DNA of 36,320 nt from a virus. The stretch covers positions 1 to 36,320 of IMG/VR virus record IMGVR_UViG_3300020401_000041; one strand, written 5' to 3'. How positions within the stretch are numbered: position 1 is the first letter of the stretch; every line of letters starts with the position of its first letter. A program made the position numbers and the translations under genes. The notes under the pieces were generated by a model, which saw nothing but the letters and a program-made list of their open reading frames with translations, was not told where the DNA came from and did not search any database. This document shows, one piece after another, positions 1-36,320 of this stretch.

Positions 1-294
1 AAAGACTTTGTGCTTTACTTTGAAGACTACCAGCAAGCGGTTGATGAGTACGACAAAGAGATAGTAGACTCATTTTTGGAGGAGTTTGACTTTAGCGACG
101 TTTCAAGGATTAGCGACGCATACCACGGATCATGGAGAAACGGAGCAGAATTTGCGGAGCAGTTAGTAAGCGATTGTGGATATATCCACGGGGACTTGCC
201 TTATTGGATAGAGGTAGACTGGGAGAAAACATGGGACAATTTGAGTTATGATTACACGGAGATTAACGGATATATTTTCAGTAACAATTTTTAA
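1..294 (+). CDS. ArdA-like antirestriction protein, 3' part (5' end outside window)
   Basis: The reading frame is open from base 1 and ends at TAA 292-294, so the start lies upstream of the window. A GTG at base 10 is in frame but the codons before it are also coding, so it is probably internal. The visible 97 residues are strongly acidic. The C-terminal part, LPYWIEVDWEKTWDNL followed by DYTEINGYIF, has the layout of the ArdA C-terminal domain (leucine-proline, an acidic I-D-[YW]-E core, then D-Y and G-Y-[IV]-F). ArdA proteins mimic the bend and charge of B-form DNA and block type I restriction enzymes. In a phage this would protect incoming DNA. Only the last domain is visible, so the family call rests on pattern recall rather than an alignment. 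A strong hairpin follows directly. Confidence 0.6.
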   Translation, partial: KDFVLYFEDYQQAVDEYDKEIVDSFLEEFDFSDVSRISDAYHGSWRNGAEFAEQLVSDCGYIHGDLPYWIEVDWEKTWDNLSYDYTEINGYIFSNNF

Positions 295-298
295 CACA

Positions 299-325
299 AA
301 AGGGGTTGCCAAGTGTAACCCCTTT
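299..325 (+). terminator. Hairpin after the ArdA-like gene (terminator-like)
   Basis: A perfect 9-bp inverted repeat: AAAGGGGTT at 299-307 pairs with AACCCCTTT at 317-325, with a 9-base loop. It begins five bases after the stop codon of the ArdA-like gene. The descending T-run is only three bases, so termination may be incomplete. The -35 element of a promoter for the next gene lies inside it. Confidence 0.55.
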
Positions 326-334
326 CGCTATACT
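306..334 (+). promoter_or_regulatory. Sigma-70-like promoter overlapping the hairpin
   Basis: TTGCCA at 306-311, a 17-base spacer, then TATACT at 329-334. The -35 box covers the end of the left hairpin arm and part of the loop, and the spacer contains the right arm. The predicted transcription start is near 341, leaving a leader of about 19 bases before ATG 360. Base match and exact 17-base spacing support the call. No experimental start is known. Confidence 0.55.
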
Positions 335-359
335 AATATTAGTTAAAGGATTTTCCCCT

Positions 360-617
360 ATGAACAACTTAACACAAACATTAATCAACAGAATTAACCA
401 GAAAGAATCTTTTAAAGATATTGCTTATCTTTGCGAAGACTTCCAAACTTTCTGCGATGAAATCAACGAATGGGGTGTAGACCACATTGGAGGGGTTGAC
501 CTTTACGGATGCGGATTTCTTCCTAACCCAGAATTAGACCTTGAAGCATTAGATGGTTTCTTTGCTTCCTTCGGTTGCACCCCTTCCAACCCACACCCCG
601 CAGGTCATTACGCTTAA
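360..617 (+). CDS. Small acidic protein of unknown function (85 aa)
   Basis: I do not recognise this protein. It starts MNNLTQTLINRINQ, a likely amphipathic helix, followed by an acidic stretch with LCEDFQTFCDEINEWG, a glycine-rich DHIGGVDLYGCGF segment and a proline/histidine-rich tail. I chose ATG 360 over an in-frame upstream start at 306 because 306 lies inside the preceding hairpin and upstream of the predicted transcription start. AAAGGA at 345-350 is a plausible ribosome binding site nine bases before ATG 360. The gene stands alone between two hairpins, so it appears to be its own transcription unit. Three cysteines in a short protein could bind metal, but no standard motif is seen. 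Confidence 0.65.
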   Translation: MNNLTQTLINRINQKESFKDIAYLCEDFQTFCDEINEWGVDHIGGVDLYGCGFLPNPELDLEALDGFFASFGCTPSNPHPAGHYA

Positions 618-633
618 GGATATCTTAAGATTT

Positions 634-656
634 GGGAGGGTCAAACCTCCCTTTTT
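634..656 (+). terminator. Rho-independent terminator
   Basis: GGGAGG at 634-639 pairs with CCTCCC at 646-651 around a six-base loop, and is followed directly by five T (652-656). This is the most classical terminator of the four hairpins in the accessory segment, and it lies 17 bases after the stop codon of the 85-aa gene. Confidence 0.75.
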
Positions 657-658
657 CA

Positions 659-667
659 TGTTATAAT
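659..667 (+). promoter_or_regulatory. Extended -10 promoter
   Basis: TGTTATAAT at 659-667 is a consensus extended -10 element (TG, one base, TATAAT). There is no good -35 at 16-18 bases upstream, where the terminator hairpin sits. The predicted start is near 674, giving a leader of roughly 48 bases for the gene at 722. Confidence 0.5.
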
Positions 668-721
668 TTAATCATACAGGGAAACGCACTTTGACTTTTC
701 CCAAACGTTTCAAAACTTTAA

Positions 722-1288
722 ATGAACTACCTACCAACAAAACTTGAAGAATACACAAAAGATTTTTCAAATGAGTTACCGATTGAATCATTCCTACAGT
801 ATGGATTCTATAAGATTGCAGACGTATCTTTAAAACCTGAAGAGAGATTTATCAAAAATCCAGAAGTCAATCCTATCCAGTACAATGTTGTTAAGGGGTT
901 GGAAGATAAGTACAACTCATACAGAGAGTTAATATATGCAATCGTCATTGACGGAAGAATTGTTAAAATCGGTGGAACATATGTAGGAATGAAGGGTAGA
1001 CACAGTTCTTACAACTGCGGAACACGCAAAGCACGTAAAAAGGGAACATGCTCTGTTACCAATTTCAACATCACAGAAACACAATACAACGCAATCTTAG
1101 AAGGTAAAAAGGTTGAGTGGTTTGTCTTTGATGTACCCCTTGCAGAACAGACAATTAACCTTCCGTGGGGTGATGAGATTAAATACAACGCAAAGACATT
1201 TTATAAGTATGAATCTTCACTTTGCGACAAATACCAACAGTTAACAGGACACTTTCCCCCCCTTAGTGATAACGCAGGGGTTGAGTAA
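722..1288 (+). CDS. GIY-YIG-like nuclease (188 aa)
   Basis: Residues 72-97 read like the core of a GIY-YIG or T5orf172-type nuclease: a strand YAIVIDG, then IVKIGGT (82-86 being KIGGT), then R93 and Y97 at the place of the catalytic arginine region. The C-terminal part has FYKYESS with E164, the expected place of the metal-binding glutamate, and ends PPLSDNAGVE with N184. Several cysteines and basic residues follow the core (CGTRKARKKGTC), which could contact DNA. GIY-YIG domains cut DNA in restriction enzymes, homing enzymes and phage nucleases. The canonical GIY and YIG triplets are not literal here, so the family call is moderate. There is no clear Shine-Dalgarno at ATG 722. It has its own promoter and downstream hairpin. 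Confidence 0.45.
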   Translation: MNYLPTKLEEYTKDFSNELPIESFLQYGFYKIADVSLKPEERFIKNPEVNPIQYNVVKGLEDKYNSYRELIYAIVIDGRIVKIGGTYVGMKGRHSSYNCGTRKARKKGTCSVTNFNITETQYNAILEGKKVEWFVFDVPLAEQTINLPWGDEIKYNAKTFYKYESSLCDKYQQLTGHFPPLSDNAGVE

Positions 1289-1289
1289 C

Positions 1290-1301
1290 ACTTTATAAAG
1301 T
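1290..1301. repeat. 12-bp perfect palindrome
   Basis: ACTTTATAAAGT starts two bases after the stop codon of the nuclease-like gene. It is perfectly self-complementary, which is what an operator for a dimeric protein would look like, but a chance AT-rich palindrome is equally possible. Confidence 0.3.
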
Positions 1302-1313
1302 CTTAATATTTGG

Positions 1314-1336
1314 GGGGTTGCGTGATTCGTAACCCC
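1314..1336 (+). terminator. Hairpin after the nuclease-like gene (terminator-like)
   Basis: GGGGTTGCG at 1314-1322 pairs with CGTAACCCC at 1328-1336, nine pairs including one G-T, with a five-base loop TGATT. It shares GGGGTTGC and AACCCC with the hairpin at 299-325. No T-run follows, because a promoter -10 box begins five bases later, so its strength as a terminator is uncertain. Confidence 0.45.
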
Positions 1337-1346
1337 AGACTATAAT
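1318..1346 (+). promoter_or_regulatory. Sigma-70-like promoter embedded in the hairpin
   Basis: TTGCGT at 1318-1323, a 17-base spacer, then a perfect TATAAT at 1341-1346. As in the copy at 306-334, the -35 box starts with the last two T of the GGGGTT arm, and the spacer contains the AACCCC arm. The predicted start is near 1353, giving a leader of about 18 bases before ATG 1371. Confidence 0.6.
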
Positions 1347-1370
1347 AAGTATATAAATTAATTTCCCCTT

Positions 1371-1574
1371 ATGAATAACACATTTACAACTACTGCTTAT
1401 AACACACTTGGCGAAGCACAGGAAACAGAAACACACACAGACAGTTGGCAAGCAACTGAAATCTGTTTAGACCTTTCCATGCTTTACGGATACGCTGAAA
1501 CCTTAGACGCATGGGGTCGCCATGCAGGTGAGTATGGAGACAGACCTGCAGCACTTGGGCAGAGGGCATACTAA
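1371..1574 (+). CDS. Small protein of unknown function (67 aa)
   Basis: I do not recognise the family. The protein starts MNNTFTTTAYNTLGEAQETE and is Thr-rich at the N terminus. It then has an amphipathic segment (ATEICLDLSMLYGYAETLDAWG) and ends with HAGEYGDRPAALGQRAY. It begins with the same three residues (MNN) as the 85-aa protein at 360, and both start codons are preceded by TTTCCCC plus one or two T. There is no Shine-Dalgarno in the expected place: the leader is AATTAATTTCCCCTT. It is flanked by hairpins and seems to be its own transcription unit. Confidence 0.6.
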   Translation: MNNTFTTTAYNTLGEAQETETHTDSWQATEICLDLSMLYGYAETLDAWGRHAGEYGDRPAALGQRAY

Positions 1575-1602
1575 CCCCTGTTCGTGCGTGTGGTGCAGTG
1601 TT

Positions 1603-1621
1603 ACGGGGGGTCGCCCCCCGT
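1603..1621 (+). terminator. Very GC-rich terminator hairpin
   Basis: ACGGGGGG at 1603-1610 pairs perfectly with CCCCCCGT at 1614-1621 across a three-base loop TCG. Two further T follow. It stands 29 bases after the stop of the 67-aa gene and is by far the most GC-rich spot in the window. Confidence 0.6.
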
Positions 1622-1691
1622 TTAGAAAAACGCAAGGTACCATTAAGCTATAAACGACCCAAAGCGAGTTCTCTATGGAAAACGCAATGGA

Positions 1692-1740
1692 TTTACACAG
1701 GGGGTACAGAATTTTTTTCGTGTGTAAAAATCCGCACACA
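1692..1740 (+). promoter_or_regulatory. Segment with two mutually exclusive stems
   Basis: TTTACACA at 1692-1699 is perfectly complementary to TGTGTAAA at 1721-1728. The middle element can instead pair, as GTGTG 1720-1724, with CACAC 1735-1739. The loop of the first stem holds five G and seven T in a row. The layout resembles an attenuator, but function is only inferred. No credible gene lies in 1575-1785. Confidence 0.25.
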
Positions 1741-1744
1741 GGAT

Positions 1745-1773
1745 TTGCATAAAGTACGTATATACTATATACT
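1745..1773 (+). promoter_or_regulatory. Sigma-70-like promoter before the AbrB-like gene
   Basis: TTGCAT at 1745-1750, a 17-base spacer, then TATACT at 1768-1773. A second TATACT sits at 1761-1766 without a matching -35 box. The predicted start near 1780 falls only a few bases before the possible start codons of the next gene. Confidence 0.5.
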
Positions 1774-1785
1774 GGAAAAGTGAAA

Positions 1786-1968
1786 ATGATACCCTCAATG
1801 AAGAAATACGAAGATTCAAAAGTATCCATTACAGTTGACTCCATTACAAATGAATATCAGATTACAGTGCCTGAATGGGTCATCAATGAATTTGGGTGGT
1901 ATGAAGACACGGAATTAGTATGGCATGTAGATAATGAAGGAATTAAAATACAGGAAATAAATGAATGA
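1786..1968 (+). CDS. AbrB/MazE-like small protein (60 aa)
   Basis: The C-terminal two thirds follow the swapped-hairpin AbrB/SpoVT pattern: a strand YQITVPEWVINEFGW, then an acidic turn (YEDTE), then LVWHVDNEGIKIQE. This corresponds to the 'I-x-[IV]-P ... lgw-x-x-g-d-x-l-x-w ... g-x-i-x-i' signature. Such domains bind DNA as dimers in antitoxins and transition-state regulators, so a regulatory role is possible but not shown. Starts at GTG 1780, ATG 1786 and ATG 1798 are all in frame. ATG 1786 has GGAAAAG just upstream, but if the predicted transcription start near 1780 is right the mRNA is nearly leaderless, and ATG 1798 becomes equally possible. The stop overlaps the next gene by eight bases. 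Confidence 0.5.
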   Translation: MIPSMKKYEDSKVSITVDSITNEYQITVPEWVINEFGWYEDTELVWHVDNEGIKIQEINE

Positions 1969-2131
1969 AGAAGAAGAGTTTCGGATTGGAAAGATTATTT
2001 TTAAAAATCGCCACATTCGATTCAACATTACGTTTGATTGTTATAGTCGAGTGACTGGAAAGAAAAATCAAATTGTAATTTCATATAAACCTTTCCTGTA
2101 TGCCGAACCTACAAACAAAAAGAAACATTGA
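1961..2131 (+). CDS. Small basic protein of unknown function (56 aa)
   Basis: The frame opens at ATG 1961, inside the last codons of the AbrB-like gene, and ends at TGA 2129-2131. The protein begins MNEEEEFRIGKIIFKNRHIR and ends with a lysine-rich KKKH tail, so it has an acidic start and a basic remainder. CAGGAAATAA just upstream offers a ribosome binding site (AGGAAA). Overlap with the preceding small regulator-like gene suggests translational coupling. A toxin role by analogy with antitoxin-toxin pairs is conceivable but nothing in the residues supports it. The stop codon overlaps the -35 box of the next promoter. Confidence 0.5.
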   Translation: MNEEEEFRIGKIIFKNRHIRFNITFDCYSRVTGKKNQIVISYKPFLYAEPTNKKKH

Positions 2132-2156
2132 CAAGTCGTATAAATTATTGTATGAT
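2128..2156 (+). promoter_or_regulatory. Near-consensus sigma-70 promoter
   Basis: A perfect TTGACA at 2128-2133, a 17-base spacer, and TATGAT at 2151-2156 (five of six matches). The -35 box contains the TGA stop of the preceding gene. This is the strongest host-type promoter in the window and points to early or middle expression of the glycosyltransferase gene and the genes after it. Confidence 0.75.
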
Positions 2157-2178
2157 ATGAATGTAATTACAACACATT

Positions 2179-3078
2179 ATGGCGAAAGGATTTACAGTCA
2201 AAGCGAAAAACCCGAAGAAGACTCCTTCAACGAAACCAGAATGGGACTATAATCTTGCAAGAGCATTAGTCAAAGGAAAAACAATTGTCTTTTGTCTACC
2301 AGGTCGAGGAGTCTCATATAATTTTCTCAAATCATTTGTTTCTTTATCATTTGATTTAGTACAGGCAGGAGCAGCAATACAGATATCTCAGGATTATTCA
2401 TCAATGGTAAACTTTGCAAGATGCAAATGTTTAGGAGCAAACGTACTCCGTGGACCAAATCAGTTACCTTGGGATGGTAAACTCAAATATGATTATCAGC
2501 TCTGGATTGACTCAGATATTGTATTCAACACAGAGAAGTTCTATCAGTTAATACTGAATGCAATTCCAGAGGATGCAATCACGAAGGAAGAAGTATATGA
2601 ACCAATGAAAGACGAGAAGGGAGAGTTAATGAAGAATCCAGATGGAAGTGAAGCAAAGAAACTTGCAGGATTCAAATTAATTGTTGACCCTGAAAAGGAA
2701 AGGCAAATCGTTGCAGGATGGTACTGCACCGAAGATGGAAAGACAACATCCGTTGCTCACTGGTTAGATGAAGATGATTTCCGTACCAATGGTGGTGTGA
2801 TGAATCATGAAACCATTGAAAGTATCAGTAAGAGAAGAAAACCTTTTACTGTAGACTATACAGGTTTTGGATGGTTACTGATTAAGAATGGAGTCTTTGA
2901 GAGTGAAGGATTACCTTATCCTTGGTTTGCTCCAAAGATGCAAGTATTTGAATCAGGAGAAGTTCAAGATATGTGCGGTGAGGACGTTTCTTTCTGTCTT
3001 GATGCAAAAGAGGCAGGATTTGAAATCTGGTGCGATCCACGCATTCGAGTTGGACACGAGAAAACCAGAATCATATAA
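2179..3078 (+). CDS. Glycosyltransferase, family-2-like (GT-A fold), 299 aa
   Basis: After a basic N-terminal tail the protein has KTIVFCLPGRGVSYNF, a typical first strand and loop. The nucleotide-sugar/metal motif D-S-D lies at 111-113 within YQLWIDSDIVF. Near the C terminus GEDVSFC (E268, D269) matches the acidic catalytic region of GT-A enzymes, and CDPRIRVGHEKT (G292, H293) matches the usual strand-loop after it. These enzymes move a sugar from a nucleotide donor. In a phage the acceptor may be a virion protein, host envelope sugar or DNA base; the sequence does not tell. A lysine/glutamate-rich insert (about 134-160) separates the two halves. It is driven by the TTGACA promoter and abuts the next gene. 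Confidence 0.75.
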   Translation: MAKGFTVKAKNPKKTPSTKPEWDYNLARALVKGKTIVFCLPGRGVSYNFLKSFVSLSFDLVQAGAAIQISQDYSSMVNFARCKCLGANVLRGPNQLPWDGKLKYDYQLWIDSDIVFNTEKFYQLILNAIPEDAITKEEVYEPMKDEKGELMKNPDGSEAKKLAGFKLIVDPEKERQIVAGWYCTEDGKTTSVAHWLDEDDFRTNGGVMNHETIESISKRRKPFTVDYTGFGWLLIKNGVFESEGLPYPWFAPKMQVFESGEVQDMCGEDVSFCLDAKEAGFEIWCDPRIRVGHEKTRII

Positions 3079-3264
3079 ATGGAAGTAAAACTCCCACTCA
3101 ATATGACAAAGTATAATATACTTCGGAATGGAAAAGTTGTCTTCTGGAGTGTCACTGAGAATGAACTCTTTGACAGACTGGAAGACTATGCTCTTGAACA
3201 GTATGTAACAGGAGAGCAAATTGCAAATCAAATTACCTATGAACCAGTGAAGGAGGAAGACTAA
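3079..3264 (+). CDS. Small conserved-looking protein (61 aa)
   Basis: Starts directly after the glycosyltransferase stop. The body reads as strand-strand-helix: KYNILRNGKVVFWSVTEN, then an amphipathic acidic helix (ELFDRLEDYALEQYVTG), then an acidic end. Small cyanophage proteins with this 'R-N-G-K-V ... LF-D-x-x-E-D-x-A' layout are familiar to me but have no known role. An internal ATG at 3103 (MTKYNI) is an alternative start and would remove eight residues. The stop codon overlaps the next start by one base, and AGGAGG at 3251-3256 inside this gene serves as the ribosome binding site of the next. Confidence 0.6.
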   Translation: MEVKLPLNMTKYNILRNGKVVFWSVTENELFDRLEDYALEQYVTGEQIANQITYEPVKEED

Positions 3265-3407
3265 TGGCAAAGGGAATGTTAAGTGGAGCGTCTTACAATC
3301 GTGATGCTCGACCAAAGAAATCTCGACAGGGAACTGGAAAACACTCGAAATATTCAGCGACCTCTCGTAACTCGGCTCGTAAAAGATACAGAGGTCAGGG
3401 TCGCTAA
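3264..3407 (+). CDS. Small Arg/Lys-rich protein (47 aa)
   Basis: ATG 3264 overlaps the previous stop by one base and is preceded by a perfect AGGAGG at 3251-3256, seven bases away. The 47 residues contain 8 Arg and 6 Lys with a single Asp, and are rich in Ser, Gly and Tyr (ending RKRYRGQGR). The protein is almost certainly disordered and binds nucleic acid or an acidic partner. No domain is recognisable. The strong ribosome binding site and overlaps on both ends make it a real gene in spite of its size. TAA 3405-3407 overlaps the next ATG. Confidence 0.7.
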   Translation: MAKGMLSGASYNRDARPKKSRQGTGKHSKYSATSRNSARKRYRGQGR

Positions 3408-3856
3408 TGTATTGTCGAATTCGACTGAAAGACACTAACTATCAAGAATATGAGAACTTTCGTATGCTTGATAGTTCTTATTATAAGGAGTGTCTTGAAA
3501 TTTATCGAAAGTATGTTGAGTATAAAGAGTTTGATGATGTCGTTCCAATCTTTAAGGAAGAGTTTGAAACTCATCATTGTGATGTCTTAGGTTATTATGA
3601 TCAGAATAAATTAGTTGCCTTTACTCTTGCCTATCGTTTTGATAGTTTAAATAGTGTCTGGGGTGATCAGTTTGCATGGGATTATGAGAATCCAAAGTTA
3701 ACAATGGGGCATGTTGCCAATAAACATGAGTTTGCTTACTATAAGAAACTTGGTTATGATTACTATTATTTGGGAGAGTCGGTTAAATATATGGAAAAGT
3801 ATGATGGATATGAAGTATCAAATTTCTTTAAAGATTGGAAGGGATGGCAAAATTAA
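3407..3856 (+). CDS. Acyltransferase-fold protein, arginyltransferase C-domain-like (149 aa)
   Basis: The central part NKLVAFTLAYRFDSLNSVWGDQ, then PKLTMGHVANKHEFAYYKKL and GYDYYYLGE, follows the order of the C-terminal domain of arginyl/leucyl-tRNA-protein transferases ('g-k-L-v-A ... S-s-V-y ... sLG ... E...a...g..Y.YLGY'), a GNAT-related fold. Those enzymes transfer an amino acid from charged tRNA to a protein N terminus. The N-terminal zinc/cysteine domain of true ATE is absent, so this is a stand-alone fold with unknown substrate. A GNAT acetyltransferase is the main alternative. It overlaps its neighbours (ATG within the previous stop; next ATG inside its 3' end). A 10-bp inverted repeat lies in its first 70 bases. 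Confidence 0.45.
   Translation: MYCRIRLKDTNYQEYENFRMLDSSYYKECLEIYRKYVEYKEFDDVVPIFKEEFETHHCDVLGYYDQNKLVAFTLAYRFDSLNSVWGDQFAWDYENPKLTMGHVANKHEFAYYKKLGYDYYYLGESVKYMEKYDGYEVSNFFKDWKGWQN
3437..3476 (+). repeat. 10-bp perfect inverted repeat within a coding sequence
   Basis: AACTATCAAG at 3437-3446 and CTTGATAGTT at 3467-3476, separated by 20 bases. It would form a stem in the mRNA of the acyltransferase-like gene. Confidence 0.4.
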
Positions 3857-4500
3857 TTGGTAACTTACCAACAAAGAAGATTTGGGTACGAAAAGAGTAT
3901 TTAACTGACTTTCAGTCTGGTCATGGTGAATTTGTAGAGGGAATCTGGGTATGTGCCAAGTCAATACAAGGTCGTGCATTCTATTTTGAGACGTATTTAC
4001 CCGAATATGGAGCAATGTATGATAAACTACCGATATCTGCCTTTACTTCTTCTCCAAAATTACCTGATCCAGACATGGATTTAGTCAATTTACAGTTTTG
4101 GAACTGTATGGACTATGATTTTACCGTGATTGTCAAGCAATTTGTCGCTCCAATGCAATGGGAATGTCGTACAAGACACTTTGGTAATCAAAAAGGACAG
4201 TATATTTGCACTCTCGACAACTATCATGGCGATTTTGACCAGATTGATGCCTCGACAAGTGAAATGCCCGATGAACATAAGTCATTTAACCTGATTGAAT
4301 TGCAAAATGGACAGTATTGTCTCTATCCAAACAACCGTTGTCGCATTTTTGACACCTCAATGACACCTGATCCAGTGAAAACACCTGATTTTAAGGTATC
4401 AACACGTATCTTTGAGGTTGAGAATGATGTCAACTGGGGTCGATTAGGTGATTGTGATGATTATTTCTGGACAACACCCGATGAAAGACGAGAAGAGTAG
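3844..4500 (+). CDS. Conserved cyanophage protein of unknown function (218 aa)
   Basis: Starts MAKLIGNLPTKKIWVRKEYL and runs through HGEFVEGIWVCAKSI, FYFETYLPEYGAMYDKLPI and a mixed beta/acidic body that includes CLYPNNRCRIFD and KTPDFKVSTRIF. I have seen proteins of this type next to baseplate genes in marine T4-like phages but know no function. No transmembrane segment, signal peptide or catalytic motif is visible. I chose ATG 3844 (MAKLIGN). An in-frame TTG at 3835 would add three residues. GGAAGG at 3837-3842 is unusually close to ATG 3844, so translation may be coupled to the overlapping upstream gene. The 3' end overlaps the next gene by 20 bases. Confidence 0.65.
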   Translation: MAKLIGNLPTKKIWVRKEYLTDFQSGHGEFVEGIWVCAKSIQGRAFYFETYLPEYGAMYDKLPISAFTSSPKLPDPDMDLVNLQFWNCMDYDFTVIVKQFVAPMQWECRTRHFGNQKGQYICTLDNYHGDFDQIDASTSEMPDEHKSFNLIELQNGQYCLYPNNRCRIFDTSMTPDPVKTPDFKVSTRIFEVENDVNWGRLGDCDDYFWTTPDERREE

Positions 4501-4936
4501 ATATATTTTACATTGGATTGGTCAATTATCTAAAATTCGACCAGAATTAGGCAATTTTAGCATCTGCCCGTATGCGTCAGGTGCTAATTTTAGTATTCAA
4601 GAGCAAAAATTACATCAAATTGTGCCAAATTCTGATTTTGACGTTATAATAAACATAGTTGAAGATAATATTGACGCAAATTTCTTATATGATGCGGTTG
4701 ACGACTATAATCGCAACTATCCTGACTACAAATTCATCGCTGATCATGGAAAAACAAAGACATACATACAAGGAATTCAAACAAATAACGGAAAATACAA
4801 TTTAGTGTTGTGTCAACCAAGAAAAGAACTCACTGATGCAAGAAAAAAACTTGCAAAAACCAATTATTATGACTATTGGGATGAAAATTACCTAAAAGAA
4901 GTACTAGAGGACGACTATGGAATCATCAGAGACTAA
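4481..4936 (+). CDS. Conserved cyanophage protein of unknown function (151 aa)
   Basis: ATG 4481 lies in the last codons of the preceding gene. The protein has an N-terminal helix YILHWIGQLSKIRPELG, then FSICPYASGANFSI (weakly like the 'cPFA' segment of DUF1415 proteins), a strand DFDVIINIVED, a helix region, GIQTNNGKYNLVLCQPRKEL and an acidic end YYDYWDENYLKEVLEDD. The ordered alternation of strands and helices suggests a compact cytosolic alpha/beta protein. No catalytic set of residues can be named. It overlaps the 38-aa gene by 20 bases. Confidence 0.6.
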   Translation: MKDEKSRYILHWIGQLSKIRPELGNFSICPYASGANFSIQEQKLHQIVPNSDFDVIINIVEDNIDANFLYDAVDDYNRNYPDYKFIADHGKTKTYIQGIQTNNGKYNLVLCQPRKELTDARKKLAKTNYYDYWDENYLKEVLEDDYGIIRD

Positions 4937-5033
4937 AAAAGAGTATACTGAGAAGGAATATTGGGAAGGAAAAGTTCCCGATGAGTTGTTTGAGGAATAT
5001 TTGCAGAAGTATGGGTACGAATATACTCCGTAA
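4917..5033 (+). CDS. Small acidic protein (38 aa)
   Basis: ATG 4917 overlaps the 3' end of the previous gene and has AGAGG at 4906-4910, six bases upstream. The product is very acidic and aromatic (EYTEKEYWEGK, then DELFEEYLQKYGYEYTP). It is too short for a domain call. Good ribosome binding site spacing, overlap with the upstream gene and an end just before the late promoter argue that it is real. Confidence 0.5.
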   Translation: MESSETKKEYTEKEYWEGKVPDELFEEYLQKYGYEYTP

Positions 5034-5038
5034 TGGGA

Positions 5039-5046
5039 TATAAATA
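5039..5046 (+). promoter_or_regulatory. T4-type late promoter for gp25-gp6-gp7
   Basis: TATAAATA, a perfect match to the T4 late promoter that is read by host RNA polymerase with the phage sigma factor gp55. It lies 18 bases before the gp25 start, with the predicted transcript start near 5052. Confidence 0.85.
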
Positions 5047-5064
5047 AATCTAAAAGTACCAATA

Positions 5065-5466
5065 ATGGCGATTACACGCAAATCAAGAGCATTTAAGGAT
5101 ATAAGTTTGTCATTTAAACCACATCCAGTGACAAATGACCTTCCTGTGCTCGTGAATGAACGTGCAATCGTTAGATCTGTAAGAAATTTAGTCGAGACTA
5201 TGCCTTTTGAAAGGCATTTTAATCCTTTGTTAGGGACTGACATCCGTGCTTCTTTGTTTGAAAACTTCTCAAGGACTACAATTACGGTTATAGAGGATCA
5301 AATTCGTCAAACTATCAATAACTTTGAACCAAGAGTCTCCGATGTTAATATTGATGTAATTGGGAGACCTGATTTGAATGAAATGGAAATTACGGTATTT
5401 TTTGATATTACTGGATTGGATGTGCCGATACAGTCTTTCAGTTTTATACTAGAACCTAACAGATAA
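5065..5466 (+). CDS. 25: Baseplate wedge subunit gp25
   Basis: The 133 residues match T4 gp25 in length (132) and layout (GPW/gp25 family): an N-terminal strand DISLSFKPHPVTNDLPVLV, then NERAIVRSVRNLVETMPFERHFNPLLGTD split by a helix, then a two-strand C-terminal part (FEPRVSDVNIDV, MEITVFFDI). The motif G-E-R/P-F-x-P-x-x-G is represented by PFERHFNPLLG. In T4 the protein joins the wedge to the inner baseplate and helps start sheath assembly. It sits directly behind a late promoter and one base before gp6, the usual cyanophage order. Confidence 0.93.
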   Translation: MAITRKSRAFKDISLSFKPHPVTNDLPVLVNERAIVRSVRNLVETMPFERHFNPLLGTDIRASLFENFSRTTITVIEDQIRQTINNFEPRVSDVNIDVIGRPDLNEMEITVFFDITGLDVPIQSFSFILEPNR

Positions 5467-5467
5467 T

Positions 5468-7420
5468 ATGCCCTTTACTCAATTCACTAGTTTAAACTTT
5501 GATGAAATCAAAGTACAGATTAAAGACTTTCTTAGGTCAAACTCAGATTTTAAGGATTTTGATTTTGAAGGTTCTAACTTCTCTGTTTTAATTGATACTT
5601 TAGCGTATAATACTTATATAAACTCATTTAATGCGAACTTAGTTGCAAATGAATCATTTTTAGATTCTGCAGTGATTCGAGAGAATGTAGTTTCACTTGC
5701 AAGAAATATTGGATATGTTCCACGTTCAAAAAGAGCAGCAACTGCAACAATTAAGATAAATGATATTGATTTAGGTGTATTTCCTGACCCAAATACAGTT
5801 CCAAAGGCAATTACATTGAGAGCAGGTCTTGTTTGCGTTGGAAATACAGAAAATTCAACTTTTAGATTCTCCATCCCTGATAATATTTCTTCAACACGTA
5901 TTAAAACAGTTGGAACTAATGTATTTGCTGAATTTGGCGACAATATTATAATATATGAAGGAACATACTTAACACGACAATACAAAGCAGACAATTCTAT
6001 CGATCAAAGATTTATAATTGATAGTTCAAATATAGATGCATCAACTTTAAATGTATTCGTAGCAGAAGAAAATACAAATACAGTTGGTAGAAAGTATCAA
6101 AAGGTTGATAATATTTTAAAATTAAACAAAAACTCAGAAATTTATCTTTGTCAAGAGATACAGGATGAAAAATATGAGATTATGTTTGGAGATGATTTTT
6201 TTGGTAAGAAATTAAAAAATAGGTCTTTAATTACAGCGACATACATTGTCACTGATGGAAAAGATGGAAATGGTCCAACTAATTTTAATTTTCAAGGTAC
6301 TTTTACAAATGATTCTGGAGTATTCATTACACCAGTAGATACAGTGACTATAACTACCATCTCAGGTGCCTCTAGTGGGGCAGAAGTAGAAGATGTGTCT
6401 TCTATTAAGTATTTTGCTCCAAGACTGTATTCAGCACAATACAGAGCAGTTACATCAAGAGATTATGAGGCAATCATAAATCAAATTTACCCTCAAACTG
6501 AGTCAGTTTCAGTTGTTGGAGGTGAAGAATTAGATCCACCACAATTTGGTAAAGTGCAAATTAGTATTAAACCAAAAAATGGAACATTTATATCAGATTT
6601 TGATAAGTCTCAAATAAAAAGTAAATTAAAAAGTTATGCGATTGCTGGTATTAATGCAGAGATAATTGATCTCAAAATACTTTATGTTGAAATTGATACA
6701 AATGTTTATTATGACCCATTAAAAGTTGCATCGTCTAATAATTTACGTACAGATATTATGGCTGGTTTGAGAAATTATGCTGATAACGTTGAAATGAATA
6801 AATTTGGTGGTAGATTCAAATATAGTAAAGTAAATCAATTAATCGATAGAATTAGTGATGGTATTACATCTAATATTACAAAAGTTATTATTAGAAGAGA
6901 TTTAAACGCTTTGTTGAATCAGTTTGCTCAATATGAATTATGTTTTGGAAATAAATTCCATATTAATCCTTCTGGATTTAATATTAAGAGTAGTGGTTTT
7001 ACAATTTCTGGTAGCTCATCAATAGCTTATCTAACAGATACTCCAAATAAAGATATCTCTGGTAATCCTGATGGTAGTATGATGGGCACAATTAGTGTTG
7101 TAACCAAGGATCAGAAAGGTAATATAACTGTTCTTCTTAAAGAAGCAGGTTCTGTTGATTATAAAAAAGGTGAGATATTACTAAACACAATTAATTTTAC
7201 ATCAACAGTAGCGGAAAACAATTTAATTGAAATACAAGCTTTCCCAGAATCAAATGATATAGTAGGATTAAAGGATTTGTACATCTCTCTTGACATCTCA
7301 AATAGTAACATAAATATGGTGAAGGACGTAATTGCATCAGGAGAAGATGTGTCAGGTGTTGTATTTACTAGAGATTACTATACCTCAAGTTACTCAAATG
7401 GAGTTTTAGAGAGGAAATAA
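5468..7420 (+). CDS. 6: Baseplate wedge subunit gp6 (J-like)
   Basis: 650 residues, close to T4 gp6 (660). The N terminus has FTSLNFDEIKVQIKDFLRSN, followed by the helical segment SVLIDTLAYNTYINSFNANL typical of gp6. The middle part RLYSAQYRAVTSRDYEAIINQIYP (about residues 320-343) is the hallmark of baseplate J/gp6 proteins ('p...r.vt..Dy...i...fp'). Two gp6 subunits clamp gp7 in each T4 wedge and connect wedges into a ring. The gene lies between gp25 and the gp7-like gene. The C-terminal 150 residues are beta-rich. Confidence 0.92.
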   Translation: MPFTQFTSLNFDEIKVQIKDFLRSNSDFKDFDFEGSNFSVLIDTLAYNTYINSFNANLVANESFLDSAVIRENVVSLARNIGYVPRSKRAATATIKINDIDLGVFPDPNTVPKAITLRAGLVCVGNTENSTFRFSIPDNISSTRIKTVGTNVFAEFGDNIIIYEGTYLTRQYKADNSIDQRFIIDSSNIDASTLNVFVAEENTNTVGRKYQKVDNILKLNKNSEIYLCQEIQDEKYEIMFGDDFFGKKLKNRSLITATYIVTDGKDGNGPTNFNFQGTFTNDSGVFITPVDTVTITTISGASSGAEVEDVSSIKYFAPRLYSAQYRAVTSRDYEAIINQIYPQTESVSVVGGEELDPPQFGKVQISIKPKNGTFISDFDKSQIKSKLKSYAIAGINAEIIDLKILYVEIDTNVYYDPLKVASSNNLRTDIMAGLRNYADNVEMNKFGGRFKYSKVNQLIDRISDGITSNITKVIIRRDLNALLNQFAQYELCFGNKFHINPSGFNIKSSGFTISGSSSIAYLTDTPNKDISGNPDGSMMGTISVVTKDQKGNITVLLKEAGSVDYKKGEILLNTINFTSTVAENNLIEIQAFPESNDIVGLKDLYISLDISNSNINMVKDVIASGEDVSGVVFTRDYYTSSYSNGVLERK

Positions 7421-7423
7421 TTT

Positions 7424-10400
7424 ATGTCACAATTTGACAAAAGAATAAAGGTTAGCACCATTATTGAAAACCAGTTGCCAGAGTTCGTCTCAGCTGGTTT
7501 TCCTGAAGCTGTTGAATTTTTTAAAACATATTATATCTCTCAAGAATTTCAGGGAGGTCCAACTGATTTAATTAGTAATTTAGATCAATATATCAAATCA
7601 GATAATTTAGTTCCAGAAGTCGTTGTTGGTGTTACAACTACGGTAGGTATCACCACTATTGGTGCTAAAACTATTAATGTACCTAGTACAAAAGGTTTTC
7701 CATCAGAGTATGGTTTATTAAAGATTGATGATGAGATTATATCCTATACAGGAATTACATCAACCTCGTTTACTGGGTGCTTACGTGGTTTTAGTGGTAT
7801 TACAGGATATAATGTAGGAGTATCTTCATCACTTATAGATGTTAATAGAGAAACTTTAGAATTTAAAGAAACATCAGCTGCATCACATGTTAGTGGTGCA
7901 ACAATTCAAAATTTATCTGTCTTATTTTTACAAGAATTTTACAAAAAATTAAAGAAAACCTTTTTACCTGGTTTTGAAGATGTTACACTTGCAGATGATT
8001 TAGACGTTGGTAATTTTGTAAAATTTGCTCGTTCATTCTATCAATCAAAAGGAATTGAAGAATCAATAAAAATATTATTTAAAGTATTATATGGAGTACA
8101 ATCAAAAGTTCTTGATCTTGAAAAAAATATAATTAAACCCTCAGATGCAGAATTTATAAGAAGAGAAGTTATAATTGCAGATTTAATTACATCTGATGGA
8201 CAACCTAAAAATTTAGTAGGACAGACTATATTTAAAAGCGATGATTTAAAAACCAATGCATCTGTCTCAGAGGTAGAGATATTTACAAGAGAAGAAAAAT
8301 CGTACTATAAAATTTCTTTATTTGTCGGTTACAGTGACCGAGATTTGATTCAGGGTATTTTTAAGGTAAATCCTAACACAAAAGTTTTATCAGACGTTAA
8401 TATAACTGATTCAATTATTTCTGTTGACTCAACAGTAGGATTTGGAACTACAGGTACAATTATAAGTGGTAATAATAAAATAAGTTATGGTTCAAAATCA
8501 ATAAATCAATTTTTTGATTGCACTGGTATCGGTGAACCTATCAAAACTGCTGATAATATAAGAGAAGATAGTAATATATTTGGTTATGAAAATGGTGATT
8601 TAAATAAAAAAATTGAATTAAGAGTTACAGGTGTTCTATCAAATTTAATAGTTGATGATAATAAAGTAAATTTAGTAAATGAAGGAGAAACCATATTTGT
8701 AAAAAATATAGGTGAAAAAATATCTAATGATGGTTTAACAAATAAAGAAAAATTTGCAAATATTTGGATTTACAATACAAGTTCAAGATTTCAAATAAGC
8801 AATATTCAAGAAGAAATTGGTGGTGGAGTTGGTGGAACAATTACACTAAAAACTAAAATAGATAAATCTTCCCTTAAAGTAGGAGATAAGTTTCAGGTAG
8901 TAAAGAGAAATGGACTTGAAGTTGATGGTGAATTTAATATTTCAAGTATAATATCTGAGACGCAAATAGCAACAACGAATCTTGGATTTACACCAGTTTC
9001 TGGGCAGGAATATGATATTCGTAGAGTTGTCAATAAAGCTTCTAGTTCAGGAACAGAAATTAGAGAAGGAAATGACGAAATTATATCAGATGTATTAAAT
9101 GTATATGTGGATGGTGATACGGATGGTTATGTTGCTTCAAACTCGCTTCCAAGTTTTGAAATAACTGATGAAATAATTAAAGAAACTATAACAGGTATTA
9201 ATCTCTCATCAGTTGACGGACAAAATCCTATTAATGGTTTATATAATTTTCTTAAATTTGATTTAAATAGAGATTTAAAATTAATCAAAGGTGATGCTGT
9301 TGTCTACAATGCAATAAAAGACCCAAATTCTGCTAATGATGACCCTGTAAGTGCAATACCTGGTCTTAACGATGGCAATATTTATTATGTTGACCCAAAA
9401 TTTGAAGGTGCTGGAATTAATGTAACTAAAATATCATTACATACATCTAGAACACAAATCGGGACAGCGAGCACAGTTCAAATTGGTATAGGTGCATCAG
9501 ATAAGGATCAATATACATTTACATTATTAAGACATCACAACAAAAAGATAAGTGCTAATAAAATTTTAAGAAAGTTTCCAATAAATCAAAATTTATTTGC
9601 TTCAACAAATAATGATGAAAATATCACTGATATTGGTATATTAAAAAATGGAGTTGAGTTAAGATCTCCTGTATCAGAAGATTTCATAAATTATGGATTT
9701 TTAGAGGATATAGAATTACTGAATGGTGGAGATGATTATGATATAATAAATCCTCCAACAATAGAAATAGAAAATGAAGTAGGAGATGAGGCAAAAGCAG
9801 AACCAATTTTATCTGGATCTGTAAAACAAGTATTCATAGACCCTCAAGATTTTGATATATCTTCAGTTAAAAATATCTCTTTAACAGGTGGAAATGGTGA
9901 TGGATGTGTTTTAGAAGCGGTGATGGGTGATAGATTTAGAGAACTTCTATTTGATAGTAGACCATTAGCACTTGGTGGTGGTGTAGATATAACTGATGAA
10001 ACTATTACTTTTACTGAAAAACACAATTTAGAAACAGGTGATTCGGTTTTTTACCTTAATAATGGAAATTCTTCTTTACCAATTGGTGTTGCTTTTGATG
10101 GTACAAATACAACGACTGGAACTCTAGCAAGTGGTGATCCATATTTTGTAAGTGTTGTTAATACATCTACAATTAAACTTTACAATTCACAAAATGATGC
10201 TCTTTCTGGTATTAATACTGTTGGTTTATCTACAGATACATCTGTAAATGGTATTCATGTACTAAGAACAAGTTCTAAAAAAACAATCATTGATATTAAA
10301 GTTATTAATTCAGGTGAAGGTTATCAGCATCGCAAATTAATTGTCAAACCTTCAGGTATATCTACATCTTATGATACTGTTTATTTCAATAATCATGGAT

Positions 10401-13400
10401 TTAATCATGGTGATATTGTAAATTATTCGCCAATGGTTGGTATTGGATCCACAATGCCAAAAGCAATTCAGGGACTAACAACCACATCATCATATATTGT
10501 AATGAAAGTAGATGATAATTCATTTAAGTTGGCAAATGCAGGTGTAGGGGGAACTTCAAGAGTAGATTTTGAGAGAGGGAAGTTCGTAGGATTAAATTCA
10601 ACTGGTACTGGGTATCAAACCTTCAAATATCCAGATATTAAAGTTAATTTAGAAGTTGGTTATGGTGGTACAGTAACAGGTTCATTTAATATAACTCCAG
10701 TCGTTAGAGGGTCATTCACTGGTGCTTATCTATATGAATCTGGTAGTGATTTTGGTTCAAAAATTTTAAATAATTTATCCAAACCAAAAATATCAATTAA
10801 AACTGGTAAATTCTCAGAAGTTACACCTGTAATTGCAAATGGAAAAATAGTTGATGTTATTGTTGCAGAGCAAGGAGAGGGTTATACTTCACTTCCTGAT
10901 ATAAATGTAATATCGTCTGGTGTTGGAGCAGGTGCTATAGTTAGACCTGTTATTGAAAATGGTAAAGTTGTAGATACTGTTGTAATAAATTCTGGTATGG
11001 GATATGATTCAAGTAATACAATTGCAGATGTTGTTAGTAGTGGAATAAATGGTGCTTTTGATGCTAAAATAAGAAGATTACAAATTAATAAACAGAAAAG
11101 AATAGGTGATAGTGCATTAATATCAAGAACTGGATTTTTAAGTTTTAACTACATTGGTTGTAACCAATCTTTAATAAAAAATTTAGAAAAAGATACATTT
11201 ACTGAATTAGGTAATGGTGATTTTGATAAAATAAATCAACACTCATCTATCATAGGTTGGGCATATGATGGAAACCCAATATATGGTCCGTTCGGTTACT
11301 CAGATCCAAATAATATAAGTTCTCCTCTAAAAATTATTGAATCATCTTATAGTAAAGATAAAAGCAAAGTAATTAATAGACCATCTGAGTTTGAAGATGG
11401 ATTTTTCATAAATGATTTTATTTTTGATGCTTCGGGAGATTTAGATATTCACAATGGAAGATTTTGCAAAACACCAGAGTTTCCAAATGGTGTTTATGCA
11501 TACTTTGCAACTGTTGAACAAAATCTCAATGGTAAATTAGTTGGTGCTTATCCTTATTTTATTGGAAAAACCTTTAGACATCCATTAATACAAGAAAATC
11601 TTATTTTAAACCAAGATTTTGATTTTAATAATTCAAATCTTACTAGAAATACTTTCCCTTATAATGTAAATGAACCCTTTGCAAATAATGATTTTATTAA
11701 TGAGTCTAATGAATTTATTAGACAATCCTCTGAGGTACAATCAGTAACAAGTGGAGAGGTAAAATCATTAAATATTTTGAATCCAGGTTCTGGATATAAA
11801 GTTGGTGATCTTACATCTTTTGATAATACAGATACAAATGGAACAGGACTTAAAGCTGAGGTTAGTGATATCATAGGTCTAGGAGTATCATCAATTGTTA
11901 CTCAACTTGATAGATTTGAAGATTTAATCTTTACTTGGGTGGACAAAGACACCGTAAGTGCAAAATACTCACCCTTTGTAGAATTAAATGATAAGGATTA
12001 TGTATTTGTTTCAGGATTAAGCACTTCAATTAATAAACTTACTGACTCATTCTCAATAGGCATTAGCACTAGTCGTGTTGGATTATCAAAAACAATGAAT
12101 GTTGTTTCACTTGGAAATGTTGCAATTGAAGATATTTTTGTTAATAAACTTCCAGAAAATATATCACCAAATAGTAGAATAAGAGTTGGTTCAGGAAATA
12201 CATCAGATACTGAAACATTACAAGTTTTAAATGCATTTGAAGACCAAAGAATAATTCGAGTTGTAAGAAATACTGGAATTGCTCATACTTTTGGTTCAAA
12301 TATAGACTTATTGAATAATTTAATTAATATACCTGTTCAAACTAGAAAATTTGAATCAAAGGTAAATGATGTTATATATTTCAATGCACCACAACAAATA
12401 GGAATTGGTACAGATGGGACTGGAATAACAAGTAAATATTTTGTTGGTGAAACAATCAAATCAATAACAATTCAAAATAGACAAATATATCTCCCAAATC
12501 ACCCATTCACAACAGGTCAAAAAGTAATTTTAAATGTTCCTAATGTTCCTAATAAAGAGATTGCGGTAGCAAATACTAATAATCCAAATGATCTTGGTGG
12601 AAATTTCTCTATTCCATTCTCAGGAAATTCACAAGAATTATTTGTAATTAAAAAAAGTGAAGATTATATTGGTTTAAGCACTATTAAAGTTGGTGGTACA
12701 AGTGAAGGATTATTTTTTAAATCAAATGCAAGTAGTGTTACAGGTATAAACACTCATCTTTATAATCTAACATCACAATATGAACAAGTAACAGGTGATA
12801 TTGATAAAATCGTAAGTACTGTAACTACTAAAGTATCTGTTGCAAATACTACAACTCATAATTTAAAAAATGGAGACATAGTTACAATTAATGTTGTTCC
12901 TAATATTCCTGTAGGAATAAACACAACTGCACCTGTACAAGTTCATTATAACTCAGAGTTTGAGAAATTATTAGTAAATACAATTAAATTTACTAGTTCT
13001 AGTGTTGAGACAAACCGAATTGGTATTGAAACTCATGGATTTAACACTGGTGATAAAGTATTTTATACTGGTGATGGCACTGCAATACCTAGTGGTGAAT
13101 ATTATATTTCAAAAATTAATAGCAAGTTTTTCCAATTAGCTGAAACATTTAATGATTTGTCTGCAAATCCCATTAGATTGATCAATATCACAGCAGGAAC
13201 AGGTGGTAATAATCAAGAAATTTCCCCCATAAATCCACAAATTAAAGTATATAAAAATTCAAAACTCACATTTGGTTTATCAACAACTACACTTGCAGGA
13301 TTTGACTTTAAAATATTCTATGATAATGGAAAAAATGAATATTTAAGTTCTCAGGACTCAACATCATTTAATGTAATTAAAAAAGGAATAATAGGTATTG

Positions 13401-16400
13401 GAACGGATGATAGTGATCCAATAGGTGCAACAGTTACTTTAGAACACACTGATTCATCACCATCTGTTTTATATTATGGTTTGACAAAAGGTGGATTTAT
13501 AAGCACTGCTGATAAAGATGTACAAAATTACTCACAAATTATTTTTGTAGATAGTATTTACAATGGAGATTATAGAATATCTGAAGTTACACCTGAAACG
13601 TTTAATTTCTCTCCAAAATTACCTGAATTTTTACAATACAATGAAGATGATTGTGAAAAAATAGAATATTCAACAAAATCAAAAAATGTCATTGGTGGAA
13701 TTAAAAACTTAAAAATATTATCTAATGGATTTAATTATAAAAAACTACCAGTATTCAAAAAAATAATATCTAACAAAGGTCAAAATGCAAATATAGTTGC
13801 TCAATCAAATGAAATTGGTAAAATTAAAAGAGTAAGAGTTTTAGATGTAGGTTATGAGTATTCTGCTGATAAAACACTACAACCTGAAGTATTCATTCCA
13901 TCAATATTAAATATTGATAATTTAGATACGATTACAGGAATTAATATTTTAAATGGTGGTACAGACTATACAACTCCTCCAAATTTAATTTTATTTAATC
14001 CATCCAGTAATAAAATTGTTGATACTGTTTCTCTTGATGCATTGGTACCAGGTCAAACAATCTCAGATGTAAATATCATCGCACCAATACAAGGTTTAGA
14101 TTCTACTCAACATAAAATTTTTGCAGTTAATAATTCAAATGGTATTGGAATAAATTCAATACAAACTAGTTCTGGAGGTCTTGTAACTTGTTTTCTTACC
14201 ACACCAATGAATGGATTCCCAGATCCACAACCATTCCAAGAGGGTGATGAAATATTTGTTGAAGGCATACAGAGAGTTGGAGAAGGAGGATTCGTAGGAT
14301 TAGGTACTGGAGAACAGGGTAGTACAAGTGGTGGAGAAGTTTTAGGAGAAGGATTTAACTCTCAAGATCATAATTTTACATTTTTTAAAATTACAAAATA
14401 TTCTAACTTTGCGAGTGCAGAATTAGAATTTAGTGTAGCTGGAGTAACAACTAATCCAGGTATAGCAAAAACTTTCCAATCTGGATTTGCAAATATAATT
14501 AATAGAAAAATATATCCTGAGTTAGTTCCTATTCAGGAAAGAGGTAAATTCCAAGAAAATGAACCCTTAACTTTAAATAATGAAAAAAGTGAATTAAAGG
14601 TAGTTGAGTTAAGAGATGATTTTATTAAATTAGATGGATTTGAAATCGTTAAGAAAGGGGATAGAATAATTGGAGAAGCATCAGGAGTATCAGCAGAAAT
14701 TGTTGATTTAACAGATAAAAGTGCTAAATTTGAAATAGGATTTTCTAATCGTCAAGAGATAGGTTGGCTTGACAATATTGGTAGATTAAATGATGATACA
14801 CAAGTTGTACCAGATAATGATTATTATCAAAATTTATCATACACTGTCAAAAGTCCGATTGCTTGGGATAAATTTTCTAATAGTGTTAATAGTATTGTTC
14901 ATCCAGCTGGACTTAAAAACTTTGCTGATACATTCTTAGAGAGTCAAGTACGTGTAGGACTTCCTACAGATTCACCAACTGGTAAATCAAAAGCAACTTT
15001 AATTCTTGATGTGTTAAGTGAGGATAATAGAGTTGATGCTATTAATAATTTTGATTTTGTATTTGATTTTAATAGATTAGGTAATAAAACAAAAACTTTA
15101 TTATTACAAAATAAAAATTTAACAAACTTCAACAAATGTTTGACTAATAGAGTGTTAATACATGATGATATAAGTCCTAATTTTTCAAGTGTGGGATTCG
15201 CTGAAAATACTACTTTAATTAGTGAAATAACAGGACAGGTAGAAAATTATTTAATACAAATTGTTGATCCTGATACTTTTGATACTCAATTAACTGAGTT
15301 GGTAATTCTTACAACAGAAAATGATGCTATATTACTTGAAAAATCATCTGATAGTTGTGGTGTAGGATTAGATAGTATTGATAGTAATCTTAAATTGGGA
15401 GATTTTGCAACTGAGATTCAAGATGATACTAAAACTTTAGTATTTAATCCAGAAGAAAAATTTACACGAGACCATGATATAAAAGTAATTAAAATATCAA
15501 GAGATTCAAATATTTCTGGTATTACCACAACTAATATTGGTAGTATTAAATTAATAAGTTCAAACACAGGTATTAGTTCAACTTTTTCTGGCGTAAATAC
15601 AACTACTATTGCAGAATTTAATAAAGACGAATTTAATGGTTTACATGCTTCTGTATTTGTACAAGACTCAATTACTAAAGAAATTAATTATAATGAAATA
15701 ACAATTGATTTTGATGGGGTCAATTTAACATCCTCAGAGATCTTTATTGATGACCAATCTGGATCAACCTCAAATACTGTTGGAGTATTAACCACTAGAT
15801 TAGAAAATGATATTGTTAAATTGCAGATTGAAAATGATAGAGTTAATATTTTAGATTCACAATCAAATATTATTGGTTTAGGAACAACAACAGTTGGTAT
15901 TGGTACTTTTAGATTCTTAACTTCAGGTCAACCGATTGGTGCTGAAAGAAGTGCAAGATATGAATCAACAATAAATCAAGGCACAGGAACACCAATTACC
16001 TTTGCTACTATTGATAAAACTATAGATAATTCTATAAAATCAATTGTTAGAGTATCATCAGGTCAAACATCAGCAATCCATCAAGTGATAGCGTTAAAAG
16101 ATGCTACTGATGTTTTAGTTGTTCAGTATCCATTTGTATCTTTAGGTTCTACCACAGGTATTGGTTCATTTATATCTGAGACAAATGGTGATAATGTATC
16201 GATAAGATTTGTGCCTGATGCAGAGTACAGTGACGAAGTAAATGTTCAAGCATATAATCAAATATTATACACAAGTTCTGATTTTGATAATTTACCTGGT
16301 ACGTTAAAGTATGGTGCTGTTGAACAAGATGTGTTCTTATCTACATATGATGGTTTAGAGGGTAGGAGAGCAAATAAAACTAAATTTGATTTAAAATTTG

Positions 16401-19400
16401 AAGGAACACCAATATATTCAAAAACATTTGATCCAGATGGTGTAGGTTTAGAAAAATCTACTGGTATATTTACAATTCCAAATCATTTCTATAATACAAG
16501 TGAGGAAATCACATATACACCAAAATCAACATTTATAGGAGTTGGAGCGACTCCAGTTTCTATTGGATCAACTGTGAATAGTGCTGGTATTACAACTGAT
16601 ATATTACCATCAAATGTTTTTGTTAAGGTAATCAATGAAAACCAATTCCAATTGTTCCCAACAAAAGAAGATATAACTTCAGGTGTTGCAATTACAATTA
16701 CTGGAGTTGGTGAAGGAAATGCTCATAAACTCGATTTCACAAATAAATTAACAAAAACTGTTATTGGATTAGATGGAATTGTACAACAACCAATTACATT
16801 TACATCTTTATCTCACACATTAGATGTTTCTATTGGTGCTGCAACAACTCAATTCTCATTAAGTGGTATTGGTTCTATATCAACATTTGATGTTCTAAAA
16901 ATAAATGATGAATTTATGAAGATAATTGAGGTTGGATTCTCTAGCACATCGGATGGAAGTGGAGAAATAGATGATCAATTGAATATATCACTTGGTATTT
17001 CAACCATACCAACTGTTAGAGTGGATAGAGGTGCATTAGGTATAGCTGCTACATCACACACTAATGGTGATATTGTTAATATTCATAGAGGTTCATTTAA
17101 TATTGTTGATAGTTCAGTCCACTTTATTTCTCCTCCTAAAGGTAATACACGTTCAAGAAGAACTATTACTGAACTTCCATTTGTAAAGGCAGACTTTAGT
17201 GGTAGAACATTCTTGAGGCAGGATTATACTACTAATATGTTATTTGATGACATATCTGATAATTTTACAGGTCTTACAACAGCTTACACACTAAAAGTAG
17301 GAGGAGCAAATACATCAGCAGGAATTGAATTAGGAAATGGTGTAGTATTCATAAATGGCGTATTCCAAACACCATTTACAAGTAATAATGCAGGTGCAGA
17401 TAACAATTACAGAATTTTATCAGATACAGTTGCTGGTATTTCTACAATAAGATTTACAGGTATAACATCTGAGAATGGACAATTTATCGTTGCAGATTCT
17501 GATATCAATCAAAATCAAATACCTAGAGGTGGATTAATTGTTTCATTAGGTTCAACACCAGGTTTAGGATATGCCCCATTAGTAGGTGCTAAAGTAAAAG
17601 TTGAGAAAAATTCAAGTGGTGTACTGAATAATATTGTAGGGATTGGAACATCATCAGGATTTAATATAGGTATTCAAACTGCTGTATATGATAATATTAC
17701 TGGTATTATTACTGTCACAACCAACGATGTTCATGGTTTTGGATTCAATAGTCCTAACACAGTCAAACTTAAGGGATTAGAATTTAAATGCCCTAAAACT
17801 GTAGTTGGACAACCTACAAATGCAAATTACACTCCTTCAAATGGTAATTTGGTTATTACTATTAATAATCATGGATTAGTAAATGGTGATGCTGTTGTTC
17901 TTGAAACAGATTCATTTGTATTCACTTGCACTAAGGATAGCAACGCCACGAATCATAGTTATCCAAGAGCAACTGATCCAGCTGCAAATCAATATTTAAC
18001 AGTAAGCAACGTTACTACAAATACATTTAGAGTAAACGTTGGTGCATCTGCACCAGGTGATGTATATCCTCATACTTTTGTTTCAGCAACTGCTACTGCA
18101 GTACAAACAATTGGTGGTGGTGGATATGTTGGTGTAACAACAACTATATTCCAAGACCATGAAAGACCATTATTTGTTGTTGGTATTGTATCTGAAAGAT
18201 CATTTGAAGTACAGGCAGGTACTAGCACAATACCACACAATTATCAGGGTGGTGGTAATGTATTAGAATTCTTTGAAGATTTAACATTTGGTTCTGGATA
18301 TCGTGGTGGCACTGTGGCGATTGGAGTTACTGATATAGAATATGAACATAAATTTGTAAGTTCAGGTGTAGGTTCTATAAGAAAGAATGTTTACAATGGT
18401 GAAGCGTTTACTGCAACTGATGCAATTTACGAATCTTTCAGTGGACTTCTTACATTAACCATACCTAATCATACATTTACTACAAGTGATACTGTTGGTA
18501 TTGATACTGGTGGAATTGTATTTAAGTGTTCTAAAGATGGATTCTTAGGCAATCATCCATATCCTCGTGCTGTATCTAAAACTAGTTTCCCCAACTCAGA
18601 TCCATTTGCTGGTTCATTTGTAAGTATAGCATCGACTTCTCCTAGTGAAATAACATTTAATGTTGGTGCTGGAGGAGGAGGTGGCACAGGTGCTGTTGTA
18701 ACTGCAACTGTAGGTGTAGGTGGTACTTTATCGTTTGATATAGTTTCAGGTGGTACGGGTTATGTTAATCCACAATTAATGATACCTGAACCTGTATATG
18801 AAAATCTTGAAGTTGAAGGTATATCAAGATTAGGTGTTGGTGCAACAACTGATACTGGTTCAAATCTATTGTTAAATGTTGGCGTTAGTGCTGCAAATAC
18901 ATCTACTGGCGTTGGTTCAACTTTATTCCAAATCAAAGACTTTGATATAGCAAGACCTGGATTCTCATTCAAGAAAGGAGATAAATTCAAACCAGTTGGT
19001 TTAGTGACTGCTGCCCATCTCACTAGTCCATTACAAGAATTTGAATTAGAAGTGTTAGAAATATTCAATGATAAATTCTCTGCTTGGCAATTTGGAGAAA
19101 TTGATGCGATTGATAGTATTAAAATTTTACAAGACGGTGTTAGAACAAGATTCCCATTATTTTTCAATGGTGAATTATTAAGTTTCGAGAAAGATTTAAC
19201 TGATCCACGTTCATTATTAATCAATTTAGATGCTGTTCTACTCATCTTTGTAAATGGTGTTCTACAAAAACCTGGTGAAGCATATCAATTTGAAGGAGGA
19301 ACTACATTTACATTTACTGAACCACCTAGTGGTGAATCAGGTTCAGGTTTAAATGATAATGATAAAGTTGATATATTCTTCTATAAAGGAATAGATGGCA

Positions 19401-20731
19401 CAGACGTTGTGATACAAAATGTACCTGAATCATTAAAGGTTGGTGATGATTTAAGAGTTTTAGAAAATCAAGGATTATTAGGTATTACAACATCACAAAC
19501 AACAGATAGAATTATTAAAGAAATTTTAAATACAGATATTCTTGATACTGATATTTACTCTGGTTTAGGTATTGACGAAATAAATCCAAAACCAATTAAA
19601 TGGAAAAAGCAAAAAGTTGACTTAACAATGAACGGTCAATTAATATCTAAGTCAAGATCGATATTAGAACCTCAAATTTATCCTACACCTAAAATTATTG
19701 GTGATTTATCAGTAACATCTGGTCAAGGTGCAGGATTACAGGATGGAATCTTTGTTGATGATGCAAGATCCTTTTTCTATGAGGAAATAAGATATGGACT
19801 TGATGCTGATGAAGTGGATGCTTTAATAACATCAGGTAACGTGGGTGTTGGTGCTGCTTTAACTGCAATAATATCATCTGGATCTTTAGTTGGATTTGTA
19901 ACCACAAACGTTGGATCTGGGTATGAAGACGGTATAATCAATATAAGTGTAACTGAACCCATAGGTGCTGGCACAACTGTTGGTTCTGCATCTACAGCAA
20001 CTGCAACAGCAACCTTTAGTGGAGGTTCACTTGTAAGCACAAATGTTACAGATGCAGGTTCTGGATTCACACATGTACCTGAAGCAATACTTCCATTACC
20101 ACCATTCAAAACAGAAAAAATTACCAAAATATCTAAATTCCAAGGATTTACTGGAATTATTACTGGTATTACGCAAGTTACTAGATCAGGAGGATTACCT
20201 GCATTAAAATTTGATTTCTATGCTGTTAATAGAAACTTAGATGGTTCATACGATACCGCATCAGCACAAGCAGTTGATTTAAGAGTTGGTTATCCAATAT
20301 TAGTTAAAGATACAAAAGTTGGAAATGGTTGTACATCTGTTAATCCTGGTAATGCGAATATTGTTGGTATTGGAACTACCTTTGTTGATAATGTTTACAT
20401 TGTAAATTCTGTTGGAACACCAAATGGTGCTAGGGGAAGTGTAACCTGTAATGTTCATTCAAATAGTGCTGGTTTAATCAGTGGTATTAGCACTCAAGGA
20501 TTCTTTGATGGCACACAGATAGGTATGACTACATCACTTGGAACATTAAATTGGGGTAGATTATATGGTGTCGATGTCTTACGTTCAAGTAATCCTATAT
20601 CTATTGGTGTAACTGGATTGGTGGTAGATAGTGGACTATCTACATTCCCAACAATACAACGTAAGAGTTATGATGGTATAGGTGAAAGAGGTCATAGAAA
20701 TAGTGGTTCAATAAGAGCAATATTAGCTTGA
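7424..20731 (+). CDS. Giant gp7-like baseplate wedge protein (4435 aa) with YHYH-type domain and many beta repeats
   Basis: It sits between gp6 and gp8, the place of gene 7 in T4. The N terminus has LPEFVSAGFPEAVEFFKTYY. Residues 206-224 (YQSKGIEESIKILFKVLYG) closely match STKGIEASYKFLFKVLYN of T4 gp7, as I recall it, and NLVGQTIF near 262 matches DLVGQTIY. The next gp7 element, VHPVGF, appears only at 2492-2496 (VHPAG), so some 2,270 residues separate parts that are roughly 130 apart in T4. The insert includes a YHYH-type domain (GWAYDGNPIYGP from 1278; YAYF at 1358-1361). About 1,900 more residues follow, with glycine-rich beta repeats and a tandem FxC-[ST]-K-D repeat. There is no signal peptide or membrane segment. 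GAGAGG upstream is the ribosome binding site. Length and repeats suggest extended baseplate arms or receptor-contact domains (inference). Confidence 0.75.
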   Translation: MSQFDKRIKVSTIIENQLPEFVSAGFPEAVEFFKTYYISQEFQGGPTDLISNLDQYIKSDNLVPEVVVGVTTTVGITTIGAKTINVPSTKGFPSEYGLLKIDDEIISYTGITSTSFTGCLRGFSGITGYNVGVSSSLIDVNRETLEFKETSAASHVSGATIQNLSVLFLQEFYKKLKKTFLPGFEDVTLADDLDVGNFVKFARSFYQSKGIEESIKILFKVLYGVQSKVLDLEKNIIKPSDAEFIRREVIIADLITSDGQPKNLVGQTIFKSDDLKTNASVSEVEIFTREEKSYYKISLFVGYSDRDLIQGIFKVNPNTKVLSDVNITDSIISVDSTVGFGTTGTIISGNNKISYGSKSINQFFDCTGIGEPIKTADNIREDSNIFGYENGDLNKKIELRVTGVLSNLIVDDNKVNLVNEGETIFVKNIGEKISNDGLTNKEKFANIWIYNTSSRFQISNIQEEIGGGVGGTITLKTKIDKSSLKVGDKFQVVKRNGLEVDGEFNISSIISETQIATTNLGFTPVSGQEYDIRRVVNKASSSGTEIREGNDEIISDVLNVYVDGDTDGYVASNSLPSFEITDEIIKETITGINLSSVDGQNPINGLYNFLKFDLNRDLKLIKGDAVVYNAIKDPNSANDDPVSAIPGLNDGNIYYVDPKFEGAGINVTKISLHTSRTQIGTASTVQIGIGASDKDQYTFTLLRHHNKKISANKILRKFPINQNLFASTNNDENITDIGILKNGVELRSPVSEDFINYGFLEDIELLNGGDDYDIINPPTIEIENEVGDEAKAEPILSGSVKQVFIDPQDFDISSVKNISLTGGNGDGCVLEAVMGDRFRELLFDSRPLALGGGVDITDETITFTEKHNLETGDSVFYLNNGNSSLPIGVAFDGTNTTTGTLASGDPYFVSVVNTSTIKLYNSQNDALSGINTVGLSTDTSVNGIHVLRTSSKKTIIDIKVINSGEGYQHRKLIVKPSGISTSYDTVYFNNHGFNHGDIVNYSPMVGIGSTMPKAIQGLTTTSSYIVMKVDDNSFKLANAGVGGTSRVDFERGKFVGLNSTGTGYQTFKYPDIKVNLEVGYGGTVTGSFNITPVVRGSFTGAYLYESGSDFGSKILNNLSKPKISIKTGKFSEVTPVIANGKIVDVIVAEQGEGYTSLPDINVISSGVGAGAIVRPVIENGKVVDTVVINSGMGYDSSNTIADVVSSGINGAFDAKIRRLQINKQKRIGDSALISRTGFLSFNYIGCNQSLIKNLEKDTFTELGNGDFDKINQHSSIIGWAYDGNPIYGPFGYSDPNNISSPLKIIESSYSKDKSKVINRPSEFEDGFFINDFIFDASGDLDIHNGRFCKTPEFPNGVYAYFATVEQNLNGKLVGAYPYFIGKTFRHPLIQENLILNQDFDFNNSNLTRNTFPYNVNEPFANNDFINESNEFIRQSSEVQSVTSGEVKSLNILNPGSGYKVGDLTSFDNTDTNGTGLKAEVSDIIGLGVSSIVTQLDRFEDLIFTWVDKDTVSAKYSPFVELNDKDYVFVSGLSTSINKLTDSFSIGISTSRVGLSKTMNVVSLGNVAIEDIFVNKLPENISPNSRIRVGSGNTSDTETLQVLNAFEDQRIIRVVRNTGIAHTFGSNIDLLNNLINIPVQTRKFESKVNDVIYFNAPQQIGIGTDGTGITSKYFVGETIKSITIQNRQIYLPNHPFTTGQKVILNVPNVPNKEIAVANTNNPNDLGGNFSIPFSGNSQELFVIKKSEDYIGLSTIKVGGTSEGLFFKSNASSVTGINTHLYNLTSQYEQVTGDIDKIVSTVTTKVSVANTTTHNLKNGDIVTINVVPNIPVGINTTAPVQVHYNSEFEKLLVNTIKFTSSSVETNRIGIETHGFNTGDKVFYTGDGTAIPSGEYYISKINSKFFQLAETFNDLSANPIRLINITAGTGGNNQEISPINPQIKVYKNSKLTFGLSTTTLAGFDFKIFYDNGKNEYLSSQDSTSFNVIKKGIIGIGTDDSDPIGATVTLEHTDSSPSVLYYGLTKGGFISTADKDVQNYSQIIFVDSIYNGDYRISEVTPETFNFSPKLPEFLQYNEDDCEKIEYSTKSKNVIGGIKNLKILSNGFNYKKLPVFKKIISNKGQNANIVAQSNEIGKIKRVRVLDVGYEYSADKTLQPEVFIPSILNIDNLDTITGINILNGGTDYTTPPNLILFNPSSNKIVDTVSLDALVPGQTISDVNIIAPIQGLDSTQHKIFAVNNSNGIGINSIQTSSGGLVTCFLTTPMNGFPDPQPFQEGDEIFVEGIQRVGEGGFVGLGTGEQGSTSGGEVLGEGFNSQDHNFTFFKITKYSNFASAELEFSVAGVTTNPGIAKTFQSGFANIINRKIYPELVPIQERGKFQENEPLTLNNEKSELKVVELRDDFIKLDGFEIVKKGDRIIGEASGVSAEIVDLTDKSAKFEIGFSNRQEIGWLDNIGRLNDDTQVVPDNDYYQNLSYTVKSPIAWDKFSNSVNSIVHPAGLKNFADTFLESQVRVGLPTDSPTGKSKATLILDVLSEDNRVDAINNFDFVFDFNRLGNKTKTLLLQNKNLTNFNKCLTNRVLIHDDISPNFSSVGFAENTTLISEITGQVENYLIQIVDPDTFDTQLTELVILTTENDAILLEKSSDSCGVGLDSIDSNLKLGDFATEIQDDTKTLVFNPEEKFTRDHDIKVIKISRDSNISGITTTNIGSIKLISSNTGISSTFSGVNTTTIAEFNKDEFNGLHASVFVQDSITKEINYNEITIDFDGVNLTSSEIFIDDQSGSTSNTVGVLTTRLENDIVKLQIENDRVNILDSQSNIIGLGTTTVGIGTFRFLTSGQPIGAERSARYESTINQGTGTPITFATIDKTIDNSIKSIVRVSSGQTSAIHQVIALKDATDVLVVQYPFVSLGSTTGIGSFISETNGDNVSIRFVPDAEYSDEVNVQAYNQILYTSSDFDNLPGTLKYGAVEQDVFLSTYDGLEGRRANKTKFDLKFEGTPIYSKTFDPDGVGLEKSTGIFTIPNHFYNTSEEITYTPKSTFIGVGATPVSIGSTVNSAGITTDILPSNVFVKVINENQFQLFPTKEDITSGVAITITGVGEGNAHKLDFTNKLTKTVIGLDGIVQQPITFTSLSHTLDVSIGAATTQFSLSGIGSISTFDVLKINDEFMKIIEVGFSSTSDGSGEIDDQLNISLGISTIPTVRVDRGALGIAATSHTNGDIVNIHRGSFNIVDSSVHFISPPKGNTRSRRTITELPFVKADFSGRTFLRQDYTTNMLFDDISDNFTGLTTAYTLKVGGANTSAGIELGNGVVFINGVFQTPFTSNNAGADNNYRILSDTVAGISTIRFTGITSENGQFIVADSDINQNQIPRGGLIVSLGSTPGLGYAPLVGAKVKVEKNSSGVLNNIVGIGTSSGFNIGIQTAVYDNITGIITVTTNDVHGFGFNSPNTVKLKGLEFKCPKTVVGQPTNANYTPSNGNLVITINNHGLVNGDAVVLETDSFVFTCTKDSNATNHSYPRATDPAANQYLTVSNVTTNTFRVNVGASAPGDVYPHTFVSATATAVQTIGGGGYVGVTTTIFQDHERPLFVVGIVSERSFEVQAGTSTIPHNYQGGGNVLEFFEDLTFGSGYRGGTVAIGVTDIEYEHKFVSSGVGSIRKNVYNGEAFTATDAIYESFSGLLTLTIPNHTFTTSDTVGIDTGGIVFKCSKDGFLGNHPYPRAVSKTSFPNSDPFAGSFVSIASTSPSEITFNVGAGGGGGTGAVVTATVGVGGTLSFDIVSGGTGYVNPQLMIPEPVYENLEVEGISRLGVGATTDTGSNLLLNVGVSAANTSTGVGSTLFQIKDFDIARPGFSFKKGDKFKPVGLVTAAHLTSPLQEFELEVLEIFNDKFSAWQFGEIDAIDSIKILQDGVRTRFPLFFNGELLSFEKDLTDPRSLLINLDAVLLIFVNGVLQKPGEAYQFEGGTTFTFTEPPSGESGSGLNDNDKVDIFFYKGIDGTDVVIQNVPESLKVGDDLRVLENQGLLGITTSQTTDRIIKEILNTDILDTDIYSGLGIDEINPKPIKWKKQKVDLTMNGQLISKSRSILEPQIYPTPKIIGDLSVTSGQGAGLQDGIFVDDARSFFYEEIRYGLDADEVDALITSGNVGVGAALTAIISSGSLVGFVTTNVGSGYEDGIINISVTEPIGAGTTVGSASTATATATFSGGSLVSTNVTDAGSGFTHVPEAILPLPPFKTEKITKISKFQGFTGIITGITQVTRSGGLPALKFDFYAVNRNLDGSYDTASAQAVDLRVGYPILVKDTKVGNGCTSVNPGNANIVGIGTTFVDNVYIVNSVGTPNGARGSVTCNVHSNSAGLISGISTQGFFDGTQIGMTTSLGTLNWGRLYGVDVLRSSNPISIGVTGLVVDSGLSTFPTIQRKSYDGIGERGHRNSGSIRAILA
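10834..11050 (+). repeat. Tandem G-x-G-Y beta repeats in the gp7-like protein
   Basis: Residues about 1138-1210 contain two consecutive units of the form 'NGKIVDVIVAEQGEGY ... P.I.V.SSGVGAGA' and 'NGKVVDTVVINSGMGY'. Each unit has a strand ending in G-x-G-Y, then a second strand and a G-A-x-A turn. The same unit recurs in gp8, in the DUF4815 protein and in gp14. Confidence 0.6.
11255..11530 (+). other. YHYH-type domain within the gp7-like protein
   Basis: The segment starts GWAYDGNPIYGPFGYSD (residue 1278 onward), the conserved 'G-x-A-x-D-G-x-P-I-Y-G-P' core of the YHYH family. It continues through HNGRFCKTPEFPNG to YAYFAT (1358-1363), which stands where the name-giving Y-H-Y-H is found, and on to YPYFIG. 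Both histidines of the YHYH motif are replaced. Function of the family is unknown. Confidence 0.6.
17824..18710 (+). repeat. Pair of diverged tandem domains (FxC-[ST]-K-D ... YPRA)
   Basis: Two copies of about 95 residues in the gp7-like protein. Copy 1 has GDAVVLETDSFVFTCTKDS, then NHSYPRATDPAA and FRVNVGAS. Copy 2 has SDTVGIDTGGIVFKCSKDG, then NHPYPRAVSK and ITFNVGAG. Each holds one Cys-x-Lys-Asp and one Tyr-Pro-Arg-Ala. Roughly 100 residues of other sequence lie between them. Confidence 0.6.
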
Positions 20732-20743
20732 TGCTATAACCCC

Positions 20744-20751
20744 TATAAATA
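20744..20751 (+). promoter_or_regulatory. T4-type late promoter for gp8
   Basis: CTATAAATAG contains a perfect TATAAATA 20 bases before ATG 20772. It lies in the 40-base gap after the giant gp7-like gene, so gp8 and the genes behind it need not depend on a 15-kb transcript from the gp25 promoter. Confidence 0.85.
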
Positions 20752-20771
20752 GAAAGAAAAGTATAGATACG

Positions 20772-22346
20772 ATGTCGGCAATTATTACTGATCAATTTAG
20801 AATATTAAATGCAAATAATTTTGTAGCGTCAGTAGAAGATACTAATAACTCATATTATGTGTTCGTAGGTTTATCAAATCCCAGAGGTGATGGTGCTGTA
20901 GTTGGGTTTGGTAGATCTGATGGGTGGAATATTGATACCCCATCTCCTGTAGATAGTTTTGCTTATCGAAAACATAGTAGTGATACAATGATGTTTGGTA
21001 AAAAAATATCTTCAGCAAATATTAGAAGACTTATTAGAAGAGTAGATTGGGTTTCGGGCAATAGATATGAAATTTACAGAGATGATTATAGTGCAAATAA
21101 TAAGTCTCCTATAACAAAATCAAATAGATTATATGATGCAAATTATTACGTACTTAACTCGGAATTTAAAGTTTATGTTTGTATTGATAATGGATCTTCT
21201 GGAACTAATCCTTTAGGGAATATATCTCAAGATGAACCTACATTCACAGATTTAGAACCTTCAAAAGCGGGTAATAGTGGTGATGGATATAAATGGAAAT
21301 ATTTGTTCACGGTTTCTCCAAGTGATATAATTAAGTTTGACTCTACAGAGTTTATAACAGTTCCAAATAACTGGTCAACATCAACAGATGCACAAATAAG
21401 AACAGTAAGGGAAAATGGTAACTCAGATATTAATTTGAATCAAATTAAACATGTTTATATTGAAAATGGTGGTGTTGGATATACAAATAAAATATCTCAC
21501 GAAGTTCCAATTATAGGAGATGGTGAAGGAGCAAAAGCAAGAGTAGATGTCATTGGTGGTAATATAACTGATGTAACTGTTAGTTCTGGTGGTAAAGGAT
21601 ATTCGTATGCAATGGTTGATTTAGGTACTTTGCAACCTGCTGGTGGTATTACAAACCCTGCAAAATTAATTCCAATCATACCACCTGGTAAGGGTCATGG
21701 TAACGACCTTTATACGGAGTTGGGAACGGATAAAGTCATAATTTATGCAAGATTTGATGATTCTACTAAAGATTTTCCAACGGATACAAAATTTGCACAA
21801 GTGGGTATTGTAAAAAATCCTACTAAACCAACTACTGATGTAGTATACACTGATAGCACTTACTCATCATTAAAAGCAGTAAAGTTAAAAGATACTATTG
21901 TAGGAGCACCTCTAATTGGTGAAAAAATGATACAAACTTTAGCAAATGGTCAACTTGCTAAAGCCTATGTCTCTTCTTTTGATGAAGAAACTAAAGTTTT
22001 AAAATATTTTAGAGACAGGTCGCTTTATTATAATAATACATTTCAGGATCACACTGATTATCCTGGCATATCAGCAGATGGTAAAATTAATCTTTTTGAA
22101 AGTTCATCAAATGTAATAACTGGAGAAATTTCTAATTTTTCTGGTGAAATTGATACATCATTTTCTGGTATTACCACTAATCCAACAGGTAATAAATTAA
22201 TTAATTTGGGAACTAGGTTCCAAGCAGGGTTATCTGCATCAGAGATAAATAAAAAGTCGGGAGAAGTTATTTACTTAGATAATAGACCAGAAATCGTGAG
22301 AAGTACCCGACAAAAAGAGGACATCAAAATCGTACTAGAGTTCTAA
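20772..22346 (+). CDS. 8: Baseplate wedge subunit gp8
   Basis: The N-terminal 200 residues carry the gp8 order seen in T4: an opening I-I-T-D-Q-F-R segment, YYVFVGLSNP and GRSDGW, PVDSF, IRRVDW, then YVLNSEFKVYVCID and GDGYKWKYLFTVSPSD (T4 has GDGYVWEYLFEI), followed by FITVPNNW. At 524 residues it is much longer than T4 gp8 (334). Part of the extra length is the G-x-G-Y repeat region (about residues 228-283: IENGGVGYT, then VSSGGKGYS). gp8 is a dimer in each T4 wedge that bridges gp7 and gp10. It follows its own late promoter and is one base from the next gene. Confidence 0.88.
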   Translation: MSAIITDQFRILNANNFVASVEDTNNSYYVFVGLSNPRGDGAVVGFGRSDGWNIDTPSPVDSFAYRKHSSDTMMFGKKISSANIRRLIRRVDWVSGNRYEIYRDDYSANNKSPITKSNRLYDANYYVLNSEFKVYVCIDNGSSGTNPLGNISQDEPTFTDLEPSKAGNSGDGYKWKYLFTVSPSDIIKFDSTEFITVPNNWSTSTDAQIRTVRENGNSDINLNQIKHVYIENGGVGYTNKISHEVPIIGDGEGAKARVDVIGGNITDVTVSSGGKGYSYAMVDLGTLQPAGGITNPAKLIPIIPPGKGHGNDLYTELGTDKVIIYARFDDSTKDFPTDTKFAQVGIVKNPTKPTTDVVYTDSTYSSLKAVKLKDTIVGAPLIGEKMIQTLANGQLAKAYVSSFDEETKVLKYFRDRSLYYNNTFQDHTDYPGISADGKINLFESSSNVITGEISNFSGEIDTSFSGITTNPTGNKLINLGTRFQAGLSASEINKKSGEVIYLDNRPEIVRSTRQKEDIKIVLEF

Positions 22347-22347
22347 A

Positions 22348-25300
22348 ATGCCACAAAAGACAAATCTAAATATAAGTCCTTATTATGATGACTTTGATAA
22401 GGCCAAAAACTTTTATAAAGTTCTTTTCAAACCTGGAAGTCCAGTTCAGGCAAGAGAATTAACTGGATTGCAATCAATATTACAAAATCAAGTTGAATCA
22501 TTTGGAAAACATATTTTCAAAGAAGGTTCGATGGTCATACCAGGTGGCATTGAGTATGATACATCTTATTTTTCCTGTAAAATAAATCCAAATCATTTAG
22601 GTATTGATGTTTCAATTTATTTGGACAATGTAATATCAAATAATAATTCAAAAGGAACAAGAGTTAGAGGACAAAATTCTGGTATTGTAGCAACTATTAA
22701 GAATTATATTTTACCACCAACTGAAAATGTAACTGAACCAACTATTTTTGTCAAATATAATGAATCAGGTACAGATAGTCAAAGTGTAGCATTCCCAGAT
22801 GGTGAAGTTTTAATATTAGAGGAACCAGTTACATATGGTAATACCACTTTAAATGTAGGTGAGACTATATTAACACTTGCAACAGAAAATGCATCTGCTA
22901 CGGGTTCTGCTTTTGGAATTAGTGAAGGGGTATATTTTATCCGTGGAGTATTTGTAGATGTCTCTACATCATTAATAATTTTAGATCCATATGACAATAA
23001 ACCATCTTATAGAGTTGGTTTAGATATCATTGAAGAGGTTGTTAATGCTAATGATGATTCTTCATTATTTGATAATGCAAAAGGGTTTACTAATTTTGCA
23101 GCACCAGGAGCTGATAGATTTAAAATATCAGTAAAACTAGCGAAAAAATCTCTACAAGATTTTAATGATACAAGTTTTGTAGAATTGTTTAGAGTTAGAA
23201 CAGGTGAGACTAAAAAATTACAAAATTCTTCAGTATATTCAGAGATAAAAAAATATTTTGCAAAAAGAACTTTTGATGAGTCAGGTAATTATGCTGTAGA
23301 ACCTTTCCGTGTAAATTTACAAAATTCATTAAATAATGAAGTTGATTCAAATGGTTTATATACAGAAAATCAATTAACTGATGAAGGAAATACTCCTAAT
23401 GATGATACAATGTGCGTCAAACTTTCTCCAGGTAAGGCATATGTAAGGGGATTTGATGTTTATTTACCAGGCACAACTGTATTGGATATTGATAAACCAA
23501 GAGATGTTAAAAATATAGATTCTGCATCAGTTCCATTTAGAATGGGTAGTTTGCTTCGAGTGAATAATGTTTTTGGAATGCCATTTATTCAATTGGGTGG
23601 AAATAATACTAATATTATTGATCTTTATAATCAAAGAAGAGATGGTTCAACACCATCTGGTACCTATGAGAAAATTGGACAAGCGAGAGTATATTCCTTT
23701 GGAGTTACAGATTCATCATATAAAAATGCTTCAACTCAGTTTGATTTACATCTATATGATATTCAAACATATACAAAACTAGAAATTACAAATTTAATAG
23801 CATCACAACCACAAGGCACTAGAGTAAGAGGACTTTCCAGTGGTGCGATTGGTTATTTGGGGGAGAGCTCAGGAACAATTGCTAATCACCTACAAGTATC
23901 CATGACTAGTGGTCAGTTTATCGTTGGAGAACAATTAATTTATAATGAAAAAACTACTGATGTTAAATCTTCTATTATAACGGTTACTCCTTATAGTGTG
24001 TTTGATATCAAATCTGTGTTTCAAGATGTTAGCACAATTAACCCAACAGGAAGTGGAACTGGTTTAGTATCTGATTTCTTTGCAGATACAGTTCTTTATG
24101 ATCGTGTATTGCCTGGTTTTTCACCATCAGATCAATTATCAGTTACTGCTACAGGTGGTGACACTAATACTGCTACTGTTGCAGGTCGTAATTTTGCAGG
24201 TAAAGTAGGTCTTACAGTAAATTCAGTTATATCATATAATTCAACTGCATTCTCAGATCCTGTTTACAATCGTGTAACAGCGATAAGTGCTGACGGAAAG
24301 ACACTTACATTAAAACAAGTTGCTGATGTAACAGATGTGTGTGAGGGTGATGTCATATCTAGTGGTACAACTTCAGGTGCTTTTAGAGTAAGAATTCCAT
24401 TAATTTCAAATATCAGTGACGCAGGTTTATACACAAGATTACCTAGACAAAATGTATCTAATCTTAATACCGCTAATTCAAATTTAATTATCACCTCTCA
24501 AGTAACAGGTGAATCTTCAAGTAATAACTCACTAACACTAAACACTAAGGAAGCTTTAGATGCAAATTCAGGAATTACAAGTGCATTTTTTGAACCATTT
24601 GATGCCGAAAAATATACAATTACATATAATAATGGTCTGGTTGAACCTTTATCATCGGATAAGGTAAGTATTACAAATGATGGTAATGATATTACATTTA
24701 CAGGATTGGAATTCGACCTTCCTTGCACAGTAAATGTAACTCTCAAAAAAATTGGACTTACTAGCAAATCTAAAAATTATGTTAGAAGTAAGCAAGTAGA
24801 GATTACAAGAACTTCTGGTATATCTACAAATGGCAGTTTAATACAAAGCGATTCATATGGTGTGAGAGTTGAAGACAAAGAAATTTGTTTAAATGTTCCA
24901 GATGTATGTAAAGTAATTGGTATCTATGAATCTAAAAATCAAAATAAACCAGTCTATGACAAATTAAAATTTGTATCAGGATTAAGTTTGGACACTGCAT
25001 CAGTGATTGGTGAAAAAATAGTTGGAGAGGATAGTAGGGCAGTTGGACAAATTGTAGAAAGAACATCAACAGTAGTAAGTTTTGTTTATTTAAATGCTAA
25101 TAGATTTACTTTAGGAGAAAGTGTAACATTTAGGGAGTCTTCAATAAAATCAAATGTGCAAGAAATTGTGAATGGAAATTATATTGATAGAACAGATAAC
25201 TATGTGCTTAATAAAGGTCATACTAGGCAAATATCAGACTATTCACGTATTGTAAGGAAAGAAAAATCATCTGCACCCTCAAAGAGATTACTCGTGATAT

Positions 25301-28300
25301 TTGATCAGTATGTGGTGCCAGTAGGAAATAAGGGTGATGTATTTTCTGTAAACTCATATACAGCAGATAGATATTCAAGTGATATTCCATTAATTTCTAA
25401 TTCAAGAGCAACTGATGTTTTAGATTTAAGACCAAGAGTTGTTGAATTTAATCCATCTACCAGTGGTTCACCATTTGCTTTCAATAATCGTCAATTTGAA
25501 GAATCAAATAAATTCGTCATTACTCCAAACGAAAGTTCAATTATGGGGTATGGTTTCTATCTACCTCGAATTGATAAGTTAGTTATAAATGAATTTGAAC
25601 AAGTAAAATTAGTAAGAGGTGAATCATCTGAAATACCTGTTCCTCCTACAGAGGTTGGTAATTCAATGGAAATTGCACAAATTACATTACCTCCTTACTT
25701 ATATGATACAATCAATGAACCTAATATCAGATTATTTGATAATCGTAGATTTACGATGAGAGATATTGGTGCTCTAGAGAAAAGAATAGAAAATTTAGAG
25801 GTAATGACTTCTCTAAGTGCTCTTGAGTTGGATACTAAATCTTTAGAAGTAAAAGATGCGGATGGTTTGAATCGATTTAAAACAGGTTTCGTAGTTAATA
25901 ATTTTAAAGATAGAAGTTTTATTGATTTCCGTCCTGAGAGTGGTTCCAGATGTGAGGTAGATGTTGTTAATAGAGAATTAATTAGTGCAATAGATTTTTG
26001 GTCAATCAAAGCAGAACTTGCTTTAAATCCTAATATTGATCCAGCATCTGCAGATTTAAATTCTAATTTACAACTTCTCGACCCAAATTGTAAAAAAACT
26101 GGTGATATCATAACTCTTGATTATACTGAAGTTGATTGGTTAGATCAACCACAAGCAACTAGAGTTGAAAATGTTAACCCATTTAATGTTATTACACACG
26201 CAGGAGCAATAATATTAGATCCACCATCAGATAATTGGGCAAGAACAATATATGTCGATAATTTTAGAACTGAATCAACTGGTGCAAGGTGGGTTGAGAC
26301 TTCAAATATTGTTTCAAATAACACTACGACTAACACTGATAGAAACTCTGTTTTCACTGAATTTCCTGATGAAAGTGCACAAAGAGTAACTACTACAACT
26401 GTAACAACCACTCAAAGAGTTGAAAGAAGTTTTACAAATACACTTGAAGGTCCTTCAAAGGAATTTGATTTTGTTGAGAGTGTAAAAGTAGACGGTGTAG
26501 CAGATCCATTCATGAGATCACGAAACGTATACTTTGCAGCGAGTGGTCTAAAACCTTTAACACAACATTATCACTACCTTGACAGTGCATCTCCAGATAT
26601 TTTACCAAAACTTATTGAAATTGAGATGGTTTCTGGAGCATTTACTATTTTTGAAAATGCAAGAATTGAATTAGTTAGTTTAGGTGATGACCCTCAAATT
26701 GCTTACGTTAGATTACAAAGACCAAATCATAAATTTGGTGATAATACAAGACCAGATGTGGGTGCGGGGTTAGGTGCACCATCTGTTTTAGTAGAGGATT
26801 ATAGTGTAGATCCATACGATGGAACAAGACCAGCACCATCAAGCACATACTCTGCAACATCAAAAATATTAAACGTTGATGTAACTTCATTAGCAAATGA
26901 TGAAGAGTATTTTGGATACGCTGTAAAAGGTGCATTGGTAATTGGTGAAACAAGTGGAGCAGTAGCAAAAATTACAAATATTAAACTTATTTCAGATAAT
27001 TGGGGTGATATCATAGGTACTTGGTTCTTCCGTAATGCAAATGCAGTTCCTAAACCTCCTGTCACATTTAGGTCAGGAACAAAAACATTTAGAGTGACTG
27101 CTGCTGCTGAAGGAACAATACCATTACCTGGTGCAACAGCACTTGCCAGTGACGCTTCAGGAGTGTTTACAGGCACAGGTACAATAATCACACAAACAAC
27201 CGATACAGTCGGTCTTAGAAACCCACCAGCACCCGCACAAAGACCTAATGAAACGACTGTGAGTGTAAATGTAAATACATCTACAGATACAGAGTTTTTT
27301 GAAGCACCTGATAGAGATCCATTAGCTCAATCATTTACTGTGGATGAGACTGGAGCGTTCTTAACATCATTCGATTTATACTTCGCATCTAAGGATCCTA
27401 ATGCTAAAGTTTTCGTTGAACTTAGACATGTTGAATTAGGAACACCAACAAGATTTCTAGTTCAAGATTATACACAAATAGCTTTAAATCCAAATCAAAT
27501 CAACGTATCTGATGATGCTTCAGTACCTACTACAATTCGTTTTTCATCTCCAGTATTCTTAGAACCAAAACGTGAATATGCTATTGTAATATTATCACCT
27601 GCATCAGATTTATATGAAATGTGGGTAGCTCGTATGGGTGAAAAAACTGTTAAGTCAACAATTTTACCTGATGTTGAGGATGTTACTGTATCTAAACAGT
27701 ATATTGGAGGAAGTTTATTCAAATCTCAGAATGGTACAATTTGGACACCAAGTCAATATGAGGATTTGACCTTCAAACTTCGTAAAGCGTCGTTTGTTAG
27801 TTCTGGTACTGCGACTTTCTATAATACACCAATCAAACCTGGTAATTTAAATACACAAAAATTACCAGATAATGCGATTCGTTCAATACCAAGAAAACTA
27901 AAAGTTGATATTTCAGGTACTGATTGTACAAATGCTAATTTGGGGATTGGTGATAAAATCACACTGGCTGACAATACAGGAAATATAATTGGCGGTGTAA
28001 ATTCAAATGATGACAGTTCAATTACAGGAATCATTGAAGGTCAGGGTTCATCTATTAATAATACATCTTCAGTATCAATCGTTTCACGAGGTTCAGGTTA
28101 TCCCACTGGTCAAAAAACTGGTCTTCCACTTAAATCTTTAACAGGAAATGGTTCAGGTGCAGTCGCTACTATAACATTTGGCACGGTTGCAGGTGTTGCA
28201 GGAGCAGTGAATACTATTGATAATATCACAACTCTTGGGACTGGATATCAGGTTGGAGATGTGTTGACAATTGATAACGCTGCTGCTACCAATATTCCCA

Positions 28301-29832
28301 GTGGTGCTGGATTTAAGTGTACGGTATCAGCTATTAATTCAACATTTGATTCTATATTCTTAACTGACGTTCAAGGTGCACAATTTGTTGCTAGTCGCAA
28401 ATTGGTCAAATATACGAATAATGGTTTACCTAAATCCTTATTATCAAATTCTAATGTAGTATCATCAAATGTAGTTGGTGAACTAAACACTGGTGATGTA
28501 ATTGAAATTACACAATATAATCATGCACATCATGCTCTTAATAATAAAATTGAAATTAAAAATGTTAAACCTGACACCACAAAAATAAAAACAACCTCTT
28601 CTTTATCACCTACTGATACTACAGTTAATGTTACTGACACTACACCATTTACTAGTTTCAATGGTATAACAACAACAACTGGTCAAGCACTCATCGGGTC
28701 TGAGATTGTAACCTATACTGTTGGAACTGGATTATTAAATATTGTAAGAGGTCAATTTAATACAACACAAGTTTCTCATGAAATTGGAGCAGATATTCAA
28801 ACTTATGAAGCAGGTGGTATATCACTTGTAGGAATTAACACTACATTTGATGCAACTACATCTGTATCAGTTCCTTTACTATCTGATGCTATGAATATTG
28901 ATAATTATTTCTTAAAAGTTGATGTGGCAAACTTAGATACTGCTAGAGCAGATGAAACACAGATATGCTTTACAAATGATAAGGCATTCGGTGGAAAAAA
29001 TATTCAAATATCTCAAAATCATCAATTTAGTTCAATATCACCACAATTTAATGTTATAACACCTGGTAAATCAACTAGAGTTAGAAGCAGTATAAGAACT
29101 GTGAGTGGAACTAGTGCAGGAGGAAATGAAGTTTCCTTCATAGATCAAGGATTCTCACCTACGACTTTAAATGAAACAACATTTTTCCCAACTCCAAGAC
29201 TTGTAGCATCTGAGAGAAATGAAACTGATAGACTGGCATCTTTACCTAAAAATAAATCATTGACATTAAATGTTAATATGTCAACAACTGATTCCAATTT
29301 ATCACCTATGTTGGATGTAAAAAATTCAATCTTTATTTTAGGTAGAAATAAAATTAACAATCCAATTGGTGAAGATAATTATGCAACGGATGAAAGAGTT
29401 AAGGCATTAACTGGTGATCCACATGGTTCAATCTTTGTATCAAAACTAGTAACATTGAAAAATCCAGCAACTTCGTTAAAAGTTTTAGTTGCTGCAAGTG
29501 TAGAACCAGAAGCTGACTTTAGAGTATTCTATCAATTACTGAGTTTTGATTCCAGTGAAATATCTCAATCATACAGACCATTTCCAGGTTACAAAAATAT
29601 GAAGGATACATCTGGTGATGGATTTGGAAATCAAATAGTTGATACAAGTTTGAATGATGGTAGAGCAGATGCATTCGTAGCACCTAATGGGTTTGATGAA
29701 TTCTCAGAGTACCAGTTTACAGTTGATGATTTAGAAGAATTTAATGGATTTAAAATCAAGATTGTAATGACTTCAACTAATGAATCAGTTCCTGTTCGTC
29801 TAAAAGACTTTAGAGCAATCGCACTCGCATAA
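22348..29832 (+). CDS. Giant virion structural protein with DUF4815-type N terminus (2494 aa)
   Basis: Residues 8-66 (SPYYDDFDKAKNFYKVLFKP, then VQARELTGLQSILQNQVESF and HIFKEGSMVIPGG) are the signature opening of DUF4815 phage baseplate/fibre proteins. A likely coiled coil at about 1131-1160 holds MRDIGALEKRIENLE. Residues about 1650-1830 contain DPLAQSFTVDETGAFLTSFDLYF, then PKREYAIVILSPASDLYEMW, a beta domain common to this family. The tail ends FNGFKIKIVMTSTNE with a final DFRAIALA. Between these lie beta repeats, including TRVRGQNSG/TRVRGLSSG units, G-x-G-Y units and an 'EIVTY ... LLNIVRGQF' module also found in the gp7-like protein. It lies where T4 has genes 9-12, so it probably builds the outer baseplate or fibre attachment. 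It is co-transcribed with gp8. Confidence 0.75.
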   Translation: MPQKTNLNISPYYDDFDKAKNFYKVLFKPGSPVQARELTGLQSILQNQVESFGKHIFKEGSMVIPGGIEYDTSYFSCKINPNHLGIDVSIYLDNVISNNNSKGTRVRGQNSGIVATIKNYILPPTENVTEPTIFVKYNESGTDSQSVAFPDGEVLILEEPVTYGNTTLNVGETILTLATENASATGSAFGISEGVYFIRGVFVDVSTSLIILDPYDNKPSYRVGLDIIEEVVNANDDSSLFDNAKGFTNFAAPGADRFKISVKLAKKSLQDFNDTSFVELFRVRTGETKKLQNSSVYSEIKKYFAKRTFDESGNYAVEPFRVNLQNSLNNEVDSNGLYTENQLTDEGNTPNDDTMCVKLSPGKAYVRGFDVYLPGTTVLDIDKPRDVKNIDSASVPFRMGSLLRVNNVFGMPFIQLGGNNTNIIDLYNQRRDGSTPSGTYEKIGQARVYSFGVTDSSYKNASTQFDLHLYDIQTYTKLEITNLIASQPQGTRVRGLSSGAIGYLGESSGTIANHLQVSMTSGQFIVGEQLIYNEKTTDVKSSIITVTPYSVFDIKSVFQDVSTINPTGSGTGLVSDFFADTVLYDRVLPGFSPSDQLSVTATGGDTNTATVAGRNFAGKVGLTVNSVISYNSTAFSDPVYNRVTAISADGKTLTLKQVADVTDVCEGDVISSGTTSGAFRVRIPLISNISDAGLYTRLPRQNVSNLNTANSNLIITSQVTGESSSNNSLTLNTKEALDANSGITSAFFEPFDAEKYTITYNNGLVEPLSSDKVSITNDGNDITFTGLEFDLPCTVNVTLKKIGLTSKSKNYVRSKQVEITRTSGISTNGSLIQSDSYGVRVEDKEICLNVPDVCKVIGIYESKNQNKPVYDKLKFVSGLSLDTASVIGEKIVGEDSRAVGQIVERTSTVVSFVYLNANRFTLGESVTFRESSIKSNVQEIVNGNYIDRTDNYVLNKGHTRQISDYSRIVRKEKSSAPSKRLLVIFDQYVVPVGNKGDVFSVNSYTADRYSSDIPLISNSRATDVLDLRPRVVEFNPSTSGSPFAFNNRQFEESNKFVITPNESSIMGYGFYLPRIDKLVINEFEQVKLVRGESSEIPVPPTEVGNSMEIAQITLPPYLYDTINEPNIRLFDNRRFTMRDIGALEKRIENLEVMTSLSALELDTKSLEVKDADGLNRFKTGFVVNNFKDRSFIDFRPESGSRCEVDVVNRELISAIDFWSIKAELALNPNIDPASADLNSNLQLLDPNCKKTGDIITLDYTEVDWLDQPQATRVENVNPFNVITHAGAIILDPPSDNWARTIYVDNFRTESTGARWVETSNIVSNNTTTNTDRNSVFTEFPDESAQRVTTTTVTTTQRVERSFTNTLEGPSKEFDFVESVKVDGVADPFMRSRNVYFAASGLKPLTQHYHYLDSASPDILPKLIEIEMVSGAFTIFENARIELVSLGDDPQIAYVRLQRPNHKFGDNTRPDVGAGLGAPSVLVEDYSVDPYDGTRPAPSSTYSATSKILNVDVTSLANDEEYFGYAVKGALVIGETSGAVAKITNIKLISDNWGDIIGTWFFRNANAVPKPPVTFRSGTKTFRVTAAAEGTIPLPGATALASDASGVFTGTGTIITQTTDTVGLRNPPAPAQRPNETTVSVNVNTSTDTEFFEAPDRDPLAQSFTVDETGAFLTSFDLYFASKDPNAKVFVELRHVELGTPTRFLVQDYTQIALNPNQINVSDDASVPTTIRFSSPVFLEPKREYAIVILSPASDLYEMWVARMGEKTVKSTILPDVEDVTVSKQYIGGSLFKSQNGTIWTPSQYEDLTFKLRKASFVSSGTATFYNTPIKPGNLNTQKLPDNAIRSIPRKLKVDISGTDCTNANLGIGDKITLADNTGNIIGGVNSNDDSSITGIIEGQGSSINNTSSVSIVSRGSGYPTGQKTGLPLKSLTGNGSGAVATITFGTVAGVAGAVNTIDNITTLGTGYQVGDVLTIDNAAATNIPSGAGFKCTVSAINSTFDSIFLTDVQGAQFVASRKLVKYTNNGLPKSLLSNSNVVSSNVVGELNTGDVIEITQYNHAHHALNNKIEIKNVKPDTTKIKTTSSLSPTDTTVNVTDTTPFTSFNGITTTTGQALIGSEIVTYTVGTGLLNIVRGQFNTTQVSHEIGADIQTYEAGGISLVGINTTFDATTSVSVPLLSDAMNIDNYFLKVDVANLDTARADETQICFTNDKAFGGKNIQISQNHQFSSISPQFNVITPGKSTRVRSSIRTVSGTSAGGNEVSFIDQGFSPTTLNETTFFPTPRLVASERNETDRLASLPKNKSLTLNVNMSTTDSNLSPMLDVKNSIFILGRNKINNPIGEDNYATDERVKALTGDPHGSIFVSKLVTLKNPATSLKVLVAASVEPEADFRVFYQLLSFDSSEISQSYRPFPGYKNMKDTSGDGFGNQIVDTSLNDGRADAFVAPNGFDEFSEYQFTVDDLEEFNGFKIKIVMTSTNESVPVRLKDFRAIALA

Positions 29833-30419
29833 TGAAAACATTTAATCAATTTCAAGAAAATGTTGCTGCAATTAGAGCTAGTAGTAGACTAATTCCTACA
29901 TTGGTGGCAGGAATTGGTGCTGCTGGAACTTTATACCAAGCTACGAAAAAATCAGGACCTTTTGCAGATACTGGAGGTTTTGATGCATCAAAATCACGAA
30001 CTAAAAGACAATATCTTGGATTACCTCCATCAACTGATTTAAGTAAACAAGAAAAAAAGAATAGAAAAATTAAAGGTCAACAAGATATTATAAACCAAAG
30101 AGATGATAAAATAGCAAAAGAAGGACCAGGTGATTTAGTACCTAGTGCAAGAAAAACACGTTTACAGAAACTTTTAAGTAAATTTAAGAAAAGATACCTA
30201 CAAAATTTAAAAGATAAAAAATTAAAAAACCAAGAAATTGATAAACGAACACAGGAAATAGAAGATTTCAAAAAAACGTCAAAACAAAAAAGGAATGAAA
30301 AAAAGACTAGAAAAGTTGAAAATAAAAGATCTGATTTGGCGAATAGAAGAGAATGGGAGAATCTAAAAAGTCAAGGAATAGTTTCAGGTAATTACGACCC
30401 CAACTATTTTAATAAATGA
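29832..30419 (+). CDS. Lysine/arginine-rich protein of unknown function (195 aa)
   Basis: The start codon overlaps the stop of the giant gene by one base. It begins MKTFNQFQENVAAIRASS, followed by a short hydrophobic Ala/Gly segment (LIPTLVAGIGAAGTLYQ, about residues 21-37) that could touch a membrane or form a buried helix. The remaining 150 residues are extremely basic and helical (KLLSKFKKRYLQNLKDKK, QKRNEKKTRK), likely coiled or disordered. The 'M-K-x-F-x-x-F' opening is frequent in T4-like phage proteins. A DNA-binding or virion-internal role is possible; nothing proves it. The next gene overlaps by four bases (ATGA), suggesting coupled translation. Confidence 0.6.
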   Translation: MKTFNQFQENVAAIRASSRLIPTLVAGIGAAGTLYQATKKSGPFADTGGFDASKSRTKRQYLGLPPSTDLSKQEKKNRKIKGQQDIINQRDDKIAKEGPGDLVPSARKTRLQKLLSKFKKRYLQNLKDKKLKNQEIDKRTQEIEDFKKTSKQKRNEKKTRKVENKRSDLANRREWENLKSQGIVSGNYDPNYFNK

Positions 30420-30628
30420 GTAAAATGATTCCAGTTGAAGGTCACAAGAACCTTTTCCGTGATGAAGACACGGGTGCAATTTTAAATAATGATAACAATG
30501 CATATCAAAGTTATCTTAAAGATAAAAAAAGAAATGCTATTAAAAGAGAAGAGTTTGATGCAATGAAGAATGAACTTGAAGAACTCAAATCTTTACTAAA
30601 TGATCTTGCTTCAAAGATAACGTCATAG
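30416..30628 (+). CDS. Small conserved cyanophage protein with C-terminal coiled coil (70 aa)
   Basis: The first half reads PVEGHKNLFRDEDTGAILNN, an ordered start seen in small proteins of marine T4-like phages near the neck genes. The second half is a heptad-like helix (EEFDAMKNELEELKSLLNDL), so it likely forms oligomers. ATG 30416 overlaps the previous stop by four bases. It is the last gene before the third late promoter. Function unknown; an assembly or minor virion role is inferred only from context. Confidence 0.6.
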   Translation: MSKMIPVEGHKNLFRDEDTGAILNNDNNAYQSYLKDKKRNAIKREEFDAMKNELEELKSLLNDLASKITS

Positions 30629-30632
30629 TAAA

Positions 30633-30640
30633 TATAAATA
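30633..30640 (+). promoter_or_regulatory. T4-type late promoter for the fibre/neck module
   Basis: A perfect TATAAATA in the 40-base gap before ATG 30669. A run of five T follows at 30642-30646. It is expected to drive the 76-aa gene, the fibre-like gene and gp13-gp16. Confidence 0.85.
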
Positions 30641-30668
30641 CTTTTTAGATCTGAATATATTTTTCTAG

Positions 30669-30899
30669 ATGGCAGATATAAAAGTCAGAGTAGGACAACA
30701 AGGTGCCACAAAAGTGATTTCTTCACTCGCAGGTGCTCAAACCCTATCATTAGCAGAATTAAGTGATGTGAATATAGCAGGAACCCTTCAAAATGGGATG
30801 GTTCTTGTTTTTAATGGGGCAACCAAAAAATTTGATGCGACTTTAGAATTAACGCCAGGTGCAGCACAGAATTTAGACATCAACGGAGGAAATTTCTGA
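30669..30899 (+). CDS. Small virion-associated-looking protein (76 aa) ending in G-G-N-F
   Basis: Starts MADIKVRVGQQGATKVISSL, followed by LSLAELSDVNIAGTLQNGMV and LVFNGATKKFDATLELTPG, and ends LDINGGNF. The pattern 'L-x-D-V ... G-x-V-L-x-[FY]-N-x-x-T-K-x-[FW]' is that of short beta repeats used in phage fibre proteins, so this may be a fibre accessory or a single fibre repeat. The codons for Gly-Gly in the C terminus form GGAGGA at 30885-30890, which is the ribosome binding site of the following gene. It is first in the late transcript from the promoter at 30633. Confidence 0.6.
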   Translation: MADIKVRVGQQGATKVISSLAGAQTLSLAELSDVNIAGTLQNGMVLVFNGATKKFDATLELTPGAAQNLDINGGNF

Positions 30900-30900
30900 A

Positions 30901-32538
30901 ATGGCAAGCATAATTAGAATCAAACGATCATCGGGAACAGCCAAACCTGCTAGTTTGAACTGGGGTGAAATGGCATATGTTACTGGTGTTGGTCAGTTTG
31001 GTGGCACAAATCAGTATAAGGATAGGATATTCTTAGGAGATGATGGTACGAATGTTCATCCAGTAGCGGGTCATTATTATACCTCGATGATGGAACACTC
31101 ACCAGGTAGTCTTGCAGGTGTAACTAATTCAAGAAATAGCGATGGTGGAATAGTCGCAATCTTAGATAATAATCGAAAAATAGATGTATGGAATGTAGAT
31201 AATTTATCACTCGATGGAAATACTCTATCATCTACAGACACTGATGGAGATATTATATTTAATCCAGATGGTTCAGGTGAAATAATGATACCTGACGATA
31301 CCAAACTTGGATTTGGTGGTGGTGTAAATGGGACAGCTGCTCCTGATTCAACGATTGAATATGATGAGAATGGGGAGGATCAATTAAAATTTTCTGGAGC
31401 AGATGTAAAATTTGATACAAACAAAGTAATTGTAGGTGGTCAATTAATTGTTTCTGGAAGTAATGCTACTCTTGGAGAAGTTCAAATCAGTAGTAATAGT
31501 ATTCAAACTTTAGGAAGCACTACTAAATTATTCATCGATCCGTTTCCAGATGGATTGAGTAATGAGGGTGATGTTATTATTAAAGGTAACTTACAAGTTG
31601 ATGGTACAACTACAACAGTTAACTCAACGCAAGCAACTGTAAACGATCCTATCTTATCAGTTGGTGATGCGACTAGTTCACGAACTGTGATGTCAACTGT
31701 AAATGTGAATGAGTCTACGGTTGTAGTCGATTCAATTATTGGTATTAATGTTAATGATACACTACAGCATCCTAGTCTTTCTTTAAGTGGAATTACTACA
31801 GTTACTAATGTTAATTCTGGAACTAAAACACTTACTTTCCAAGGATTAACGATTGCTGGCATTGCTACGGGTCAACAACTTACAGTTACTCACGCAATTG
31901 ATACTAATACTGACCGTGGATTAAGTTTTACATATAATGTTGGTGTTGGAACTGCAAATTCAAAAGAGGGTTTCTTTGGATTTGATGATAGTTCTATTGC
32001 TGATAGTGTAGTAACACCTACAACACACGGAACACATGCTGATAATAGTCGTAGATGGACATATGTACCTGATGCAACTATATCTAACAGTGTTGTAAGT
32101 GGTACAAAGGGTTTCTTAGATGTTAAAGGTATTTACTATCAATCAGGAGACTATAATACAGGTGGTGTAGCATGGTTTGATGCTGCAGGTTTACAGAGAT
32201 CCACTAATAATCCACAATCACCAGTTATCACTTCAAAGCAAGTATTGACTGCAATAACAAAAAATACACTTGCACTTAATTCTGCTATTACAGCATCTGC
32301 AGGTGATATAATTAAACAAGATAGTACAGGTGCATTTGGTGTCGTAGAAACTGGTATTACTGGTTCTGCTTCTGTAGATTTAATTGGTGTTGAAGGAACA
32401 TTTAATACTTCTAATAATTTACGTAAGGAAGGAAACAGTGGTGCAATACAAAACTTGTCATCTGTACCAAATACTGTTACAGTGGTATATACAAATAAAC
32501 CACATTGGACTTCAACCCTGGACGGAGGAACTTTTTAG
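30901..32538 (+). CDS. Fibre-like virion protein with Mtd-type N terminus (545 aa)
   Basis: The N terminus SIIRIKRSSGTAKPASLNWG, then EMAYVTG and DRIFLGDDG, is the attachment domain seen in tail-fibre and Mtd-type receptor proteins ('i-q-i-R-r-s ... L-x-x-G-E-l-a ... d-R-l-f-i-G-d'). The middle has DGDIIFNPDGSGEIMIPD, then repeated 'VIIKGNLQVDGTTTTVNS' and 'VNDPILSVGDAT' strands typical of phage fibres. The C-terminal half is a beta-rich region with few motifs and ends TLDGGTF. By place (just before gp13) it corresponds to T4 wac (fibritin), although I see no long coiled coil. It may be a whisker, short fibre or receptor-binding protein. Confidence 0.65.
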   Translation: MASIIRIKRSSGTAKPASLNWGEMAYVTGVGQFGGTNQYKDRIFLGDDGTNVHPVAGHYYTSMMEHSPGSLAGVTNSRNSDGGIVAILDNNRKIDVWNVDNLSLDGNTLSSTDTDGDIIFNPDGSGEIMIPDDTKLGFGGGVNGTAAPDSTIEYDENGEDQLKFSGADVKFDTNKVIVGGQLIVSGSNATLGEVQISSNSIQTLGSTTKLFIDPFPDGLSNEGDVIIKGNLQVDGTTTTVNSTQATVNDPILSVGDATSSRTVMSTVNVNESTVVVDSIIGINVNDTLQHPSLSLSGITTVTNVNSGTKTLTFQGLTIAGIATGQQLTVTHAIDTNTDRGLSFTYNVGVGTANSKEGFFGFDDSSIADSVVTPTTHGTHADNSRRWTYVPDATISNSVVSGTKGFLDVKGIYYQSGDYNTGGVAWFDAAGLQRSTNNPQSPVITSKQVLTAITKNTLALNSAITASAGDIIKQDSTGAFGVVETGITGSASVDLIGVEGTFNTSNNLRKEGNSGAIQNLSSVPNTVTVVYTNKPHWTSTLDGGTF

Positions 32539-32715
32539 ATGCAACAAAACAGTGAAGTGGACGTTAATGTACTCGTCAATTTATATAATTCAAGATTATC
32601 GACAGCATTAAATCAAAACATTTTATTAGAAGCAAAATTACAAACTTTAAAAAATGATTTTGAAAAGGAGAAAAACGAACTTCTAGAGCAAATAGCAAAT
32701 CTTAAAGGTGAATAA
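32539..32715 (+). CDS. Small coiled-coil protein (58 aa)
   Basis: ATG 32539 directly follows the stop of the fibre-like gene, and TAA 32713-32715 overlaps the gp13 start by one base. GGAGGA at 32524-32529 is a strong ribosome binding site nine bases upstream. After MQQNSEVDVNVLVNLYNSRL the rest is a helix with leucine/isoleucine heptads (LLEAKLQTLKNDF, ELLEQIANLKG). It probably oligomerises or binds a helical partner. Its place between a fibre-like gene and the neck suggests a chaperone or minor neck part (inference). Confidence 0.65.
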   Translation: MQQNSEVDVNVLVNLYNSRLSTALNQNILLEAKLQTLKNDFEKEKNELLEQIANLKGE

Positions 32716-33557
32716 TGGCTAAACCATCAACTAGACAAGGATTAATTGAATATTGTCTCCGTAAACTGGGTGCACCAGTATTGGAGATTAATGTTGATGA
32801 TGACCAAGTTGATGATTTGGTTGATGATACTATTCAATATTTCAATCAAAGACATTATGATGGTATTGAAAGAATGTATCTTAAGTATAAAATTACTCAA
32901 GATGATATTGATAGGGGTAAAGGAACTGGTACAGACGGAGTCGGAATTGTTACTACTACAGGAACACAAAACGTAAGTGGGTATGGTACAGTCACAAGTA
33001 ATTTTTATGAAGCATCTAATTTTTTAGCAGTTCCAGATCATGTAATTGGAATTAATAAAATTTTTAAATTTGATTCTAGTTCCATATCAGGTGGGATGTT
33101 TAGTATTAAATATCAATTATTTTTGAACGATCTATATTTTTTCAATTCAGTTAATTTATTGCAATATGCAATGACAAAAACTTATCTTGAAGATATTGAT
33201 CATTTATTGACAACAGAAAAACAAATAAGATTTAATCAAAGACAAGATAGATTATACTTAGATATTGACTGGGGAGCACAACAAGTTGATGACTTTATTG
33301 TAATTGATTGTTTTCGTGCCTTAGACCCTGACGAATTCACTCAAGTTTATAATGATCCTTTTGTAAAATTATATTTGACAGCATTAATAAAGAGACAGTG
33401 GGGGCAAAATTTAATTAAATTTAGAGGAACTAAATTACCAGGTGGTATTGAATTAAATGGAAGAGAAATATACGATGATGCAATTCGAGATTTAGATTCA
33501 ATTAAACAAAGAATGGCAACAGAATACGAAACTCCACCTCTTGATTTTATTGGGTAA
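32715..33557 (+). CDS. 13: Neck protein gp13
   Basis: 280 residues (T4 gp13 has 309). The opening GLIEYCLRKLGAPVLEINVD, then QVDDLVDDTIQYFNQRHYDG, is the conserved gp13 start, and the middle holds IKYQLFLNDLYFFNS and LEDIDHLLTTEKQIRFNQRQ. The C-terminal part has YLTALIKRQWGQNLIKFRGT and PGGIELNGREIYDDA, also diagnostic. With gp14 it forms the neck below the portal and joins the head to the tail. It overlaps the upstream small gene by one base and is six bases from gp14. Confidence 0.93.
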   Translation: MAKPSTRQGLIEYCLRKLGAPVLEINVDDDQVDDLVDDTIQYFNQRHYDGIERMYLKYKITQDDIDRGKGTGTDGVGIVTTTGTQNVSGYGTVTSNFYEASNFLAVPDHVIGINKIFKFDSSSISGGMFSIKYQLFLNDLYFFNSVNLLQYAMTKTYLEDIDHLLTTEKQIRFNQRQDRLYLDIDWGAQQVDDFIVIDCFRALDPDEFTQVYNDPFVKLYLTALIKRQWGQNLIKFRGTKLPGGIELNGREIYDDAIRDLDSIKQRMATEYETPPLDFIG

Positions 33558-33563
33558 TATATA

Positions 33564-34982
33564 ATGGCAAAAAATTCCTACTTTCTACAAGGTTCACAAT
33601 CAGAGCAAAGACTAGTTCAAGACCTGATAAATGAGCAACTAAAAATTTATGGTTTAGATATCACATATATTCCTCGTAAGTTTGTAAATAAAAAATCAAT
33701 CATTGAAGAAGTACAAGCATCTAAGTTTGATGATAATTTTGTAATAGAGGCATATGTAAATTCTTATGATGGTTATTCTGGTGCTGGTGATGTACTAACA
33801 AAATTTGGTATGAGTCTTAGAGATGAGGTAGAATTAACAATATCAAAAGAAAGATTTGAGGATTTTATATCACCTTTTATGAGTGCAGCTGATAATATAG
33901 ATTTAGCATCAAGACCAAGAGAGGGAGATTTAGTATTTTTTCCATTAGGACAAAGATTATTTGAAGTAAAATTTGTTGAGCATGAAGAACCATTCTACCA
34001 ACTAGGTAAAAACTATGTCTATAAACTTAAGTGTGAACTATTCGAGTATGAAGATGAAGTTATTGATACTTCGATTGACGCTATCGATACACAGGTTCAG
34101 GAAGAAGGATATATCTCTACCCTTAAATTAGTTGGTGTTGGTCGTACTGCAGCAGTAACTCCCATTATTAATACTGGATATGTACGTGAAATATTTTTAA
34201 ATAATGATGGTTCAGGGTTTACAAGTGCACCAATCGTTTCGATTAGTACATCACCAAATGGTAATCCTTTGGCAAATGCAACAGCAGTTGCTTTCACTAC
34301 TGAAAGAGCAGGAGTCAGATCAGTTGAAAAAATATTAATAACAAATGCTGGATTTGGGTATTTGTCTACACCTGTCATTACATTTTCTGGTGGAGGTGGC
34401 ACGGGCGTAGCTGCAACTTGCTCTGTTGATACATCAGGAGCACAAGGTCTTGTAAGGTTTGTAGTGGATGATGGTGGTGTTGGATTTGGAACTGTGCCAA
34501 TTGTAACAGTATCAAATCCTGCAGGTGGAACAGCAGCAGATAAGGCAGTGGGTATTGCATCTATAGGAATTGATGATTCATCTGGTTTTAATGAAGTTAA
34601 ATCAATCTTTATTCAAAATGCTGGTAGAGGATTTACACTACAACCAACAGTAACAGTTGCAGATCCTGAAACTATTAGTGGTATAGGTACATTTGAATTT
34701 AATGAGGTTATTCAGGGTATGCGTTCTGGAACACAAGCAAGAGTTAAAAATTGGGACCAAGATACAGGTGTATTATCTGTTTCTAATGTTGCAATAGGAG
34801 GAACTATCTCTGGATTCTTTGCAGGTGAAGATATTAAAGGTTTATCATCTGGTGCTTTATACAGTCTCTCTGTATATGATGAGGATGATAGCACCGATAA
34901 ATATAATGAAGGTGACATATTTGAGTCAGAGGCAGATTCTATTTTAGATTTCACAGAATCTAATCCATTTGGTACATTCTAA
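33564..34982 (+). CDS. 14: Neck protein gp14 with inserted repeat domain
   Basis: The first 185 residues are typical gp14: SEQRLVQDLINEQLKIYGLD, YIPRKFVNKKSIIEEVQ, EAYVNSYDGYSGAGD and LTISKERFEDFISP, then LFEVKFVEHEEPFYQLGKNY. The total of 472 residues is far above T4 gp14 (256). The surplus is a block at about 200-376 with four units ending in G-[ST/FR/V]-G-[FY] (NNDGSGFT, TNAGFGYL, DDGGVGFG, QNAGRGFT). It is followed by SGTQARVKNWDQDTGVLSVS and an acidic C terminus. The gene completes the head-tail connector with gp13. Its stop overlaps the gp15 start by one base. Confidence 0.9.
   Translation: MAKNSYFLQGSQSEQRLVQDLINEQLKIYGLDITYIPRKFVNKKSIIEEVQASKFDDNFVIEAYVNSYDGYSGAGDVLTKFGMSLRDEVELTISKERFEDFISPFMSAADNIDLASRPREGDLVFFPLGQRLFEVKFVEHEEPFYQLGKNYVYKLKCELFEYEDEVIDTSIDAIDTQVQEEGYISTLKLVGVGRTAAVTPIINTGYVREIFLNNDGSGFTSAPIVSISTSPNGNPLANATAVAFTTERAGVRSVEKILITNAGFGYLSTPVITFSGGGGTGVAATCSVDTSGAQGLVRFVVDDGGVGFGTVPIVTVSNPAGGTAADKAVGIASIGIDDSSGFNEVKSIFIQNAGRGFTLQPTVTVADPETISGIGTFEFNEVIQGMRSGTQARVKNWDQDTGVLSVSNVAIGGTISGFFAGEDIKGLSSGALYSLSVYDEDDSTDKYNEGDIFESEADSILDFTESNPFGTF
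34165..34690 (+). repeat. G-x-G-[FY] repeat block inserted in gp14
   Basis: Four units of roughly 45 residues in the gp14 reading frame, each with a hydrophobic strand, an [ND]-x-G-x-G-[FY] turn, a proline and a second strand (for example ILITNAGFGYLSTPVITFSG). They are the same kind of unit as in the gp7-like protein and gp8. Confidence 0.65.
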
Positions 34983-35833
34983 TGTTAGGAAATTACTTTT
35001 ATCACGAAATAATTAGAAAAACAGTTATTGCATTTGGCACACTGTTTAATGATATTCATGTGAGGCATCAAGATCAAGCAGGAAATGATATATCAGATAT
35101 TAAAGTTCCCGTTGCTTATGGACCAAGACAAAAGTTTTTAGCAAGAATTCAACAACAACCAGAATTAAATAAAGCAACACAAATTACATTACCAAGAATG
35201 TCATTTGAAATAACAAATATTTCATATGATTCATCTCGTAAAGCAGGGATTACTCAAACATTTAAGGCACCTGATAGTACAGATGGTAATAAATTAAAAA
35301 AAGTTTTTATGCCTGTTCCCTATAATTTGGGATTTGAATTAAATATTCTTGTTAAATTGCAAGACGATGGTTTACAAATTCTAGAACAGATACTCCCTTT
35401 TTTTCAACCAGGTTTTACTTTATCAATTGATTTAGTCAAGTCAATAGGTGAGAAGAGAGATATTCCTATGATATTGAACAATATAAGTCAACAAGATGAT
35501 TATGAAGGGGATTTTGCAACTCGAAGAGCATTAATATACACTTTATCATTTACTGCAAAGACTTTTATGTTTGGTCATATTGCAAAAACAGCAGAAGGAC
35601 TTATTCGCAAAGTTCAAGTCGATTATTACTCAAGTACAGATACAAGAACAGCAAAGAGAGAGCAAAGATATACTGTTGTACCAAAACCAAAACAGGATTA
35701 TAACGAGGATAATGTTATAGATACTGATGATACACCATTCATTGAACCAGGTGATGATTTTGGATTTACAGAATCTAGTACTTTCTTTAGTGATGGTAAA
35801 GAATTTAATCCTGCTCGAAATCAGGATCTATAA
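34982..35833 (+). CDS. 15: Tail completion and sheath stabiliser protein gp15
   Basis: 283 residues (T4 gp15 has 272). The start LGNYFYHEIIRKTVIAFGTL, then LFNDIHVRH and KVPVAYGPRQKFLARI, is the usual gp15/gp3-family beginning. LPRMSFEITNISYDSSRK and FMPVPYNLGFELNILVKLQD follow in the right order, then ILPFFQPGFTLSI. In T4 a gp15 hexamer caps the tail tube and sheath and binds the neck. The C-terminal 60 residues are acidic (YNEDNVIDTDDTPFIEPGDD) and probably flexible. Confidence 0.93.
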   Translation: MLGNYFYHEIIRKTVIAFGTLFNDIHVRHQDQAGNDISDIKVPVAYGPRQKFLARIQQQPELNKATQITLPRMSFEITNISYDSSRKAGITQTFKAPDSTDGNKLKKVFMPVPYNLGFELNILVKLQDDGLQILEQILPFFQPGFTLSIDLVKSIGEKRDIPMILNNISQQDDYEGDFATRRALIYTLSFTAKTFMFGHIAKTAEGLIRKVQVDYYSSTDTRTAKREQRYTVVPKPKQDYNEDNVIDTDDTPFIEPGDDFGFTESSTFFSDGKEFNPARNQDL

Positions 35834-35835
35834 TT

Positions 35836-36267
35836 ATGAAAAACTCTTACGACTCACTTAATGATACATTCAACACTGATTCAGGTGAAGTAAATGCTAT
35901 AACACGACAAAATAATAGCAAAGAAAATTTACAGAAACTTACTGATGATGTTAGTAAAGATTATGACTATACTCGTGGTAATCTTTATTCTTTGATAGAA
36001 AAAGGACAAGAGGCAATTAATGGTATTATGGAAGTAGCTGGTGAAACAGCAAGTCCAAGAGCGTATGAAGTTGCAGGACAACTTATCAAGTCTGTTGCAG
36101 ATACAACAGATAAGTTAGCAGACTTACATAAAAAATTAAAAGAGATAGATGAAGATAAACCCAAGACTCAAAATAATGTTACTAACAATGCATTATTTGT
36201 AGGTTCAACAAGTGAACTTTCAAAGATGTTAAAAGATGGAATGCTAAATAATAATAACTCTGAATAG
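35836..36267 (+). CDS. 16: Small terminase subunit gp16
   Basis: 143 residues (T4 gp16 has 164). The N-terminal quarter is polar and probably disordered. The centre is a helical pair: KDYDYTRGNLYSLIEKGQEA, then INGIMEVAGETASPRAYEVA and GQLIKSVADTTDKLADLHKK, the pattern of the oligomerising coiled-coil core of T4-type small terminases ('S-P-R-A-[YF]-E-v'). It lies directly behind gp15 in the T4 order 13-14-15-16. It recognises or bridges DNA for the packaging motor gp17. Confidence 0.88.
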   Translation: MKNSYDSLNDTFNTDSGEVNAITRQNNSKENLQKLTDDVSKDYDYTRGNLYSLIEKGQEAINGIMEVAGETASPRAYEVAGQLIKSVADTTDKLADLHKKLKEIDEDKPKTQNNVTNNALFVGSTSELSKMLKDGMLNNNNSE

Positions 36268-36273
36268 TTTGTA

Positions 36274-36320
36274 ATGGGCAAGAAGTCCCCTAAAAAAGGA
36301 TACTACTACTGTAATACAGA
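36274..36320 (+). CDS. Start of a further gene (first 15 codons)
   Basis: ATG 36274 opens a frame that stays open to the end of the window: MGKKSPKKGYYYCNT. There are only six bases between the gp16 stop and this start, so it is probably in the same transcript. By T4 order gp17 (large terminase) would come next, but this basic opening is not one I can assign to gp17. It could be gp17, a small inserted gene or a homing-type endonuclease. Confidence 0.4.
   Translation, partial: MGKKSPKKGYYYCNT

Follow-up and report, generated by a model that had tools for sequence, protein, structure and literature searches.

Gene organization and intergenic elements of the window

The DNA analyzed in this study (the window, meaning herein the whole stretch of 36,320 bases) is an IMG/VR record representing a fragment of a T4-like cyanophage, of which the conserved part shows about 70% DNA identity to P-SSM2 and to the baseplate regions of other cyanophages. 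The carrier is a T4-type myovirus, the window encoding the baseplate genes gp25, gp6 and gp7-like and its DNA matching P-SSM2 and other T4-like cyanophages. The first 2.1 kb of the window is filled with small variable genes, and upstream of the gp25 baseplate block the small genes differ among P-SSM2, S-SKS1 and S-SRM01, indicating a plastic region. On the plus strand, we identified the 3′ part of an anti-restriction (ArdA-like) gene (1..294; phrog_36653 anti-restriction protein, E=1.5e-24, with a Pfam ArdA match, E=0.006, below the cut-off), cassette gene A of 85 aa with unknown function (360..617; phrog_9580), the endonuclease-like cassette gene B (722..1288; phrog_1111), and cassette gene C of 67 aa (1371..1574). 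A MazE-like gene is located at 1780-1968. For genes B and C no tblastn match was found among the named phages, while homologues were obtained from IMG/VR. Rfam covariance models gave nothing above the gathering score on positions 1-2400, where the only two matches (E 2.7 and 3.4) were at chance level. On the 3′ side of gene C lies a very strong hairpin, CGGGGGGTCGCCCCCCG (1604-1625), followed by T3 and with no -10 nearby.

Element 1, located after the ArdA-like gene, consists of the hairpin AAAGGGGTTGC-CAAGT-GTAACCCCTTT (299..325, plus strand; 11 bp including one G-U), its left arm and loop holding the -35 box TTGCCA (306..311; 5/6), and of the -10 box TATACT (329..334; 5/6) after a spacer of 17 nt. 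Element 2, located in front of gene C on the same strand, consists of the hairpin GGGGTTGCG-TGATT-CGTAACCCC (1314..1336; 9 bp including one G-U) with the -35 box TTGCGT (1318..1323; 3/6 only) in its left arm, and of the perfect -10 box TATAAT (1341..1346), again after 17 nt. The RNA folds were calculated to be -16.5 kcal/mol (z = -3.5) for element 1 and -18.0 kcal/mol (z = -2.8) for element 2. Both elements match base for base the design that had been noticed in the sequence-only reading at 299-334 and 1314-1346, that is, GGGGTTGC..GTAACCCC arms, a -35 box in the left arm, a 17-nt spacer, and TATACT or TATAAT. The third gap (634-667) likewise carries what had been described there, a hairpin (element 3; 634..651, plus strand; -13.2 kcal/mol, z = -2.0) followed by T5 (652-656), together a predicted intrinsic terminator, and then an extended -10, TGTTATAAT (659..667). 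Homologous hairpins are present in L468 and L470, in which TATAAT is kept, and L466 carries TACAAT.

The label of terminator, given by the same reading to all three hairpins, is a good fit for element 3 and a moderate one for element 1, in which the TTT is shared with the stem and the U-tract is partial. The label fits poorly for element 2, because the stem is followed by AGACTATA and the U-tract is absent. Both hairpins with a built-in -35 box are putative terminators and both promoters putative active promoters, the case for termination being weakest in the element at 1314. Cassette B is flanked by an imperfect direct repeat of 30 nt (73%; left copy 610..639, right copy 1288..1317, plus strand), which on both sides extends from the stop-codon region into the hairpin.

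Geometry of the hairpin and promoter across phage genomes

For measurement against chance, the design was scored as TTG-N20-TATAMT with a hairpin covering the -35 box, using simple promoter and hairpin rules. The window carries two design sites (306 and 1318). Dinucleotide shuffling of its full length, repeated 1000 times, gave an average of 0.002 and not once two sites; with bases 1-2200 alone, no design site was obtained in 4000 shuffles. When nine cyanophages were pooled with the window, hairpin-covered TTG..TATAMT pairs numbered 22 for the 17-nt spacer, 6 for 16 nt and 2 for 18 nt, with 0-1 at each of the remaining spacings from 11 to 25, whereas the control with a scrambled -10 gave 0-2 per spacing. 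In the same collection, TTG..TATAMT pairs amount to 266 at spacer 17 versus about 80 elsewhere, an excess indicating the presence of real promoters among them, and hairpins cover 8% of the pairs at spacer 17 (22/266) against about 0.7% at most other spacings.

The position of the hairpin relative to the -35 box is also sharply peaked. In P-SSM2, S-SKS1, S-SRM01 and KVP40 the hairpin begins most often 10 to 5 nt ahead of the -35 start. The peak of RB49 lies 5-6 nt behind the -35 start, its hairpin thus being the spacer itself. Annotations of the named phages were read for part of the sites; all those checked in P-SSM2 (four) and S-SRM01 (six) are located between annotated genes and on the gene strand. 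One site of S-SKS1 (35925) falls within an annotated gene. The hairpin with a built-in -35 box and a fixed 17-nt spacer is far beyond chance; it is found repeatedly in cyanophages as well as in other phages, where it occupies the short gaps that separate small genes.

Survey of IMG/VR for the composite element

In agreement with the expectation of the sequence-only reading that relatives should carry the element, it recurs not only in the nine cyanophages pooled with the window but also in at least 120 stretches of IMG/VR, identified with the pattern GGGGTTGN{4,12}AACCCCN{3,12}TATAMT, for which a total length of 26-43 nt was allowed. Among the matches listed, 82 of the 117 distinct elements have exactly the 17-nt spacing. 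Within this listed group of 82, TTGACA is found in 63 even though only TTG was specified in the pattern, ATG follows within 60 nt in 77, and the right arm is followed by three or more consecutive T in only 23. In L121 and L106, the right arm slides within a contig (loop of about 3-11 nt) with the -10 box fixed, supporting the view that hairpin and promoter are separate constraints. L106, L121, L019, L004 and L008 carry 3-5 copies each of the -35-in-hairpin element. The best matches of L106 and L121, over short stretches, are phages of Enterococcus, Staphylococcus and Lactococcus; the design therefore extends probably beyond T4-like phages of Gram-negative hosts, and these matches suggest convergent use in phages of Gram-positive hosts.

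The genes behind the IMG/VR elements include those for DNA polymerase (L011, L075 and L091, in which the identity was given by phrog_262), single-strand binding protein, CobS-like and high-light-inducible proteins. The arrangement GGGGTTGACA..AACCCC..TATAAT precedes DNA polymerase genes (putative in L029, L118 and L021) at distances ranging from a few bases to about 30 nt in L011, L029, L075, L091, L118 and L021, and since the element precedes such genes in several phages, core replication genes also appear to use the composite. A composite element lies directly before hli genes in S-PM2 (hli03 by annotation; site at 124,309, element at 124,304-124,337), L016 (phrog_178) and L038 (putative hli), so that a photosynthesis-related gene would be insulated likewise. 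A sigma-54 reading of the TGGCAC..TTGC found upstream of some IMG/VR elements was rejected, because the distance is 8 instead of 5 nt and because marine cyanobacteria are not known to have sigma-54.

Turnover of hairpins and presence or absence of a cassette at homologous junctions

Homologous junctions were selected from IMG/VR by the flanking proteins A, B and C, regardless of hairpins. At the junction of element 1, the same hairpin is present in L496, and other hairpins with TTGC at the matching place are present in L493, L495, L497 and L498; in L493, L495 and L498 the stem is long (about 16 bp), the loop contains TTGCAT and a TACAAT follows after 17 nt, and L497 reads GGGGGTTGCATAATTGCACCCCC. 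Upstream of the gene C homologues, we identified at least five different hairpins, each adjoining a -10: the window type, that is, element 2 (in L497/L503, which are one contig); a TTTCAGT..ACTGAAA stem (in L500, L501, L502, L510 and others); a CCCCATTC..GAGTGGGG stem immediately next to the -10 (in L504, L506 and L507); and the GGGGG-TAGACA and GGGGTTT..TTGACA types (in L508, L509, L511 and L512). L508 and L509 have both flanks in common but differ in the hairpin. The 5′ leader AAGTATATAAATTAA..CCCC ahead of gene C (1347-1370 in the window) is conserved among the homologues, while the adjoining upstream hairpin changes completely. The -10 and the leader move together with gene C, unlike the hairpin.

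The TTTCAGT family, which is without a -35-like hexamer and is a hairpin family of the gene C junction distinct from element 2, was analyzed for covariation. Paired cells amount to 96.7% with five double-changed cells, a level reached in 0 of 500 shuffles, and slid structures give 28-50% pairing. This is good evidence for the stem but not evidence from independent events, because in the alignment the gap of L498 was placed by structure (with N in the loop) and the rows are related.

In L497 the end of the ArdA-like gene is followed by element 1, gene A, element 2, gene C, a strong hairpin and then the downstream genes of the window. This contig is thus colinear with the window except for gene B and element 3, which are missing, with both neighbours and element 2 kept; the hairpin behind its gene C resembles that at 1604-1625 of the window. 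The suggestion that such elements let single-gene cassettes be swapped is supported by gene B, which the window has and L497 lacks precisely between two elements. Direction and homologous recombination aside, the arrangement fits the gain or loss of gene B between elements. The two window elements are only 46% identical to each other over 41 nt and are therefore probably poor substrates for homologous recombination; the 30-nt flanking repeat would be a better recombination repeat than the elements themselves.

A candidate promoter class with an upstream dyad

The survey also yielded a candidate class of cyanophage promoters with an upstream operator, possibly newer than the composite element. 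A dyad, TGMCAGTT-N4-AA[C/G]TG[G/T]CACA (TGMCAGTT-N4-AACTGGCA), is present in P-SSM2 (e.g. 67182), S-SKS1, S-SRM01, S-PM2 (e.g. 8589), S-8S56, Syn9, Bellamy and L264-L382; its core is followed by TATAAT after 36-39 nt, and a -35 box is mostly absent. Using a weight matrix at 12 bits or more, we found 83 dyad sites whose core is followed at 34-41 nt, most often at 37-38 nt, by a -10-like hexamer; the same matrix gave no dyad sites at the 34-41 nt distance in RB49 and KVP40. Scanning of IMG/VR with AACTGGCACA-N12..42-TATAATA gave, among the matches listed, 138 distinct elements, 113 of them at 36-38 nt; of these listed 113, ATG is found within 35 nt in 105, a significant hairpin lies in between in half, and a -35 of at least 5/6 is present in 10. 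Of 84,980 cellular species genomes, a single MAG contig matched a stricter pattern of dyad plus TATAAT, against at least 23 dyad hits in the viral set. The sole cellular match, L514 (DULF01000196.1), is a 13-kb contig of a Clostridiaceae MAG, and is possibly due to chance or a misbinned phage contig. A peak of the CTGKCAC core at 29 nt was discarded as it looks coding (no ATG behind, core mostly GTAAC). The window elements carry no operator, element 1 having only TTAACAC at 38 nt. In L469 a homologue of gene B is flanked on both sides by operator-type elements, and gene B of the window by the -35 and the extended -10 types.

The dyad sites look like an apparently undescribed class of cyanophage promoters with a putative activator site. 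We propose, tentatively and at somewhat less than even probability, that T4-like cyanophages have a composite class of their own, in which the dyad operator 36-39 nt before TATAAT, usually without a -35 box, is combined in about half of the cases with a terminator hairpin in between; an activator encoded by the phage or the host would take over from the -35 contact, so that the terminator could be accommodated within the promoter, and the window elements would be the activator-free version. If true, the dyad class might represent the third (middle-like) class of transcription that is missing in cyanophages.

Proposed mechanism and alternative explanations

Elements 1 and 2 are, with high probability, composite terminator-promoter elements that work like the PeSLs described below. 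The RNA of the upstream gene would fold into the hairpin and the transcript would end there or just after, while the same bases would serve the sigma-70 RNA polymerase of the host as a promoter. In this promoter, the inner left arm or the loop would supply the -35 box, the 17-nt spacer would enclose the right arm (plus any U-tract), and the -10 box would follow immediately. Each small gene would thereby be an insulated transcription unit within one 35-45 bp gap, and the acquisition or loss of a gene between two elements would leave the neighbouring genes undisturbed. This proposal builds on what was directly observed, namely the geometry, the fixed spacing, the base compensation at one junction, the turnover of hairpins and one clean presence or absence of a cassette; from these we infer that the promoters are active, that transcription terminates at the hairpins, and that insertion or deletion proceeds by recombination between elements. 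Extrusion of the DNA, considered in the sequence-only reading as one way for the two roles to compete, is improbable as cruciforms with arms of 8-11 bp.

An inverted repeat over the -35 box could also be an operator for a dimeric repressor or activator instead of an RNA hairpin, since a dyad at this place is in the classical repressor position and the GGGGTT..AACCCC arms are recurrent within and between phages. The arm spacing, however, varies within one contig while the promoter spacing stays constant, the stems are wholly different among elements of one genome and among homologues of the same gene, and the stems of the gene C junction carry compensatory changes. The operator reading of GGGGTT..AACCCC, rejected on the variable arm spacing and the hairpin turnover, is mostly refuted and very improbable. 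Still less is to be said for a chance superposition, in which terminator and promoter overlap, with no fixed design, simply because a compact genome leaves only short gaps for them: most sites are indeed in gaps of often only 20-120 bp, but crowding predicts no preferred phase, in contrast to the sharply peaked offset between hairpin and -35 box, and dinucleotide shuffles yield almost no sites, leaving this explanation with a nearly negligible probability.

The promoter part could be real and the hairpins without a U-tract could instead stabilise mRNA 3′ ends, mark sites of processing or cause pausing. In agreement with such roles, no more than two T immediately follow the right arm in element 2 and in about 70% of the listed 17-nt IMG/VR elements; elements 1 and 3, on the other hand, do have T on the 3′ side of the stem, and the repeats of RB49 are also without a U-tract (CCCCTATAAT), yet their PeSL stem-loops were reportedly described as effective terminators by Arbiol in 2010. 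We consider a non-terminator role unlikely, though by no means negligible.

With the sequence rule, a hairpin with the -35 box inside and the -10 box exactly 17 nt on, gene boundaries and putative early promoters of uncultured phages can be located from DNA alone. PeSL-type elements are extended to cyanophages, in which they were judged sparse in a study of S-PM2 in 2015 (PMC4503421). Given the fast turnover of hairpins at conserved junctions with the dual design kept, the cost of combining two signals becomes measurable.

Comparison with known systems

Composite promoter-terminator elements, although overlooked in the sequence-only reading, are already known in T4-type phages. PeSLs (promoter-early stem-loops) were reportedly described for RB49/phi1 by Arbiol et al. 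in 2010, and composite promoter-terminator repeats are said to have been described for KVP40/nt-1 by Comeau et al. in 2014. The window elements resemble the PeSLs of RB49/phi1 in that a compact sigma-70-like promoter and a stem-loop are combined between small genes in plastic regions of T4-type phages. They differ in that the hairpin of RB49 fills exactly the 17-nt spacer, TTGACA-[AGGGGATCnnnGATCCCCT]-TATAAT, whereas in the window the left arm covers the -35 box, and in that the 12 copies of RB49 have similar stems (median 68% identity) whereas the window stems are diverse. The repeats of KVP40, AAAGGGTTGACnnnnGTCAGCCCTTT-n4-TATTAT, share with the window a -35 box in the left arm, beginning 6-7 nt from the hairpin start, but have a spacer scored as 18 nt, near-identical stems (median 76%) and a weaker -10, while the cyanophage copies are diverse (median 37-46%). 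Each moron-type cassette of lambdoid phages consists of a single gene equipped with a promoter and a terminator of its own, and is gained or lost as a unit. Morons use two separate signals; in the window one element serves two neighbouring genes.

In three reports (PMC4503421, PMC5931544, PMC3950731), PeSLs are presented as composite promoter-terminator elements of T4-type phages and linked to gene shuffling. The haloarchaeal virus HGTV-1 carries a repeated inverted-repeat/TATA motif before most genes of one genome arm, which was likened to PeSLs (PMC3950731); this motif is an archaeal promoter, unlike that of the window, and the likeness is one of description. PeSL-like elements of S-PM2 were considered too sparse to explain its gene island (PMC4503421), and we found therein one -35-in-hairpin element (before hli03) plus over a dozen operator-type sites. 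Both window elements combine a stem-loop and a sigma-70-type promoter in one compact intergenic element, as is characteristic of PeSLs. Because PeSLs are known in T4-type phages and the KVP40 copies share the geometry, the elements are best described as a cyanophage variant of the known PeSL and not as a new kind.
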